This document shows positions 1 through 64,000 of a stretch of 64,000 bases of DNA, piece by piece (position 1 is the first letter of the stretch; the number at the start of each line of letters is the position of its first letter). The position numbers and the translations under genes were made by a program. The DNA lies in contig JAGCNL010000011.1 of assembly GCA_017645945.1 (NCBI GenBank), positions 1 to 64,000 on the forward strand, written 5' to 3'. The stretch comes from Salinivirgaceae bacterium (lineage in GTDB: Bacteria; Bacteroidota; Bacteroidia; Bacteroidales; SZUA-534). Below the pieces are notes generated by a model that made no database searches, was not told the origin of the DNA, and was given only the letters and a program-made list of their open reading frames with translations.

Positions 1-830
1 GCAATGGTTGTTGAACCATCTTTCACCGATGAAACCGTCGGAGTTTTAGCCGAGCCGTCGTAGGTGTACGAAGTCTGGCTCAACGCGATGGTCGGGCTTG
101 AAACCTCCTTCGGGCTGATGGTGAACGTTGCCGAGCCGCTGACGGTGTAGTTGCCGTTGGCCTTGTCGGCGATGGTTACGGTTGCCGTTCCAGCATTGGT
201 GTTGTTGCTGTAACTAACGGTGTATTCGCCTGATGCAATGGTTGTTGAACCATCTTTCACAGTCACAGTCGGTGTCTGAGCCGAGCCGTTGTAGGTGAAC
301 GAAGTCTGGCTCAACTCGATTGTCGGGTTCGAAACCACCTTCGGGCTGATGGTGAAGGTTGCCGAGCAGTTGCTGACGGTGTAGTTGCCGTTGGCCTTGT
401 CGGCGATGGTTACGGTTGCCGTTCCAGCATTGGTGTTGCTGCTGTAACTAACAGTGTATTCGCCTGATGCAATGGTTGTTTCTCCGTCTTTTACAGTCAC
501 GGTCGGTGTCTGAGCCGAGCCGTTGTAGGTGAACGATGTTGCACTCAACTCGATTGTCGGGCTTGAAACCACCTTCGGATTGATTGTGAAGGTTGCCGAG
601 ACGCTGCTGACGGTGTAGTTGCCGCCTTCCTTGTCGGTGATAGTTACCGTTGCCGTCGTGCCAGCATTGGTGTTGTTGCTGTAACTAACGGTGTATTCGC
701 TCGGATCAATGGTTGTTTCTCCGTTTTTAACAGTCACTGTCGGTTCAATTGCTGAGCCGTTGTAGGTGAACGAAGTCTGGCTCAGCGTGATAGTTGGGCT
801 TGAAACAGTCAGCGGCAAAATGGTAAACTG
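1..830 (-). repeat. Tandem Ig-like repeats, about 235 bp per unit
   Basis: The codons for the FTYNGSAxxPTVTVKDG motif recur at about 20, 255, 489 and 725, a spacing of roughly 235 bp (about 78 residues). Copies are highly similar at the DNA level. The array is cut by the window edge, so the copy number is unknown. Confidence 0.85.
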
Positions 831-3800
831 CTTGCTAACTGTATTGCCCCAATGAATGGTTGCCGTGCCAGGGGTAATGTTATTCTCATAAGTTGGTTCG
901 GCAATCGAACCGCCAAAAATGAAAGTCTTGTCACACATTGTGCGGTTGGTATAACTTACCTCAATTCCGTTTCCAATGGTATAAGCCGAACCTTTGTATG
1001 GTACACTTTCGGCAGATAGTGTTATATCGTTTTCGGCAATTTGGTCATAAACAAAACTGCCGTTTCCTACCAAGTCATTACCAGCAATGGTTCCGTTGCA
1101 AATGATTGTTCCATTGTTGGTGATTACCGCGTCATCTGTTGTTGTTACCGATGCTCCTGCGGGAATCTTCAATGTTTTGCCTTCGGCAACCTCGTAATTG
1201 GTGGCCACAACCAAATCACCTGTTACGGTTATAACGTTGTACGACTGTAAGGTGTAGCCCGTAACCGCATTGTGGCTTTCGTCAAACACAGGCGTGGCAT
1301 CGGAATACAATGTCTGCCGCCATGTTGTACCATTGAAATCGCTGTCATTCAGTTTATAAGCAACTTGGCCGCTTGCAAAAGCATTCTCTGAATAATAAGC
1401 ACCATCAGTACCATTGCTTGACGAGAGTGTTACCAAACTGTAGCAGTTGGTTTGGGTGCCACCCCTACCACCGCAAATGCAGCCATAATAGGAAGAACCA
1501 GAAACTGTTCCTGTGTCATAGCAGTTGGTTTGGGTGCCTTGATAGCCGCAAATGCCGCCTACATAGCTTTTACCCGAAACCGTTTCTATGTTGTAGCAGT
1601 TGGTTTGGGAGCCTTGATTGCCGCAAATGCCGCCGACATAGTTATTAGAACCCGAAACCTTTCCTGCGTTGTGGCATTTGTTTTGGGTGCCTTGATCGCC
1701 GCAAATGCCGCCGACACAATTACCAGAAGACGAAACTGTTCCAGTGTTGTAGCAGTTGGTTTGGGTGCCATTACCACCGCAGATGCCGCCGACATAGTAA
1801 GAATTAGAAGAAGTACCCGAAACCGTTCCTGTGTTGTAGCAGTTGGTTATGGTGCCACGACAACCGCTAATGCCGCCAACATAGTTATTAGAACCCGAAA
1901 CCCTTCCTGTGTTGTAGCAGTTGGTTATGTTTGTATTATAACCATATCCGCAAATGCCGCCTGTAAATTTATACCCATATAAATAAGAACCAGTAACTCC
2001 GACGTCCTTTATCGTCGCTCCGTTGGCATAGCCTATCAGACCAACATAATTTTCTCCATCGGGGTAATTGCTGTTAGTTGTATTATTAAAATACAAGCCG
2101 CTAATGGTGTGACCGTTACCATCGAATGTGCCTGCATAGATATAAGAAGAAGTTCCAATCGGTGTCCATGTCATGAAACTGCTGCCGTCGCCGTTGAGTG
2201 AACCAGAAGAATTCAGAACGTTTGAGTTCACAACAATGTCGGCCGTCAGGACAGCATTGTCAGTGGTGTTTCCTGAGTTGACATGTGCGGCGAACCAATA
2301 AAGGTGTCCCGCATTGGCTATCTGGTACACACCATCGACAGAATTTGGCTGTTCTGCATCTCCACATATACATAATCCGTTTATTATGTGGTTATGTTCA
2401 AGAATGCCATTGGAATTGTTACTGTATGGACACGGAGTCGACGCATAAACCACACGATGGGTATTATCGAACAAAGGCAGTTTGTCCTCGCCAATGGTCT
2501 GATACCATGTTAGTGTGCCTTGGCTTGTGCTTCCGTTGAGCAGATAGGCTATTTTACCGCTTGCAAACTCATTCTCTGTAGCCGAAACACCGTAAGTGTT
2601 TTTACTGCCGCAGCTTGCCAAATAGTAGCATTGGGTTTGGGAGCTACCATTACCGCAAATGCCGCCGACATAGTTTCCACCCGAAACCTTTCCTGTGTTG
2701 AAGCAGTTGGTTTGGGTGCCACCACTACCGCAAATGCCGCCGACATATCTGCCTTCACTCAAAGTATTACCTGAACCCGAAACCGTTCCTGTGTTGTAGC
2801 AGTTGGTTTGGGTGCCACCAATACCGCAAATGCCGCCGACATAGGTATTACCTCTAATATATGAATCAATAACTCCGACGTTCTTTATTGTCGCTCCATT
2901 GGCATAGCCTATCAGACCAACATAATTCCCTCCTCCACTGGAATAGGAGTTGTTAGTTGTATTATTAAAATACAATCCGCTAATGGTGTGATAGTTGCCA
3001 TCGAATGATCCTTTGAATTTACTGGCACTTGTGCCGATTGGTGTCCACGGCATAAAGAGGCTTCCGTCGCCATTAAGTGTGCCGTTTTCGTTCAGCACAT
3101 TCTCGTTCACCACAATGTCGGCTGTCAGAATACCTTTGATATCCCAACCTCCAGAGTTAACATTTCTGGCGAACCAATAAAGGTTCCCCGCAGTGGCTAT
3201 CTGATAAACATCGCCAACCATATTCGGCTCGGTTGGAACAATGCCCGTAACAGTGAACTCGTTTCCAAAGGTTACTGTGGCTGGCATAGTTCCGTTGCCT
3301 GGTGTTGTAATTATCCTGGCAACACTTTTGTTGAGTACGAGATATTTGTTGTCGTCTTTTGTGAATTGCAGCCCGCTTTTGCTGAAATCGGCGTTGCTGG
3401 TAATGATTATCGATGTCAGACCCGTGCAGCCACTGAAAGCATTGGCGCCGACGCTTGTCACATTGGCGGGTATGTTTATCGTTGAAAGAGTTGTGCAGTC
3501 TTTAAATGCATCGGCGGCGATGCCTGTAATCGAGAAACTGTTGCCGCTAGTTACCGATGTAGCTATTGTCACGTTGTTTGCGCACGAATTAGCCGCAACC
3601 ATAACATTGTATTTGTTAAGCACCGCATATCGTATGCCATCTTTAGTAAAGCACAGTCCGCTGTTGCTTAAATCAACGGTCTCGCTGTTTACGGTTACTG
3701 ATGTCAAACGCGTGCAGTTTGCAAAAGCATCATCCCAGACTCTAGTAATATTTTGGGGTATTACTATCGATGTCAGGTTGCTGCAACCATAGAACGCAGA

Positions 3801-5090
3801 GGAGCCTATCGAAGTTACTGAATTAGGTATGGTTACCTCTCTCAGACTCCAGCAACCATAAAACGTATTGGTGCCTATCATAGTTACTGAATTAGATATG
3901 GCTACCGATGTCAGACCGCTGCAATTGTAGAACGCAGAGTTGCCAATCGAAGTTACTGAATTAGGAATGGTTATCCCCGTCAGACTGATGCAATTATTGA
4001 ACGCAGCGTTGCCTATTGAAGTTACTGATTCAGGGATGGTTATCTCTGCCAGGCTGCCGCATCTGTAGAACGCAAAGCCGCCTATCGAAGTCACCGAATT
4101 AGGTATGGTTACCGATGTCAGGTTCCAGCAATTCTCAAACGCAGCGTATGGAATATAACTGCTGCCAGTAATCACCACTTCTTTCAGCGATGTCGGGATA
4201 TAGTAGTGAGCACCTGTCGTAGAACTTGTGCTGCTGCCATAGTAATTTTGTTCGGTTTTTGTTCCGCCCGTATAACTGCTTTCGCCGAAAATATAGCCAA
4301 ACGGGTATTGATAATTATCGGTTGGTGCGTGCGGTCTGTTGCCAACAAACGGCAGTGTGATTTTTGTCAGGCCGCTGCAACCACCGAATGCAGAAATGCC
4401 AATCCTAGTTACTGAATTAGGAACGGTTACCTCTGTCAGGCCTTTGCAACCACTGAACGCATACTTGCCAATCGAAGTTACTGATTCAGGAATGCTTACC
4501 GATACCAGACTGCTGCATTTATAAAACGCATAGTCGGCTATCGAAGTCACCGATTCGGGAATAACCAAATTGATTACCTCCGTCCCGCCTGTATAAAAAT
4601 GTTTGGCATAGTATAAAGGATTGGAAAGGTCATTCCCATAACTGATTCCGAAAAAACTCTCGATGCTTGAAAATACTGCTTTATCCAGGCTACTGCAACC
4701 ACTGAACGCATCGTATCCAATCGAAGTTATTGTGTTAGGAATGGTTATCGATGTAATGTTTGCACAGTCCTTAAACCCTTCGTTGGCAATGGCCGTAACC
4801 TGATAATATGCTCCATTAAGATAGACTCTTTCATCAATTGTAATCGCCCCCGATTTATTACGGTTTCCTTCGAATATACTAACATAGTGGTTCGTTTCAT
4901 CGATAACCGTGTATTGCGTTGTGCCATTCACAACGTAGGTTTGCGCCCATGTCTGCCCCACAATCAGTGTGGCAAAAACAAATGTCAGCAAACATTTCAT
5001 TGCTTTGGACTTGAACAGTCCGCTTAGGGCGCGTCTGCCGCTTTGGGGAGACTCCGCCATTGTCATAAGAAATTGTCGAATCTTTCTCAT
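1..5090 (-). CDS. Giant BspA-like surface protein (LRR + GLUG + Ig-like repeats), C-terminus outside window
   Basis: An uninterrupted reading frame starts with ATG at 5090 and runs off the left edge, giving about 1696 visible residues. I checked the frame at 5090, 4061 and 56 and it is constant. The N-terminus has a long basic region, then a signal peptide with an in-frame Met at 5000 (MKCLLTFVFATLIVGQTWAQ), so export is likely. Domains in order are: BspA-type leucine-rich repeats (motif IPNSVTSIGxxAFxxCxxL, about 4790-3300); two GLUG modules, each introduced by an IANAGHLYWFA-like strand and followed by YVGGICG repeats (about 3230-2530 and 2330-1370); then Ig-like repeats of about 78 residues (about 820-1). 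BspA-like proteins are adhesins. A type IX sorting tail may lie beyond the edge but cannot be seen. It lies downstream of three micro-ORFs on the same strand. Confidence 0.9.
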   Translation of the reverse strand, partial: MRKIRQFLMTMAESPQSGRRALSGLFKSKAMKCLLTFVFATLIVGQTWAQTYVVNGTTQYTVIDETNHYVSIFEGNRNKSGAITIDERVYLNGAYYQVTAIANEGFKDCANITSITIPNTITSIGYDAFSGCSSLDKAVFSSIESFFGISYGNDLSNPLYYAKHFYTGGTEVINLVIPESVTSIADYAFYKCSSLVSVSIPESVTSIGKYAFSGCKGLTEVTVPNSVTRIGISAFGGCSGLTKITLPFVGNRPHAPTDNYQYPFGYIFGESSYTGGTKTEQNYYGSSTSSTTGAHYYIPTSLKEVVITGSSYIPYAAFENCWNLTSVTIPNSVTSIGGFAFYRCGSLAEITIPESVTSIGNAAFNNCISLTGITIPNSVTSIGNSAFYNCSGLTSVAISNSVTMIGTNTFYGCWSLREVTIPNSVTSIGSSAFYGCSNLTSIVIPQNITRVWDDAFANCTRLTSVTVNSETVDLSNSGLCFTKDGIRYAVLNKYNVMVAANSCANNVTIATSVTSGNSFSITGIAADAFKDCTTLSTINIPANVTSVGANAFSGCTGLTSIIITSNADFSKSGLQFTKDDNKYLVLNKSVARIITTPGNGTMPATVTFGNEFTVTGIVPTEPNMVGDVYQIATAGNLYWFARNVNSGGWDIKGILTADIVVNENVLNENGTLNGDGSLFMPWTPIGTSASKFKGSFDGNYHTISGLYFNNTTNNSYSSGGGNYVGLIGYANGATIKNVGVIDSYIRGNTYVGGICGIGGTQTNCYNTGTVSGSGNTLSEGRYVGGICGSGGTQTNCFNTGKVSGGNYVGGICGNGSSQTQCYYLASCGSKNTYGVSATENEFASGKIAYLLNGSTSQGTLTWYQTIGEDKLPLFDNTHRVVYASTPCPYSNNSNGILEHNHIINGLCICGDAEQPNSVDGVYQIANAGHLYWFAAHVNSGNTTDNAVLTADIVVNSNVLNSSGSLNGDGSSFMTWTPIGTSSYIYAGTFDGNGHTISGLYFNNTTNSNYPDGENYVGLIGYANGATIKDVGVTGSYLYGYKFTGGICGYGYNTNITNCYNTGRVSGSNNYVGGISGCRGTITNCYNTGTVSGTSSNSYYVGGICGGNGTQTNCYNTGTVSSSGNCVGGICGDQGTQNKCHNAGKVSGSNNYVGGICGNQGSQTNCYNIETVSGKSYVGGICGYQGTQTNCYDTGTVSGSSYYGCICGGRGGTQTNCYSLVTLSSSNGTDGAYYSENAFASGQVAYKLNDSDFNGTTWRQTLYSDATPVFDESHNAVTGYTLQSYNVITVTGDLVVATNYEVAEGKTLKIPAGASVTTTDDAVITNNGTIICNGTIAGNDLVGNGSFVYDQIAENDITLSAESVPYKGSAYTIGNGIEVSYTNRTMCDKTFIFGGSIAEPTYENNITPGTATIHWGNTVSKQFTILPLTVSSPTITLSQTSFTYNGSAIEPTVTVKNGETTIDPSEYTVSYSNNTNAGTTATVTITDKEGGNYTVSSVSATFTINPKVVSSPTIELSATSFTYNGSAQTPTVTVKDGETTIASGEYTVSYSSNTNAGTATVTIADKANGNYTVSNCSATFTISPKVVSNPTIELSQTSFTYNGSAQTPTVTVKDGSTTIASGEYTVSYSNNTNAGTATVTIADKANGNYTVSGSATFTISPKEVSSPTIALSQTSYTYDGSAKTPTVSSVKDGSTTI
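1437..2820 (-). repeat. GLUG-motif DNA repeats in two clusters
   Basis: The element GCAGTTGGTTTGGGTGCC (on the plus strand) or close variants recurs about every 75-90 bp. There are seven copies at about 1440-1930 and three at about 2625-2815. They encode the GTQTNCYNTGTVSGxxYVGGICG repeats of the surface protein. Near identity between copies makes slippage or recombination possible. Confidence 0.85.
3300..4790 (-). repeat. BspA-type leucine-rich repeat block
   Basis: About ten repeats of roughly 69 bp encode LTxVTIPNSVTSIGxxAFxxC. Examples lie around 3780-4110 and 4370-4560. An irregular segment around 4180-4340 interrupts the regular spacing. Confidence 0.85.
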
Positions 5091-5147
5091 AATCTGTGGA
5101 TTTTTAATTAGTTAGATATGTAAATTATTTAATTGATATTGCTTTAG

Positions 5148-5231
5148 TCATAAACTGATACCATACAGCACGCAGCAGACGAGAACCAGAATGAAAAGGG
5201 TACATATTAATATGCTGGCAAACTTTTTCAT
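5148..5231 (-). CDS. Micro-ORF 3, 27-residue hydrophobic peptide
   Basis: ATG at 5231, TGA at 5148. The 27-residue product begins MKKFASILICTLFILVLVCC and is a single hydrophobic segment after a KK start, so a membrane peptide is likely if translated. It starts 4 bp after the stop of micro-ORF 2 and ends 57 bp before the giant surface protein gene. It is too short to confirm by codon statistics. I recognise no family. Confidence 0.4.
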   Translation of the reverse strand: MKKFASILICTLFILVLVCCVLYGISL

Positions 5232-5235
5232 GGCT

Positions 5236-5346
5236 CTAACGGTTTAGGTTAAAACTGCCGCCCGCAAACTGCCCCTTGCTGGGAGCGCACTTTGCCATCC
5301 GTGAGTTGATGGCCGCAAACAGAATCACAATAGTTGCAATAATCAT
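5236..5346 (-). CDS. Micro-ORF 2, 36-residue peptide with N-terminal hydrophobic segment
   Basis: ATG at 5346, TAG at 5236. The product begins MIIATIVILFAAINSRMAKC, a short hydrophobic stretch, and continues with a Gly/Asn/Ser-rich tail ending in NLNR. It starts 19 bp after micro-ORF 1 stops and ends 4 bp before micro-ORF 3 starts, which is operon-like spacing. No family is recognised. Confidence 0.4.
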   Translation of the reverse strand: MIIATIVILFAAINSRMAKCAPSKGQFAGGSFNLNR

Positions 5347-5365
5347 GGTATCAGTTGTTTAATGG

Positions 5366-5479
5366 TTAGTTTCTGACAACAATGTAGGTTGTGAGTTTCA
5401 GGTTGGCCAATTTGCAACTTGTTACTTTCACTTTGCCGTTAGCGGCGTTCGTCTGGTTTTTAATCTCTTGTTTTTCCAT
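5366..5479 (-). CDS. Micro-ORF 1, 37-residue polar peptide
   Basis: ATG at 5479, TAA at 5366. The peptide begins MEKQEIKNQTNAANGKVKVT, is polar and Lys/Asn-rich with one Cys, and ends TYIVVRN. It is the first of three tandem micro-ORFs on the strand of the giant surface gene. About 190 bp upstream are the LytTR-type direct repeats. It has no recognisable domain. A structural RNA or leader role for this stretch cannot be excluded. Confidence 0.4.
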   Translation of the reverse strand: MEKQEIKNQTNAANGKVKVTSCKLANLKLTTYIVVRN

Positions 5480-5629
5480 AGTTTATGTTATTTTAAAAGT
5501 TTAGAAGGTTGAGCGCTTCGCTGTTTAGAAGGTTTAGTTTCCAAGTTTTCTCAACTTTCTAAACCCTCTCAACTCTCTCAACAATCTCCAAAATTTTCAA
5601 TCATTTCACTCGATTCTATTTCTCGCTTT

Positions 5630-5637
5630 CAAAGGTC
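5630..5637 (-). promoter_or_regulatory. Weak -7-like box for the micro-ORF/surface-protein transcript
   Basis: The minus strand reads GACCTTTG, one mismatch from the Bacteroidota -7 box TAnnTTTG. The LytTR-type repeats end about 34 bp upstream, which would place them just upstream of the -33 position. This is the normal place for an activator at a weak promoter. The assignment is inferred. Confidence 0.35.
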
Positions 5638-5672
5638 AGCATGCCGATTTTAAAAAACAATAGCCGAAAAAT

Positions 5673-5741
5673 GAACGGCGGGTTTCACTTAACGAACGGC
5701 GGGTTTCACTTAACGAACGGCGGGTTTGACTTAACGAACGG
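5673..5741 (-). promoter_or_regulatory. LytTR-type operator: 21-bp direct repeats
   Basis: Three full 21-bp units start at 5673, 5694 and 5715, with a partial fourth at 5736. On the minus strand each has the core CCGTTCGTT, and the units differ at only one position. LytTR proteins (AlgR, AgrA) bind 9-10 bp direct repeats about one double-helix pair of turns (21-22 bp) apart. The core is close to the AlgR site CCGTTCGTC. A LytTR regulator gene starts 310 bp to the right. Confidence 0.7.
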
Positions 5742-5903
5742 TTTTTCAAAATGGCCAAAAAAGGCTCAAAATCGACCATTTTTTGAGTGATTTTCGAGCC
5801 CAAAACGCGGATTTTTTGATTTTCGTCCGAAAAACGTGAATTTTATCTCTAACCGATGCTATCCGATTTTAACCGATTTAATCCGCAAGCGGATTTTCTG
5901 TCT

Positions 5904-5969
5904 CTAACCAAACTAATCCAAATGAATCCTAAAAACTTATTTGGATTAAATTAGGGTTCGTTTGGTTAG
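5904..5969. repeat. Large imperfect inverted repeat
   Basis: CTAACCAAAC (5904-5913) pairs with GTTTGGTTAG (5960-5969), and AATCCAAAT (5915-5923) pairs with ATTTGGATT (5939-5947). The outer and inner stems are separated by 1 nt on the left and 12 nt on the right. It could be a protein-binding palindrome or a terminator-like hairpin upstream of the response regulator. Confidence 0.55.
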
Positions 5970-6034
5970 AACCAATTTTTCGTGCTTGGCAACAAAAAAC
6001 CTACTCAATCGCTTGGTTTTTAAATAAAAAACCC

Positions 6035-6042
6035 TACATTTG
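6035..6042 (+). promoter_or_regulatory. -7 promoter box of the LytTR regulator gene
   Basis: TACATTTG is an exact TAnnTTTG match ending 7 nt before the ATG. A transcript starting the usual few bases downstream would have almost no leader, so translation may be leaderless. The -33 element is poor (CTTGG at about 6012). Confidence 0.5.
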
Positions 6043-6049
6043 ACCTATT

Positions 6050-6784
6050 ATGAAAGTTGTGATAATAGACGACGAGCAAAGCGGTCGCGATGTGCTTAGA
6101 AGTTTCATCACCACCCTTTGCCATGATATTGAGATCTGTGGTGAGGCCGACTCAGTGAAAAGCGGCGTCAAACTCATCACCAAGTGCAATCCCGATGTTG
6201 TTTTTCTCGATATTCAGATGCAGGACGGCACAGGCTTCAATCTGCTCGAGATGCTGCCCCAGCGCACCTTCAAGGTCGTCTTCTGCACCTCGTTCGACCA
6301 GTTTGCGCTCAAAGCCATCAAATACAGCGCCGCCGACTATCTGCTGAAACCCATCGACCCCGATTTGTTCATTGAGACGGTGGAGAAGCTGCAGTCCGAT
6401 GTCAGCAAGAAACGCTCTGACAACCGCATCGACGAGCTGCTGTCGAACATCAACAGTTTTGAGAAAATTGCCCTGCCTGTGGGCGATGGCATCCAGTTTG
6501 TCAAGGTCGACGATATTGTCCGCTGCGAGGCCGACGGCGTCTACACCCGCTTCTCCATTGTCGGCGGAACCAATATTCTGGTATCGAAAAACCTGAAGAA
6601 CTACGAGGATTTGTTCTCTGACCGCGGCTTCATCCGCGTCCACAAGTCGCACCTGATAAACACCCGCTACATCGACAAATACCTCAACAGCGGTGGCGAC
6701 GGCGGCAGCGTTGTCATGGCCGACGGCTCCACAGTGGAAGTCTCCCGCCGCAAAAAAGATGAGCTTTTAGGGATGATGATGTAA
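6050..6784 (+). CDS. LytTR-family response regulator
   Basis: A 244-residue DNA-binding response regulator. The receiver domain (about 1-120) has the acidic pair D7/D8, phospho-acceptor D54 (VVFLDIQM), T80 and K100 (DYLLKP). The LytTR domain (about 135-240) contains FVKVDDIVRCEADGVYTRF and the RVHKSHLIN motif typical of the family. No sensor kinase is in the window, so it is an orphan here. The adjacent 21-bp direct repeats are likely binding sites. Regulation of the micro-ORF/surface-protein transcript, and perhaps of itself, is inferred from position only. Confidence 0.95.
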   Translation: MKVVIIDDEQSGRDVLRSFITTLCHDIEICGEADSVKSGVKLITKCNPDVVFLDIQMQDGTGFNLLEMLPQRTFKVVFCTSFDQFALKAIKYSAADYLLKPIDPDLFIETVEKLQSDVSKKRSDNRIDELLSNINSFEKIALPVGDGIQFVKVDDIVRCEADGVYTRFSIVGGTNILVSKNLKNYEDLFSDRGFIRVHKSHLINTRYIDKYLNSGGDGGSVVMADGSTVEVSRRKKDELLGMMM

Positions 6785-6792
6785 GGGCGCCC

Positions 6793-6816
6793 GCACAACT
6801 GCCGAGAGTTGTGTGC
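6793..6816 (+). terminator. Weak hairpin after the response regulator
   Basis: CACAACT (6794-6800) pairs with AGTTGTG (6807-6813) and is followed by a short T run. It lies 9 bp after the stop codon. Confidence 0.4.
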
Positions 6817-6817
6817 T

Positions 6818-7165
6818 TTAATCGTTTTCAAGATATTTTTTCAAATCCGGCACGTCTTCCAACGATGTGTTCCATGTCAATTCATAGTCGATTGTGCCGT
6901 AACGGTGCGCGAACAAATCTCTCATTCGGGCAATATCGCGCCAAGGAATGCCAATATGCTCGGTTTTGAAATCATCGGAGAGATTTTTCACAAGTTCACC
7001 TATTTGTAAAATGGGCATTGAGATTGAATTGCGGTAGATAAAGCCATTTTCCTTATCAAAAACAGCTCCTTATTCGTATTGAAACTCTTATGCGTCTGTG
7101 CAATCTCGTCACAGTAACGCACTATCTTGTTTTTTTATCAGCAGGTCGCGCTCATTTGTTTCCAT
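6818..7165 (-). pseudogene. hepT: HepT-like HEPN ribonuclease toxin, frameshifted
   Basis: The N-terminus starts at ATG 7165 (METNERDLLI) and overlaps the end of mntA. Frame is lost at an A7 run (about 7136), giving a stop a few codons later. The middle part (KIVRYCDEIAQTHKSFNTNK) is readable only in another frame. Frame is regained after a T5 run (about 7059) and continues as an open C-terminal part to 6818. That part contains the HepT catalytic motif R-x4-H-x-Y (RDLFAHRY). One extra A and one missing T would explain both breaks. The gene is either inactivated or affected by two homopolymer sequencing errors. HepT toxins are RNases silenced by MntA. Confidence 0.8.
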
Positions 7166-7451
7166 AAATTTCCACTCCTTCCGCTTCGGCCGCGCTGATA
7201 AGTTGTTTGTCATCAGAAGTATCGGTAATGACATCGACATGAGTACCAAGCACCGATTCAAGCTCAGCCACAAAAGCCGAATACTGCAGAAGTGACCGCA
7301 TTCGTCCGCGGCTAATCAGAAAATCGTAGTCGCTGTGGGGTTTGTTGTCGCCACGCGCACGCGAGCCGAACAATTTTACCCTGCTCACTCCATATTTGGT
7401 AGCAATCGGAATAATGCTTGACGCAAGAATATTTATGCTGGCAGTAGTCAT
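7152..7451 (-). CDS. mntA: MntA-like nucleotidyltransferase antitoxin
   Basis: A 99-residue minimal nucleotidyltransferase. It has the GSRARG motif (G29, S30), metal-binding D41 and D43 (SDYD) and a third acidic residue in HVDVITD (D73), so the active site looks complete. MntA antitoxins inactivate HepT by adenylylating a Tyr near the HEPN active site. It overlaps the start of hepT by 14 bp, the usual coupled order. With hepT apparently broken, it may be a leftover antitoxin. Confidence 0.85.
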   Translation of the reverse strand: MTTASINILASSIIPIATKYGVSRVKLFGSRARGDNKPHSDYDFLISRGRMRSLLQYSAFVAELESVLGTHVDVITDTSDDKQLISAAEAEGVEIYGNK

Positions 7452-7545
7452 TTCTCTGCAACTTCACTTGTTATTCGGTTGCAAGATAGACAAAAAACTG
7501 ATATGCAGGATGTAGAGTCGTGTTTTTCGATTCACCGACTCACCA

Positions 7546-9360
7546 TCATGCATTCATGCTCTGCTCACGCATATTGGCGCGTTTGCGCTCAGTCTCGTCG
7601 AGCAGAATCTTGCGCAGACGCATTGAGTGCGGAGTGATTTCCACATATTCATCCTTCTGGATGTACTCAAGAGCCTCCTCAAGCGAGAATTTCACCGGCG
7701 GTGCAATGCTCACTTTCTCATCAGAGCCCGAAGCACGCATATTGGTGAGTTTCTTTGTTTTAGTCACGTTTATCACGATGTCGCCCGGGCGTGTGCTCTC
7801 GCCAATCACCTGACCGGCGTAAACCTCCTCCATCGGCTCGATGAAGAATTTGCCGCGGTCCTGCAGTTTGTTAAGCGCATACGCGATGCTGGTGCCGCTC
7901 TCCATTACAATCAGTGAACCGTTGATACGTTTCTCAATCTCACCCTTGTAAGGCTCAAAATCGATAAAGCGGTGTGCAATCACAGCCTCGCCTGCGGTGG
8001 CGGTCATCATGTTGCTCGACAAGCCGATGATGCCTCGTGACGGTATTTTGAAATCAAGATGAACGCGGTCGCCCTTGCGGTCCATATTCAGCAGCTCACC
8101 CTTGCGGCGTGTCACCATCTCAATGGCCTTGCCTGAGCAGTCTTCCGGCAGGTCGATGGTGAGTTCCTCAACAGGCTCGCATTTTTCACCGTCAATATCT
8201 TTTATAATTACCTGTGGCTGACCAACTTGCAGCTCGTAACCCTCGCGGCGCATTGTCTCAATCAAAATCGACAAGTGAAGCACGCCACGGCCGTAAACGG
8301 TGAACGAGTCGGCTGAGTCAGTCGGCTCAACACGCAGAGCCAGGTTCTTCTCAAGCTCTTTCTCAAGACGCTCTTTCAGGTGGCGCGATGTCACGAATTT
8401 GCCGTCCTTGCCAAAGAATGGCGAGTTGTTGATGGTGAACAACATACTCATTGTCGGCTCATCAACGGCGATTGGCGGCAGAGCATCGGGATTCTCATTG
8501 TCGGCAATGGTGTCGCCGATTTCAAATCCTTCAATGCCCATCACGGCGCAGATGTCGCCAGCCTCAACCTGGTCAACTTTTGCCTTGCCCATTCCCTCGA
8601 ACACGTAAAGCTCTTTCACGCGCGATTTCACAATTGAGCCGTCGCGTTTGCAAAGGCTGATTTGCTCGCCCGAGTGGATAACGCCACGGTGAACGCGGCC
8701 CACAGCGATTCGGCCCACGTACGACGAGTAGTCGAGCGATGTGATGAGCATCTGCAGCGAGCCCTCTTCGGCGTGCGGTTCGGGAATATATTTCAGGATG
8801 GCCTCAAGCAGCGGCAACATATCAGTCGACGGCTTTTTCAGGTCGTCGGTCATCCAGCCGTTCTTTGCCGAGCCGTAGATTACCGGAAAATCGAGTTGGT
8901 CCTCATTGGCGTCGAGTTGGAACATCAGCTCGAACACCTGCTCGCAAACCTCGTCGGGGCGGCAGTTCTGCTTGTCAACCTTGTTGATGACAACAATTGG
9001 TTTCAAGCCGATTTGCAGGGCTTTCTGAAGCACGAAACGAGTCTGCGGCATCGGGCCTTCGAAGGCGTCAACCAGAAGCAGAACGCCATCGGCCATGTTC
9101 AGCACGCGCTCAACCTCACCACCGAAATCAGAGTGCCCCGGAGTGTCGATAATGTTGATTTTCACACCTTTGTAAACCATCGAAACGTTCTTCGACAGAA
9201 TGGTTATACCGCGCTCGCGCTCAAGGTCGTTGTTGTCGAGGAAGAGTTCGCCGGCAGCGTGCTCTTTGAACTGTTTGGTTTGCAGGAGGATTTTGTCAAC
9301 TAATGTTGTTTTTCCGTGGTCGACGTGTGCAATGATTGCAATGTTTCTGATTTGCTTCAT
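7546..9360 (-). CDS. typA: Translational GTPase TypA/BipA
   Basis: A 604-residue ribosome-associated GTPase of the elongation-factor family. The start at ATG 9360 gives the standard N-terminus [20 protein letters not shown]; a longer frame upstream is rejected because it has no family match and would run through the promoter. G motifs are complete: P-loop AHVDHGKT, switch region [15 protein letters not shown] and NKVD. The TypA-specific C-terminus is present ([18 protein letters not shown]). TypA acts in ribosome assembly and stress adaptation. It is a single-gene unit transcribed away from dnaN. Confidence 0.97.
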
Positions 9361-9383
9361 TTTTAGCCCAATTTTTGAGGGTG

Positions 9384-9391
9384 CAAAAGTA
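9384..9391 (-). promoter_or_regulatory. -7 promoter box of typA
   Basis: The minus strand reads TACTTTTG, an exact TAnnTTTG match, 23 bp before the typA ATG. No clear -33 TTTG is present. Confidence 0.5.
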
Positions 9392-9635
9392 ATGGTTTTT
9401 GCAATATGATATACCGATTCTTTGAAAGTTGACATAAACATTTTGGTATCAACCCATTGCAAACGCATGGCAGCACTGCACGGCAACGTTTTCATGCCTT
9501 GCCCGACTACGATTGGCGGCTGTTTCGGCGCGGCAGTCACTATTTTTCAGTCAAATCGCGCCTTGAACAGTCACCACTATTTGCTCCCGTTCATCACAAA
9601 ATTTCGATGGCGTTTTTTTAGAACACGGCCGCAAA

Positions 9636-9670
9636 TTTGTTCGTCGGTCTAAACTATTTTTATATTTTTG
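9636..9670 (+). promoter_or_regulatory. Promoter of dnaN
   Basis: TTTG (9636-9639) and TATTTTTG (9663-9670) match the two Bacteroidota promoter elements. The 23-bp gap is a little longer than usual. They lie 46 bp before the ATG. Confidence 0.45.
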
Positions 9671-9716
9671 GGCGCAACGAATAATTGAATTCGAATAAAT
9701 CTAAAAATATATCAAC

Positions 9717-10841
9717 ATGAACTTTATCGTATCAAGCACGCAGCTTTTGAACCATTTGCAGGCGGTGAGCCGTGCAACTGCTTCAAAAAACACAATGGAA
9801 ATCCTCAACAACTTTCTGTTCAAACTTGAAGGCAACAAGCTGACAATAACAGCATCAGATATTGAAACAACAATGATTACCTCAATTGATGTTGACAACG
9901 CATCAGACGACGGAATCATCGCCATCGATGCCAAACGACTGATTGACATCTTGAAGGAATTCCCCGAGCAGCCGCTGACTTTCAACATCAACAACCAGAC
10001 TTTCAGTGTCGACATTGTGTCAGAAAACGGCAAGTTCAGTGTGCTTGGCCAGAACGGTGCTGATTTCCCGCAGATTAACTCACAGCGCGACAATGTGAGC
10101 GTCATCCGCATGTCGTCCGACGCGTTGCTGCAGGGTTTCTCAAAAACACTGTTCGCCACAATGACTGATAACGTCCGCCCGCAGCTCACCGGTATTTTCT
10201 TCGAGATAGCCGACGGCAAAATCACATTTGTTGCCACTGACGCACACAAGCTGGTTTGCTACACCCGCGCCGATGTTCAAACTGAGGGCGACAGTTCGTT
10301 CATCTTCCCCCGGAAGCCGGCCGACCTGCTCAAAAACATTCTTCCGAAAAGCGATACCGAGGTTGTGCTGACCTTCAACAAACAAGAGGCTGTCATCGAG
10401 TTCAACGAATACACTCTGATTTGCCGCCTCATTGAAGGCTCATACCCCAACTACCGCGCCATAATTCCAAACGATTCGCCGCGTAAACTGACTGTCGACC
10501 GCACCGACCTATGCAACTGTCTGCGCCGTGTGTCGATATTCTCGAATCAGGCAAGCAACCTCATCAAGCTTTCGATAACCGCCAACCAACTCACCGTTTC
10601 GGCTCAGGACATCGATTTCTCGATTTCAGCCCACGAGCGCGTGAAATGCCAGTACGAAGGCGATGATATGGAAATCGGATTCTGCTCAACTTACCTCATT
10701 CAAATCCTGTCGAACCTTGGCAGCGATGAGGTTGTTGTCAATTTCTCCGACGCAGTCAAACCAGGCAAGTTCGTGCCGCTCAACCAATCATCTGCCGACG
10801 AGGACGTGCTGATGATTCTAATGCCGATGAGCATCAACTAA
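9717..10841 (+). CDS. dnaN: DNA polymerase III beta subunit (sliding clamp)
   Basis: A 374-residue clamp of normal family length with three repeated clamp folds. Typical sequences are the N-terminal KNTMEILNNFLFKLEGNKL, central VRPQLTGIFFE and the C-terminal FVPLNQSSADEDVLMILMPM, which fits the family ending that lines the partner-binding cleft. It tethers the replicative polymerase to DNA. It is not next to dnaA here, as is common in this phylum. It ends with a strong terminator. Confidence 0.97.
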   Translation: MNFIVSSTQLLNHLQAVSRATASKNTMEILNNFLFKLEGNKLTITASDIETTMITSIDVDNASDDGIIAIDAKRLIDILKEFPEQPLTFNINNQTFSVDIVSENGKFSVLGQNGADFPQINSQRDNVSVIRMSSDALLQGFSKTLFATMTDNVRPQLTGIFFEIADGKITFVATDAHKLVCYTRADVQTEGDSSFIFPRKPADLLKNILPKSDTEVVLTFNKQEAVIEFNEYTLICRLIEGSYPNYRAIIPNDSPRKLTVDRTDLCNCLRRVSIFSNQASNLIKLSITANQLTVSAQDIDFSISAHERVKCQYEGDDMEIGFCSTYLIQILSNLGSDEVVVNFSDAVKPGKFVPLNQSSADEDVLMILMPMSIN

Positions 10842-10862
10842 TACAGCGGAAAACATACGCGG

Positions 10863-10895
10863 GGGAGGAGAAACACATCTCCTCCCTCTTTTTTT
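10863..10895 (+). terminator. Intrinsic terminator of dnaN
   Basis: GGGAGGAGA (10863-10871) pairs perfectly with TCTCCTCCC (10878-10886) and is followed by CTCTTTTTTT. Confidence 0.88.
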
Positions 10896-10948
10896 GCCCA
10901 TAAGTCAGGTTTTTCTTCGTCCAAACCTTTCAAATCCGTACTATTTTA

Positions 10949-10956
10949 TAATTTTG
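10949..10956 (+). promoter_or_regulatory. -7 promoter box of the DUF4271-hemD unit
   Basis: TAATTTTG matches TAnnTTTG, 35 bp before the ATG at 10992. TTTC at 10928-10931 is a poor -33 candidate. Confidence 0.45.
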
Positions 10957-10991
10957 CGGCTGTAAAATCTGCTCCATAATTGAACCGTTTG

Positions 10992-12269
10992 ATGGAAGTT
11001 TCGCAAAACAGTGGTATCCAGGCCGATTCGACAGCACAGCAGACAGGAACGCTAATACTGTCACGACCAACGCTCGACTTTGGCGGTGCTGACGCGTTTC
11101 GTATCGATTCGAGCCGCCTGCAGGTCCAAAAGCCCGTGGCTCCGATCATCAAAACGGTGCCATACATTCCTGAGAACGACACAATCAACCACCCCGTTTA
11201 CGATGTGCTCAATGGCGAGTTTGTCATTTCTTCCGACGAATCGCTGATTTCGCACTTGCGTCTGAACCCGATTGAGCCGGTCAGCAGCGATGCCGAGACA
11301 ATCCAGGCGGTTGAGCCACAGCGTTTTTCAGTGGCCGTGAAGCAGAGCAACACCGAAGTGCTGAGGCAGGCAAAATCAACGCCCGAGTCAGAAATACTGA
11401 AAGAAGCCAGTCAGGCTGCATCCGACTCTGTTCCTGCCGTCTCCATCGACAGCATCAACATTGCCGCTGACACTCTGGTTGTTACCGACACTTTGGCCGT
11501 TGCCGACAGCACAACCATTGCTGACACCACTCCGAAACAGGAGACCAGCTACAAAATCTACGAGGAGAAGGAAGGCAAGCCGCTGATGCGGAAAACCTAC
11601 GGCTTCTCACTCGACAAAACAACAACCGACACCGATTGGATGATAGGCGTCATCATTGCGGCGTTCTTGTTTTTTGCTTGGATTAGAATGATTTACGGCA
11701 AATATGTGGGCATGGCGTTCCAGTCTGCAGCCAACTTTTTCGCCGCCAACCGCACCTTTGCCGAATCAAACGCGGTGAGGTCGCGGGTGTTCTTCCTTCT
11801 TAACATATTGTTCTACATCAATATAAGCCTGTTCTCATGCCAGTGCCTGAACTTCTTTGGTGTCAGCTTCGACGACTATTCAGGGCTGAAACTGTTCGGA
11901 ACATGCATGCTCGGGTTCTTCGTCATCTACACGGCGCGGACCATTCTGCTGAAATTCCTCGATTTCGTGTTCGACACTGACTCGTTCGGCTACTATAACT
12001 TCTCCATATACCTTTACTGCAAAATTTACGGACTCATACTGCTGCCGCTGGTTGCAGTCATCCCGTTTGTCCCCGATTTTGTAACAGAGAAACTGGTGTG
12101 GGCAGGTTTGGCAGTGTTTGTTTTGATGTATGTCCTGACACTCTTCCGCGGACTTCGAATTTGTCTGCGAAAAGGTGTTTCGATATTCTATTTGTTTTTC
12201 TATCTTTGCGCCCTTGAAATCTTACCCCTTCTGACTGTATATAAGTTTGTGCTGAAATATTTGTTATAG
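10992..12269 (+). CDS. DUF4271 domain membrane protein
   Basis: A 425-residue protein with a long non-membrane N-terminal half containing an Asp/Thr-rich repetitive stretch (DTLVVTDTLAVADSTT, about 155-180). About six hydrophobic helices follow from residue 215 on. This architecture and its position directly before hemD match the Bacteroidota DUF4271 family, whose function is unknown. I chose ATG 10992; a TTG at 10980 is in frame and possible. hemD starts 40 bp downstream, so the two are probably cotranscribed. A link to haem synthesis is suggested only by position. Confidence 0.8.
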   Translation: MEVSQNSGIQADSTAQQTGTLILSRPTLDFGGADAFRIDSSRLQVQKPVAPIIKTVPYIPENDTINHPVYDVLNGEFVISSDESLISHLRLNPIEPVSSDAETIQAVEPQRFSVAVKQSNTEVLRQAKSTPESEILKEASQAASDSVPAVSIDSINIAADTLVVTDTLAVADSTTIADTTPKQETSYKIYEEKEGKPLMRKTYGFSLDKTTTDTDWMIGVIIAAFLFFAWIRMIYGKYVGMAFQSAANFFAANRTFAESNAVRSRVFFLLNILFYINISLFSCQCLNFFGVSFDDYSGLKLFGTCMLGFFVIYTARTILLKFLDFVFDTDSFGYYNFSIYLYCKIYGLILLPLVAVIPFVPDFVTEKLVWAGLAVFVLMYVLTLFRGLRICLRKGVSIFYLFFYLCALEILPLLTVYKFVLKYLL

Positions 12270-12308
12270 AATGGGTTAAGGTAGATGTCTAACTAAAAAC
12301 CGAGCAAG

Positions 12309-13070
12309 TTGAAAATTAAGAAAATTTTGGTATCGCAACCAAAACCCACGACTGAAAAGTCGCCGTATTTCGATTTGGCCGAAAAGTACAATCTGAAAAT
12401 TGATTTCAGACCGTTCATTACAGTCAAACCCGTGGAAGCCAAGGATTTCCGAAAAGAACGGATAAACATCCTTGACCATACTGCCGTGATTTTCACAAGC
12501 AAAAACGCCATCGACCATCTGTTCAGAATTTGTGAGGAAACTCGCGTAACTCTGCCCGATGACATGAAGTATTTCTGCATTACTGAGGCCGTTGCTCTCT
12601 ATCTTCAGAAATACATCACCTACCGGAAACGCAAGATATTTTTTGCCCAGAACGGCAAGTTCGATGACCTTCTGACACTCATCGACAAGCACCGCGAGGA
12701 CAAATTCCTGCTCCCATCGTCGGACAAGTACAAACCTGAGGTTGTTGAGAAGCTCCAGGCACACAATATCGACCACACTCTTGCAATCCTTTACATGACG
12801 GTGGCCACTGACATGTCGGACATTGCCGACCAGAATTACGATGTGATGTGCTTCTTCAGCCCAGAGGGTATCAAATCGTTGAAATCGAACTTCCCTGATT
12901 TTGAGCAGAATGAGATTAAGATTGCAGCTTTTGGCCCAACAACAGCCAAAGCCGTTGAGGAAGCTCATTTGCGCCTCGACATCAAGGCTCCGCTGCCTGA
13001 GGCTCCGTCAATGCCCGCAGCACTGGAGTTGTTCATCAAAGATGCCAACCGCGCCTGCAAAAAGAATTGA
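12309..13070 (+). CDS. hemD: Uroporphyrinogen-III synthase
   Basis: A 253-residue HemD-type enzyme that closes and inverts the hydroxymethylbilane tetrapyrrole to uroporphyrinogen III. The sequence matches the Bacteroidota form (KIKKILVSQPKPTTEKSPYF, HTAVIFTSKNAIDHLF, MCFFSPEGIKSL, AAFGPTTAKAVEEA). The start must be TTG 12309: an in-frame TAA lies 15 bp upstream, no ATG occurs before the conserved N-terminus, and the family begins exactly there. No ribosome binding site is visible. It ends at a strong bidirectional terminator. Confidence 0.93.
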   Translation: MKIKKILVSQPKPTTEKSPYFDLAEKYNLKIDFRPFITVKPVEAKDFRKERINILDHTAVIFTSKNAIDHLFRICEETRVTLPDDMKYFCITEAVALYLQKYITYRKRKIFFAQNGKFDDLLTLIDKHREDKFLLPSSDKYKPEVVEKLQAHNIDHTLAILYMTVATDMSDIADQNYDVMCFFSPEGIKSLKSNFPDFEQNEIKIAAFGPTTAKAVEEAHLRLDIKAPLPEAPSMPAALELFIKDANRACKKN

Positions 13071-13090
13071 TATTTAACGCATTCGCAATA

Positions 13091-13131
13091 AAAAACACCG
13101 TAATTGGAAATCCCGATTACGGTGTTTTTTT
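13091..13131. terminator. Bidirectional terminator between hemD and divIC
   Basis: AAAAACACCGTAAT pairs with ATTACGGTGTTTTT around a short loop, with A and T runs on both sides. It serves the convergent hemD and divIC/ftsB-like genes. Confidence 0.85.
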
Positions 13132-13151
13132 ATCAACTGTTTTTAATCTTT

Positions 13152-13457
13152 CTATTCCTCAATGATGATAAAGACGTCCTCATTTGGCTTTTTCATCAGA
13201 TACTGCTCGCGGGCGAATTTCTCAAGATTGTCCTCGTCCGAAACCAGTTCCTTTGTCCGCTGAATGTCAGTCTCAATCTTTTTGGCGTAGTACTCCTTCT
13301 GCTCCTTCATATCGCGCAGAGTCCGTCTGTTCGACATGAGGTTAATCAGGTTGTTCTGGTCGAGAAACATCACCCACACGGCAAAAACGGCCGTTGCAAT
13401 CGCAAACTTGTTTTTGCAATGGCTGAGAATCGTTTTCAGTGTCGGATTCAGTTTCAT
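13152..13457 (-). CDS. DivIC/FtsB-family septum formation initiator
   Basis: A 101-residue bitopic membrane protein. A short cytoplasmic segment precedes one transmembrane helix (about 20-38, FAIATAVFAVWVMF), followed by a coiled coil (about 45-80) and a conserved ending REQYLMKKPNEDVFII. This is the layout of FtsB/DivIC divisome proteins. The start is ATG 13457; a TTG further upstream would add residues not seen in the family. It lies 38 bp downstream of hflX on the same strand and is probably cotranscribed. Confidence 0.9.
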   Translation of the reverse strand: MKLNPTLKTILSHCKNKFAIATAVFAVWVMFLDQNNLINLMSNRRTLRDMKEQKEYYAKKIETDIQRTKELVSDEDNLEKFAREQYLMKKPNEDVFIIIEE

Positions 13458-13516
13458 CTGATATTGTTTCTTTTGCAAAGATGGGAAAAGTACGTCATTA
13501 TCTCTAATTTTTCCCG

Positions 13517-14743
13517 CTACAAATTGTTGCCGTCGGCATCAAACTTGTCGAAAAGGAAATTGTTGTACGGATAGCGCTCGGCGTGAATGGCTTTTGCCTT
13601 CTCATAAATGAGGTTGCGGAACTCATCGATATTTGTGTGCTCCTTGGCCGAAATGAAAATGCAAGGCAGATTGTTTTTGGCAATCCACGACTTTTTCAAA
13701 TCCTCAAGCGGAATGTTGATGCGTGTGGCAGGCGTCAAATCGAACGGGTCCTGCGGCTCATACTGATAATTGTCTATTTTGTTGAAAACCACGTATGTAG
13801 GAATCAACTGCGCCCCTATTTCCTGAAGCGTGCGGTTCACCACATCAATCTGCTCCTCAAAATTCGGGTGCGAAATATCGACAACGTGAAGCAGAATATC
13901 GGCCTCGCGCACCTCGTCGAGCGTTGATTTGAACGACTCTACAAGGTCATGCGGCAGCTTGCGGATGAACCCAACGGTGTCCGACAGCAGAAACGGCAGA
14001 TTGTCAATCACCACCTTGCGCACCGTGGTGTCGAGCGTCGCAAATAGTTTGTTTTCTGCAAAAACGTCGCTCTTGCTCAGCATGTTCATGATGGTTGATT
14101 TGCCCACATTGGTGTAGCCCACAAGCGCGATGCGCACCATCTGGCCGCGGTTTTTGCGCTGGGTGGCCATCTGCTTGTCGATTTTCGACAGTTGCTCCTT
14201 CAGATGCGATATTTTGTCGAGAATGATTCGGCGGTCGGTCTCAATCTGCGTCTCACCCGGACCACGCATGCCAATGCCGCCCCGCTGGCGCTCAAGGTGA
14301 GTCCACATTCGTGTCAGACGCGGCAGAAGGTATTGATATTGAGCCAATTCAACTTGCACTTTGGCATGAGCCGTGCGGGCACGCTGGGCAAAAATGTCGA
14401 GAATCAGATTTGTACGGTCGAGCACGCGGGCCTTGAACATGTTCTCAAGGTTGCGCAGCTGGGTTGGCGTCAGCTCATCGTCGAAAATCACCAGATTGAC
14501 GCTGTTCGCCTCAACATATTCGGCCACCTCTTTAATCTTTCCCGAGCCGAGAAAAGTGGCACCATTAGGCTTGTCCATCTTCTGTGTGAACCTTGCAACG
14601 GTCACAGCGCCTGCCGTGTCGGCCAGAAAGGCCAGCTCGTCAAGATACTCACTCACCATCTCCTCGCTCTGCTCCTGAGTGATTACTCCGACCAAAACCG
14701 CCGTCTCCGCACATGCTTCCCTAATGATGTTCACCCTGCTCAT
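13517..14743 (-). CDS. hflX: Ribosome-associated GTPase HflX
   Basis: A 408-residue HflX. The N-terminal HflX domain (about 1-185) contains the hallmark GGIGMRGPGETQIETDRR before the GTPase domain. G motifs are GYTNVGKST, the switch-I threonines in FATLDTTVR, DTVGFIRKLP and NKID. HflX splits stalled ribosomes under stress. ATG 14743 is chosen over a TTG 15 bp upstream. divIC/ftsB follows on the same strand. Confidence 0.95.
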   Translation of the reverse strand: MSRVNIIREACAETAVLVGVITQEQSEEMVSEYLDELAFLADTAGAVTVARFTQKMDKPNGATFLGSGKIKEVAEYVEANSVNLVIFDDELTPTQLRNLENMFKARVLDRTNLILDIFAQRARTAHAKVQVELAQYQYLLPRLTRMWTHLERQRGGIGMRGPGETQIETDRRIILDKISHLKEQLSKIDKQMATQRKNRGQMVRIALVGYTNVGKSTIMNMLSKSDVFAENKLFATLDTTVRKVVIDNLPFLLSDTVGFIRKLPHDLVESFKSTLDEVREADILLHVVDISHPNFEEQIDVVNRTLQEIGAQLIPTYVVFNKIDNYQYEPQDPFDLTPATRINIPLEDLKKSWIAKNNLPCIFISAKEHTNIDEFRNLIYEKAKAIHAERYPYNNFLFDKFDADGNNL

Positions 14744-15239
14744 ATTCAAACCGTTCAATAAACTGATAATCGATTTGCAAAACTACAATTTTAATCATGA
14801 ACATCAACACACACAAAAGGCTGATGAAGGCGTTCGGTTTTAGTGACCGAAAAAGCCATCCGGCTTGCCTAAAAACGTGAGAAATTTCATGCCGCGAACT
14901 GCTGCAATTATACCCTAAAATCCACTGCCAATAAGGCTTTGCGCGAGAAAAATGGCCCTTATTTGGCCTCAGACCGCTCTACAACTCACTATTCCACACA
15001 TATAATATATAGCAGAGGGCTCGCTAAGAGGTTGATTTTGCTGCAAATAGAGGATATTTATAATCGCTTTAAGATTGAATTACAATCAGATACAAAAATC
15101 AGCCTGTTTTTTTTCAAAAATTTTTAAAAAAAACGTAATTATCTGCATTAAAAGAGAATAACAATATCAAATTTTCCTATATTTACAATGCTTTAAGCAT
15201 TTATCATTTATTGTTACATAATCTTAAAAAACACTCGGT
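14744..15239. other. 496-bp intergenic region between hflX and the HU gene
   Basis: I see no coding region or RNA gene. A minus-strand TAGTTTTG (14778-14785) is a likely -7 box for hflX. An imperfect TATATTTA (15178-15185) on the plus strand may serve the HU gene. The right half is very A/T-rich with long A and T runs. Confidence 0.6.
14778..14785 (-). promoter_or_regulatory. -7 promoter box of hflX
   Basis: The minus strand reads TAGTTTTG, an exact TAnnTTTG match 34 bp before the hflX ATG. No -33 element is found at the proper distance. Confidence 0.45.
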
Positions 15240-15512
15240 ATGAACAAACAGGAATTAGTTGCCGCTATGGCAGAAAAAGCAGGTTTGACCAAAGCTGATT
15301 CAGAGAAAGCTTTGAACGCGTTCACAGCATCTGTAGCTGACGCTCTCGGTAAAGGCGAAAGCGTACAATTGGTTGGTTTCGGAACATTCTCAGTTAGCGC
15401 TCGCGCTGCAAGAACCGGCAAGAACCCACACACTGGCGCAAAGATTCAAATCGCTGCTAAGAAAGTTGCCAAATTCAAAGCTGGCAAGGCTCTGGCCGAT
15501 AAAGTAAACTAA
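15240..15512 (+). CDS. hup: HU family DNA-binding protein
   Basis: A 90-residue nucleoid protein with the standard HU fold: helical dimerisation part ([20 protein letters not shown]), GFGTFSV and the DNA-binding arm [17 protein letters not shown], including the conserved RxGxNPxT core. It bends and packages DNA. It is followed by two terminators and preceded by a long A/T-rich region, as fits a highly expressed single gene. Confidence 0.96.
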
Positions 15513-15518
15513 AAATTA

Positions 15519-15545
15519 AGTCCTCGTTCTGAGGACTTTTTCTTT
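15519..15545 (+). terminator. Intrinsic terminator of the HU gene
   Basis: AGTCCTC (15519-15525) pairs with GAGGACT (15531-15537), followed by TTTTTCTTTT. Confidence 0.85.
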
Positions 15546-15553
15546 TCTATCAA

Positions 15554-15588
15554 TCCCCTCGACAATTATTTGTCGGGGGATTTTTTTG
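15554..15588 (+). terminator. Second terminator after the HU gene
   Basis: TCCCC-T-CGACAA pairs with TTGTCGGGGGA (one bulge) and is followed by seven T. It probably backs up the first terminator of this strongly expressed gene. Confidence 0.75.
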
Positions 15589-15760
15589 CAAATCACTTCC
15601 GAATCACCCTCTGTTGGGGCACTAAAAAATAATCATCGATTTAATGTCATTTTTTTGCCTCAACCCTATCGGAATTCAAAAAAAATTGCTATAACTTTAG
15701 CCTTGTTCGTGATACACGAATCCACGTACTTTTTATTATAAACTATATACCACATTTATT

Positions 15761-17920
15761 ATGAAAGTGTATCAACCTAACGAGATTAAGAATCTCTCCT
15801 TAATTGGTGCGGCCGGCTCCGGGAAAACCACTCTGGCCGAAGCAATGATGTTTGAGGCCGGAGTGATATCACGCCGCGGCGACATCGAAAGTCAAAACAC
15901 AGTGTCGGACTACAACGCCATCGAGCACGAGCAGGGGCGCTCAGTCTATTCAACAGTTCTGCACGTCGAGTTCAACAACAAGAAGTTGAACATCATCGAC
16001 ACTCCGGGACTCGACGACTTTGTGGGCGGAGTAATTTCATCGCTCGCCGTAACCGATGCCGCAATTATGGTCATCAACTCGTCGAAGGGTGTTGAGGTGG
16101 GCACGCAAACCATTTCGCGCCACTGCAACCGCCTGAACACGTCGATGCTGATTGCCGTTAACCAACTCGACCACGAAAAGGCAAATTTCGACAAGACTAT
16201 TGAGGAGCTCCACGCTCTCTACGGCAACAAGGTTGCCATTGTGCAGTACCCAATCAACCCAGGCACGGGCTACAACGAGATGGTTGACGTGCTGAAGATG
16301 AAGATGTACCGCTGGAAACCCGAAGGCGGTGTTCCGGAAGTGCTTGACATCCCAGCCGACCAAATGGATAAGGCAAAAGACCTGAACGCAAAACTGATTG
16401 AGGCCGCCGCCGAAAACGACGACACTCTGATGGAGAAATTCTTTGAGGAAGGCTCGCTCGACGAGGACCAGATGCGCGCCGGAATCCGCGCTGGAATTAT
16501 CAGCCGCGGAATGTTCCCGGTATTCTGCGTAGCAGGTAAGAAAGATATGGGCATCCGCCGTATGATGGAGTTTGTGGGCAATGTGGCTCCAAACCCGACA
16601 GAAATGCCCGCTCCTGTCAACTCTGAAGGCAACGAGGTTAAATGCGACCCGAACGGCAAGACATCTGTCTTCATCTTCAAGACAACAGTTGAGGAGCACG
16701 TTGGTGAGGTTCTTTATTTCAAGGTAATGTCTGGAAAGATTACCGAGGGTATGGACCTTGTGAACACCAACAAGAACGCCAAAGAGCGTCTGTCGCAGTT
16801 CTTCTCGCCTGCAGGCAAGAACCGCGAGAAACTTACCGAAATGGTGGCAGGCGATATTGGCGCAATGGTGAAACTGAAAGAAACAAAAACCAATCATACG
16901 CTGAACGACAAGGATTTAGACTGGACTTATCCTGCAATCCAAATGCCCGACCCGCGTTTCCGCACAGCCATCAAACCAGTGGATGCATCGGAAGAGGAGA
17001 AATTGGGCGACCTGCTCGTCCGCAAGTCACAAGAAGACCCGAGCATTGTTGTCGAATACTCTAAAGAGCTGAAACAGACCATCGTTTACGGACAGGGTGA
17101 GTTCCACATCAACTCGCTTAAATGGCAGTTGGAGAACCTGCACGGCTTAAAAGTGCAGTTCATCGACCCGAAGATTCCGTACCGCGAGACCATCACCAAA
17201 GCTGCACAGGCCGACTATCGCCACAAGAAACAATCAGGTGGTGCCGGACAGTTTGGCGAGGTTCATATGATTATCGAGCCGTACACCGAAGGAATGCCCG
17301 CACCATCGACCTACAAGATTGACGGCAAAGACTGGTCGGTCAGCCTTCGCGGAACCGAGGAAATCAGCCTGCCGTGGGGCGGAAAACTCATCTACTGCAA
17401 CTGTATTGTAGGTGGCGCCATCGAGGCAAGATTTATGCCGGCCATCCAAAAAGGTATTATGGAGAAGATGGAGGAAGGCCCGCTGACAGGTTCGTACGCA
17501 CGCGACATCCGCGTCTGCATCTATGATGGTAAAATGCACCCGGTTGACTCGAACGAAATCTCGTTCAAACTTGCCGGACGCAACGCTTTCAGCCAGGCAT
17601 TCAAGGCCGCCGGTCCGAAGATTATGGAGCCGATTTACGATGTTGAGGTACTTGTGCCTTCAGAGTATATGGGTGACGTGATGAGCGACCTGCAAGGACG
17701 CCGCGCCATGATTATGGGTATGAGCAGCGAATCGGGCTACGAGAAACTGCAGGCCCGCGTTCCGCTGGCTGAGTTGAACAAGTACTCAACTTCGTTGAGC
17801 TCACTCACATCAGGTAGCGCAACCTACACAATGAAATTCGCCGAGTACGCACAAGTTCCGAGCGATGTTCAGGACAAACTGCTCAAAGCCTACGAGGCCG
17901 AACACAAAGAGGAAGAATAG
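15761..17920 (+). CDS. fusA2: EF-G paralogue (EF-G2 type) lacking the catalytic histidine
   Basis: A 719-residue protein with all five elongation factor G domains. The G domain is divergent: the P-loop is GAAGSGKTT (16-24); DTPG is followed by L84 where EF-G has the catalytic His; the G4 motif is NQLD (134-137) rather than NKxD; and the usual RGIT of switch I is QGRS. C-terminal domains III-V are well conserved (QSGGAGQFGEV, RNAFSQAFKAAGPKIMEPIY). In Bacteroides thetaiotaomicron an EF-G paralogue lacking GTPase activity (EF-G2, fusA2) supports translation during starvation and gut colonisation. This gene fits that class. It is transcribed alone with a strong terminator. Confidence 0.88.
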   Translation: MKVYQPNEIKNLSLIGAAGSGKTTLAEAMMFEAGVISRRGDIESQNTVSDYNAIEHEQGRSVYSTVLHVEFNNKKLNIIDTPGLDDFVGGVISSLAVTDAAIMVINSSKGVEVGTQTISRHCNRLNTSMLIAVNQLDHEKANFDKTIEELHALYGNKVAIVQYPINPGTGYNEMVDVLKMKMYRWKPEGGVPEVLDIPADQMDKAKDLNAKLIEAAAENDDTLMEKFFEEGSLDEDQMRAGIRAGIISRGMFPVFCVAGKKDMGIRRMMEFVGNVAPNPTEMPAPVNSEGNEVKCDPNGKTSVFIFKTTVEEHVGEVLYFKVMSGKITEGMDLVNTNKNAKERLSQFFSPAGKNREKLTEMVAGDIGAMVKLKETKTNHTLNDKDLDWTYPAIQMPDPRFRTAIKPVDASEEEKLGDLLVRKSQEDPSIVVEYSKELKQTIVYGQGEFHINSLKWQLENLHGLKVQFIDPKIPYRETITKAAQADYRHKKQSGGAGQFGEVHMIIEPYTEGMPAPSTYKIDGKDWSVSLRGTEEISLPWGGKLIYCNCIVGGAIEARFMPAIQKGIMEKMEEGPLTGSYARDIRVCIYDGKMHPVDSNEISFKLAGRNAFSQAFKAAGPKIMEPIYDVEVLVPSEYMGDVMSDLQGRRAMIMGMSSESGYEKLQARVPLAELNKYSTSLSSLTSGSATYTMKFAEYAQVPSDVQDKLLKAYEAEHKEEE

Positions 17921-17941
17921 GTTTTCATTGTTTTTTATGGG

Positions 17942-17975
17942 AAGCCCTGCCGCATACTGCGGCGGGGCTTTTTTA
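17942..17975 (+). terminator. Intrinsic terminator of the EF-G2-like gene
   Basis: AAGCCCTGCCGC pairs with GCGGCGGGGCTT (one G-T pair) with a 5-nt loop and is followed by TTTTTT. Confidence 0.88.
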
Positions 17976-17990
17976 TGCAACCACTGCAAA

Positions 17991-18021
17991 TAAAAATGCT
18001 CCAAGCCTAAAGGCAAGGAGC
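17991..18021 (-). terminator. Terminator of the small lipoprotein gene
   Basis: GCTCC (17998-18002) pairs with GGAGC (18017-18021), with an inner GCC/GGC. On the minus strand it is followed by ATTTTTA. Confidence 0.7.
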
Positions 18022-18048
18022 GTTGTTCAAAATGGCATATTCTTTATT

Positions 18049-18480
18049 TCAGTCTGCAGTGGTAAGAATTATGACCAATCCTAATACTCCGAATAATAAT
18101 AGGCTGGCAATTGTTTTGGGTTTATCATAATACATTTCTTCTTTTTTATCATCTGTCGTAACATTATAGCATATCTTATTCTCATCAACAAAGATGCAGG
18201 TTTGCTTCTTTGATTCAGTAAGATCAATTGAATTGGAGGCAGAATAACCTTGTTGACTTTTTACTTCATATATTAATATTTCGCCATTTTTACCATCAGG
18301 AGTTGTTCTATCTGGTGGACCGAGCAACACTATTATGTCTGCATAACTTTTACCATTCAGTTTTGCATTGTAATCATCTTGTAGCGATACATATTTTGTT
18401 GAGTAACAAGATGCTAATATGATAGAGCAAGAGAGTAGCAAACAAATGCTCTTGAACGTTTTAGATTTAATGGTTAGCAT
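18049..18480 (-). CDS. Small lipoprotein, BamE/SmpA-like core
   Basis: A 143-residue protein with a lipoprotein signal peptide and a lipobox ending LASC (C25). The middle contains GKSYADIIVLLGPPDRTTPDG, resembling the GxxxxxVxxxLGxP motif of BamE/SmpA-like and other outer-membrane small lipoproteins. A hydrophobic segment sits unusually at the C-terminus (about 122-140), so both ends could be membrane-bound. The start is ATG 18480. Function is unknown. Confidence 0.75.
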   Translation of the reverse strand: MLTIKSKTFKSICLLLSCSIILASCYSTKYVSLQDDYNAKLNGKSYADIIVLLGPPDRTTPDGKNGEILIYEVKSQQGYSASNSIDLTESKKQTCIFVDENKICYNVTTDDKKEEMYYDKPKTIASLLLFGVLGLVIILTTAD

Positions 18481-18532
18481 AGTCAATGTTTAAATATTAC
18501 AAAAATAGACATAATCACCTCATTCGCAACAC

Positions 18533-18565
18533 AAAAAACGCTCCAAACCATAAGTAAGGAGCGTT
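18533..18565 (-). terminator. Terminator of ilvE
   Basis: AACGCTCC (18537-18544) pairs with GGAGCGTT (18558-18565). On the minus strand it is followed by six T. Confidence 0.85.
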
Positions 18566-18588
18566 TCCGTAAACAATCTAAATCTTTA

Positions 18589-19611
18589 TTATCCAATAAC
18601 CACGCGAGTCCAGTTGTGCTTGTCAGGCTCTGTGCCGTATTGGATGCCGCGCAGTAAGTTGTAGAGCTTCGTCGAAACCGGACCGGGTTTGCCGTCCTTC
18701 GAGAAGACGAAAGTCTTCTTCTGCTCAAGGTCATCAATCTTCGAGATTGGCGAGATAACGGCTGCTGTTCCGCAAGCTCCTGCCTCCTCGAATGTTGCCA
18801 ATTCCTCTTCAGGAATCTGGCGGCGCTCAACCGTCATTCCAAGGTCCTCAGCAAGCTGCATAAGGCTCTTGTTGGTGATTGACGGCAGAATCGAACTTGA
18901 TTTCGGTGTCACGTAAGTGTTGTTCTTGATACCGAAGAAGTTAGCGGCACCGCACTCGTCCATATATTTCTTCTCTTTTGCGTCGAGATAGAACTCGCAG
19001 GCATAACCCAGATCGTGAGCCATTTTGTTGGCGCGCAAGCTGGCTGCGTAGTTACCACCAACCTTGTAGATACCAGTGCCGAGCGGAGCCGAACGGTCGA
19101 ACTCGCGGATGATGACGTATGGATTGCAAGCAAATCCGCCCTTGAAGTACGGACCTACCGGCGTAGCAAAAATCAGGAACAGATATTCCGATGCAGGATG
19201 AACACCCACTTGTGCGCTTATGCCGACAAGCAGCGGACGCAGATAGAGAGTGGCGCCAGTCTCGTAAGGCGGAATGAAACGCTCATTGAGGCGGACCACC
19301 ATATCAATCATCTCGTTGAATTTTTCAGTCGAAATTTCGGGCATCAAAATGCCACGGCAGGTCGATTGCAGACGGGCTGCGTTCTCATCAGAACGGAAGA
19401 CTCGCACCTTGCCATCAGGGCAACGGTATGCCTTCAAGCCTTCAAAGGCTTCCTGTCCGTAGTGTAGGCAGGTGGCAGCCATGTGCATCGGGATTGTCTC
19501 TTCGGAGCAAACTTCAATTTCGCCCCATTTGCCGTCGCGATAATAGCAACGGACATTGTAGTCAGTCTTTCTGTAGCCAAATCCTATGTTGGCCCAATCA
19601 ATGTTTTCCAT
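18589..19611 (-). CDS. ilvE: Branched-chain amino acid aminotransferase
   Basis: A 340-residue PLP fold-type IV aminotransferase that interconverts Val, Leu and Ile with their 2-oxo acids. Family features are HYGQEAFEGLKAY, YLRPLLVG, the PLP-lysine region GIYKVGGNYAASLRAN, and YMDECGAANFFGIK. ATG 19611 gives the normal N-terminus (MENIDWANIGFGY). It is monocistronic, with its own promoter and terminator. Confidence 0.96.
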   Translation of the reverse strand: MENIDWANIGFGYRKTDYNVRCYYRDGKWGEIEVCSEETIPMHMAATCLHYGQEAFEGLKAYRCPDGKVRVFRSDENAARLQSTCRGILMPEISTEKFNEMIDMVVRLNERFIPPYETGATLYLRPLLVGISAQVGVHPASEYLFLIFATPVGPYFKGGFACNPYVIIREFDRSAPLGTGIYKVGGNYAASLRANKMAHDLGYACEFYLDAKEKKYMDECGAANFFGIKNNTYVTPKSSSILPSITNKSLMQLAEDLGMTVERRQIPEEELATFEEAGACGTAAVISPISKIDDLEQKKTFVFSKDGKPGPVSTKLYNLLRGIQYGTEPDKHNWTRVVIG

Positions 19612-19636
19612 AACACTTATCTTTTCAAAAAACAAC

Positions 19637-19667
19637 CAAAGGTAATGATAGAATTGTAACACGCAAT
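19637..19667 (-). promoter_or_regulatory. Promoter of ilvE
   Basis: On the minus strand TACCTTTG (19637-19644) is an exact -7 box, and ATTG (19664-19667) sits 19 bp upstream as an imperfect -33 element. The -7 box ends 25 bp before the ATG. Confidence 0.6.
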
Positions 19668-19698
19668 TGATTTTTTTCAAGAAAACAATCGCATATCA

Positions 19699-19730
19699 TT
19701 TGCCAATGAGATTCTAACACAATAAATTTG
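19699..19730 (+). promoter_or_regulatory. Promoter of the thrH-patatin unit
   Basis: TTTG (19699-19702), a 20-bp gap and TAAATTTG (19723-19730) form a perfect Bacteroidota vegetative promoter, 43 bp before the thrH ATG. Confidence 0.75.
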
Positions 19731-19773
19731 CGTTTTAGCAACATATTGCAAACAAAACTATAAAATATTGACT

Positions 19774-20379
19774 ATGTGGATTGTATGCGCTGATTTGGAG
19801 GGTGTTTTCGTGCCAGAGGTCTGGATTAATTTTGCGAAAAAAACAGGCATCGACGCACTGAAACTCACCACCCGCGACATTAAAGACTACGACGAGCTGA
19901 TGCGTTACCGGCTCAAGATTCTCGACGAACACAATCTGAAAATACAAGATATTCAGGAAGTTATCGCCACCATGAAGCCGCTCGACGGCGCACTCGAATT
20001 CACACGCTGGCTGCGCAAGGTGACACGGTTTGCCATCGTGTCGGACACTTTTGTGGAGTTTGCCAAGCCACTGATGGAGCAGCTTGAGAATCCGTTCCTG
20101 CTCTGCCACTCGCTCGAGATTGACGAGACCGGCCGCGTGGTTGATTACAAACTTCGCCAGCCCGACCCGAAACGCCGCACCGTGGAGGCCTTCCAGAGCT
20201 TGAAATACAAGGTTTTGGCCTTCGGCGACTCATACAACGACATTCCGATGGTTGAATCGGCCGATGTGGGCATTCTCTATTGTCCGCCCGACAACGTGGT
20301 GCGCGACTACCCGCAATTCCCTGTGGCGCGTAACCTGCAGGAACTGAAGGCGTTGATTGAAAAATACGTCTGCGAATAG
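19774..20379 (+). CDS. thrH: ThrH-type phosphoserine phosphatase / homoserine phosphotransferase
   Basis: A 201-residue HAD-superfamily enzyme. It has the ThrH form of motif I (CADLEGVFVPEVWI, DLEGV instead of DxDGT), motif II Ser in FAIVSDTFVEF, and motif III GDSYNDIPM. ThrH removes phosphate from phosphoserine and can pass it to homoserine, so it may supply the last step of serine synthesis here. I chose ATG 19774 over an in-frame TTG at 19768. The patatin-like gene starts 33 bp downstream. Confidence 0.92.
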   Translation: MWIVCADLEGVFVPEVWINFAKKTGIDALKLTTRDIKDYDELMRYRLKILDEHNLKIQDIQEVIATMKPLDGALEFTRWLRKVTRFAIVSDTFVEFAKPLMEQLENPFLLCHSLEIDETGRVVDYKLRQPDPKRRTVEAFQSLKYKVLAFGDSYNDIPMVESADVGILYCPPDNVVRDYPQFPVARNLQELKALIEKYVCE

Positions 20380-20412
20380 TGCTTAAACCTGTGCAAATAA
20401 CCACCATTCGCC

Positions 20413-22722
20413 ATGAAAAGATTGCTCCTGACAATCATTTTAGCCCTATCGACCGTTGTGCAACTCAGCGCACAATCGGTTGGAGTGGTGCTGAGTGGTG
20501 GCGGAGCTAAGGGTCTGGCACACATCGGACTCCTTAAAGCATTGGAGGAGAACGGAATACCAATTGATTACATCTGCGGCACATCAATGGGTGCCATCAT
20601 CGGGTCGCTCTACGCCATCGGCTACACGCCCGACGAGATGTCAGAGTTTCTGAGCTCCGACGACTTCCTCACATGGTCGAAAGGCGTGATAAGCCTCGAG
20701 GAGCAATACTACTACAAGACAAAAAGCAGCAGTGCCGACTGGATAAGCATCGGACTGAGGCGAGAGGGCTCGTCGCTGAACCCCATTCTGCCCACAAACA
20801 TCATCGACCCTGAGCAGATGGACTTCCGTTTCATGCAGATGTACGCTCAAGGCTCGGCGCGCGCCGAATACGACTTCAGCAAGCTGCTTGTGCCGTTTTT
20901 CTGTGTGGCGTCTGACGTGCACGGCAACAAACCTGTGGTGTTCACCAAAGGCAATCTGGCGCAAGCCGTCAGAGCCTCAATGACGTTCCCTGGCTATTTC
21001 CGCCCGCTGATGGTTGACAGCGTTCTGCTCTTCGACGGCGGAATGCAGAACAACTTCCCTGCCGACCTGCTCGACCAGATGTACCACCCCGATGTGATTA
21101 TCGGGTGTACCGTGACCGAAAACCCCGAAAAACCAACTTACGACGATGTCTATCTGCTTTTGATTAACATGTTTATGAAGAAGTCGAATTTCTCGATTCC
21201 CGGCAAGGGCATAATGATTGCGCCCAAACTCAGCCAGTATGGAATCATGGATTTCGACCAAATCGACGAGATTGAGGAGATTGGCTATAACACCACAAAC
21301 ACCAAGCTCGACTCGATAAAAATGCTTGTGAGCCGCCGCGTCAGCCCCGACTCGGTGGCGCAGAAACGCAAGGCCTTCACTGATGGTTTCAAGGATATGG
21401 TTTTCAGCGATGTGGTGGTTGAGGGAGTGAACGATTTGGCTGCCGGTTATGTGGAGCAGAGCATCAAGCGAGGCCGCGATACGTTCAACTTCAAGGCTCT
21501 CGAAAATTCATACTTTAAATTGATGTCGGACAAGATTATACAGAACATCTATCCGCAGGCGGTGCTCAATCCGGAGACTGGCCATTTCGACCTCCACCTG
21601 AACGTGTCGGCAAAAAATGCCCTCACAGTGAAATTTGGCGGCAACCTGTCGTCGGGTAACCGAAGTTTTGGGCAGATTGGAGCCGAATATGTGTTCATGA
21701 ACCGCAACATCTGCACCTTGTCAGGAAGCATCACGGCTGGGCAGTTCTACAGCTCGGCCGATGGATTTTTCCGCCTCGATATGTCGCCACGCAATGTGGT
21801 GAAGATGGTGCCGCCGTTTTTTGTCGATTTCAGGGCTTCATACAACCGCTGGAACTACTTCAAGACAAGCAGCGAGCTCTTTTTCGACAGTGAGGCTCTG
21901 TCGCAGGTGATACAAACCGATAAATACATCGGAGTTGACCTTGGCGGCCCCTCCGGCACTCGAGGCATTCTGACTACCGGAGCCGCCTTTGGAATCAAGT
22001 ATTACAACTATTTCCAATCGACCAACATCACAAAAAGCGATGACGCCGACGAGACAAGCATGAACTATGGCGTTTTCAAACTTGGTTACGAATTTAATTT
22101 GCTGAATTTCAAACAGTATGCGAACAAGGGTCGGTTCCTGATGCTGCAAGGAAGCTACATTCTGGGCGAGGAGGAATACAGCCCCGGCTCAACCGCCAAA
22201 CCATTCGAGGATGCCAAAAAAGCTTCGGTTTTCAGAGACTGGTTCAACTTTAAATTGCACGCTATCAGATATTTTGAGATGGGAAGGCATTTCAGTCTTG
22301 GTAGCCAGCTTGTGTTCAACATCAACAACAAGACTGAATTCTCGAACAGCATCTCATCGCTGCTTTCGGCTTATGCTTACGACCCGTTCCCGCAGTGCCA
22401 GTCGCAGATTCTGGAGAAATACCGTGCAAATCAGTTCGTCGGATTTGGCCTTATGCCCATTATCAATTTCACGGAGAAGGTGCAGCTGCGGACAGAATTC
22501 CATGTTTTCATGCCGTACCGCTACCTGCTGACATCAAGCTACGCCCCGACATACAGCGAGAAGTATCCTACTCCGCGTTTCATGGGGCAGGAGGCTTTGG
22601 TTTGGCAAACTCCTATCGGACCGCTCGCAATAACGGCCAATTACTACTACAAGGAGGAGAAGCCGTTCCGTTTTCAGGTGAATTTGGGCTACCTGCTCTT
22701 CAACCGCAAAGGCACGGATTGA
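20413..22722 (+). CDS. Patatin-like phospholipase fused to outer-membrane barrel
   Basis: A 769-residue protein with a signal peptide cleaved near residue 20 (VVQLSAQ). The patatin domain (about 22-260) has the oxyanion loop GGGAKG (29-34), nucleophile S58 in GTSMG and the catalytic D208 in DGG. A POTRA-like linker region follows, then a barrel-like C-terminus (about 410-769) with many alternating aromatic strands, ending RFQVNLGYLLFNRKG. This is the layout of patatin-Omp85 (type Vd-like) proteins such as PlpD. In Bacteroidota the enzyme is expected to sit at the outer membrane; its substrate is unknown. It is probably cotranscribed with thrH. Confidence 0.9.
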   Translation: MKRLLLTIILALSTVVQLSAQSVGVVLSGGGAKGLAHIGLLKALEENGIPIDYICGTSMGAIIGSLYAIGYTPDEMSEFLSSDDFLTWSKGVISLEEQYYYKTKSSSADWISIGLRREGSSLNPILPTNIIDPEQMDFRFMQMYAQGSARAEYDFSKLLVPFFCVASDVHGNKPVVFTKGNLAQAVRASMTFPGYFRPLMVDSVLLFDGGMQNNFPADLLDQMYHPDVIIGCTVTENPEKPTYDDVYLLLINMFMKKSNFSIPGKGIMIAPKLSQYGIMDFDQIDEIEEIGYNTTNTKLDSIKMLVSRRVSPDSVAQKRKAFTDGFKDMVFSDVVVEGVNDLAAGYVEQSIKRGRDTFNFKALENSYFKLMSDKIIQNIYPQAVLNPETGHFDLHLNVSAKNALTVKFGGNLSSGNRSFGQIGAEYVFMNRNICTLSGSITAGQFYSSADGFFRLDMSPRNVVKMVPPFFVDFRASYNRWNYFKTSSELFFDSEALSQVIQTDKYIGVDLGGPSGTRGILTTGAAFGIKYYNYFQSTNITKSDDADETSMNYGVFKLGYEFNLLNFKQYANKGRFLMLQGSYILGEEEYSPGSTAKPFEDAKKASVFRDWFNFKLHAIRYFEMGRHFSLGSQLVFNINNKTEFSNSISSLLSAYAYDPFPQCQSQILEKYRANQFVGFGLMPIINFTEKVQLRTEFHVFMPYRYLLTSSYAPTYSEKYPTPRFMGQEALVWQTPIGPLAITANYYYKEEKPFRFQVNLGYLLFNRKGTD

Positions 22723-22761
22723 TGAGCGCCGGATTTGATCACAAATCCAACACCCCGACTC

Positions 22762-24138
22762 CTATTTGTTGACTTTTAATCCGTTTATAATAAGATTGTT
22801 ACCCGCAAGCGACGGCGTTCCGCCCAAATATTTGAACGGGAGCTTTCTATGCGCTGCTTTGGCAGTAAGCGGCAGACCATTGATGCGGTCGAGTGCGGCA
22901 GCAATCATCGGGTCGTCGGGGCAACCGAGCGGATAACCCAAATATAAACCGTCATCCTCAACATAAATGTCAGGAACCAGGCCATCGACGAAATCAGTAT
23001 AACCAACGGCGTTCGCATATTTCATCACAATCGGAGCTATCGCCCAATTTTCAAGGTCTGCATACTCCTTATCCTCGCTGTCGAAGACAATCATGCCTGT
23101 ATATTTTCCGTATGTGTACTCACCCACAAGAGTGACATTCATATAAGGCTTCAATCCAACTGTGACAAGCTCGCTTGCCGACGCAGTGCCACTGGTACCA
23201 AGAACATACAGATTCTCAATGTCGGCATTATGGCTGTTGTCAGGAAAACGGTAGAGATTTTCGTCTTCATAACCGCGGAAAGCATTTGTCAGTAAATCGT
23301 TGTAAATGAATGAAACAAGCACTTCATGATTGTTGACCACATTAGCCGGGGCAATGGCCGATGCCAGGTGCCCGGCAGCATCAATTGAGCCACCGCCATT
23401 GTAACGCAGGTCGAGAATCATATCTTTGACTCCGGCAGCCTTGAATCGGTCGAAAACGGCATCCATCGACGGAATATACTTATCGCCTGTGGTGAAGGCC
23501 AGATAGGCGTAATAGCCCACGGGCTTGTTGCCGACATAATAGATGGTGTCGAAAGCGGACGGGTCGGCCTCAATTCTTTCAGCTGACATGGTCAGTTCAA
23601 CACCGTTCAGGTCAAGAGTATTGCTGACAGGGTCGTAAACACCAAGACTGTATGTCGAGTTTTGAAGAGTATAAAGTTCAATATAGTTGTCAGGCGTCAG
23701 CGGAGTGCCGTTGATGTCGAGAATAATGTCGCCACGTTTAAGACCGGCACGCTCAGCAGGAGTGTTCGGATAGACATGTTGAACAATAATCAGCACATAT
23801 TTTCCGCCTTCATCGTAGAGCTGGAACTGAGGCGAGTAGCCCATTGAGTACGGAGTGCCCTCAAGGTCGTCTTCAAGAGCCTCCGAGTCATTAGAAATGT
23901 ACGACCAGATATCGACCTCATTGGGTTTGTAAAGCAAGTTCTCGAAAAATTTATCGGGCGACTGCTTGAAATCGAGCTTGCGACGCGCCGGCATATTTCT
24001 GTTCCACAGATAATAAATATCCATTATATCATAGATGCACTGGTTGATTGGCTCATTTTTGGAATCGTCTTCTTTCTCTTTCTTGCAAGCGCCAAAAAGC
24101 ATTGATATGGCGCAGAGCGATATTAACAATCGTTTCAT
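22762..24138 (-). CDS. S41-family (C-terminal processing) protease lipoprotein with PDZ domain
   Basis: A 458-residue protein with a lipobox ending FGAC (C18) and a charged Lys/Glu/Asp linker. The PDZ domain (about 100-190) contains NTPAERAGLKRGDIILDINGT. The S41 domain (about 200-410) has DLRYNGGG, catalytic S320 in SGTASASEL and K345 in GEYTYGK, spaced 25 residues as in E. coli Prc (S430/K455). It is therefore likely an active envelope protease. The start is ATG 24138. It converges with the patatin gene; no terminator was found between them. Confidence 0.92.
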   Translation of the reverse strand: MKRLLISLCAISMLFGACKKEKEDDSKNEPINQCIYDIMDIYYLWNRNMPARRKLDFKQSPDKFFENLLYKPNEVDIWSYISNDSEALEDDLEGTPYSMGYSPQFQLYDEGGKYVLIIVQHVYPNTPAERAGLKRGDIILDINGTPLTPDNYIELYTLQNSTYSLGVYDPVSNTLDLNGVELTMSAERIEADPSAFDTIYYVGNKPVGYYAYLAFTTGDKYIPSMDAVFDRFKAAGVKDMILDLRYNGGGSIDAAGHLASAIAPANVVNNHEVLVSFIYNDLLTNAFRGYEDENLYRFPDNSHNADIENLYVLGTSGTASASELVTVGLKPYMNVTLVGEYTYGKYTGMIVFDSEDKEYADLENWAIAPIVMKYANAVGYTDFVDGLVPDIYVEDDGLYLGYPLGCPDDPMIAAALDRINGLPLTAKAAHRKLPFKYLGGTPSLAGNNLIINGLKVNK

Positions 24139-24282
24139 ATTCAATTATTTGTTGTGTTTCTTGTGTAGGCTCCCTCTCGAGCCTTGTTTTTTCGACTGCA
24201 ATTATAATCTTTTACAACGTGCTTTCGAAAGATTTGTGCCTGGTTTTTTGAGCTCCGCCCGCTTAGATTAAAACTAAATATA

Positions 24283-24290
24283 TAAGTTTG
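24283..24290 (+). promoter_or_regulatory. -7 promoter box of the methyltransferase gene
   Basis: TAAGTTTG matches TAnnTTTG exactly, 31 bp before the ATG. No -33 element is found at the right distance. Confidence 0.45.
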
Positions 24291-24321
24291 CAATCAAGTT
24301 TATTATTCCGTTTGAGGTATC

Positions 24322-25407
24322 ATGAAGCTATTTCCTGCACTACAAAAACAATACACAAAAGAGCACCAATCTGCTCTTGAGGCGCAGAGACTTGCGCATT
24401 TCATTGCCGGAGCGCCGGTGGTTTTTCAGGTGTCGCGCCTGATGATTAAGTTTGGCATTCTGAAGGCTATTGCCGACAGCAAAACTGGTCTCACGCAGAG
24501 CGAGATAGCCGAAAAATGCCACTTGACAGAATATGCTGCACAGGTGCTGCTTGAGGCATCGCTGTCGATAGGCACGGTGATTTTCGCCAACGAGCGCTAC
24601 CAGATTACAAAGGCTGGCTGGTTCCTAATCAACGATACAATGGTGAACGCCAATCTCAACTTCAATCACGATGTCAACTATCTGGGATTGTTTAAGTTAG
24701 AAGAATCTCTCCTGAACGGCAAACCTGAGGGACTGAAAGTGTTCGGTGAGTGGCCGACCATCTACGAGGGATTGTCACAGCTGCCGCCTGAGGTGCAGAA
24801 AAGCTGGTTCGGATTCGACCATTTCTATAGCGACAACTCGTTTGCCGAAGCACTGAAAATTGTCTTTGCCAACCATCCGCGCACGCTGCTCGACGTTGGC
24901 GGCAACACGGGCCGCTGGGCCACACAGTGCGTAACTTTCGACCGCGATGTGAACGTAACCATTATGGACCTTCCGCAGCAGATTGAGATGATGAAAAAGC
25001 AAACCGCAGGACTCGACGGCGCCGACCGCATCCACGGACACGGAGCCAACTTGCTCGACCCTGCTGTGCCGTTCCCGACAGGTTTCGACGCCATTTGGAT
25101 GAGCCAGTTCCTTGACTGCTTCTCGGAGGCCGAAGTGACCAGCATTCTGACTCGCGCCGCCCGCTCGATGACGAAGGATAGCACCGTCTTCATTATGGAG
25201 ACCTTCTGGGACCGCCAGCGTTTCGAAACGGCCGCCTTCGACCTCACAATGACAAGTGTCTATTTCACCGCTCTGGCCAACGGAAACAGCAAAATGTATC
25301 ATTCCGATGATATGTGCCACTGCATCGAAACCGCAGGCTTGAAAGTGACCGCAATGCACGACGGAGTGGGCCTAGGACACACCATTGTTGAGTGCAAGCT
25401 GAAGTAG
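24322..25407 (+). CDS. SAM-dependent O-methyltransferase-like protein
   Basis: A 361-residue protein. The N-terminal winged-helix dimerisation region (about 20-110, QVSRLMIKFGILKAIADS and TQSEIAEKCHLTEYAAQVLL) and C-terminal Rossmann methyltransferase domain with SAM motif I LLDVGGNTGRWA (189-200) match O-methyltransferase family 2 and hydroxyneurosporene-type enzymes. A conserved acidic motif II is in VTIMDLPQQIE. The substrate cannot be deduced; no biosynthetic cluster surrounds it. It lies divergent from the S41 protease and convergent with the SpoIID gene. Confidence 0.82.
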   Translation: MKLFPALQKQYTKEHQSALEAQRLAHFIAGAPVVFQVSRLMIKFGILKAIADSKTGLTQSEIAEKCHLTEYAAQVLLEASLSIGTVIFANERYQITKAGWFLINDTMVNANLNFNHDVNYLGLFKLEESLLNGKPEGLKVFGEWPTIYEGLSQLPPEVQKSWFGFDHFYSDNSFAEALKIVFANHPRTLLDVGGNTGRWATQCVTFDRDVNVTIMDLPQQIEMMKKQTAGLDGADRIHGHGANLLDPAVPFPTGFDAIWMSQFLDCFSEAEVTSILTRAARSMTKDSTVFIMETFWDRQRFETAAFDLTMTSVYFTALANGNSKMYHSDDMCHCIETAGLKVTAMHDGVGLGHTIVECKLK

Positions 25408-25434
25408 TGAAAGATTGAATCGGCAATCAGAATC

Positions 25435-25466
25435 AGTGAATTGTTGTGAAAAACAATTCACTTTTC
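25435..25466. terminator. Bidirectional terminator between methyltransferase and SpoIID genes
   Basis: AGTGAATTGTT (25435-25445) pairs perfectly with AACAATTCACT (25452-25462) and is followed by TTTT. It overlaps the last codons of the SpoIID gene. Confidence 0.75.
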
Positions 25467-26615
25467 TATATTCCTGATATTCACCACGCGAACTCCCTGA
25501 TAGTAGAAGTTGATGATGTCGAGAAACGAATAGTTGCGGCGGGCCATCTCCATTGCGCCCTCCTGCGACAGACCGACACCGTGGCCATAGCCGTAGCCCG
25601 TGAATTCGAGCACTTTGCCACCGGGACGCGGGCTAATCGAGAACCACGCCGACTTGAAACCAAAATCGGCACGAATCTTTTTAAGCGGAATGGTATCAGT
25701 AAGATAGCGGTAGCAGCGGTCGCGGCTGGTGGGCGAATAAACCAGATTTGCCTCCCGCGATTTGCTATCGGTAATTTTTATTCCATTGTTTTTCAAATAT
25801 TTAATCCAGCGGTCGGCAGAGACCGTATCACGCCAGATGGAGTTGTGCTGGCGGATGCTGAACGTGTCGATGACTGATTTCAAGTAGGGCAGCGACGAGA
25901 GCCAGACATCCTCTGAATTGGCCGTCTGACCGCCTGAATTTGAATGGAATACGGCGGTTATCGGTGTGTTTGTAGAATCAACAATGATGAGGTCGGTGGT
26001 GTGCGCAACTGCCTGACGGATAAGGCTATTGCGGTAACAGCGGCTGAGATAAACCTGATGATTCACATTGTCCATCAAGCTGTATTTTTCGACACCCTCG
26101 CGCCAGATTTTCTCGTAAAGGTATGTGCGACTGATGATTGCCTGCGTCTTGTAGTACTCGTAAGGAGCTTTCGGCCCCGCCTCGCTCTCCACAACGCCTG
26201 ACAGATAATCGTTTACATCCACATAATTTTCGATTTTCAGGTTGCCGCCGTCGGTTGTAACCTTCAGGTCGCCGTCGTAGAGACGGGCTTTGAGCGCAGG
26301 CACGGCAGGCTCAACTTTGAAGATGCTCTTGCGGGTGGAGGCCGTTAGGTAAAGTTCGCTGAAAATGCCCAGATGCTCGTCCTGGTCCCAAACGCTGATG
26401 CCCTTGCCCACAATTGTGAAGTAGATTATCGCGTTCTTTTTCAGCCTCATAAGCATTCGGTTGTCGGCCACAAGACTGTATTTGCCCTCATCGGTGGTGA
26501 AGACGAGTGTTTTTATTTTGCTTTGGCTGAAAATGTTCACACGAATGGTTTCGGCACTCGTCTGAAACGCCGCAAACGCCAACAGAAAAACCAAAACCAA
26601 ATATCGCGTTTTCAC
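25458..26615 (-). CDS. SpoIID/LytB-domain protein, probable cell-wall enzyme
   Basis: A 385-residue protein with an N-terminal signal peptide (VFLLAFAAFQTSAE) and a SpoIID domain from about 105 to 370. Typical motifs are NYVDVNDYLSGVVESEAGP, YYKTQAIISRTYL, AVFHSNSGGQTANSEDVW and the ending GYGYGHGVGLSQEGAMEMA. SpoIID proteins are lytic transglycosylases that act on glycan strands lacking stem peptides; related proteins in non-sporulating Bacteroidota are exported and poorly studied. The start is GTG 26615. Confidence 0.9.
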   Translation of the reverse strand: MKTRYLVLVFLLAFAAFQTSAETIRVNIFSQSKIKTLVFTTDEGKYSLVADNRMLMRLKKNAIIYFTIVGKGISVWDQDEHLGIFSELYLTASTRKSIFKVEPAVPALKARLYDGDLKVTTDGGNLKIENYVDVNDYLSGVVESEAGPKAPYEYYKTQAIISRTYLYEKIWREGVEKYSLMDNVNHQVYLSRCYRNSLIRQAVAHTTDLIIVDSTNTPITAVFHSNSGGQTANSEDVWLSSLPYLKSVIDTFSIRQHNSIWRDTVSADRWIKYLKNNGIKITDSKSREANLVYSPTSRDRCYRYLTDTIPLKKIRADFGFKSAWFSISPRPGGKVLEFTGYGYGHGVGLSQEGAMEMARRNYSFLDIINFYYQGVRVVNIRNIEK

Positions 26616-26662
26616 TGATTTACAACCATTTATATCTTGTAGGCCATCAATGCCGACAATGC

Positions 26663-26670
26663 CAAATGTA
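26663..26670 (-). promoter_or_regulatory. -7 promoter box of the SpoIID gene
   Basis: The minus strand reads TACATTTG, an exact match, 47 bp before the GTG start. No -33 TTTG is found at the right distance. Confidence 0.45.
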
Positions 26671-26781
26671 AATGAATTTCAACAATGTTTGGCGGCGTTT
26701 TCTGCATTTTGCAAACACCTTTGTACACAACAATTAGAACGCTGACGCACAGTTTTAATGGCTTTGCGGATCTGCACAAAA

Positions 26782-26817
26782 AAAGGCCTGCCACCCTGCA
26801 TCGAGCAACAGACCTTT
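26782..26817 (-). terminator. Terminator of lipoprotein paralogue B
   Basis: AAAGGCCTG (26782-26790) pairs with CAGACCTTT (26809-26817) with one C/A mismatch; on the minus strand it ends in a long T run. The same element is present at 28450-28485. Confidence 0.75.
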
Positions 26818-26840
26818 GATAATCAACATTTATTATAAGT

Positions 26841-28343
26841 TTACTTGCAAACTGGACGGACAGTTACACCCATACAACGAGCCATTGAATAATCAGACCA
26901 TGGTATTATCTTAGACGAAGCATAGTATGTACCTCCTCTAAGTGATGACAGCCAATATATGCCGCTTAAACCTTCTTCCAACAGTTTTTCTCCATTGAAA
27001 CTACCAGCCTGTGGCAAGAATATGTGAGTGTCATCCAACGTATACTCTGCCAATGGCGCTCTTATTTCTAAATCATCTCTGAATCTTATTCCACCTTTGT
27101 CGGCATCGGCTTTGGCCTTAAAGACTATGTAACCATTAACATTTGTTGTATCGGCATAATTCTCTGTGAACAACCAATAGCACTCTCTTTGAAGTTCATC
27201 AAATTGTTCTTGAGTAGGCATTTTCCATTTGCCGCCCCAGTTGGCAACTGCTGCATCGTCAACATCCTCAAGCACCGATTTGCCGTCGCCACAGAAATCT
27301 TTAGAGTACCAAACGCCGCTTATATCATTGTCTTCCATCTGATACTTGCTGATTGACCAACCCAAATCGGTTTTAACAATATGCTTGTAGGTGCTATCGG
27401 TATAGATTTCTTTCGGTTCGGTTTCGCCCCAAGCCAAATAGTAACCACGGTCTTCTATTTTTTCGGCACCAATATTCATCGTTGCCCATAATTTGCCCGA
27501 CGGCAAACCTAAATCAACTGCATCATGGCCGTTGGTATTGCCTCCAGCTTTACAAACAGCTCTTACAGATGCACCATAGAAGCGTGTAAAAGGGTCATAG
27601 ACAAAATAGGGGTCGCTGGCCTCACGCGCCATAGTCCAAACTTTGTTTGCCGCGTCTGTCCGTCCTATAGAATTTGCCCAAAAAATGCCTGTGCTATAGG
27701 CACCATCACTTGGTATATAGTCATAATAACTAAAGTCTGCATGAGGAAAAAATATGCTTGCACCATTATTATTGCTTTTGAGCATGACTCCTGCAACCCC
27801 GTTATATTCTGTGTATTCTTTTGACTTATTATCAAATACACAATTAGACCTAAGTTCTATGAAATCTTCGGGTGAAGGCATTTCCCAGTCGCCGCCCCAA
27901 TTAACATGAGCTGCATCATCCTCAGGGTCGAGCGTTGTTTTGTTGTCGCCGACATATTTGATATTGTTGTACCATATACCATTACTTCCATCGGCAATTT
28001 GATACTTGTTTATGTGCTCCCACTCCTGGCCTTCCTCTGCCTGACCTTTGTTCGCATGCAGATATGTACTCCAGTCGTAAATTGTTTTGGCGGTTGTCTC
28101 GCCCCAAGCAAAGTAATCGCCATAGTCCCACGGATTTTTAGCGCCGATGTTCATCTTTGCCCATTTTGTTCCACTCGGAAGCCCCAAGTCAACGGTGTTG
28201 TCAACCGAGCTCACACTTTCGGGCAGTCCCAAGGTGTTTTCGTTGCGGAAGTCTTCAACTTCGTCTTTGCTGTTGTCTTTGCAGGCCACAAACGCTGCTG
28301 TAAGTGCTGCAAACATTGTCACTTTAAACAAACATTTTTTCAT
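26841..28343 (-). CDS. Lipoprotein with two VDLGLPSG (major paralogous type) domains, paralogue B
   Basis: A 500-residue lipoprotein with a lipobox ending FVAC (C21). Two homologous domains (about 50-265 and 275-500) each begin VDLGLPSGxxWAxMNIGA and contain YFAWGET or YLAWGET, a DPEDDAA or DVDDAAVANWGGKWKMPT segment, and a final VRPVCK or VRAVCK. This pattern matches the Fibrobacter succinogenes major paralogous (FISUMP-like) domain common in Bacteroidales surface lipoproteins; its function is unknown. A near-identical N-terminus and promoter occur in the next gene upstream, so this is a tandem duplicate. Confidence 0.82.
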   Translation of the reverse strand: MKKCLFKVTMFAALTAAFVACKDNSKDEVEDFRNENTLGLPESVSSVDNTVDLGLPSGTKWAKMNIGAKNPWDYGDYFAWGETTAKTIYDWSTYLHANKGQAEEGQEWEHINKYQIADGSNGIWYNNIKYVGDNKTTLDPEDDAAHVNWGGDWEMPSPEDFIELRSNCVFDNKSKEYTEYNGVAGVMLKSNNNGASIFFPHADFSYYDYIPSDGAYSTGIFWANSIGRTDAANKVWTMAREASDPYFVYDPFTRFYGASVRAVCKAGGNTNGHDAVDLGLPSGKLWATMNIGAEKIEDRGYYLAWGETEPKEIYTDSTYKHIVKTDLGWSISKYQMEDNDISGVWYSKDFCGDGKSVLEDVDDAAVANWGGKWKMPTQEQFDELQRECYWLFTENYADTTNVNGYIVFKAKADADKGGIRFRDDLEIRAPLAEYTLDDTHIFLPQAGSFNGEKLLEEGLSGIYWLSSLRGGTYYASSKIIPWSDYSMARCMGVTVRPVCK

Positions 28344-28394
28344 TTTCTAAAATTTTAAACGATTAATTAAGAGTTGTTTTGGATTAACCATCAA

Positions 28395-28426
28395 CAAACG
28401 TACACAATTACAGCGATATATGCAAA
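28395..28426 (-). promoter_or_regulatory. Promoter of lipoprotein paralogue B
   Basis: On the minus strand TTTG (28426-28423), a 20-bp gap and TACGTTTG (28402-28395) form a perfect promoter. The leader to the ATG is about 45 nt. It is identical in form to the promoter at 30058-30089. Confidence 0.8.
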
Positions 28427-28449
28427 TGTTATCTGAAGATCTGCACAAA

Positions 28450-28485
28450 AAAGGCCTGCCACCCTGCATCGGGCAACAGACCTTT
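28450..28485 (-). terminator. Terminator of lipoprotein paralogue A
   Basis: AAAGGCCTG (28450-28458) pairs with CAGACCTTT (28477-28485); on the minus strand it is followed by a T run. It is a duplicate of the element at 26782-26817. Confidence 0.75.
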
Positions 28486-28505
28486 GATAATCATTTATTA
28501 TAAGT

Positions 28506-30005
28506 TTACTTGCAAACTGGACGGATTGGCATTCCGACGTAGCGCGAATTTATATAAGAACCCCGCGGGTCGTTAACTCTTAAATGATAAGCGGAATACG
28601 TCCGGTCAGCAAGAGTTGATGTCCAGTAGAAGCCATCGAAACCTTCGGTATTATTTTCATATGCTTCTTTGTATCCAGCCGCTGGCATAAATATATGAAT
28701 ATCAGCCAATGTGTATCCTTCCAATGGTTTTTGACCGTCTGCAAGATGTAAGTCTGTTCGGGTTACCTTTTTTCCTTTATCGGTAACAGCTTTGGCCTTG
28801 TAGACAATAATTCCGCTGACATTTGTTGTATCAGCATAATTCTCTGTGTACTGCCAATAACATTCATTTTTAAGTTCTTCCAATTGCTCTTTAGTCGGCA
28901 TTTTCCATTTGCCACCCCAATTGGCAACAGCGGCATCGTCAACATCCTCAAGCACGGTTTTGCCATCACCCACAAAATCTTTAGTGTACCAAACATCGCC
29001 AACATTGCCGTCTTCAACTTGATATTTATTATATGAATAAAAACCTACGTCTGTTTTAACTGAAAACTTGTAGGTGCTGTCGCTATAGTATTCCTTCGGT
29101 TCAGTTTCGCCCCAACCCAAATAGTAACCACTTTCCTCAGGTTTTTCGGCACCCACATTCATTGAAGCCCAGAGCTTTCCTGAAGGCAACCCTAAATCAA
29201 CAGCTTCGTGGCCATTGGTGTTACCACCAGCTTTGCATACCGCCCTTACTTCCGCACCAACCCAGCGACCCCAACCATCATTTTTAAAATCATAATTCGT
29301 AAGGTCTCTATCCAAAGTCCAAATGTGAATTCCTGAGCTCGAGAAATTCGATAGTTCGTTTGTCCAAAGCGGACCAACACTCTCTGCATTCAAAGTCAAA
29401 TCGTAATACTTAAAACCTGCAAATGGGAAAAACACTTCGTTTCCGTTTTCTTTACTCATTAAAACAAATCCAGCAACGCCAGTTCCTTTATAATCATTAG
29501 TTCTTCCTAACGAACAATTAGCGCACAATTCCTGGAAATCTGAGGGTGTAGGCATAACCCAATCACCACCCCAGTTTGTATGGGCAGCATCATCTTCGGG
29601 ATCAAGAGTTGTTTTGTTGTCGCCTATAAACTTAACATTACTGTACCAGATGCCATTGCTACCATCATTGAGTTGATACTTCTTGATACCAAGAAAATTC
29701 GCTTCACCAGCTGTATTAAGCAGATAATTATTCCACTCATAGATTACTTTCGATTTGGTCTCGCCCCATGCGAAGTAATCGCCACTGTTCCAAGGATTTT
29801 TAGCGCCGATGTTCATCTTTGCCCATTTTGTTCCACTCGGAAGCCCCAAGTCAACGGCGTTGTCAACCGAACTAATGCTTTCGGGTAGTCCCAAAGTGTT
29901 CTCGCTGTGGAAGTCTTCAACTTCGTCTTTGCTGTTGTCTTTGCAGGCCACAAACGCTGCTGTAAGTGCTGCAATCATTGTCACTTTAAACAAACATTTT
30001 TTCAT
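28506..30005 (-). CDS. Lipoprotein with two VDLGLPSG (major paralogous type) domains, paralogue A
   Basis: A 499-residue paralogue of the downstream gene. Its first 50 residues are nearly identical (MKKCLFKVTMIAALTAAFVA then C21), as is the strand motif KWAKMNIGAKNPW, but the middle of each domain differs strongly (for example FPFAGFKYYDLT against FPHADFSYYDYI in the other copy). Domain layout is the same: about 50-262 and 272-499, ending MPIRPVCK. Both are predicted surface lipoproteins. Each has its own promoter and terminator, so they can be expressed independently. Confidence 0.82.
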   Translation of the reverse strand: MKKCLFKVTMIAALTAAFVACKDNSKDEVEDFHSENTLGLPESISSVDNAVDLGLPSGTKWAKMNIGAKNPWNSGDYFAWGETKSKVIYEWNNYLLNTAGEANFLGIKKYQLNDGSNGIWYSNVKFIGDNKTTLDPEDDAAHTNWGGDWVMPTPSDFQELCANCSLGRTNDYKGTGVAGFVLMSKENGNEVFFPFAGFKYYDLTLNAESVGPLWTNELSNFSSSGIHIWTLDRDLTNYDFKNDGWGRWVGAEVRAVCKAGGNTNGHEAVDLGLPSGKLWASMNVGAEKPEESGYYLGWGETEPKEYYSDSTYKFSVKTDVGFYSYNKYQVEDGNVGDVWYTKDFVGDGKTVLEDVDDAAVANWGGKWKMPTKEQLEELKNECYWQYTENYADTTNVSGIIVYKAKAVTDKGKKVTRTDLHLADGQKPLEGYTLADIHIFMPAAGYKEAYENNTEGFDGFYWTSTLADRTYSAYHLRVNDPRGSYINSRYVGMPIRPVCK

Positions 30006-30057
30006 TTTCTAAAATTTTAAACGATTAATTATGAGTTGTTTTTGGATTAACCATCAA

Positions 30058-30089
30058 CAAACGTACACAATTACAGCGGTATATGCAAA
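30058..30089 (-). promoter_or_regulatory. Promoter of lipoprotein paralogue A
   Basis: On the minus strand TTTG, a 20-bp gap and TACGTTTG form a perfect promoter, 52 bp before the ATG. Confidence 0.8.
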
Positions 30090-30175
30090 TGCCACATGAA
30101 GATTTGCATAGAAATGTGTGATTTTCAGCAATATTGCAAAATAGAGTTGAAGGATTCCGTAGGCGGCTGACAATA

Positions 30176-31312
30176 TCAGCAACCTGCAAACTTAATTACA
30201 GCTTCCGCCGCACGTTTTGATGCCCCCGCACTGCCCATACGCTGCATAAGTTCGGTGTAATTACGTTTAAATTCAGCGCCATATTGCTCATCATCAAGTA
30301 TTTTGCGCAACTCGACAGCAACAGTTTTCGGGTTGCAGTCCATCTGCACAAGTTCGCGAATAATCTCGCTCCCCACAATCAGATTTGCAAGCGATATCCA
30401 TTTCACTTTCAGCCATCTGCGGCCGATGCGATAGAGAAAATTGGGGGCGGTGATTTTGTAGAGAACTGCTTCGGGCACTCCGAACAAGGCTGTCTCAAGT
30501 GTTGCCGTGCCTGATGTTACAAGCGCCGCACGGCTGAATTTGAGCAGGTTATACGTCTGGTCAAAGACAATTGGAATATTGCAGTCAGCACCAATCACTT
30601 TTGTGTAATAGCCGTGGTCGAGGCCAGGGGCACCCGATATAACGAACTGATATTCGGGAAATTGGCGGCTGACTTCAATCATCACTGGCAGCATAAAGCC
30701 AACTTCCTGCTTGCGGCTGCCAGCCAAAAGACCTATTATCGGTTTGTCGCTCAAGCCATTAGACTGGCGAAAATCGGCTTCTGTCTGATGGTCGTTGGTT
30801 TTGAACTCCTCAATGGCGTCCAAAATTGGATTGCCGACATACTCTACGGGGTAGTTGAAACCCGCGTAGAATTCCGTCTCGAACGGCAAGATTGTCAGCA
30901 TCTTATCGATATACTTCTTTATCTTTTTGATGCGGTTTGTCTTCCATGCCCAGATTTTCGGCGAGATGTAGAAAACGGTTTTAAGACCAATGCTTTTGGC
31001 AAATTCAGCAATGCGCAGATTGAATCCCGCAAAATCAATCAAAATAACCACATCAGGCTTGAAATCAACAATTTCAGCCTTGCAACGCTCCATATTCTTG
31101 CTGATGGTGCGAAGGTTCATCAGCACGCGGACGAAACCCATAAAAGCCATTTCGCGATAGTGCAGAACGGGCGACACTCCAGCCTGCGCAGCCATCAGGT
31201 CACCACCAAAAAAGCGGAACTGCGCGCTGGAATCCTGCAATTTGAGTTCCCGCACCAGATTCGACCCGTGAAGGTCTCCGCTTGCCTCGCCAGCTATCAG
31301 AAAGTAACGCAT
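30176..31312 (-). CDS. lpxB: Lipid-A-disaccharide synthase
   Basis: A 378-residue GT19 glycosyltransferase that joins UDP-diacylglucosamine and lipid X to make the lipid A disaccharide at the inner membrane. Family motifs are MRYFLIAGEASGDLHGSNL, VILIDFAGFNLRIAEFAKS, YYISPKIWAWKTNR-type FYISPKIWAW, GLLAGSRKQEV and SGTATLETALFGVPEAVLYK. Downstream of surE on the same strand, as often in Bacteroidota, it is the last gene of a panB-surE-small membrane protein-lpxB cluster. Confidence 0.96.
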   Translation of the reverse strand: MRYFLIAGEASGDLHGSNLVRELKLQDSSAQFRFFGGDLMAAQAGVSPVLHYREMAFMGFVRVLMNLRTISKNMERCKAEIVDFKPDVVILIDFAGFNLRIAEFAKSIGLKTVFYISPKIWAWKTNRIKKIKKYIDKMLTILPFETEFYAGFNYPVEYVGNPILDAIEEFKTNDHQTEADFRQSNGLSDKPIIGLLAGSRKQEVGFMLPVMIEVSRQFPEYQFVISGAPGLDHGYYTKVIGADCNIPIVFDQTYNLLKFSRAALVTSGTATLETALFGVPEAVLYKITAPNFLYRIGRRWLKVKWISLANLIVGSEIIRELVQMDCNPKTVAVELRKILDDEQYGAEFKRNYTELMQRMGSAGASKRAAEAVIKFAGC

Positions 31313-31320
31313 TGATTAAT

Positions 31321-31484
31321 TAGGATTTAGGATTTAGGATTTTTTTGAACGCAGATGACACAGATTCAATGGATTCACGCAGATTTTTATTTTTGATTTC
31401 TGATTTTCGATTCATCGATTAAACTTGTTAAACCCGTTAAACTTTAAACTAAACCTCTCAACACTAAACTCTAACCCCTCACCA
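31321..31484. other. Non-coding stretch with short simple repeats
   Basis: Three copies of AGGATTT (31321-31343) are followed by T-rich and then TTAAACT/CTCAACACTAAA-type simple sequence. No gene is visible. It separates lpxB from the rest of its cluster. Confidence 0.5.
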
Positions 31485-31781
31485 TTAAACAAAATATATC
31501 GCCAAAATGGCTACACCGTAAAGCAAGCACATTGCCAGCACACCGCGAGCAAGGCTCAAACGGTTCTGGCGAGTCCACCAGAAAAACAAGCCTGCATTGG
31601 GCATCAGACTCAAACTCACGATTTTATAAAACACGCCAAAACGCTGAAAATGGCTGACGCATTCTGCTACAGAGTCGTACCCCTTGCCGTAGGCCACCAA
31701 TGGCAGAAAAATTGCCAGACAGATGATGGGCAAAATGGCACCAATCAATATACCAACTATCGGTTTATCGGTGAGTTTCAT
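31485..31781 (-). CDS. Small inner-membrane protein between surE and lpxB
   Basis: A 98-residue protein with three hydrophobic segments (about 8-30, 47-66 and 75-97) and short basic loops (WWTRQNR). Its ATG overlaps the surE stop (ATGA), showing translational coupling. I do not recognise a domain. Position between surE and lpxB suggests an envelope role, which is inference. Confidence 0.75.
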   Translation of the reverse strand: MKLTDKPIVGILIGAILPIICLAIFLPLVAYGKGYDSVAECVSHFQRFGVFYKIVSLSLMPNAGLFFWWTRQNRLSLARGVLAMCLLYGVAILAIYFV

Positions 31782-32548
31782 AGCAGATAATCGATTTGTT
31801 TTAGACGCGTATAATCAGTCGAGTCAAGGTTGATTGGCACAATCGAAGCGTAGCCGTGCGCCAGCGCCCACTCGTCGGTGTCGGTGGCTTCGGTTTCGTT
31901 GTTGATAAAATCGCCTGCCAACCAATAGAATGGTCTGTCCCATGGGTCTTTATACTCGATGAAACGCTCCTTCCAGACACCATCGGCCTGACGGCAAATC
32001 TTTATTCCTCGAAAATCGGCCTCGCCAACATTGGGGAAGTTGAGATTCAGACAGAGATGCTTGTCGGTGTTGGTGGCTAAAAGCCGCTTAAGTATTGGTT
32101 CAGTGTATTTTACAACAACCGAGAAATCGGCGTCCATGTCGAAACTGCAAAGCGAGACGCCAACCGATGGTATGCCATTCATCGCACCTTCGGTGGCAGC
32201 GCCCAAAGTTCCTGAATAAAAAGCACATACGGTTGAATTTGTGCCGTGGTTGATGCCCGACAGAAGAAGGTCGGGCTGGCGGTCGAGCAAGCGGTTGACG
32301 GCCATCTTGACGCAATCGACAGGCGTTCCTGTGACTGCGTAAATCTTCAGATTTGGCTCATCCTTAATGGTTTTCACGCGGATATAATTGCTGAAAGTAA
32401 TGGCGTGCGACTTTCCCGACTGCGCGGCATCGGGTGCCACAACAACCACATCGCCAATGCGTTGCGCCATTGCAATAAGTTCGGTGATGCCTTTCGACGA
32501 ATAACCATCGTCGTTGGTTACAAGAATGAGCGGACGGCTGTTTTCCAT
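31778..32548 (-). CDS. surE: 5'/3'-nucleotidase SurE
   Basis: A 256-residue metal-dependent nucleoside monophosphate phosphatase. The N-terminal ILVTNDDGYSSKGI carries the metal-binding NDDG; VVAPDAAQSGKSHAIT and LLLSGINHGTNS complete the active site. The chosen ATG 32548 lies 1 bp after the panB stop; a longer frame would overlap panB and is rejected. It is translationally coupled with the small membrane protein downstream. Confidence 0.95.
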   Translation of the reverse strand: MENSRPLILVTNDDGYSSKGITELIAMAQRIGDVVVVAPDAAQSGKSHAITFSNYIRVKTIKDEPNLKIYAVTGTPVDCVKMAVNRLLDRQPDLLLSGINHGTNSTVCAFYSGTLGAATEGAMNGIPSVGVSLCSFDMDADFSVVVKYTEPILKRLLATNTDKHLCLNLNFPNVGEADFRGIKICRQADGVWKERFIEYKDPWDRPFYWLAGDFINNETEATDTDEWALAHGYASIVPINLDSTDYTRLKQIDYLL

Positions 32549-32549
32549 A

Positions 32550-33371
32550 TCAATATTGCTCGTTTTCGTTGGGGAAATCACCCTGTTTAACATCCGTAAT
32601 ATATTGACCCACAGCGTCTGTCACCACCGAATTCAAATCGGCGTAACGGCGCAGAAACCGCGGACTGAAACCTTGTGTCAGGCCAAGCATATCGGCGTAA
32701 ACCAGCACCTGGCCATCGACCTGACCACCAGCACCAATGCCGATTACAGGGATTTTCAGTTCCGATGACACACGGGCAGCCAGTTTGGCGGGAATCTTCT
32801 CCAACACAATGGCAAAGCATCCAGCCTCCTCTAGCAGATGCGCGTCGCTGACAAGTTTTTCGGCCTCGGCCTCCTCCTTGGCACGCACGGCGTAGGTTCC
32901 GAAAGCATTGATACTCTGCGGAGTAAGTCCAAGATGCCCCATAACTGGAATTCCAGCATCGATAATCTTTTTCACCATCGGGATTACCTCCAAACCGCCC
33001 TCAAGTTTGAGCGAGTCGGCGCCCGTTTCCTGCATAATGCGGATGGCGTTCTGCACTGCCGACGTGGGGTCAACCTGATAGGTTCCGAATGGCATATCTA
33101 CCACAACCAGAGCGCGTTTGACGGCTTTGGCCACCGCTTCGGCAAAGACAATCATCTTGTCGAGCGTCATCGGCACTGTGGTTGTGTTGCCCAACATCAC
33201 ATTCGACGCGCTGTCGCCAACCAGAATGACATCGAGACCAGCGGCGTCGAATATTTTTGCCATCGTATAATCGTAGGCGGTTAGCATCGAAATCTTCTCG
33301 CCCTGTTTTTTCATCTCAATCAGCCGCAGAGTGGTCACTTTGCGGTTGTCGCTACATAAATATGCTGCCAT
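32550..33371 (-). CDS. panB: 3-methyl-2-oxobutanoate hydroxymethyltransferase
   Basis: A 273-residue enzyme for the first step of pantothenate (coenzyme A) synthesis; it transfers a hydroxymethyl group from methylene-tetrahydrofolate to ketoisovalerate. Motifs are [52 protein letters not shown] and PVIGIGAG. It is first in the panB-surE-lpxB cluster. Confidence 0.96.
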
Positions 33372-33532
33372 TTCGTTTGTATTAAAATTGCGCGAATTTA
33401 CGATTTATTCGGAAACGATTAAAAAAAAGGTCGGCAGCGCAACCGCCGCCAACCATGAATGCACGTTTGCACAAAAGAAAACAGCGGCCGCGGAAAATAT
33501 TGAAAATCAAATATTCCGCAACCGTCATAAAA

Positions 33533-35572
33533 CTAATCAGCAACCGTCAAATCAACCTTCACTCCCACTTTCACCCATCGCCCAGGCAGATTCAAACCGC
33601 TGAAATCGAACGATTCGGTGTTGCCGATGTTTGTTGCCTCAACAAACGGCGTTGTGTATTTGCCGCGAAACGACAGTCCAGCGTCAACTGTTGCGAATCC
33701 TTTATATGGATGACTTTCAACTTGTTGCGTTGCAGGATTTGCAACATCGTAACTGCCGTTGCGGTGCTGATAAACAAGCCTGACATTGGCTTCAACTTTC
33801 CCGAACGAACTGGCCGTCAGAGAAGCCGTCAGTTTGTGGCGCAAATGGTCTAGCGCATAGAGCGACTCATAATCGCCCGTCGATTTTTGTATGCCGATGT
33901 GGCTGTAGGCGCACTCCAACTGCTTCAAAACAAAGTATTTCTGATGAAATAACGGCGCAGTGCGAACAGCAAGACTAAACTCCTGCCCGAAGGTGTTGAC
34001 CTCCGTAACATTCTGTGCCTCATATAATTCGTTGGTCGAAAGGCGCACCCAGTCGATAATGTTTCGGCCATTTTTGAAATAAATTGCCGCACGAGCACTG
34101 AAAAGCCGCCGCTCCGCGCTCAAACCAAACTCGTAGGTGGTCACCTCCTCCGATTTAATATGCTCATTACTAACGTGTTTCGGGTCTTGGTAAAACAAAT
34201 CGGTGAACGTTGGCTGGCGGAACGCTGTGTTGACCGATGCAAAAGCAGTTAACGAACTAGTTATCATATATGTGGCATCGGCTCCAGGATAAACGTGCAT
34301 CCCGTCAGCCAACAGCGCAACGCAACCTACCGACAATGCAAAACGCTGTGCCACAAACTTATGGTTCGCCGAAATGGTGGTGAAATTGCGGTCGTAGAAA
34401 TGGTCGTAGAAGACTGAATCGCGGCCATTAACCTCAACGCGCCGTCCCGTTTCATGGCCAAGACGTGTGCTTTTGATTTTTTCGGTGCGGTTTTCAAGAC
34501 CAAAAGATGTTGTGCCCCAACTTGTTACAACCGATGCTTGCAAATTGGCGCCAAACACATCGGTTTGATGGTGATTCTGGTAAAAAGTTGGATTACTGCG
34601 TTTTAGCACATAATAATCGTTCAAGCGCCGCCAATAGGCATTTGCCGACAGGTTGACACCCAAATCGATGTCCGTTCCAACACTTGCCAGCCACGACTCA
34701 TTTTCCTCATACTGTTCAGGATACGAGAGCGAATAGAAGCCGTTGCTGCCGAAATGTTTTTCGGTGTAGCCCACTTGCGCGTTTATGTTTGACTTTCCAA
34801 TCGGCAGAACGCCACGATAGAAAAGATTATGAATGTCGAAATCGGTATTGCTGACGTAACCGTCGGAATGTGAGACAGATGCGGCCATAAAATTCCTCAC
34901 GGTTTTGTTGTTGACCGCTGCTGAAGCGGCCAGTTTGTAAAGACCAAAATCGCCTTGCATCGCATTGATTTTAAATCGGTTGACGGTGTCAGTCGGTGTA
35001 AAGAAGCACAAAGCACCGCTCAATGCCGCCACACCGCTTGCGCGGCCAGTCTGGCCAACAATAATCTCAACCCGCTCCACATCGTCAATGTCGACAGGAA
35101 GCGTGAAATTGTTGTGCCCCGTTTGCGGGTCTGAAATGTTTATTTTGTTAAGGATTATGGCGTTTTGGTCGGGATTTCCTCCTCGGATTGACAGGTCGGA
35201 CTGAACGCCTAAAAGTCCTCGCTGACGGATGTCGATTTGCGCCGTATATTCGAGCGCATCAATAAGATTCTGCTGCGGCGCGGCCGCGAAATCATCGGCT
35301 TTGACAATAGCCACTGGCACAATCAGTTGCGAGAACGAACTCGTCACCTTGTTCGCCGACACCGTAACCTCGTCAATCGTCACACTGTCAGCAACTTGTG
35401 CTGTCTCAATCATGGTTGCGCATTTGGCCTGCGTTGCCACAACCGTCAAAGTGTCAACAAGGACACAAATCTTGATGACCTTCCCCAAACTGTTGTAAAT
35501 CGCGTAGTTCTTGCGCGTCCACTTTGAGAAACAGACCATCTTTTTCTTGAATCTGCTGTTTTTAAATCTCAT
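33533..35572 (-). CDS. TonB-dependent outer-membrane receptor
   Basis: A 679-residue receptor. A signal region (about 30-52) precedes a TonB-box-like TIDEVTVSA (about 65-73). The plug domain (about 85-200) contains LIDALEYTAQIDIRQRG, SIRGGNPDQNAIILNKI and VERVEIIVGQTGRASG. A barrel with FRQPTFTDLFYQDP and a terminal aromatic-poor strand follows. It resembles BtuB/vitamin- and siderophore-type receptors, with no SusD partner and no carboxypeptidase-like N-domain. The ligand is unknown; no cobalamin riboswitch was seen upstream. The N-terminal 30 residues before the hydrophobic part are unusually basic, so a later start is possible. Confidence 0.9.
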   Translation of the reverse strand: MRFKNSRFKKKMVCFSKWTRKNYAIYNSLGKVIKICVLVDTLTVVATQAKCATMIETAQVADSVTIDEVTVSANKVTSSFSQLIVPVAIVKADDFAAAPQQNLIDALEYTAQIDIRQRGLLGVQSDLSIRGGNPDQNAIILNKINISDPQTGHNNFTLPVDIDDVERVEIIVGQTGRASGVAALSGALCFFTPTDTVNRFKINAMQGDFGLYKLAASAAVNNKTVRNFMAASVSHSDGYVSNTDFDIHNLFYRGVLPIGKSNINAQVGYTEKHFGSNGFYSLSYPEQYEENESWLASVGTDIDLGVNLSANAYWRRLNDYYVLKRSNPTFYQNHHQTDVFGANLQASVVTSWGTTSFGLENRTEKIKSTRLGHETGRRVEVNGRDSVFYDHFYDRNFTTISANHKFVAQRFALSVGCVALLADGMHVYPGADATYMITSSLTAFASVNTAFRQPTFTDLFYQDPKHVSNEHIKSEEVTTYEFGLSAERRLFSARAAIYFKNGRNIIDWVRLSTNELYEAQNVTEVNTFGQEFSLAVRTAPLFHQKYFVLKQLECAYSHIGIQKSTGDYESLYALDHLRHKLTASLTASSFGKVEANVRLVYQHRNGSYDVANPATQQVESHPYKGFATVDAGLSFRGKYTTPFVEATNIGNTESFDFSGLNLPGRWVKVGVKVDLTVAD

Positions 35573-35639
35573 TTTTAAAAAATATAAAAGTTAAACGCCG
35601 CGCCATCAGCAAAAAATATGCCAGCGCAAAAAGGTCCAC

Positions 35640-35671
35640 GTTTATCTGATATAACTATTTTGCTACATTTG
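35640..35671 (+). promoter_or_regulatory. Promoter of the hydrolase lipoprotein gene
   Basis: TTTA (35640-35643), a 20-bp gap and TACATTTG (35664-35671). The -7 is exact, the -33 has one mismatch; it ends 23 bp before the ATG. Confidence 0.6.
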
Positions 35672-35694
35672 GCACATCTTAAAAACATTCGGGG

Positions 35695-37056
35695 ATGAAA
35701 ATATCTTTCAAGGCAAATATTGCCAGCATATTGCTGATAACCTTCGCTTTATCGGCTTGCAACAACAACAGCGACAACAAATTCAGCGCAAACATCGAAA
35801 ACAAAAGTTGCGTTTCGGACACCTCAATCCACTACTCGCTCTACGCGCCAAAAAGCAAAGGAGAGAAACTTCCTGCAATCATCTTCTTCGACCCGCACGC
35901 ACAAGGTTCGGTTCCTGTGAAGGCTTACGCCAAGCTGGCATCGGAGTACCAATATATTCTGCTGGGCAGCAACGACATGCACAACGGCCAATCGGCCTCG
36001 CAAACTGAGAAAATCGTGCTCGGACTTATCAATGAGGCTGTCAATCAATGCCATGCCGATGAGAACCGCATCTATCTCTGCGGATTCTCGGGCGGTGGCA
36101 AGGTAGCCACAATGTACGGCATCAATATTCCCGAAATCAAGGGCGTGATTGCCTGCGGAGGCAGCGTCACTCCGAACACCAAACCCGATTCAACCTTCTG
36201 CTTTGTGGGCATGGTGGGCGACAAGGATTTCAACTACATCGACATGCAGCAGACGCTGGTCACATTCAGCAAAATGGGGGTTTCGTTCACATCACTCGTT
36301 TTCGACGGCAAGCACGAATGGCCTGACGCAAATTATTTCAAAGATGCTTTTGATGCCCTCGAAATCAATGCAATGCGCACGGGTTTCAAACCATCGAATG
36401 TTGATTGGCTGAAAAACGTTTACACCAAACTGAAAGACTCGGCCAACATCTGCATGGCTACTGGCGATTACGTGAAATGCTCTGAACTGATTGGCCGCAT
36501 TCAAGGTTGGTTCGGCTCTATCGATAACGATATGAGACTCTCGGCATTCATGTCGAATTTGGTTAACAACCAGATGTATATCAGCGAGATGGAAAAGAAA
36601 ACAGGCCTGGCTATGAAAGAGATTGAGCTGCGCAGTAAGTTCATTGGTTCGGTTGAGAGCCGCGACATTGACTGGTGGAAAAACGAGGTTGACAACTTCC
36701 ATAAGAGCATTGCCAGCAAAGACAAACAGGTGAGCCTGACCACCCAGCGACTGATGGCCTATCTGAGCATGATGGCCTTCTCGTTAGCAAACAACGATAT
36801 TCTGTCGGGCAACAAAGAAGGTGCACTTAAAAAGCTGCAAATATATGAGTTGGTTGACCCCGATTTGGCTGATGTTGACCTTATGTTCGCCCGCTACTAC
36901 CTGATGACCAGCGAGCGCGAGAAGATGGCTGAAAGCTTCAAAAAAGCCATCAGCAAAGGCTTTGACCGCGTTGAGCAATACGCATCGGACCCCACTTGGC
37001 GGCAACTCTACTCGCAACCGGAAATCAAGGCTGAATTGTCGGGAAAAAATAAATAG
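35695..37056 (+). CDS. Alpha/beta-hydrolase lipoprotein with C-terminal helical repeat region
   Basis: A 453-residue lipoprotein with a lipobox ending FALSAC (C22). An alpha/beta-hydrolase domain (about 40-235) has nucleophile S132 in CGFSGGG, a preceding IIFFDPHAQGS strand and candidate His in DGKHEWP, as in dienelactone-hydrolase and esterase-like proteins. A helical C-terminal half (about 240-453) ends in TPR-like sequence (FARYYLMTSEREKMAESFKKAI). Substrate unknown. It is monocistronic; metX with its own promoter follows. Confidence 0.82.
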   Translation: MKISFKANIASILLITFALSACNNNSDNKFSANIENKSCVSDTSIHYSLYAPKSKGEKLPAIIFFDPHAQGSVPVKAYAKLASEYQYILLGSNDMHNGQSASQTEKIVLGLINEAVNQCHADENRIYLCGFSGGGKVATMYGINIPEIKGVIACGGSVTPNTKPDSTFCFVGMVGDKDFNYIDMQQTLVTFSKMGVSFTSLVFDGKHEWPDANYFKDAFDALEINAMRTGFKPSNVDWLKNVYTKLKDSANICMATGDYVKCSELIGRIQGWFGSIDNDMRLSAFMSNLVNNQMYISEMEKKTGLAMKEIELRSKFIGSVESRDIDWWKNEVDNFHKSIASKDKQVSLTTQRLMAYLSMMAFSLANNDILSGNKEGALKKLQIYELVDPDLADVDLMFARYYLMTSEREKMAESFKKAISKGFDRVEQYASDPTWRQLYSQPEIKAELSGKNK

Positions 37057-37075
37057 CGAATCCGCAAAAATAACC

Positions 37076-37083
37076 TACATTTG
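37076..37083 (+). promoter_or_regulatory. -7 promoter box of the SAM riboswitch-metX transcript
   Basis: TACATTTG is an exact TAnnTTTG match. The transcript would start a few bases later and begin with a CGGGC/GCCCG hairpin (37095-37107), then the riboswitch. Confidence 0.55.
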
Positions 37084-37110
37084 CCGCGCAATTACGGGCT
37101 CGGCCCGCAA

Positions 37111-37223
37111 TGTTATATCGAAGAACGGAGAGATTAGGCTCGATGAAGTTCTAACAACCTTCCCTGAGTGGAAAGGTGCTAATACCTAACCCTGACGGAA
37201 TAGTCCCGATGGGAATTATAACA
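37111..37223 (+). promoter_or_regulatory. SAM riboswitch (SAM-I/S-box superfamily) upstream of metX
   Basis: Conserved S-box elements are visible in order: GATGAA, AACAACC and AAGGTGCTAATACC. P1 is TGTTATA (37111-37117) with TATAACA (37217-37223); P2 includes TTAG/CTAA; P3 is CCTTCC with GGAAAGG. SAM-sensing aptamers in this phylum control methionine genes, and the next gene is metX. SAM binding should reduce metX expression. Confidence 0.85.
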
Positions 37224-37231
37224 AATTGAAA

Positions 37232-37315
37232 ATGAAAAAGAATAACGACAGCCGTATCGATTTCTACTTTGAGGCGTCAACAAAATCGTCGATGCACCAG
37301 CAGGTGCGCATCTGA
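37232..37315 (+). other. Possible short leader ORF between riboswitch and metX
   Basis: ATG at 37232 and TGA at 37313-37315 give 27 codons, beginning MKKNNDSRID and ending MHQQVRI. It starts 8 nt after the riboswitch and its last codons form the arm of the hairpin at 37291-37312. No Met run is present, so peptide-based attenuation is not obvious. It may be a decaying or chance ORF. Confidence 0.3.
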
Positions 37316-37320
37316 TTTTT
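37291..37320 (+). terminator. Hairpin plus T run in metX leader, probable riboswitch expression platform
   Basis: GATGCACC (37291-37298) pairs with GGTGC and ATC (37303-37312, 2-nt bulge), then TGATTTTT. A terminator here, 95 bp before metX, fits transcriptional control by the upstream SAM aptamer. An alternative antiterminator pairing was not worked out. Confidence 0.55.
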
Positions 37321-37416
37321 CCCACTGACACACACAAGACTATGCTTGTGGCCGTACAACCGCCATTAAATGGTTGTGCTTCAACATTATTTCAAACGAT
37401 TAAAACTGATAAGAAT

Positions 37417-38484
37417 ATGATAGTTCAAGAAAAATATCTGTCGCGCGACGGCGGCAAAAACGTGAAATTCTACCACTACAGCGAGGGGCTCGACCTTGAA
37501 TGCGGCGCCCGCCTTGAAGAGTTGGACATTGCATATGTGACCTACGGCACAATGAATGCCGACCAGAGCAACGTCGTCTGGATGTGCCACGCCTACACTG
37601 CCAACGCTGACCCTGCCGACTGGTGGCCAGGAATGGTGGGCGAGGGCAAATTCTTCGACCCCGCAAAATATTTCATCGTCTGCGCCAACATCATCGGCTC
37701 GTGCTACGGCTCAACTGGCCCGCTCAGCGTGAATCCGAAGACAGGCAAGCCCTATTACCGCGATTTTCCTCTCATCACCGTCCGCGACCAGGTAGCCGCT
37801 CACGAGATTCTGCGCAAATATCTCGGAATCAAATCAATATACATAATCCTTGGCTGCTCAATCGGCGGACATCAGGCCATTGAATGGGCCATCAGCAACC
37901 CGTCGCTAATCAAGAATGCCATTTTTGTGGCCACAACGGCTGTCAACACGCCTTGGGTTTCGGCCTTCAACGAGGCACAGCGCATGGCCATCGAAGCTGA
38001 CCAGACTTTCTACGACGACAATCCGAACGGCGGCGAGCAGGGAATGCGTTCGGCACGTGCAATGGCGCTCATCAGCTATCGCAACCGCGAAATTTTCAAC
38101 CGAACACAAGCCGAGGACCCCAACGATTTGGACAAGCTGGACAACTTCCGCGTGGTGTCGTATCAGAAGCACCAAGGCGACAAGCTGGCCGACCGCTTCA
38201 ACGCATATTCATACTACACGCTCTCGAAGGCACTCGACTCGCACAACGTGGGCCGCGGCCGCGACGGTTTCCAAGCGGCTTTGGGGCGCATCACGGCACA
38301 CACGCTCGTCATCGGCATCGACACCGACATTCTGTTCCCTGTTGAGGACCAGCTGATTATCCACAAGGGCATCAAGGGCAGCGTGCTGCGCATTCTGGCA
38401 TCGGTTTACGGCCACGACGGCTTCCTGCTCGAGTATGAGAAACAAGCTAAAATCTACACGCAATTCCTGAAAGGAGAACTATAA
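37417..38484 (+). CDS. metX: Homoserine O-acetyltransferase
   Basis: A 355-residue alpha/beta-hydrolase fold enzyme that acetylates homoserine, the entry step to methionine. Motifs: MCHAYTANADPADWWPGM, NIIGSCYGSTGP, nucleophile S148 in LGCSIGGHQAIEWA, Asp in IGIDTDILFP and His in YGHDGFLLEY. ATG 37417 gives the normal N-terminus; an in-frame ATG at 37342 lies within the leader and is rejected. Controlled by the SAM riboswitch. Its product is the substrate of the sulfhydrylase at 60565-61851. Confidence 0.96.
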   Translation: MIVQEKYLSRDGGKNVKFYHYSEGLDLECGARLEELDIAYVTYGTMNADQSNVVWMCHAYTANADPADWWPGMVGEGKFFDPAKYFIVCANIIGSCYGSTGPLSVNPKTGKPYYRDFPLITVRDQVAAHEILRKYLGIKSIYIILGCSIGGHQAIEWAISNPSLIKNAIFVATTAVNTPWVSAFNEAQRMAIEADQTFYDDNPNGGEQGMRSARAMALISYRNREIFNRTQAEDPNDLDKLDNFRVVSYQKHQGDKLADRFNAYSYYTLSKALDSHNVGRGRDGFQAALGRITAHTLVIGIDTDILFPVEDQLIIHKGIKGSVLRILASVYGHDGFLLEYEKQAKIYTQFLKGEL

Positions 38485-38564
38485 ATACGGACTTCAAACA
38501 AACGGACAGTTAATTAGTCGTTTTACCGAATTTTAAACGAAACAAACCGAATATAAATCCAACG

Positions 38565-38594
38565 CCACCGAATTTTTATTTCCTAATTCGGTGG
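38565..38594. repeat. Perfect 10-bp inverted repeat after metX
   Basis: CCACCGAATT (38565-38574) pairs with AATTCGGTGG (38585-38594) around a 10-nt loop. There is no T run on either strand, so it may protect the metX mRNA 3' end or bind a protein rather than terminate. Confidence 0.6.
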
Positions 38595-38607
38595 AAAACC
38601 ATCAATT

Positions 38608-38615
38608 TATATTTG
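38608..38615 (+). promoter_or_regulatory. -7 box of a candidate small RNA
   Basis: TATATTTG is an exact TAnnTTTG match. It lies 53 bp before a strong terminator, with no gene between. The -33 region is weak. Confidence 0.4.
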
Positions 38616-38621
38616 TATCGT

Positions 38622-38706
38622 TTTCAATCGGATTAGTCACCATTAACTGTTACTATTATGTAGCTGAAACAACCTTTGGACTCCCCAACTGAAGGTTGTT
38701 TTTTTC
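38622..38706 (+). ncRNA. Candidate small RNA of about 85 nt
   Basis: It is bounded by a -7 box and a strong terminator and contains no ORF worth naming (its only ATG is followed directly by TAG). No known RNA family is recognised. An alternative view is that the terminator simply serves metX. Confidence 0.3.
38668..38706 (+). terminator. Strong intrinsic terminator
   Basis: AACAACCTT pairs with AAGGTTGTT around TGGACTCCCCAACTG and is followed by seven T. Confidence 0.85.
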
Positions 38707-38794
38707 GTGCCTACCTTAATCATATGTGCATGATTTTCAGTGTCACGATTGCTTCGTGGCATCAAATTATAAACAAACCTTGTTGTGCGATTTA

Positions 38795-40141
38795 TCAGAT
38801 TACCAGCATGTTATCACCACGGATGAGTTTGTAGAGGTCCATGGCGTAAAGGTCGGTCATGCCGGAGACGAAATCAAGAATGGAGCGGCACTTGTCGTAG
38901 GTGCTGTGATTGTCGGTTTTATACTGCTCAGGAATGAGCTGCAGGAGCTTGCGCGAATAGTTGGTGTTAGGCTCCAATGCGGCCTGCAGAAACTCCTCAA
39001 CAAGCGTTTTAAGCACGTTGTAGCCCGTTATCTCAACCTTCACCACCGAACGGTTGTTGTAGATTTTGCGGACAGACATATCGCTGCTCTCCTCGTATTC
39101 GGTTTCGATTTTTTCGGGCAGATTCTTCACCAGCGACCCGTTGAACGTGCCGTTCATAATCTCACAGCGATGCTCGAGGAACACCTCCGACGTGCGCGTT
39201 GTCAAATGGTTGATTGACATGGCCCGCAGGAAAGCCACCAACTCATTGCTGTCAGTCACAATGCCTTTCACGCTATCGAGTTTCTGCCTGAATTTCTGCA
39301 AATTCTCACCATCGAAGAAGCTCGACAGACGCTCGCGCGTTTCATCAAAAGAGAGTATTCCCAGCTTGTGGGCGTCCTCAATGTCCATAATCATGTAGGC
39401 AATGTCGTCGGCTGCCTCCATCAGGTAGGCAAGCGGACTGCGGGCGTAGATTCCACGCGCAGAGTCAAGGCAGGCAAGCCCCGTCTCCTCGGCAATTGAG
39501 AGGAACGCATCGCGCTCGCTCTGAAAGAATCCGTATTTACCTTTTTTAGTGCGCTCGGTGGATGCAAACGGGTATTTTATCATTGCGGCCAAGCAAGCAT
39601 AGGTGAGCGACATTCCGCCCGCCCTGCGGCCTTTGAACTGATGTGTGAGCAAACGCAGCAGATTGGCATTGCCCTCGAAATTTGTCAAGTCGGCCCACTC
39701 GGCCGGAGTCATCTCTGATTGCAAACTGCGCCCATCACCGTTTTCAAAAAAGTTTGATATGGCGCTCTCGCCCGAATGACCAAACGGTGGGTTGCCCAAG
39801 TCGTGCGCCAGTCCTGCCACCGACACAATGGTACCCAGCTCATCAATGAGTGGACGGATTTCTGGTTCCACCTCTGGCGCAATACGTCGCGCAACTATAT
39901 TGCCCAATGAGCGACCAATGCTGGCCACTTCAAGGCTGTGAGTCAGTCGGTTATGCACAAAAACACTTCCCGGCAACGGGAAAACCTGCGTCTTGTTCTG
40001 CAAACGGCGGAAAGCCGAACTGAAAATCAAACGGTCGTAGTCGCGTTGGAATTGGGTGCGGATAATCTCAAGGTCAACTTCCTTTGAATCAACCTCTTTG
40101 CCGTAACGGCGCGTCGATAGCAGCTGTTTCCAGTTCATCAT
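38795..40141 (-). CDS. dgt: Deoxyguanosinetriphosphate triphosphohydrolase (dGTPase)
   Basis: A 448-residue HD-domain enzyme that splits dGTP to deoxyguanosine and triphosphate. The HD metal site is visible: H68 in RLTHSLEV, H113-D114 in GLAHDLGNPPFGHSGE, and a later D in MEAADDIAYMIMDIEDA. The N-terminal RDYDRLIFSSAFRRLQNKTQVF is typical of type 1 dGTPases. It overlaps the end of lspA by 4 bp, so the pair is cotranscribed. Confidence 0.95.
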   Translation of the reverse strand: MMNWKQLLSTRRYGKEVDSKEVDLEIIRTQFQRDYDRLIFSSAFRRLQNKTQVFPLPGSVFVHNRLTHSLEVASIGRSLGNIVARRIAPEVEPEIRPLIDELGTIVSVAGLAHDLGNPPFGHSGESAISNFFENGDGRSLQSEMTPAEWADLTNFEGNANLLRLLTHQFKGRRAGGMSLTYACLAAMIKYPFASTERTKKGKYGFFQSERDAFLSIAEETGLACLDSARGIYARSPLAYLMEAADDIAYMIMDIEDAHKLGILSFDETRERLSSFFDGENLQKFRQKLDSVKGIVTDSNELVAFLRAMSINHLTTRTSEVFLEHRCEIMNGTFNGSLVKNLPEKIETEYEESSDMSVRKIYNNRSVVKVEITGYNVLKTLVEEFLQAALEPNTNYSRKLLQLIPEQYKTDNHSTYDKCRSILDFVSGMTDLYAMDLYKLIRGDNMLVI

Positions 40142-40764
40142 TTTTTCGAACTAATTTCAAGTTCCGATTGCAGAATCTTACGTTCAAAAATGAGCATCCA
40201 AATCATTCCGCAAGTGATGGCCGAATCGGCAATGTTGAACACAGGGCGGAAGAAGATGAACTCCTCAGTGGCGTTGATTGGAGACCATGCTGGCCAATGG
40301 CCTTGAATAATCGGGAAATAGAGCATATCGACAACCCTTCCCTGCAGGAAACTTGAATAGCCTTGTCCGAATGGTACAAATGAGGCGATGTTGTTCCAAC
40401 TTTGGTCGAAAATCAAACCGTACAAGGCGCAATCGATGATATTACCTGCCGCTCCGGCCAGAATCAGAGCCACGCATACAAAGTAGCCCATCGATATATC
40501 GCGCTTTGCGAGTTTGAACAGATAATAGCCGAGCAGCCCCACGGCGGCTATACGGAAGATGCTGAGCAGATATTTTCCGATGCGCCCGAAAAACTCCATG
40601 CCGAAAGCCATGCCGTTGTTCTCTGTGAAATGGATGATGAACCAGTTCCCCGCGATGTGAATCTCCTCGCCAATGGCCATGTGTGTCTTAATCCAGATTT
40701 TCAACCACTGGTCGACTATCAGAACGACGGCAATAATGATGATGGCGAGTTTTCCTTTGCTCAT
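40138..40764 (-). CDS. lspA: Lipoprotein signal peptidase II
   Basis: A 208-residue polytopic aspartic protease that removes signal peptides from prolipoproteins at the inner membrane. Visible are an N-terminal VVLIVDQWLKIWI helix, ENNGMAFGM, and the catalytic Asp residues in NIIDCALYG and FNIADSAI. It is longer than E. coli LspA because of an insert before the last helices, usual for Bacteroidota. The start is ATG 40764; a longer frame upstream crosses the terminator and is rejected. It serves the several lipoproteins of this window. Confidence 0.95.
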   Translation of the reverse strand: MSKGKLAIIIIAVVLIVDQWLKIWIKTHMAIGEEIHIAGNWFIIHFTENNGMAFGMEFFGRIGKYLLSIFRIAAVGLLGYYLFKLAKRDISMGYFVCVALILAGAAGNIIDCALYGLIFDQSWNNIASFVPFGQGYSSFLQGRVVDMLYFPIIQGHWPAWSPINATEEFIFFRPVFNIADSAITCGMIWMLIFERKILQSELEISSKK

Positions 40765-40778
40765 TTCTGTCAAAATTG

Positions 40779-40825
40779 AAAAAGGCCACAAGAGTCGGCT
40801 TTGCTTGCACTGACTTTTGCGGCCT
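40779..40825 (-). terminator. Hairpin terminator between the DksA-like gene and lspA
   Basis: AGGCC plus AGAGTC on the left pair with GACT and GGCCT on the right; on the minus strand it is followed by TTTTTC. It may only partly separate the two genes. Confidence 0.55.
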
Positions 40826-40840
40826 CGATTAGTTGGCTTT

Positions 40841-41233
40841 TTATTTCTTGCTGCTGCTGTTTTTAGCCTCAACGCTCAGTGTAGCGTGCGGAACAGCGCG
40901 CAGACGCTCTTTCGGAATCAGCTGGCCAGTCTCACGGCAAATGCCATAAGTCTTGTTCTCGATACGCACAAGGGCAGCTTTAAGGTGCTGTATGAATTTC
41001 TCCTGATGCTGTGCAAGACGGCCTGTCTCCTCGCGCGAGAGCACGCTGGCACCCTCTTCCAAAACTTTGAAAGTTGGCGATGTGTCAAGAGTGTCGTTGC
41101 CATCAGAGTGTGCAAGTGTCTGGCACAGGGTCTCATATTCTTCTTGCGCTTTCGCAAGTTTTTCAAGTATCAACTGTTTGAATTCTGCCAGTTCCTCGTC
41201 GGAATACCTGACTTTAGTTTGTTCTTCGCTCAT
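40841..41233 (-). CDS. DksA/TraR-family protein with degenerate zinc finger
   Basis: A 130-residue protein with a long coiled coil (about 8-90) and a C-terminal DksA/TraR segment YGICRETGQLIPKERLRAVP followed by HATLSVEAK. Only one of the four zinc-binding Cys remains, as in other Cys-poor DksA-like proteins. DksA acts in the RNA polymerase secondary channel with ppGpp. Activity here is inferred. It lies upstream of lspA, a usual Bacteroidota neighbour. The start is ATG 41233. Confidence 0.87.
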   Translation of the reverse strand: MSEEQTKVRYSDEELAEFKQLILEKLAKAQEEYETLCQTLAHSDGNDTLDTSPTFKVLEEGASVLSREETGRLAQHQEKFIQHLKAALVRIENKTYGICRETGQLIPKERLRAVPHATLSVEAKNSSSKK

Positions 41234-41344
41234 AGTGGTATGGTATTTATTGGGCGCTAAAGGTAGCTTTGTTGTATTTCTACCAACTATCAAGCTGCGC
41301 TTTTTTTACAACTAATTATTAACAAAGCTGCGCTCTGCGGATAA

Positions 41345-42115
41345 TTACTCCCGTTTGTCCATCCGCTCGTTGAGCTCCTGAAGCTGCTGCTCAATACGGC
41401 TGAGCTGGGCTTTGATGTCATCATTATTGTCCGACACCATCTCATCAACAAAGATGGAATTGATGAGTGATAAGCCGATGATGCCGCCCAAAACAAGCAA
41501 CATGCAGAAAAACAACTTGGCCACGCCTCCCCATAACGGTGACGAGACGGCGGCAATGGCATCGGGCACCTCATACCAGCCCTCAACCGTGCACATTCTG
41601 AAAATTGTATAGACCGACTCCCATACTGAGCCAAAATATTGTGGCACAATTTCTTTAAGCACAGATGTGCAAAGTAGCGCAACAATGATTATCAGCAGCA
41701 TAAACGAGCACATTATGCCGACGGATTTGCGGATGGCATCGCGGAAATGCGACACTATAACTGAGAAATCGGGGAAGAAACGGAATGTGCGGAAAAATTT
41801 CATGATACGCAGCACCCTCAGTGTCTGCAAAGCCTCGAACCCACCCAAAACAGGTACCAGCAACTCCAACACCGACGGTAGCGAAACCAGGACAACACAG
41901 AAATCAAGCCGGTTCCAACCTTCTGCCCAATAGTTTTTCCAACTGTACAGACGAATTTTGGTGACCGCCTCAACCACAAAAAACAGCGTGCAGACAATGT
42001 CGAGCACATCAAGCGCCGGGCTGTTGAAACCACACTCCTGCAAGAAAATTATCACGGCATTGGCAATGATTACCGCCATCACCGTCCGCTCATTAGTGAA
42101 TATTCGCTTCAGCAT
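41345..42115 (-). CDS. Voltage-gated-type ion channel (NaChBac-like)
   Basis: A 256-residue six-helix ion transporter. S4 carries a positive residue at every third position (R100, R103, K106, R109, R112). A pore loop with filter TVEGW (176-180, in MCTVEGWYEVPD) lies between S5 and S6. A C-terminal coiled coil (about 225-256, DIKAQLSRIEQQLQELNER) should form the tetramer bundle. It matches the size and layout of bacterial sodium channels, but the filter differs from TLESW of NaChBac, so ion selectivity is open. The start is ATG 42115. Confidence 0.88.
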   Translation of the reverse strand: MLKRIFTNERTVMAVIIANAVIIFLQECGFNSPALDVLDIVCTLFFVVEAVTKIRLYSWKNYWAEGWNRLDFCVVLVSLPSVLELLVPVLGGFEALQTLRVLRIMKFFRTFRFFPDFSVIVSHFRDAIRKSVGIMCSFMLLIIIVALLCTSVLKEIVPQYFGSVWESVYTIFRMCTVEGWYEVPDAIAAVSSPLWGGVAKLFFCMLLVLGGIIGLSLINSIFVDEMVSDNNDDIKAQLSRIEQQLQELNERMDKRE

Positions 42116-42163
42116 ATCAATTTTGTTTGTCGTGCTAAAATAGACGATTTTAATAAAGATCCG

Positions 42164-42204
42164 CAATAAAAACGAAGCCGGATCTTATTGACCCGGCTCT
42201 CGTT
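42164..42204 (-). terminator. Terminator of the giant type IX protein gene
   Basis: AACGAAGCCGG (42171-42181) pairs with CCGGCTCTCGTT (42193-42204) with a small mismatch; on the minus strand it is followed by TTTTTATT. Confidence 0.8.
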
Positions 42205-42206
42205 TT

Positions 42207-45200
42207 TTAATATTTAACAACTTTCTGCTGCAAGACCTTCGCATCGGTTACGAACCGCAGAATGTAAATTCCGCTTGGCAAATCGCTGATGTCGATTGTG
42301 GCGTCAAAGCTGTCAACATTGACAATCCGAACCACCTGACCAGACTGCGACAGCAACTCAATTCTGCCGCCAGCCATCGAACCAGACGCGCTCACTTTGA
42401 ACAGACCTTCAGTCGGGTTAGGCACAATGGTCAGATTTTCAATCTCACTGCCTGTGTAAAGCACTGCCACAACCTTATCGGCGTATTCTCTATTACCGTC
42501 AAAATCAACTTGCGACAGACGGTAGTAGAGCTGTCCCTGCTCTGGAGCATTATCAGTGAACTGATAGCCAAGCAGACTGCTCGAATTGCCAGCACCGTCA
42601 ACATAGCCGATGGTTACGTAGTTGACACCATCAATCGAACGCTCAATCTCGAAGTAGTTGTTATCATTCTCCGATGCTGTCGCCCAGTCAAGCACAATGG
42701 TGTTGCCCTCCTGACGCCCTGTGAAGGCCACAAAGGTGACGGGAAGAGGATTGATGGTGGGGTCGGCATTTGTTGCACCAAATGAGAATGCGCTGTACCT
42801 TGAAACCGGTTCCTTGGTGGTTATCGAATTACCCGAAATATCACCTTCGAGTTTTTCCCAAGTACCATCTTTCAATTGATGTGCAATATACAATCCGTCG
42901 TCTTGAGTAACACCGCTGAAATCAGACCAGTAGAGAGTAATATAGCTACCACTGTTACCATCGATATTCCACGTTTCCTGAACACTTACGCGTTCCATGC
43001 TGCCAATTAACTCTTTATCGGTTATTGCCGGTTTAGAGCCATCGTAGGCATAGCTGGCCGTGAATTCGGCGCCACTGGCTGTTGGGGTAACACGTACTGG
43101 TGCGGCATGTTCGGCGCCACCAATCTTAAAGTCGAAGGCGCGCGTGTCGCCCCACAGCTTTTTCACCTCACCATTTACCCAACTGCTACCCGACATTGAA
43201 CCTTCAGAACCAATGATAATCTGGTTGTCAGCTTTTACAACTCCGCCGTTCATCACTAATGCATGATGGATTGTTGTAACATCCACTACCTCAACAACGT
43301 TGCTGTTGCTGAAAGTAATATCGTAGAACGATCCGTTGCCTTTAATCTGCTGTCCCTCGCCACCATCAATCTCAACGACACTGCCAGTAAAGCTGCCAGC
43401 ATTATTCAGAGCGCCTTTTACAGCAATAGGATTGTTTGCTATAACTGCACCATTATTGGTCAAATTGGCAAAGGTAACCGATGAGCCTTGAACCGTATGG
43501 TCACCGTTGCTAAATTCAACAGTACCACTGCCCGTGAACTCGCCAGCACTCTCTACATTGCCGTTGATTGTCAGTTTCTTGTCACTGTCAACCTCAATGC
43601 TGCCCGACTCAAGTTTAATGTTCTTGACAACTGCATCCTCAGCAGCAACCTTTGGCAAATCTAGCGGAGTGTCATCAGAAGAGTCGCTGTCTTTGGTAAT
43701 CTTCTTGCCTTCGCGGACAACCACGTTTGTACCCTTACCCGGTATCTCGCCTGCCCACCAGTTGGTTTTTTCATTCCAATCATCCGTTGTTCCTCGCCAG
43801 AGGTAATCCTGACTGATAGCTTGTTCAGCGATCTCGTATGTCGACGAGCAAATCTTGTTGTTCGCCCCATCGTCTTTCACGGTCAGCACACCTTTCATCT
43901 TATCGGCCTTCGGAACCTCGATTTTTATTGTCCTACCTGTCACGAAATTACCCGTAAAGTCATCTGGTTTGTTACCGCTTGTGTAAACTACACCATCGCT
44001 ACCGTATGCGAACGAATAATTATTCGGAGCAACGCTGCTGGTTTTTTCCCAATTGAGTTGTGCAAGGTTGCCGATATACATATCGTCAACATTAAGCGAA
44101 AGGTTGTCACCCTTGAGAGTTGGGGTTTCACGGACCTTAAGCGTTTTAACCGCTGTTGGACGACTGCAACCTCCATTGCTAACCAAAACTTTAAGCGAAT
44201 GATTTCCTACACCCAAACTACTGTTTGTACCAAGATTTGCAGGCTCACTGCCAGAAAGCGTTAACGACGGACTAAGCTCTACGCCATCCGAGTTATAAAT
44301 CTGGTAACTCAAACCATTCGGCTTAAGTATTCGAACCTCCGCCTGAGCATTGTTGCAAGCATCTCCCGGAATGGTGAAATCATCGTCATCGAACGCGAAA
44401 TTGTCGCGCAAGGTTATCATTCGTTTTGTGTCGTTTGATATATTTGAATAACCAATTCTAGAAGTTTCAGTAACTACCAATGTCGCATAATCATTTCCAT
44501 AATTCTTAAACCATACAACCTGGCATTCGTTTTTATTATAATCATAGATTATGCCGGCTTCGTATGTCCTTGTGTTACCACTCGTTCCAACCAAAGCACA
44601 ACCTTCCATTCCCCATTCATAAGAATGAGTACCTACTGTTTCCGTCCAATATGTGTACTTATCGTAATCGGAATAAGGTGCACTTGCAGTAGAAGCCTTG
44701 CAAGCTATAAATGCATCGCCTGTTGTTGCATTCACAACGCCTTTAATATCGGGTTGCGGCTTATTCATAACAGTTACAAGCATTGTGTTTGCGCGTGAGC
44801 AGGTTTTTCCAACCTCCAAGGTCCTGTAAGATTGAGTCGCCGTTAATGTGACAGAATACTCAGTATAGGTGAACATTCCATCACCTCGAGCAAATGTTAT
44901 TTCAGCATTTGCTATTGTAGCATCGGCTATTGTTGCCTTGGCCTTATTTGACGACCACAAGTACTCGTCATCCCAATCGGATGTGGCAACTGAATACAAG
45001 CGTTTGTCTTCCATTCCCACATATTCCTGACCAGTGATTTCTGGCACAGCATTGTAATATACTGTTACAATAGCCTTGTTTGCCTTTTCGGCCACACCAG
45101 CCACTCCGCCTTCCGATACCGACTCAAGCGAGATAGTGTATGCCATTGGCTGTCCACTACCATCAGCCTTAAATCCCTCGGCCTGACCAAACATTGCCCC

Positions 45201-48200
45201 TAACTCGTTACCAGTGAATGACAAATATGCCACACCATCATCATTAGGAGTGATTGAGATGCTACTAGTTTTATCCACGCCATCGAAGCTTACCTTGTAA
45301 CCCAAAGTGTAAGGGCCTCCCTTTCCTGTAAGATAAACAGGAATATTTGTCTTTTCGTTAACCACAGCATCTCCGTCACAAATAGCTGTTCTTTCTGGTT
45401 CAACATCGTTGAACGGATCGAGCAGACGAGCAGTAGTGCTGGCAAAACCTATAGTGTAGCTCTCGTGGCCGTTGATAGCAATAGCCGCATCGGTCTGCAC
45501 CGTTGCATTAGGAATTGTTCCGCCAGTATAAGTGCTGGCTATCTTTTCCCACATATCCTTGTTCACACCACTTTTAACCATTCCGGCAACTGATACTCGG
45601 TCCAGAACTGCATTTGTGATTTCTTCAATCGTGCTGCGACCCACTCTGAGTTTCAGTTTTGCCTTAGCGGTTCCATTATCCGATGCGATTGTCCAATATT
45701 CGTTTTTGCTGGCCGTGGTGAGCGGACGCAAAGCCTGGCGGCCATTATACAAATCGTTTTTGTGGAACGTAACAGTATAGGTGTAAGCCCCCGATACGTT
45801 GCCAAGTTCAGTCGGTGCATATTCGGTGCCATCGCCCACAGGATACACGAAACTTGCACCGGCTTTGGCCATCTTCTTCGAAAGCGGACCATTGACAAAT
45901 GCTGTTTCGCTTGCACCTGATGTCGTGGCAGATTCTGCAATAATCAAATGGCTATCATCGGTAGTGTTTACGCAACCACCATTGAGTATCAACTTATAAC
46001 CGATGGTTACATTCGCTTTATCGCCAGCCTTCTTCACAAGAGTAACTCCTTCGGGGTTGCTGACTTTCATATTCCAGAACGATGATGAGTTGTTCGACAA
46101 CTGGATTTCCTGTTCTGTGGTTCCGCAGAATTCAACAATCGACTTGTCGTTGTTATTGCCCGGTTCGTAACCCGAACCGCTGGTATTCAAATCAATCCAA
46201 TTGCCTTTAATAATGATTGGTGTATTACCATAGTTCAATGTTGTTCCGCTATTGATTTGTAACCAGCCGTTAATGTACTCGCCATCCTCCTTGGTAAGGG
46301 TTTTTACGCCACCACCCGACAGAATCACATTCTGCAATGGCTGCGACACGTGTCCAACAATAGAGTTTGGAAGTTGACCACTGCCACCACTGAATTCGAT
46401 AATACTCCGCGGACTGTTCAAGAACTCCTCAAAGTCACCGGCAGGCATCTTATAGTTGTTGCCACTCGGCTCCATGCGCAAATGTCCTACACCATCGACA
46501 TGTCCGAAATTGCAACCCGTTGCACTACCAATATCAAGGGTACCCAAAGTCTCATCCGGATTTCCTTCCTTGTCAGTCTTGTCGAAATAGAGGCAATAAG
46601 CCTTCTGTCCCGTGCTCATACTAATTGTATGACCCGGACGGATGTGAATTGGGTTGCCGTTAGGTGCATACTCATAAGTTTTCCATTCAGTCTCACTTAT
46701 TTTGTATTCCCAACTTTCAGCATTTTCCCAAATACCGGGGCCTTCGGCGCGTGTATACAAAACAGGCAGACCCGTATAAGGTAACGATGAGTTTACAATA
46801 CCTGCAGTGTAATCGCCTGCAATATGGCCAAAGGCATCGAAAATGATGTCATTACCAACGACTCTTGCAGTATTTTCACCGCTTAAGTTAATCCATTCGT
46901 ATTCATTAATTCCTCCATAGAACATGTATTCTGGCAGCAAATCGCCAGTGTTACCATCGGCCTCTTCCACCTTACCATCGGTAAAGGTGTAGATTTGCTC
47001 AACGCTGAAGTTGGCGGTTCTTACACTTATATCACGCGTCTCGTCGCCAAATCCGGTGGTTTTAACCATCCAATAATAATTGAGCCATTTCGAAGGCGCC
47101 ACCGACAGGTTCTTGTGCAGAGCATTGACGGTTCTGACATTGATTGTAGCGCCTTCGTTATCGTTACTTGCAAAATTGTAGGTTGCCGGTGTGTAATGAC
47201 CTGTAATACCTATCGGCAATGTAAACGAGAATGCACTTGCACTCTTCTTCACGATTTTTGTTACACCGTGGTTCTCTGTTTGGCCATCCAAACGAATCAT
47301 GTGCGTGTTATCGAGTTCCTTGCCTTCAGCGGGAACAACCACGGCATCTACTCCCAAAGTAACCAAGTTACGGCTGATATAAAGATTCGAACCTAATTCA
47401 AGTTTTTTGGTAATCGTAAGGTTGGTGTTAAGATAAACCTCGTTGGGGTTGTTAACTATGACTGTTCCAATCGAGCCCAAACCGCTACCACCAATGGTTT
47501 GAATGGCATTTTTATCCACAAAGTTGATACCTCCGCTGCCTTCAAATGAGCCATAGTACATCAAGTCGCCAAAGAGTGTAATGGTGTTGCCATTGTCTTT
47601 AACAGTTCCGCTGAGCTGTGTCAAATCATTTGCCACACGGATTTTTGTGCAACCCTCGGTCATTGTCAGATTGCCATCGATTTTCAACTGGCCAAACTGG
47701 GTTGCCACGTCACCATAGCCTTCAATCTGCATATCGGCACCCTCAAATATGGTAAGTTGGTCAGCCGAACCTGGCAAAAAGCCCTTGCTGGTTTTGTTCA
47801 GCAGGTCATCGTACTGGGTATTGTGGTTGACAAATGCACTGCGGATGGTTAGTTTATGCGCTTCCGCTTTATATACACCAGTATTGTCTATTACAAGCGA
47901 ATTGACATCGAGGTCGTTGTAAACCTTAATCTTACTATTGTTTCGAATTTCAATATCATGCAGATTAATGTTTGTCATCAATTTCAAGCTATCGCCCGGG
48001 CAATCGGCAATAATGGTGCCACCAGTGCAACTGCTCGAACTTGGATGGAGATAAATGTCCCCATAAGTATCAACACCTCCACCATTATTAATAGTAATGG
48101 TTCCTCCGCTCATTTCAAATTTGCTACCAGTATTGTTTATAATCTCAAACGCACCTCTAACTTTTAATCCATCGTTATCATTAGTGCCATATCTTTGTTT

Positions 48201-51200
48201 AGCCATAATTTGGACATCACCACCGCTTTGTTCCCATGCAAGGGCACCTGTAGCTTGTTTTGTAAATCGGCTAATTTGTCCGACAACAACCAATTCGCCA
48301 CCCGAAATTGTTATTCTCGGAAGTCCCGAAGGAGCATAGAAAATACTGCTATGATGGTTTCCTTTTCCAACATACAAACTACCACCGGAAATGTTAATTT
48401 CACCATAAAGATTAAGATTTCTCTCATTTCCTCCGCTTGCAACTCTTGCACTACCCGAGGCAACAGACAAACGTGCAGTTAATGGAATTTCCAAATCATT
48501 TGCTTTGGACAATGATATTTCTTTTGCACCGTCAGTAGCAATTTCAAATGTTCCCTTGGTCAATTTCAAAAGAGCGTCGGTTGTCGATGCCACATTCGAA
48601 TTGGTAAGTATAAGTTTGTTGTCAATGCTACTCTTATCGCATTCCAATTCATTGAAATTATATGTGGTTGCCGAACCTCCGATGTATGTTTCTTCCTTCG
48701 AACCAACAAATACAACGTTAAACCTGTTGTTGTTTTCTGCCGCGCTTAATATTCCGTCAACAGTCAAATTGCCTTCGATTTTAACAATATTGGAATTATT
48801 GTTTTTAGTTGCACCGTTGGCAATCATTCTCGCACCCGACTCAACAACAACATCTTCCTTCACAACATATGTCTGGGTATAACTTTTTGTATCCTCATGC
48901 CACATTTCGAATGTTCCAGTACCGACGATATTCCAATTATCACCGATATTGATTGTGTGATTATCACTATATGCGCTGCGCACGTATCCATTGACTGTGA
49001 AATTGTTAAATATCGAAATGTTACCATTTGGCATATTAATGTGCTTGTCAACATTTCCTCCGCTAATTATCAAGTTGCAATAATTTGCCGGAGCTGCTGG
49101 AATGGTATATGTTACTTCTTCGTCATTATCGGCATCGATATAGTACTCAACCGTACCACCATATTCGCCGTTGAACTTTTCGAAATTGTTGCCATTGTTG
49201 GGGAATGCTCCTCCATCGATACGTATTGTTCCTGCACCAATAGCTTCATCAACTTCGACAATAGCCGGAACAAAACCGATAAACTTGCCAACATCGAGTG
49301 TCGAACCTGGAGCAATGCTCAAACTTGCGCACTCCAAATTGTTATCATCAAGAGTAATTGTATGGTAATTATTCTCATCACCAATCACAACAATGGTATT
49401 TGGACCAGGAACATCATTGCATGTCGGACCTCCAACATATTCTTTCGACCAAATTCCTTGAGTTGACCAACTACCACTGCCTGCAGAATAAAGAGCACCA
49501 CCATCAATGAAATCGTCAATCAAGCCGCAAGAGTAGTAACCATTAACACTTTTTACAGTGGGGTACGAGAATGTTATGTGGCGCTCGTTGCGGTCGCTGC
49601 CTGTGCCAATGCTCACTCTTGTGTCGTGCAAATCCCATGCACCACCAATGTGACGTCCTCCACACCACGTAGGTGTCGCTGTGCCAAGACCATCGCCAAA
49701 CCATTGATAGGTTTGTGTCAGGTTGGTAACATCTTCGAATCCTGCATCCTCGCTAATCCAGTAGCAGTTGAGCGACTCGGGGTTGCGGAATGCATAACCT
49801 GAAACCGGACGTGTTGTAACTTTTCCGAATTTGCTTGCGCCAGTGTAAGTTATTGTGGCTGGTGTATAATAATAGTTTGCACCTATACCAATACCAAACG
49901 GGAAAGTAAACGAGTTCTTGGTTTCGCTGAAAAATCTTGTCACACCGCGGCTGCTTGCGCCCACCGTTTGTATCATTCGGGTATTATCGAAAACACCATC
50001 GCCCGAAGAAACTGTGGCATCGACTGACAGCTCAAGATTGCTGCTTCCGATGTTGAATCGCGATGCTGTAACAAAATTGAGGTCACCCGTGATTGTGAGT
50101 TTTGTCTGACGGTCCTCGTTGTTGGGGTCAAGGAGTTTCAACTCGGCTCCACCGTTGTCGATATCGACATTGTTAAGAACACCGTTGCCCATGCTGTATA
50201 TGGTTGTACCCTTGAGCACCATTTTGCCTGCGCCCGGACTGCGCTTAGCATGCGTTCCTTCGATTTCAACATCACCGTTCATTGTGTAAACGTTGTTGTC
50301 GGCACCATCTTGCAACTCGGCTCCCTCACCCAACGTGAACATATCATTAACGGTTATGCTGTTCATCACTTGCAGTTTCGAATTCTCGTCAACGGTTATG
50401 CTATAGAATCCAGCCACGTTGTTCGATGCTCCACTCCAAATTGTAGCGCCATTCGACCTAAGTTGCTGCGGATCTGGTTTTTCGCCACCATTAAACATTA
50501 TATTACCAGTCCTGGTTTTAACCGTCGCTCCCGATTCAATAATCAGATTGCCACCCACTTCGACACTTTTTCCATCACCAATCTCAAAGGTTACTCCACT
50601 GCCTATTATCAAGTCGTTTGTCACATATAATTTTTCGGGAACAACACTAACAGCAACGCCATTTACGGTTCCTGTAAAATTCTTATATATATGTGTATAT
50701 GTCGGCTTGTTTTCGTTTGCCAATTCAAAATCGTACAATGGTATGCTGCTTATCATTGTATAGGTATCGGAATTGTTGTTTTTAGCATCTTTTGCCGTAA
50801 CTCTAATTTTTCCACCAGTGATATGACTGTTACCAGGATTACAATTGACCACAAAAGCTCCTCCATTACTATTCTGGGCACTATAAATATCGAGCAAACC
50901 TCCACTCATTTGGAAGGTGTAGTTGTCGAACGGCATATAGAATGTTGAATATGCGTTCTTCATCTCACCATTACCATCGAATGTGGCCTTGCCTCCAGTC
51001 ATTATAAACGATGTCTTTCCATCTTTGGTGTACTGCGACGGACGGAACTGCGAGCCTCTCAACTCGCCACCTTCTATCACAATTTCCGAAGTGTTGCGGA
51101 ATACCACACCGGCACCTGTTTTGCAATCGAGTTTACCCTTGCTGATAAGTACTTTTCCTGCCGGCATCAAACATTTGTCATTCGTTCCATCGATACATAC

Positions 51201-54200
51201 ATCAACAAGCACATTGTCGCCATTCAAATGCAGACAACCATTCAAAGGAATAAATGCATTGTCGGTTCCACCCTGTGAAAGGCTCTTGAAATGAACATCG
51301 CCCGTAAGTTCAAGAGTTCCGTTTTTAATCCATAACGGTTTCAATATCTGTGGCGGGTTGTCTTGATTATCAAATCCGGCGCCAACCTCATTAGCCCTTC
51401 CGGTCAATCCAAAGTGCTCTTTTTGATCAACATCGAGGGTTACCACATATTTTTGTCCAGTACCCTTGTCGATTACAAGCTGGCTGATATTGGTTTCTTT
51501 ATTACGGCACTCGAACCGTGCATCACATTCTCCCACAAGGCGAAGGATACCGCGGCCATCAGCACCCTCATCTTTTTCTGCCAAAGCTTGAGTATAACCA
51601 CCATAATAACGGCGAGTAAGTTTCAAATTTCCATTGTTGATTAAATCGCCACCAACCTGCAGTGTTACGTAGTTGGTTTTGTTACCAGTTGTTATGCTTG
51701 CACCTATTCCAATTTCACCATCTCTCTCGATTGTAATTTTCTTTTTAACATCGATAGTCTGTCCGTTCTTTGTAAACTCGAGTTTGCCATTGTCGATCTC
51801 CAAATTACCATTGATAGTCAAAAGTGTGCTGCCGTTGTGAACTTGCATCACAATGTTAGGAACTGCAAAGTTGATTTTCAAGTTATTGAATTTCATCTGC
51901 TGCAGAGTAAACGGACTGGTAGATGGCGTGCCATAGAACTCTGTAGTTCCACCATCGGCGGCCATAAACTTATCGGAGTTTTTAATTCCAACCGGGAAAT
52001 CACCGCGGCCTTCGATTCTCAAAACACCCTCGCCCGACAAGTTGTTGATTTTAATTAACCCGCTCTGACATGGTGCCTCTATTTGCAATTTCGATGATTC
52101 GTGTTTGAGCGTAACCGAACGAGCACTAATACCGTCAGCCGATGCAGTCGAAATCACATCTCCTTGTAGGATGACAACATCCGTTTTACGATTAGGTGTT
52201 AATCCATCTGGATTGTTTGGTACAGAACCTGTCGATTCCAATGTCCATGTATCACTCTCGCCCCAATTACCAGTTTTGTATGAGTAAAGGGTTACAACTG
52301 GTGGATACTCTATGGCGGTCCAAATTCCGCATATACCAGCATCGTCATCTTTATTAGCTATTTCAGTTGCGCTGATACTAATAATTTTACTTGCGTATGG
52401 ACTTGTCTTATCAATATAATGAATATCAGCATCAGCAACTTTGTGAAGAACGCTCCAATATTCATCATCGCTCACTCCATAACCGTTAATATCATCGGCC
52501 CCGACATAAGTAAATGCGAGCGTACCTGTCATAGCCGCATCGGAACTGCTGACTGTCCAGTAGCGCACAAGATCGCTCGATGTTCCACGCAAGGCTTCGC
52601 CTTTTACATTCACACCGACAGTTCCGTCTACTGCAATCGAAGAAAGTTCTGAAAGTGTTGCGGGTGAATAGGAATATTCTGCCGCACCCATGCTGGTTGT
52701 GCTTGTAGTACCAATAGGCATTGTCAAAGTCAAACCCGACTGTGCCGCACCTGTATTGTTCTTATAAATAATTTGACTATTGCCACTCATTACAATCATG
52801 TGGTCGCCACTAAACGTACCGGCAAACGCTTGGTTCACTGTCAAGGTCTTACCGCTTAATGCAATACGTCCGTTTGCCCACGACAGTGTACCGTTAACCG
52901 TGGCATCGTCGAACAACGCTATGTTTTTCTTTGCTTCGGTATTGAGTGTTAAATTGTTGTATTCGCCCGGCAACATACTTGTACAACTTGCAGCGTATGT
53001 AACCGCACCATCATTTCTGAAATGCACACTTGTGGTAGGAGCATTGGGATTAACCGTCAAATCGTTGATGGTTACGGCATCGGCCGAGAAATTGATGTCG
53101 CCTGTGGTTCCGGCAAAATTAGTAGCCTCGGTAAAGGTTACGTTGGCGGCACCAAGATTTAAGGTTCCAACAACACATAATTTGCCATCGAGTGTAATGT
53201 CGCTGGCAATACCTATTGTGTTGGCCAAAGTAAGTGTAGCCGAATGAGCACTTATCTTACAAGCCGCAGGTGTTGCCCATGCCAAAGTGGCATCGGTTCC
53301 TCCTGTGATTGTTGCGTTGTTGTTAACCACCAATGCGTTGTTAAGGGTTATACCTTTATTAATAGTAAGATTTGCATCTGCAGCCAATTCAACATTCGAA
53401 GCCTCGATGCTGCTTGCTCCGCCCGATGTAATGATTGTATTGCCAGCCACTTGCAAAGCTGTTTCGCTGACTTTTAATGTTGCTCCATCGGCAATGGTAA
53501 TTGTGCCGGCATTAACCGACATGTCTTTAACCGTTGTGTTATCAGCGGCAACGAATTCGGCACCTGAATTTACTGTAACTTTATTGAGTGTATTGGTATT
53601 ATTATACGTGAACGTTCCTCCGTTTACAACAAACTCGCCAACATTAATAGTTGCATCTGGCTTAATAATAACATCCGGAGTGGTTGTTATTGTGAAGGTT
53701 GGCGCACTAATTCCCTTTTCTATTGTAAGTGTTCCATTTCCACTTATCAACTGGTTGTTGCTGAAATTGAGATTACCACCAGTTACATTCAAAGAACCGT
53801 TAAGTATAATATCACCGCCACCGCCAATGGTCAAGTTATAAGAAGTTGTGCTTTTGACAACATTGCCCGCAAAAGTCAATTTACTATTATTGGCGATACC
53901 AATACCACTTATAGAAAGTGTACTATTAGATGATTCCTTTCCAATTGTTGCATTTACATTGCTAAATGAGATTGCTCTACCTGACGCACCTGAAACGTTT
54001 CCTTCAACCACAAAAGAACGTATTGCTCCTTCGCCGTCGATAGTTGTTGAACTTAAACTTAATCCCAAGTTGCCTGTAGCAGTGATATTACCACAAAGTT
54101 TAATGGTTTCCACATCAACATTGAGAGACGCATACGTACCCGAAAGCATATAGGAACATCCTTCGCTGTATGTAATTGTTGTGTTTGCCGTAAAACTATA

Positions 54201-57200
54201 TTCATTTCCTAAGCATTTTCCCAAATTGCTTATACTTACAACGTTTGTTGCAGCCTCAAAAACACCGCTAAACAATGCAACTGCAGTTCCAGAAAAATCA
54301 ACATTCCCTCTGAAAATGATTTTTCCTCCATCTGAAGTTATAATATTACCCGATAAAGTAGAATTCAGTAGTGAAAGCGGTTTATTCTTAACTTTCAAAG
54401 TAGCATTACTGCCATTCATTGAAAGATTATCGATTGTAAAAGTCTTCAACGCTACAAACGTTCCTCCATCGTTAATAGTAAGCGAACTTATACCGCAACC
54501 ACGATCGTTTGTCAGCGTGGCACCACCGCCTACTACAAAACTTGCATTAATATCTTCATTTGAAGCCACAATTGTGATGTCAGCGTAAGTAGTTATGACA
54601 CTATTCACAGTAAATTGATTTTTTACTGATATTGAGCCTCTTCCAAGAATTGTTGCGGCAACTGGTGTATTAAGGTTATTATTAACATTAACTGCACCAC
54701 TAACACTTGCCGTACTATTGAATGTCAAGTCAGCAAAAGTGAGCTTACCAGCTAATTCTCCTCCATTGGCCAAAACCACATTACCCGAATTAAAGGTTGC
54801 ATTCGTCTCTGCTGCCGTACCTGCATTAAGTGTAAGAGCCATATTTTCAGCGACATCAAAAGTTCCCAACAATTTGACACTACCATCAATGGTGACATTT
54901 TCAGCAACCGAAACACTTGCACCGGAAGCCGAAGCGTCAATTACCGCTGCCGAAACAGTGCGCGCACCGCTGAACGTTAGTTTTTGGTTCTCACCTATAA
55001 TAATATTACCGCCAACAGTCATCGACCCTGTTCCCGCAAAAGCAATGTCGCTACCCGTCAAAGTCAGGTTGCCAAGTATTGTTGCATTGTTGGGCGATAC
55101 CGATGTTACACTGTTATCATTGTTCAGCACCAAGTTGTTGAAATCCCAATATGCCTGGCTGCTGAAATCACCTCTCAGTTCAACCGTACCGCCCTCGGCC
55201 GACATAAACTGAGTATAATCGCGACTGTTGGCTATCTTGCTGAAATCCTGTGTGCCATCAACCGTCAAAGTACCTGTACCATACACAAGTCTAAAGGCTG
55301 GCGTGTTTTCACCGTAATTCAACGTACCAACAATCTTTACAGATTTGGCTTTGGCATCAGCTATGTCGATAGTAACATTAGCACCAGCAAGAATCTCAAC
55401 ATTGTCAGAAGCCGATGGCACTTCGGTGTTGCCAGAATTCGAACCATCAGGATTGAGTGTCCAAGTTGTAGCCTTACTCCAATCGGTAGTGGCCCCCTCA
55501 TCTGTACGCGAGTAGTATACTATGCCATTGTCTACAGCTGTCCAGCGGCCAATAATAGTCGAAAGTCCGCTTGCCGAAATTATGTTATTTTCAGTGTCAA
55601 AATCTTCCGATACTTCTACTCCATCCTGTGTCAGTGCGCTAAAGAGTTCGGTATCGCTGTCATCGGCATCGTATTTAAAGGTCATAGCGGCATTGCTTAC
55701 GCTGATATTTTCAGCATCAATGTCCCACCAGCGTTTCAAGTTCAAAGGCGAACCTGAAGGAACAATTGCATTGACCGATGTAACGCCTACCCATGCGTTT
55801 GCGCCATTCGACGATACTCCGCTTGTTATTTCAACAGGTGAATACTGAGTGTCAACACCCTGAGTTGTACCAACCGGGAATAATAACGCACTTAAATTGC
55901 TTATTTTCAGCGTTCCTGCTGCCGCACCATCTTTACCCACAACAATCATATGGGTAGAACCAAAAGTGGTGTTGCCCGAAATTGCTGCGCTGGAACTTGT
56001 CAATGCCAGTTCATGGCCAGCGAGCGTAATATTGCCTGCATTCCATGTCAGAACATTTTCAACTGTAACATCTCCGCAAAGAGTAACATCTCCACCAATT
56101 GTTATATTAAAATATGTATCGGACCAAACGTATGTCGAGGTTGATTCGTAAGTGATATTTTTATGACCTTCGTTGTCAGCAACAATCTCAACACCATCAA
56201 GGCATTTCACAAGATTGCCCACTGTTGAGCCGCTGGCCACGTGAACACTACCTTCGCCACCGATTGTTGTGTTTGCGCCAAAATTGATTGTGCCGTCGAG
56301 CGTCAATGTTTGGGTATTGTCCACTGATACTGCGCCTTCCAATGTGGCATTGGTTGCGTTAACCGATTCTCCGAAATTGGCAGTACCATCACTTGCCACG
56401 TTGAGCGCAGAGAGTGCGGTTGTGCGGTCATAGTTAAGTGTGCCGCCACCCGTAACCGCCAATTGTGGTTGAACCGCTGCATCAACTACCGCACCACCAA
56501 TATTCAATGTTATTCCATCGGCTGTCAAAGTTTTGTCAGCACCATTAATAACGCCGTTAAGCGAAAGTTCATAACCTCCCGATATTGCTGCACTATTGGC
56601 AACTTCGAACACACCGCTTACCGTTACGTTGTCACAAAGTTCGGCATTGGCACTTACAGTCAGATTACTATAATTGCCACCCAAAATAATGCCGGATTCT
56701 GTTCCATAACTGATTTCGGCATTATTGGCCACCGTTACATTGAGGCAGCTTGCCAATCCGTTAATGGTTGAACCACTGGCAATTTGAACATCGCTGCCAC
56801 TGGTAATAGTTGTATTTGCACCAAATGTTATGTCGCCACTGAGCATCAACGTTTCGTCGCTGGCTACCGACACTGTTCCCAACAAAGTGGGGTCGGCTAC
56901 TGTTACCGATGAGCCAAATGCCACCGTGCTACCGCTTGCCACATTAAGTTCAGCCAAATTGTTGGCGCGGTTGTAATTCAATGTGCCATTACCCGTTACT
57001 GCAAATTTTGCATCCACTGCGCCATCGCCATCAACTGTCATTGTTATTCCGTTGGCTGTAATGGTTTTACCGCCACTTATCGCACTATTGAACATAAAGT
57101 TTGCACCCGAAAGGGTAACATCGTTGCTTGTGGTAAAAGTGCTGGCAACTGTCGAAGCGCCGCACAGCGTAACAACGCCGCCATCAATTGTCAAGGTTCC

Positions 57201-58784
57201 ATAATCAGCCGCAAGAACATGTGTCGATGATACATAAGATATATCCTTGCCTGTCTGAATTTCGGCACGGCCATCAAGACAACTTGCCAGACCGCTGATG
57301 GTTGCATTGCTGTTGATTTCCACCATACTACCAGTTGCAATACTTGTGTTCTCACCGAATGTTACAGTTGAGCCTGTGAACGTGATGGCGTTATTTCCCG
57401 TCAGTGTACCTTGCAATGTGAGTAAGTTAGTAACTCCTATTCCACGAGTCGAGAATGTTGCACCATCGGCAACAACAATATTTGCCAATTCAGTCAAACG
57501 ATTGTTTGTGAAAGTACCTGCTGCAATATTAATTGTTGTAATTCCATTGAACTCACCAACGGCTGCCAACGTTGTGTTAACCTCAGTTTTGAGTGTTGAG
57601 TTTGTACCGCCAGCTATATTGCCTGAAATAGTCAATGTACCAGTACCTGTCTCACCTTTCAAAATGGTAACATCGCCACTGAAAGTAGTATTATTCAAAG
57701 TAAGCGCTCCACCATCGGCAACACGCAAAGCTCCCGGACCCGTAAACTCTATTCCATCAAATGTTCTTGTACCATCAATTGTAAGTATTGCATCGGTTGC
57801 TATATCAATTTTTTTAACATCCAGAGTTCCGTTTCCTTTCAAAACAGCTTCACCTGTTACGGTTAAAACCTTTTCACCTCCAGTCACAGAAAGTTTTGAC
57901 CCTGTCGCAATCTCAAGCGTACCACCCTCCATTTTAAAAGTACTACTTGAAACAGTTTGCTTGCCATCTTTGTTATTGTTTATCGTAACCGTTGCGTTTG
58001 GCTTTACAACAATGTCAGCGAACTCAAGTTTAGTATTATTTTTGGTTACATCGGTTTGACGTGTTATAGTAAGTGACTTTAACACGTTAATGGAAATAGC
58101 ATCGCCCAATGTATTATGTTCAATTTTAGCAGGGTTGTCGTTTTTAGGCGCAATTTCAACATCGACATCGGCAGTAAGAATTTTTCCTGAACTTTGATAG
58201 ACTTGATTAAAAATTATCAGTTTTCCCCCTCCCGTGATTTCTTGATTCTTTTCTAATTTAAATCTTTTACATACTATCAATGATGCTCCCTCATTTATTC
58301 TCAATGTTCCACCTTTATACACATAAGTGTCGTCAGCACCACTTCCTGTAAGGAATAAATCATCATTCAATGTCAAATTCGCATTTCCATCTAATGTTAA
58401 ACTTTGAATATTAAAAATAGTGTCAAAGCTTGGATTTTGCATTTTTCGGTAATCGGCATAATAATAACTGCTCATATTCGGCATTATTATTTCTCGGTTT
58501 ACAGTAACCTTTCCACCTCCAAAATTTCCATATGGATTATTTCTATACAATTTTTGTCCAGGAAAGAACCCCGTAGCATTACCATAACTTGCATTCCAGT
58601 TATTTGCGTCTGTCCATAATGTGCCAGTACCTTTTGAAGAATAAGTCATATTCTTATCAGAGTTTACTATAGTTGGAACTTGCCCCCAAGTCACATTGTT
58701 TGCTCCCACTAAAAGCGCCAATACTAAAAGGCATATAACTCTAGCTTTTGCCATTGCTGCGATATTTGAAACTAACCTTTTCAT
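42207..58784 (-). CDS. Giant 5525-residue secreted repeat protein with type IX sorting domain
   Basis: One open frame of 16.6 kb. A signal peptide (VICLLVLALLVGANNVTWGQ) is followed by beta-helix-like repeats rich in Gly, Asn, Thr and Val. Six modules each start with a W-rich strand (LYSxxxGxWxxxxTW) and end with a conserved FPVGT-type domain before a Trp strand (YWxI). An Ig/PKD-like region lies at about 4460-4960 of the protein. The C-terminus has a fibronectin-like domain (VTFVAFTGRQEGNTIVLDWA) and a type IX secretion sorting tail (IVPNPTEGLFKVSAS, GIYILRFVTDAKVLQQKVVKY split across the last strands). It is expected to be exported and anchored at the cell surface, probably as an adhesin. 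GGGAGG lies 8 nt before ATG 58784, which favours it over ATG 58790. Confidence 0.93.
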   Translation of the reverse strand: MKRLVSNIAAMAKARVICLLVLALLVGANNVTWGQVPTIVNSDKNMTYSSKGTGTLWTDANNWNASYGNATGFFPGQKLYRNNPYGNFGGGKVTVNREIIMPNMSSYYYADYRKMQNPSFDTIFNIQSLTLDGNANLTLNDDLFLTGSGADDTYVYKGGTLRINEGASLIVCKRFKLEKNQEITGGGKLIIFNQVYQSSGKILTADVDVEIAPKNDNPAKIEHNTLGDAISINVLKSLTITRQTDVTKNNTKLEFADIVVKPNATVTINNNKDGKQTVSSSTFKMEGGTLEIATGSKLSVTGGEKVLTVTGEAVLKGNGTLDVKKIDIATDAILTIDGTRTFDGIEFTGPGALRVADGGALTLNNTTFSGDVTILKGETGTGTLTISGNIAGGTNSTLKTEVNTTLAAVGEFNGITTINIAAGTFTNNRLTELANIVVADGATFSTRGIGVTNLLTLQGTLTGNNAITFTGSTVTFGENTSIATGSMVEINSNATISGLASCLDGRAEIQTGKDISYVSSTHVLAADYGTLTIDGGVVTLCGASTVASTFTTSNDVTLSGANFMFNSAISGGKTITANGITMTVDGDGAVDAKFAVTGNGTLNYNRANNLAELNVASGSTVAFGSSVTVADPTLLGTVSVASDETLMLSGDITFGANTTITSGSDVQIASGSTINGLASCLNVTVANNAEISYGTESGIILGGNYSNLTVSANAELCDNVTVSGVFEVANSAAISGGYELSLNGVINGADKTLTADGITLNIGGAVVDAAVQPQLAVTGGGTLNYDRTTALSALNVASDGTANFGESVNATNATLEGAVSVDNTQTLTLDGTINFGANTTIGGEGSVHVASGSTVGNLVKCLDGVEIVADNEGHKNITYESTSTYVWSDTYFNITIGGDVTLCGDVTVENVLTWNAGNITLAGHELALTSSSAAISGNTTFGSTHMIVVGKDGAAAGTLKISNLSALLFPVGTTQGVDTQYSPVEITSGVSSNGANAWVGVTSVNAIVPSGSPLNLKRWWDIDAENISVSNAAMTFKYDADDSDTELFSALTQDGVEVSEDFDTENNIISASGLSTIIGRWTAVDNGIVYYSRTDEGATTDWSKATTWTLNPDGSNSGNTEVPSASDNVEILAGANVTIDIADAKAKSVKIVGTLNYGENTPAFRLVYGTGTLTVDGTQDFSKIANSRDYTQFMSAEGGTVELRGDFSSQAYWDFNNLVLNNDNSVTSVSPNNATILGNLTLTGSDIAFAGTGSMTVGGNIIIGENQKLTFSGARTVSAAVIDASASGASVSVAENVTIDGSVKLLGTFDVAENMALTLNAGTAAETNATFNSGNVVLANGGELAGKLTFADLTFNSTASVSGAVNVNNNLNTPVAATILGRGSISVKNQFTVNSVITTYADITIVASNEDINASFVVGGGATLTNDRGCGISSLTINDGGTFVALKTFTIDNLSMNGSNATLKVKNKPLSLLNSTLSGNIITSDGGKIIFRGNVDFSGTAVALFSGVFEAATNVVSISNLGKCLGNEYSFTANTTITYSEGCSYMLSGTYASLNVDVETIKLCGNITATGNLGLSLSSTTIDGEGAIRSFVVEGNVSGASGRAISFSNVNATIGKESSNSTLSISGIGIANNSKLTFAGNVVKSTTSYNLTIGGGGDIILNGSLNVTGGNLNFSNNQLISGNGTLTIEKGISAPTFTITTTPDVIIKPDATINVGEFVVNGGTFTYNNTNTLNKVTVNSGAEFVAADNTTVKDMSVNAGTITIADGATLKVSETALQVAGNTIITSGGASSIEASNVELAADANLTINKGITLNNALVVNNNATITGGTDATLAWATPAACKISAHSATLTLANTIGIASDITLDGKLCVVGTLNLGAANVTFTEATNFAGTTGDINFSADAVTINDLTVNPNAPTTSVHFRNDGAVTYAASCTSMLPGEYNNLTLNTEAKKNIALFDDATVNGTLSWANGRIALSGKTLTVNQAFAGTFSGDHMIVMSGNSQIIYKNNTGAAQSGLTLTMPIGTTSTTSMGAAEYSYSPATLSELSSIAVDGTVGVNVKGEALRGTSSDLVRYWTVSSSDAAMTGTLAFTYVGADDINGYGVSDDEYWSVLHKVADADIHYIDKTSPYASKIISISATEIANKDDDAGICGIWTAIEYPPVVTLYSYKTGNWGESDTWTLESTGSVPNNPDGLTPNRKTDVVILQGDVISTASADGISARSVTLKHESSKLQIEAPCQSGLIKINNLSGEGVLRIEGRGDFPVGIKNSDKFMAADGGTTEFYGTPSTSPFTLQQMKFNNLKINFAVPNIVMQVHNGSTLLTINGNLEIDNGKLEFTKNGQTIDVKKKITIERDGEIGIGASITTGNKTNYVTLQVGGDLINNGNLKLTRRYYGGYTQALAEKDEGADGRGILRLVGECDARFECRNKETNISQLVIDKGTGQKYVVTLDVDQKEHFGLTGRANEVGAGFDNQDNPPQILKPLWIKNGTLELTGDVHFKSLSQGGTDNAFIPLNGCLHLNGDNVLVDVCIDGTNDKCLMPAGKVLISKGKLDCKTGAGVVFRNTSEIVIEGGELRGSQFRPSQYTKDGKTSFIMTGGKATFDGNGEMKNAYSTFYMPFDNYTFQMSGGLLDIYSAQNSNGGAFVVNCNPGNSHITGGKIRVTAKDAKNNNSDTYTMISSIPLYDFELANENKPTYTHIYKNFTGTVNGVAVSVVPEKLYVTNDLIIGSGVTFEIGDGKSVEVGGNLIIESGATVKTRTGNIMFNGGEKPDPQQLRSNGATIWSGASNNVAGFYSITVDENSKLQVMNSITVNDMFTLGEGAELQDGADNNVYTMNGDVEIEGTHAKRSPGAGKMVLKGTTIYSMGNGVLNNVDIDNGGAELKLLDPNNEDRQTKLTITGDLNFVTASRFNIGSSNLELSVDATVSSGDGVFDNTRMIQTVGASSRGVTRFFSETKNSFTFPFGIGIGANYYYTPATITYTGASKFGKVTTRPVSGYAFRNPESLNCYWISEDAGFEDVTNLTQTYQWFGDGLGTATPTWCGGRHIGGAWDLHDTRVSIGTGSDRNERHITFSYPTVKSVNGYYSCGLIDDFIDGGALYSAGSGSWSTQGIWSKEYVGGPTCNDVPGPNTIVVIGDENNYHTITLDDNNLECASLSIAPGSTLDVGKFIGFVPAIVEVDEAIGAGTIRIDGGAFPNNGNNFEKFNGEYGGTVEYYIDADNDEEVTYTIPAAPANYCNLIISGGNVDKHINMPNGNISIFNNFTVNGYVRSAYSDNHTINIGDNWNIVGTGTFEMWHEDTKSYTQTYVVKEDVVVESGARMIANGATKNNNSNIVKIEGNLTVDGILSAAENNNRFNVVFVGSKEETYIGGSATTYNFNELECDKSSIDNKLILTNSNVASTTDALLKLTKGTFEIATDGAKEISLSKANDLEIPLTARLSVASGSARVASGGNERNLNLYGEINISGGSLYVGKGNHHSSIFYAPSGLPRITISGGELVVVGQISRFTKQATGALAWEQSGGDVQIMAKQRYGTNDNDGLKVRGAFEIINNTGSKFEMSGGTITINNGGGVDTYGDIYLHPSSSSCTGGTIIADCPGDSLKLMTNINLHDIEIRNNSKIKVYNDLDVNSLVIDNTGVYKAEAHKLTIRSAFVNHNTQYDDLLNKTSKGFLPGSADQLTIFEGADMQIEGYGDVATQFGQLKIDGNLTMTEGCTKIRVANDLTQLSGTVKDNGNTITLFGDLMYYGSFEGSGGINFVDKNAIQTIGGSGLGSIGTVIVNNPNEVYLNTNLTITKKLELGSNLYISRNLVTLGVDAVVVPAEGKELDNTHMIRLDGQTENHGVTKIVKKSASAFSFTLPIGITGHYTPATYNFASNDNEGATINVRTVNALHKNLSVAPSKWLNYYWMVKTTGFGDETRDISVRTANFSVEQIYTFTDGKVEEADGNTGDLLPEYMFYGGINEYEWINLSGENTARVVGNDIIFDAFGHIAGDYTAGIVNSSLPYTGLPVLYTRAEGPGIWENAESWEYKISETEWKTYEYAPNGNPIHIRPGHTISMSTGQKAYCLYFDKTDKEGNPDETLGTLDIGSATGCNFGHVDGVGHLRMEPSGNNYKMPAGDFEEFLNSPRSIIEFSGGSGQLPNSIVGHVSQPLQNVILSGGGVKTLTKEDGEYINGWLQINSGTTLNYGNTPIIIKGNWIDLNTSGSGYEPGNNNDKSIVEFCGTTEQEIQLSNNSSSFWNMKVSNPEGVTLVKKAGDKANVTIGYKLILNGGCVNTTDDSHLIIAESATTSGASETAFVNGPLSKKMAKAGASFVYPVGDGTEYAPTELGNVSGAYTYTVTFHKNDLYNGRQALRPLTTASKNEYWTIASDNGTAKAKLKLRVGRSTIEEITNAVLDRVSVAGMVKSGVNKDMWEKIASTYTGGTIPNATVQTDAAIAINGHESYTIGFASTTARLLDPFNDVEPERTAICDGDAVVNEKTNIPVYLTGKGGPYTLGYKVSFDGVDKTSSISITPNDDGVAYLSFTGNELGAMFGQAEGFKADGSGQPMAYTISLESVSEGGVAGVAEKANKAIVTVYYNAVPEITGQEYVGMEDKRLYSVATSDWDDEYLWSSNKAKATIADATIANAEITFARGDGMFTYTEYSVTLTATQSYRTLEVGKTCSRANTMLVTVMNKPQPDIKGVVNATTGDAFIACKASTASAPYSDYDKYTYWTETVGTHSYEWGMEGCALVGTSGNTRTYEAGIIYDYNKNECQVVWFKNYGNDYATLVVTETSRIGYSNISNDTKRMITLRDNFAFDDDDFTIPGDACNNAQAEVRILKPNGLSYQIYNSDGVELSPSLTLSGSEPANLGTNSSLGVGNHSLKVLVSNGGCSRPTAVKTLKVRETPTLKGDNLSLNVDDMYIGNLAQLNWEKTSSVAPNNYSFAYGSDGVVYTSGNKPDDFTGNFVTGRTIKIEVPKADKMKGVLTVKDDGANNKICSSTYEIAEQAISQDYLWRGTTDDWNEKTNWWAGEIPGKGTNVVVREGKKITKDSDSSDDTPLDLPKVAAEDAVVKNIKLESGSIEVDSDKKLTINGNVESAGEFTGSGTVEFSNGDHTVQGSSVTFANLTNNGAVIANNPIAVKGALNNAGSFTGSVVEIDGGEGQQIKGNGSFYDITFSNSNVVEVVDVTTIHHALVMNGGVVKADNQIIIGSEGSMSGSSWVNGEVKKLWGDTRAFDFKIGGAEHAAPVRVTPTASGAEFTASYAYDGSKPAITDKELIGSMERVSVQETWNIDGNSGSYITLYWSDFSGVTQDDGLYIAHQLKDGTWEKLEGDISGNSITTKEPVSRYSAFSFGATNADPTINPLPVTFVAFTGRQEGNTIVLDWATASENDNNYFEIERSIDGVNYVTIGYVDGAGNSSSLLGYQFTDNAPEQGQLYYRLSQVDFDGNREYADKVVAVLYTGSEIENLTIVPNPTEGLFKVSASGSMAGGRIELLSQSGQVVRIVNVDSFDATIDISDLPSGIYILRFVTDAKVLQQKVVKY
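55900..57400 (-). repeat. Three tandem ~180-residue repeats inside the giant protein
   Basis: A CLDG..ISY..LCG..TV pattern recurs around 57270, 56750 and 56200, a period of about 535-545 bp. Each unit reads GLASCL or NLVKCLDG, then an ISY strand, a beta-helix stretch ending TLCG or ELCD, and a GANTTI repeat. Diverged single copies occur near 54150 and 53000. Confidence 0.75.
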
Positions 58785-58790
58785 AGTCAT

Positions 58791-58800
58791 GTCCTCCCAA
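58791..58800 (-). promoter_or_regulatory. Shine-Dalgarno-like site of the giant gene
   Basis: The minus strand reads GGGAGGAC directly before ATG 58790 and 8 nt before ATG 58784. Such purine-rich sites are rare in this phylum; the spacing selects 58784 as the start. Confidence 0.5.
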
Positions 58801-58815
58801 CTTTGTTTTAATCTG

Positions 58816-58823
58816 CAAAAATA
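58816..58823 (-). promoter_or_regulatory. -7 promoter box of the giant gene
   Basis: The minus strand reads TATTTTTG, an exact TAnnTTTG match, about 32 bp before the start codon. No -33 TTTG is present at the right distance. Confidence 0.5.
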
Positions 58824-59097
58824 CCCATAAGAATGGTTTTTGCCTTCGGATATACGCTATATATATGGGGAGGTTCGATTTTTTTTGATAATTGAACAAA
58901 AAAGTGTGGTGAAAGGTTGGTCAGAGCAACGCTAATGCACGGTTTGTTGCCAAGCAACCGATTGCAGGGGTTTTCCTCGCTATCATCGTTTTTCACTTAA
59001 GCAAATTCCGCAATTACGGTTGGCCTCAACCGCGCCGAACTATTTATGCAACATAATTCCATTTATTTATGTAATTTAGCGCCGCAAATTTCGAAGT

Positions 59098-60528
59098 ATG
59101 AAAAAAGCATTGGTAATAGTTATCATATTGAACATCTTGCGGTTAGCGTTTATGCCGTTCATCGGACTGACACCGCAGGAATCGTACTTCGCCTACTATG
59201 CCGACCATCTTTCGCTCTCGTATTACGACCATCCGCCGTTGGTGGGCTACACCATCTGGCTGTTTATGAGCATTTTCGGTCACAATATGTTTGCAGTTAA
59301 GTTCGCGTCGTTTTTCATTACGCTGATGGCGCAACTGGCATTTTTTGCATTGGCATCACAGGTTTTGCGCAGCGACCGTAAATACTTGGCCTGGACCATT
59401 TTCTGCACTTCGATGCTCGTAACATCACTCTCACTGCAGAACTGTCCCGATGTGGTGCTGACACTCTTTTGGACACTCTCAATCTGGGCACTTTACCGCG
59501 CCATTTTCGACGGTGAAAACCGCTATTGGATTTTAGCCGGACTCTTTATGGGACTGGCTTTCGACAGCAAATTCACAGCTATCGGGCTTCCAGCGGGACT
59601 ACTGCTTTTCCTGCTCTTTTCAGGGCGCTACCGCCATCTGCTCGCAAAGCCGTGGCCTTATCTGTCAATAGGAATAATGCTGCTGCTGGCCTTGCCTGTT
59701 CTCATTTGGAATGTGCAGAACGATTTTGTTTCGTTCCGTCTCAATTCAGTGCTGCGCGCCGAGCCGTTCGACAGTGACACCCCACAGAATATATTTCAAT
59801 TCATTCTGTCACAGATAATTATACTGATGCCAGTGTTGTTTGTCGGGCTTTGGTGGCTGTTTGGCAAGTACCTGTGGCGAATCGTCACCAAACCGAACCA
59901 AACCAACCCTGAAATCTGGTTCCTCTTCTGCTTCTTTATGCCGATTTTCCTGGGTGTCTACCTTGTGTCGATATTCGGTGAGGTTAAATACAACTGGCTG
60001 ATACCTACTTACATAAGCGGCACAGTGCTGATGGCGCGGTTCTTGAAACTGCGTTGGCAGAAATGGCATTGGATTCTGACATCAATGCTCTATGCCGTAT
60101 GCATTTATTATATTGTGCTGGCGCCGCAGTCGGCTTTTGTCAAGTACGATTTGGGTCTTGATTCCAAACAGTTGGCCGATGAAGTGGCCGAAATACATGC
60201 CGCCAATCCGGGCACGTTCGTCTTTGCCACCGACGGCTACAAAACAGCATCGAAAATCAGTTTCTACAGCAACGATACCATCTACGGTCCGCAGATTATC
60301 GACCAAACACCGTACCATTTCGGCTATGTCGGGCTTGATACAAAGCAACTTACGGGTAAGGACGGCATCCTGGTGAAGCCGCGACTAAACAGCAGCACGC
60401 CTTTCCACCTGATTGTGCCTTATTTCGACGAAGTTAAGAAGCTGAGAAGCATCAAAGTGGCAGGCCTGCCAGCTTACGACGTGTTCTACTGCGTTGGCTA
60501 TAAGGGCGTTGAACAGAATAACGATTGA
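59098..60528 (+). CDS. GT39/ArnT-like membrane glycosyltransferase
   Basis: A 476-residue polytopic protein with about ten hydrophobic helices (first about 3-20, last about 335-355) and a soluble C-terminal part. The first periplasmic loop has LTPQESYFAYYADHLSLSYYDHPPL, the place and form of the catalytic acidic motif of dolichyl-phosphate-mannose mannosyltransferases (PMT_2 family), which move a sugar from a lipid carrier to protein or lipid. Acceptor unknown. It ends 36 bp before the sulfhydrylase gene, so the two may be cotranscribed. Confidence 0.88.
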   Translation: MKKALVIVIILNILRLAFMPFIGLTPQESYFAYYADHLSLSYYDHPPLVGYTIWLFMSIFGHNMFAVKFASFFITLMAQLAFFALASQVLRSDRKYLAWTIFCTSMLVTSLSLQNCPDVVLTLFWTLSIWALYRAIFDGENRYWILAGLFMGLAFDSKFTAIGLPAGLLLFLLFSGRYRHLLAKPWPYLSIGIMLLLALPVLIWNVQNDFVSFRLNSVLRAEPFDSDTPQNIFQFILSQIIILMPVLFVGLWWLFGKYLWRIVTKPNQTNPEIWFLFCFFMPIFLGVYLVSIFGEVKYNWLIPTYISGTVLMARFLKLRWQKWHWILTSMLYAVCIYYIVLAPQSAFVKYDLGLDSKQLADEVAEIHAANPGTFVFATDGYKTASKISFYSNDTIYGPQIIDQTPYHFGYVGLDTKQLTGKDGILVKPRLNSSTPFHLIVPYFDEVKKLRSIKVAGLPAYDVFYCVGYKGVEQNND

Positions 60529-60564
60529 TACAATATAAATCGAACTAACTTAAACTAATTGATA

Positions 60565-61851
60565 ATGGATAAGAAACATAATCTGGGCACTATCTGTGTT
60601 CAGGAAGGATGGAAACCGAAAAAGGGCGAGCCGCGCGTGCTGCCCATCTACCAGAGCACAACTTTCAAATACGACAACACCGAGCAGATGGCCGACTTGT
60701 TCGACCTAAAGGCTTCGGGCTATTTCTATACACGTCTGCAAAACCCTACAAATGACGCTGTTGCAGCAAAAATCTGCGCTCTTGAGGGTGGTGTGGCCGC
60801 AATGCTTACATCGTCAGGACAGGCGGCAAGTTTCTATGCCGTGTTCAACGTTTGCGAGGCTGGCGATCACTTTGTTTCGTCATCAACCATCTACGGCGGA
60901 ACATACAATCTTTTTGCCGTGACAATGAAGAAGTTAGGCATTGAGTGCACCTTTGTTGACCCCGACGCTTCGGAAGAGGAAATCAGCAAGGCTTTCCGCC
61001 CGAACACCAAATGCTTGTTCGGCGAGACCATTGCCAATCCGGTGCTGAGCGTGCTCGATATCGAGAAATTCGCACGCATCGCCCATTCGCACGGCGTTCC
61101 ATTGATTGTGGACAACACTTTCCCGACACCAATCAACTGCCGTCCGTTTGAGTTCGGCTGCGATATTGTGACACACGCCACCACAAAATATATGGACGGC
61201 CACGCCACTAATGTTGGCGGCTGCATTGTCGATAGCGGCAACTTCGACTGGGATGCCCACAAGGACAAATTCCCAGGCTTGACCGAACCCGACCCGTCGT
61301 ACCACGGGTTGGCCTACAGCAAAGCTTTCGGCAAAGGTGCCTACATCACCAAAGCCACTGCCCAACTGATGCGCGACCTTGGCTCGATTCAGTCTCCACA
61401 GAACGCGTTCCTGCTGAATCTGGGACTTGAGACGCTGCATGTTCGCATGCCGCGCCACTGCTCAAACGCTTTGGCTGTGGCCGAATATCTTGAGAAGAAT
61501 CCGAAAGTGGCATGGGTTAACTATTCAGGCCTGAAATCGAGTCCGTACTACGAACTGGCACAGAAGCAGTTTACAAATGGTCAGTCGTGTGGCGTTGTGA
61601 CCTTCGGCGTTAAGGGCGGTCGCGAGAAGGCCATCACCTTCATGGACAGCCTGAAACTGGCCTGCATCGTCACTCACGTGGCCGACGCCCGCACCTGCGT
61701 TCTGCACCCGGCAAGCCACACTCACCGCCAACTTACTGACGAGCAGCTGCTCGAAGCCGGCGTCAAACCTGACTTGATTCGTTTCTCAGTTGGTATTGAG
61801 GATATTGAGGACATCATTGCTGATTTGGAACAGGCTTTTGCGAAGATTTAA
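60565..61851 (+). CDS. metY: O-acetylhomoserine aminocarboxypropyltransferase (sulfhydrylase)
   Basis: A 428-residue PLP enzyme of the Cys/Met metabolism family. It makes homocysteine from O-acetylhomoserine and sulfide. Motifs: STTFKYDNTEQMADLF, YTRLQNPTNDAVAAKICALEGG, SSSTIYGGTYNLF, DNTFPTP and the PLP lysine in HATTKYMDGHA. It uses the product of MetX (37417-38484); no second SAM riboswitch was seen upstream. The start is ATG 60565 rather than TTG 60559. Confidence 0.94.
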   Translation: MDKKHNLGTICVQEGWKPKKGEPRVLPIYQSTTFKYDNTEQMADLFDLKASGYFYTRLQNPTNDAVAAKICALEGGVAAMLTSSGQAASFYAVFNVCEAGDHFVSSSTIYGGTYNLFAVTMKKLGIECTFVDPDASEEEISKAFRPNTKCLFGETIANPVLSVLDIEKFARIAHSHGVPLIVDNTFPTPINCRPFEFGCDIVTHATTKYMDGHATNVGGCIVDSGNFDWDAHKDKFPGLTEPDPSYHGLAYSKAFGKGAYITKATAQLMRDLGSIQSPQNAFLLNLGLETLHVRMPRHCSNALAVAEYLEKNPKVAWVNYSGLKSSPYYELAQKQFTNGQSCGVVTFGVKGGREKAITFMDSLKLACIVTHVADARTCVLHPASHTHRQLTDEQLLEAGVKPDLIRFSVGIEDIEDIIADLEQAFAKI

Positions 61852-61864
61852 TTTTCGCAAAAGC
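61834..61864 (+). terminator. Strong hairpin overlapping the metY stop codon
   Basis: GCTTTTGCGAA (61834-61844) pairs perfectly with TTCGCAAAAGC (61854-61864); the loop contains the TAA stop. No T run follows, so it may stabilise the 3' end or act at translation termination. Confidence 0.5.
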
Positions 61865-61873
61865 ATCCAATAT

Positions 61874-63115
61874 CTACCTTATAATCAGCATCAGATTGCT
61901 GTCGGATGATTTCAAAACGGTCCCGGCAGGAACAAAGATTTTGTCGCCAGGTTTCACGTTCGAGAAGATGGTATGCTTGCCCACGCCATCGTAACTGTTG
62001 ATTTTCACAATCTTGCGGCCTTGCTTGTAGTATAGGTAGTAACGGCTGTTCTGAGGATTGTTAATCACATCGAGCATCTGCTGGTTATCAGCAAAATAGC
62101 TGTACAATGTGTGGCCGTCCTCAATCAAAAGGTAGAAATCCTGCTCTGTTGCCGGAACGGTGAAAGCTACTTTACTGTCGATGCTGAGCGGGTCTGATTC
62201 CAAAACGTTGACGTAATAGCGCTCAGTGAACGATTTGCGAATGCGGCCGTTATCGATACCCGATATAATATTTCTGAACATTTGGTCGAGAAGCGTTTCG
62301 GGCAGCTCTGGCAATTCGCGGCAGACGAGGCTCAAGTTTATCAGCGCGAAAAGGTTCTCGCGGTAGTTGGCCGAATCGAGCTCAACGGCATTGTATTTGG
62401 CAAACATCTCCTCATACATCAGGCTGCGCACCATCACCTTTTCGGCGTAAGCGAAAGCGTCATCACCTGAGCCGTTGTAATTTTTCAAGCCATCGAGCTT
62501 ATGCTCGGCGTCGTAACCCTTAACAATCGGCAGAAACTCAAACGGAAAACGCACCTGCATGCGGTTGCTGAGAAAATAGTGCTCGCCGTTACGGTTGAAG
62601 GCGAAGAATGATTTCCATGTGTCGCGGTCGGTGCGGTAGAGCATCCTCGCTGTTTTGTAGTAAAGTTGCGGCAAGCCGATGCTCATTCCCTGGTCGCCTT
62701 TGATGTAGGGGTTGAAGGCCGACTCGGTGAACTGCTGTGCCAGCACTATGCTCAGCGCTGGCGCGTTGATGCCGTATTTCTTGTAAGCGCGCCAGGCCTC
62801 CTGCTCATAGAGCGGCACCAGGTCGGACGGCACGTAACCCACACCCATCTTGTATTTGGCGTTGTAAAGCGCATAGTATCGGGTTGAACCATTGCGGAAA
62901 CTGATGAGCTCAGGCGGAATATGGAAATTGGACGGAATACCTTCCTCGGTCCATTTGGCGGTGCGGGCCTCGTATTGCTTACGGAAAGTGGCCTTGTTCT
63001 TCTCGGTCATGCGCCAATAGTTCACCAGCCTTTTCATATCGGCATCGGCCGACGATTGCGCCACTGCTGCCATGCCGGCAAGAAGAAGACAGAAAAGCAG
63101 TAAGCGTTTTTTCAT
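61874..63115 (-). CDS. Secreted lysozyme-like (SLT-type) protein
   Basis: A 413-residue protein with a signal peptide (KKRLLLFCLLLAGMAAVAQ). A lysozyme-like core (about 115-165) has QQFTESAFNPYIKGDQGMSI followed by GLPQLY, with E131 in the position of the catalytic Glu of transglycosylases. A helical middle and a LysM-like or beta C-terminus (about 330-413, ending FVPAGTVLKSSDSNLMLIIR) follow. Peptidoglycan cleavage is likely but not certain. ATG 63115 gives the normal signal peptide; a longer frame is rejected. It converges with metY. Confidence 0.65.
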   Translation of the reverse strand: MKKRLLLFCLLLAGMAAVAQSSADADMKRLVNYWRMTEKNKATFRKQYEARTAKWTEEGIPSNFHIPPELISFRNGSTRYYALYNAKYKMGVGYVPSDLVPLYEQEAWRAYKKYGINAPALSIVLAQQFTESAFNPYIKGDQGMSIGLPQLYYKTARMLYRTDRDTWKSFFAFNRNGEHYFLSNRMQVRFPFEFLPIVKGYDAEHKLDGLKNYNGSGDDAFAYAEKVMVRSLMYEEMFAKYNAVELDSANYRENLFALINLSLVCRELPELPETLLDQMFRNIISGIDNGRIRKSFTERYYVNVLESDPLSIDSKVAFTVPATEQDFYLLIEDGHTLYSYFADNQQMLDVINNPQNSRYYLYYKQGRKIVKINSYDGVGKHTIFSNVKPGDKIFVPAGTVLKSSDSNLMLIIR

Positions 63116-63260
63116 GACAAGGCACATTTTATTCGGGCTGCAAATATAAAACAAATCAGCGTGTTATGAAAATCGGGCCTTCAGACTGCTTTTTTCGCCC
63201 ATTTCATGCCCATTTTTGTCTTTTTGGTTGTTTGTCGATATCTCTACGTGCGGTTGTCGA

Positions 63261-63268
63261 TAATTTTG
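63261..63268 (+). promoter_or_regulatory. -7 promoter box of the histidine phosphatase gene
   Basis: TAATTTTG matches TAnnTTTG exactly. TTTG at 63231-63234 is 26 bp upstream, longer than usual. Confidence 0.4.
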
Positions 63269-63333
63269 GCCGTATATTTTTAATTCTCAAAATTCGATTG
63301 TTAATTTGTTTAGTAATTAAAAATCTAACAACT

Positions 63334-64000
63334 ATGCACCGCATTTCACTAATCGCTATTGGTCTTTTGTGCTTTGCCACCACACAAGCGCAAACCACAA
63401 AAGAGGAAATGATTGCCAACCTGAAAAAAACAGGCGGCAACAACATGGTCTATCAGCCCGAAATAAAACCGCAGGCACCTGCGCCAAAAGGGTATAAACC
63501 ATTCTATATCAGTCACTACGGCCGTCATGGCTCGCGCTATCACTATTCGGGTTTCGACTACCAGATGTTCCAGCGCATGATGAACTCGGCATACGACGCC
63601 AACGCTCTCACCGATGCTGGAAAAGACCTTAAAAACCGTGTCGACCGTCTTTGCGAAGATGGCATCAGCCGCGCCGGTGACCTTACGCAGACTGGTTTCA
63701 ACCAGCACCAAGGCATTGCCGAGCGCATGGTGAACTCGTTCCCCGAGGTGTTTGCCGACAATGCCAATATTGTTGTCAAATCGTCGACATCGCACCGCGT
63801 TCTGTGCAGCATGGACGCCTTCATGCAGAAGATGAAAGCCATGCGCCCGACACTGAACGTCACAACAGAGTCGAGCAAGCGTATAATGAGCTATATCAAC
63901 AACGAAGAGCGTGACTCGGTTACCCGCTACCTGAACCGCACCGATGGTTTCCGCAAGGCCAACGCTGCCATCGAACATGATTTGGTTCATCCCGAAAGAC
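63334..64000 (+). CDS. Histidine acid phosphatase (MINPP/phytase-like), 3' part outside window
   Basis: The first 222 codons of a secreted enzyme; the frame is open to the edge. The signal peptide ends at ATTQAQ (about 20). The RHG active-site motif is YGRHGSRY (R64, H65), and KSSTSHRVLCSMDAFMQKM follows as in this clade. Histidine acid phosphatases of the multiple inositol polyphosphate phosphatase type hydrolyse phytate; gut Bacteroides have such enzymes. The proton-donor motif lies beyond the window, so the exact substrate is uncertain. Confidence 0.85.
   Translation, partial: MHRISLIAIGLLCFATTQAQTTKEEMIANLKKTGGNNMVYQPEIKPQAPAPKGYKPFYISHYGRHGSRYHYSGFDYQMFQRMMNSAYDANALTDAGKDLKNRVDRLCEDGISRAGDLTQTGFNQHQGIAERMVNSFPEVFADNANIVVKSSTSHRVLCSMDAFMQKMKAMRPTLNVTTESSKRIMSYINNEERDSVTRYLNRTDGFRKANAAIEHDLVHPER

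Follow-up and report, generated by a model that had tools for sequence, protein, structure and literature searches.

What role do 21-bp direct repeats play next to the gene of a LytTR regulator in a member of the Bacteroidota? The repeats lie in the window, by which we mean the whole stretch of 64,000 nucleotides of a Salinivirgaceae contig that was analysed here. Judged by comparison of sequences, they probably form a tandem site bound by a LytTR response regulator, with the next-door protein as the likeliest candidate, upstream of a predicted leftward promoter with Bacteroidota -33 and -7 elements.

Four tandem half-sites beside a LytTR gene

On the minus strand, the array and its predicted promoter read (CCGTTCGTT-N12)3-CCGTTCATT-N7-TATTG-N20-GACCTTTG (Table 1); the plus-strand half-sites are AATGAACGG at 5670 and AACGAACGG at 5691, 5712 and 5733. 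Tandem Repeats Finder placed the array at 5673-5741 with a period of 21, 3.3 copies and 97% matches. The earlier note had described exact 21-bp repeats with no spacer variation. The strict 21-bp period stands, with four half-sites, but "exact" is slightly wrong, since a single base deviates in one spacer and another in one half-site: the third spacer is GGGTTTGACTT as opposed to GGGTTTCACTT in the others, and the first half-site has T in place of C. A chance repeat was ruled out by dinucleotide shuffling, as the 9-12-9 pair (up to three mismatches) occurs three times in the window, all within the array, compared with a mean of 0.19 pairs in 100 shuffled windows, none of which (0/100) reached three.

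The spacing is the 9-12-9 layout of LytTR sites, in agreement with the binding geometry claimed earlier. A LytTR-type direct repeat calls for at least two repeats of about 9 bp with about 12 bp between them; the array has four half-sites at 21 bp. Its core was rightly said to lie one base from the AlgR core, the mismatch between CCGTTCGTT and CCGTTCGTC being the last base, and the gene beside it is indeed of the LytTR type: the adjoining ORF (6050-6784) encodes a response regulator that combines a receiver domain (PF00072, 70.8 bits) with a LytTR domain (PF04397, 60.1 bits). No Rfam family was found in the array region.

Between the array and the LytTR gene, an imperfect hairpin with 21-nt arms (86% complementary) spans 5903-5970, and similar arms were seen by eye near other array copies. 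Also on the minus strand are a small, putatively nucleotidyltransferase-like ORF at 7152-7451 and a short, putatively HEPN-like fragment at about 6820-7040; the two are perhaps the remains of a toxin-antitoxin pair.

Table 1. Features of the array locus in the window
Feature	Position	Strand	Basis
Secreted BspA-type LRR_5 protein, probable target	3..5090	-	Pfam LRR_5 366.5 bits
Class 3 leader microORF, 27 aa, hydrophobic (MKKFASILICTLF...)	5148..5231	-	
Class 2 leader microORF, 36 aa, hydrophobic (MIIATIVILF...)	5236..5346	-	
Class 1 leader microORF, 37 aa, MEKQEIKNQTNAANGKVKVTSCKLANLKLTTYIVVRN	5366..5479	-	Codon-position bias, genus matches
Predicted start site	near 5625	-	
Predicted -7 element, GACCTTTG (consensus TAnnTTTG)	5630..5637	-	TTTG at offset in 39/41 arrays
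Predicted -33 element, TATTG, 7 bp past last half-site	5658..5662	-	TTG at offset in 39/41 arrays
Four tandem 9-bp half-sites, 21-bp period	5670..5741	-	Same layout in genus arrays
Half-site CCGTTCATT, promoter-proximal	5670-5678	-	
Half-sites CCGTTCGTT	5733-5741, 5712-5720, 5691-5699	-	
Conserved A+T rich stretch upstream of array	5742..5900	.	Common to other arrays
LytTR response regulator, best candidate array binder (putative)	6050..6784	+	PF00072, PF04397, DNA-binding-domain similarity, linkage

The array belongs to a family found throughout the genus

The window's genome (G000; 3.67 Mb, 87 contigs) contains five arrays of four half-sites each. A whole-genome motif scan, as the earlier note had recommended, returned these repeats, and the window holds not a single site but one of five arrays. 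When no more than one mismatch was allowed, the half-site pair matched 11 of 11 genomes of the genus, which consists of Salinivirgaceae MAGs from rumen, omasum and abomasum, versus 1 of 49 others; the reversed control gave one match among the 60 genomes. The sole match outside the genus (L078 in G057) sits inside a repetitive ORF and was dropped. After leaving out L078 and L087, which holds the same two arrays as L086, we counted 41 distinct genus arrays, with four half-sites in 29, three in 1 and two in 11. Array identity was 88-99% in seven of the nine locus pairs compared, and most flanks were less alike. No array was found at G009 C15, where an adhesin adjoins a LytTR paralogue.

Predicted promoter geometry

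Counted from the start of the last half-site, TTG occurs at offset 18 and TTTG at offset 45, each in 39 of the 41 genus arrays. The exact pattern CCGTTC-N10-TATTG-N24-TTTG has 30 sites in the 11 genus genomes and none in the reversed control; G005 has no exact match, and its arrays mostly carry CCTTG instead of TATTG. Across 141 units, the 9-bp core is more informative than most of the spacer. These elements fit those given for Bacteroidota promoters as TTTG at -33 and TAnnTTTG at -7 (PMC7366714), with a -7 box spanning -12 to -5 (PMC9723704). By arithmetic from the latter placing, the proximal half-site pair is predicted to be centred near -60. The array thus has the position expected of a LytTR site, just upstream of the -35/-33 element with the proximal pair near -60, at offsets fixed in 39/41 arrays. 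We therefore read it as a predicted tandem activator site before a Bacteroidota-type promoter that would fire leftward, toward the BspA-like surface-protein gene and not toward the regulator gene. Autoregulation of LytTR was rejected as the main role: the promoter geometry faces the opposite way, and the content on the LytTR side varies between loci. A second promoter may lie on that side of the array.

Most arrays face genes for probable giant secreted proteins

Three of the 41 arrays lie too near a contig end for a target call. In the other 38, an ORF of at least 858 aa comes first after the array in 31; three face a 125-156-aa protein and then a second secreted-looking ORF, and four face something else. 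The small protein, itself secreted-looking (MRRKFFIGLFFAAVL...), follows the arrays at L063, L072 and L095, and its L072 copy matched no Pfam or NCBIfam family over cut-off. The probable target in the window is visible over 1696 aa; its C terminus lies past position 1, where window and contig both begin. Among 10 complete C termini picked from 21 listed target ORFs, nine carried the TIGR04183 type IX secretion sorting domain above the 23-bit cut-off. G000 holds 50 TIGR04183 matches overall, which means that only a minor share of its cargo genes comes under the arrays. Elsewhere in the window (42213-42428, minus strand), a type IX sorting-domain match ends a 5549-aa open frame; no array precedes this giant secreted protein.

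A conserved leader microprotein

Small ORFs of three recurring types often sit between the promoter and the large ORF (Table 1). Class 1 ORFs are 36-45 aa long, and KVKV...KLANLKLTTY is invariant in nine of nine sequences. The variable sites of the class number 5, 0 and 13 at codon positions 1, 2 and 3 (p 0.0008), pairwise codon differences comprise 218 synonymous versus 57 non-synonymous changes, and class 1 is clearly under coding selection. The same codon-position test gave no coding signal for classes 2 and 3 (p 0.45 and 0.23, respectively). A class 1 profile found 11 strong matches (E <1e-14) in eight of the 11 genus genomes and nothing better than 0.04 in the 49 genomes outside the genus. 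Known arrays accompany nine of these matches. The other two loci, both in G004, were predicted to have the promoter as well, and both turned out to carry it: CCGTTCCTA-N12-CCGTTCGTG-N7-TATTG lies just upstream, with TTTG at offset 45.

None of the leader ORFs matched a Pfam or NCBIfam family over cut-off; the 27-aa class 3 ORF gave a sub-threshold match to Phr_nterm (19.9 bits, cut-off 25). The string KLANLKLTTY was absent from the literature searched, which took in few subscription papers, and class 1 is apparently one undescribed microprotein family. It is a speculative and doubtful idea that the class 1 microprotein acts within the circuit together with the two hydrophobic microORFs, for example as a peptide signal or secretion helper feeding back on the kinase/LytTR pair; if it were true, each surface-protein operon would carry its own sensing or export module under a tandem LytTR promoter.

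Three-site promoters beside LytTR genes outside the genus

A pattern scan of the phylum with two mismatches matched 10 of 395 genomes. The reversed control matched too, and single weak phylum matches were therefore ignored, except G302 (Ignavibacteriae), with three sites, and G355, with one. A class scan matched 3/395, the window's own genome included, and the other two are likely chance. G302 and G355 belong to other families. In G302 (C44) and in G355, the secreted protein that the array is predicted to drive has a LytTR regulator and a Reg_prop kinase as neighbours; in G355 the pair was identified by Pfam. Searching the 395 phylum genomes with the G355 regulator gave 18 matches at 64-100% identity, G355 and G302 included, followed by the window LytTR (45%, E 4.5e-56) and G450 C39 (42%).

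The linkage test set 16 orthologue loci, whose regulators are 64-84% identical and among which G355 and G302 were not counted, against 16 paralogue loci from other genomes, each scored by its best three-site promoter. At a score of at least 20, a threshold set after the scores had been viewed, 12 of 16 orthologue loci from nine genera passed versus 0 of 16 paralogue loci (Fisher 1.6e-5), counts that are not independent because the loci are related. At a threshold of 19 the figures were 12/16 and 3/16; 19 was also the maximum among 80 shuffled control sequences. The four remaining orthologue loci had no three-site promoter (scores 16-17). In 11 of the 12 positive loci LytTR is followed by a kinase-like ORF similar to the G355 one and then by the array, and in L293 other genes lie between. 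After the array come secreted or large ORFs in several positive loci, an opposite-strand ORF in L290 and L292, and a contig end in L299. The genetic linkage to a LytTR regulator that a LytTR site should display is thus found. The LytTR reading is firmer than adjacency would make it because 12/16 orthologue loci carry the same three-site promoter; with the 9-12-9 spacing and this promoter near the LytTR gene, the LytTR site predicted in the earlier note is the best-supported reading, in which a LytTR protein would bind.

Several other repeats share the core. Repeat families of CCGTTCGTT at 21 bp, seen at L166 (about 3475, reverse strand), L175, L143, L148 and L153 in a Bacteroidetes MAG (L166), Fibrobacter, Nostoc and Williamsia, were set aside, being without the promoter geometry. 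The full promoter geometry appears in a Flavobacteriales MAG (L174, 3276-3350), where the array lies at a hydrolase-like ORF's end and no target gene stands out downstream.

The window LytTR and its relatives

Nine LytTR genes were counted in G000, and two of these are closely related to the window LytTR. Of the nine DNA-binding domains, that of the window LytTR is closest to the G355 and G302 regulators (47.5% and 39.6%, BLAST), and among G000 genes the window LytTR is the best match to the G355 regulator (45%). In trees built from 33 of 49 LytTR rows for the DNA-binding domain and 31 for the full length (L101, without a LytTR frame, is missing), the array-linked G355/G302 pair and the window clade fall in one larger LytTR group, with uneven internal support. 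Among the 60 matches listed in a PDB search with the window LytTR, most covered the receiver domain and none clearly the LytTR domain. The protein has a receiver domain and stands alone, without the operon with a membrane inhibitor that marks LRS regulators of the S. mutans type.

In each of the 11 genus genomes the window LytTR has a single close orthologue (66-92%), generally downstream of a histidine kinase ORF; the kinase in G001 has TPR and His_kinase domains, and several relatives come after a histidine kinase of the TPR or Reg_prop type. The orthologue has an array no more than 2.5 kb away in three of the 11 genomes (G000, G001 and G007), compared with about 0.08 expected by chance, and the G001/G007 arrangement is probably common by descent. 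In G002, whose LytTR is 92% identical, a decayed array of two half-sites lies 1.4 kb upstream, and the adhesin is absent there. In the other 7/11 genomes, neither an intact nor a decayed array was found near the orthologue, which in G010 lies at a contig end.

Discussion

Genome comparison documents the array, the geometry and conservation of its predicted promoter, its likely targets and the LytTR linkage in other lineages. In the mechanism that we propose, phosphorylated LytTR dimers would bind half-site pairs on one face of the DNA, because 21 bp make two helical turns. The proximal pair near -60 would contact or recruit RNA polymerase, extra half-site pairs would raise occupancy, and the kinase would set the signal. 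The transcript would hold first the small leader ORFs and after them the gene of a giant secreted surface protein, in most cases type IX cargo such as a BspA-like LRR adhesin, and within the genus the module would have spread to several loci per genome, yielding a small regulon. We infer that the LytTR protein binds, that it activates rather than represses, that a signal is involved and that the window LytTR, not a paralogue, serves all arrays.

The binder could differ from the one favoured here. The adjacency of kinase and array would also fit with control by another regulator co-inherited at the locus. We think it unlikely that one or more other LytTR paralogues, such as the C4 or C45 gene, bind the arrays and that the window LytTR is adjacent by historical accident. 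The choice among nine LytTR genes, the presence of the C45 type in all 11 genus genomes and the arrays on other contigs without a close LytTR speak for a paralogue, but the window DNA-binding domain is the nearest to the array-linked G355/G302 regulators, the whole protein is the best G000 match to the G355 regulator, and C4-type genes have altered residues in the DNA-binding domain. Tandem direct repeats serve other regulators too, so a binder outside the LytTR family, for instance another response regulator or a sigma-factor co-activator, was considered; it appears improbable given that the 9-12-9 layout and AlgR-like core are the same and that LytTR neighbours recur at unrelated loci.

A different reading would make the arrays a dispersed, MITE-like element with incidental promoter activity, similar to BrickBuilt of Porphyromonas gingivalis. 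BrickBuilt consists of intergenic tandem 23-nt repeats and has promoter activity (PMC4596501); it differs in a variable repeat number of up to 22.8 and inverted-repeat ends, and the passages seen report no LytTR link. Five copies in one genome, set within a longer conserved stretch, and several array loci at contig ends, would suit such an element. Against it, inverted repeats clearly delimiting the copies were not observed in the window region, copies hold orthologous positions across species, their orientation to secreted-protein genes is fixed, and distant families have identical geometry in different sequence. We hold this reading to be highly improbable. The earlier note had named a dispersed family unrelated to LytTR genes as the case that would undo its prediction; the repeats do recur, but as a promoter family linked to LytTR genes.

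A tandem LytTR site remains our preferred reading, and it can be set beside known systems. AgrA of Staphylococcus has a direct-repeat pair centred near -60 (PMC4227749), and for the LRS regulators HdrR/BrsR of Streptococcus mutans the 9-bp repeats are in most cases separated by 12 bp and lie some 10 bp from -35 (PMC6193735). The likeness is that of direct repeats just upstream of a promoter; unlike these, the arrays here have up to four half-sites, a -33/-7 promoter, and giant secreted proteins of Bacteroidota with leader microORFs. The AlgR core of Pseudomonas aeruginosa is CCGTTCGTC (PMC4064291), one base off CCGTTCGTT, but AlgR sites are scattered in either orientation and do not form a 21-bp tandem array. 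In Bacteroides thetaiotaomicron and B. ovatus, predicted LRS-like repeats lie 11 bp upstream of a TGTA/TGTG-19-TATCTTTG promoter (PMC6193735). These are again direct repeats upstream of a Bacteroidota promoter, but they are 11-bp repeats 11 bp apart with another core, a membrane-bound LytTR and one pair only. The PorXY-SigP system of P. gingivalis is reported to link two-component control to type IX secretion. It controls secretion-machine genes, whereas the arrays are linked to cargo genes. To our knowledge, PorX is not a LytTR protein.

LytTR direct-repeat promoters are known; what is new is a Bacteroidota variant with an unexpected regulon. In the literature searched for Bacteroidota LytTR sites and type IX cargo control, which included few subscription papers, this arrangement is not described, nor is it reported where a LytTR response regulator of this type would bind in Bacteroidota. 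The array is probably a switch, worked by the adjoining LytTR protein, through which genes for tiny peptides and for giant secreted surface proteins would be turned on. In rumen bacteria, such a switch would tie two-component signalling to the production of adhesin-like giant secreted proteins; a candidate regulator is named, and the same operons hold a conserved new microprotein. LytTR proteins are common in Bacteroidota, and the fixed geometry of half-sites, 7-bp gap, -33 and -7 elements may serve as a tool for finding their regulons.
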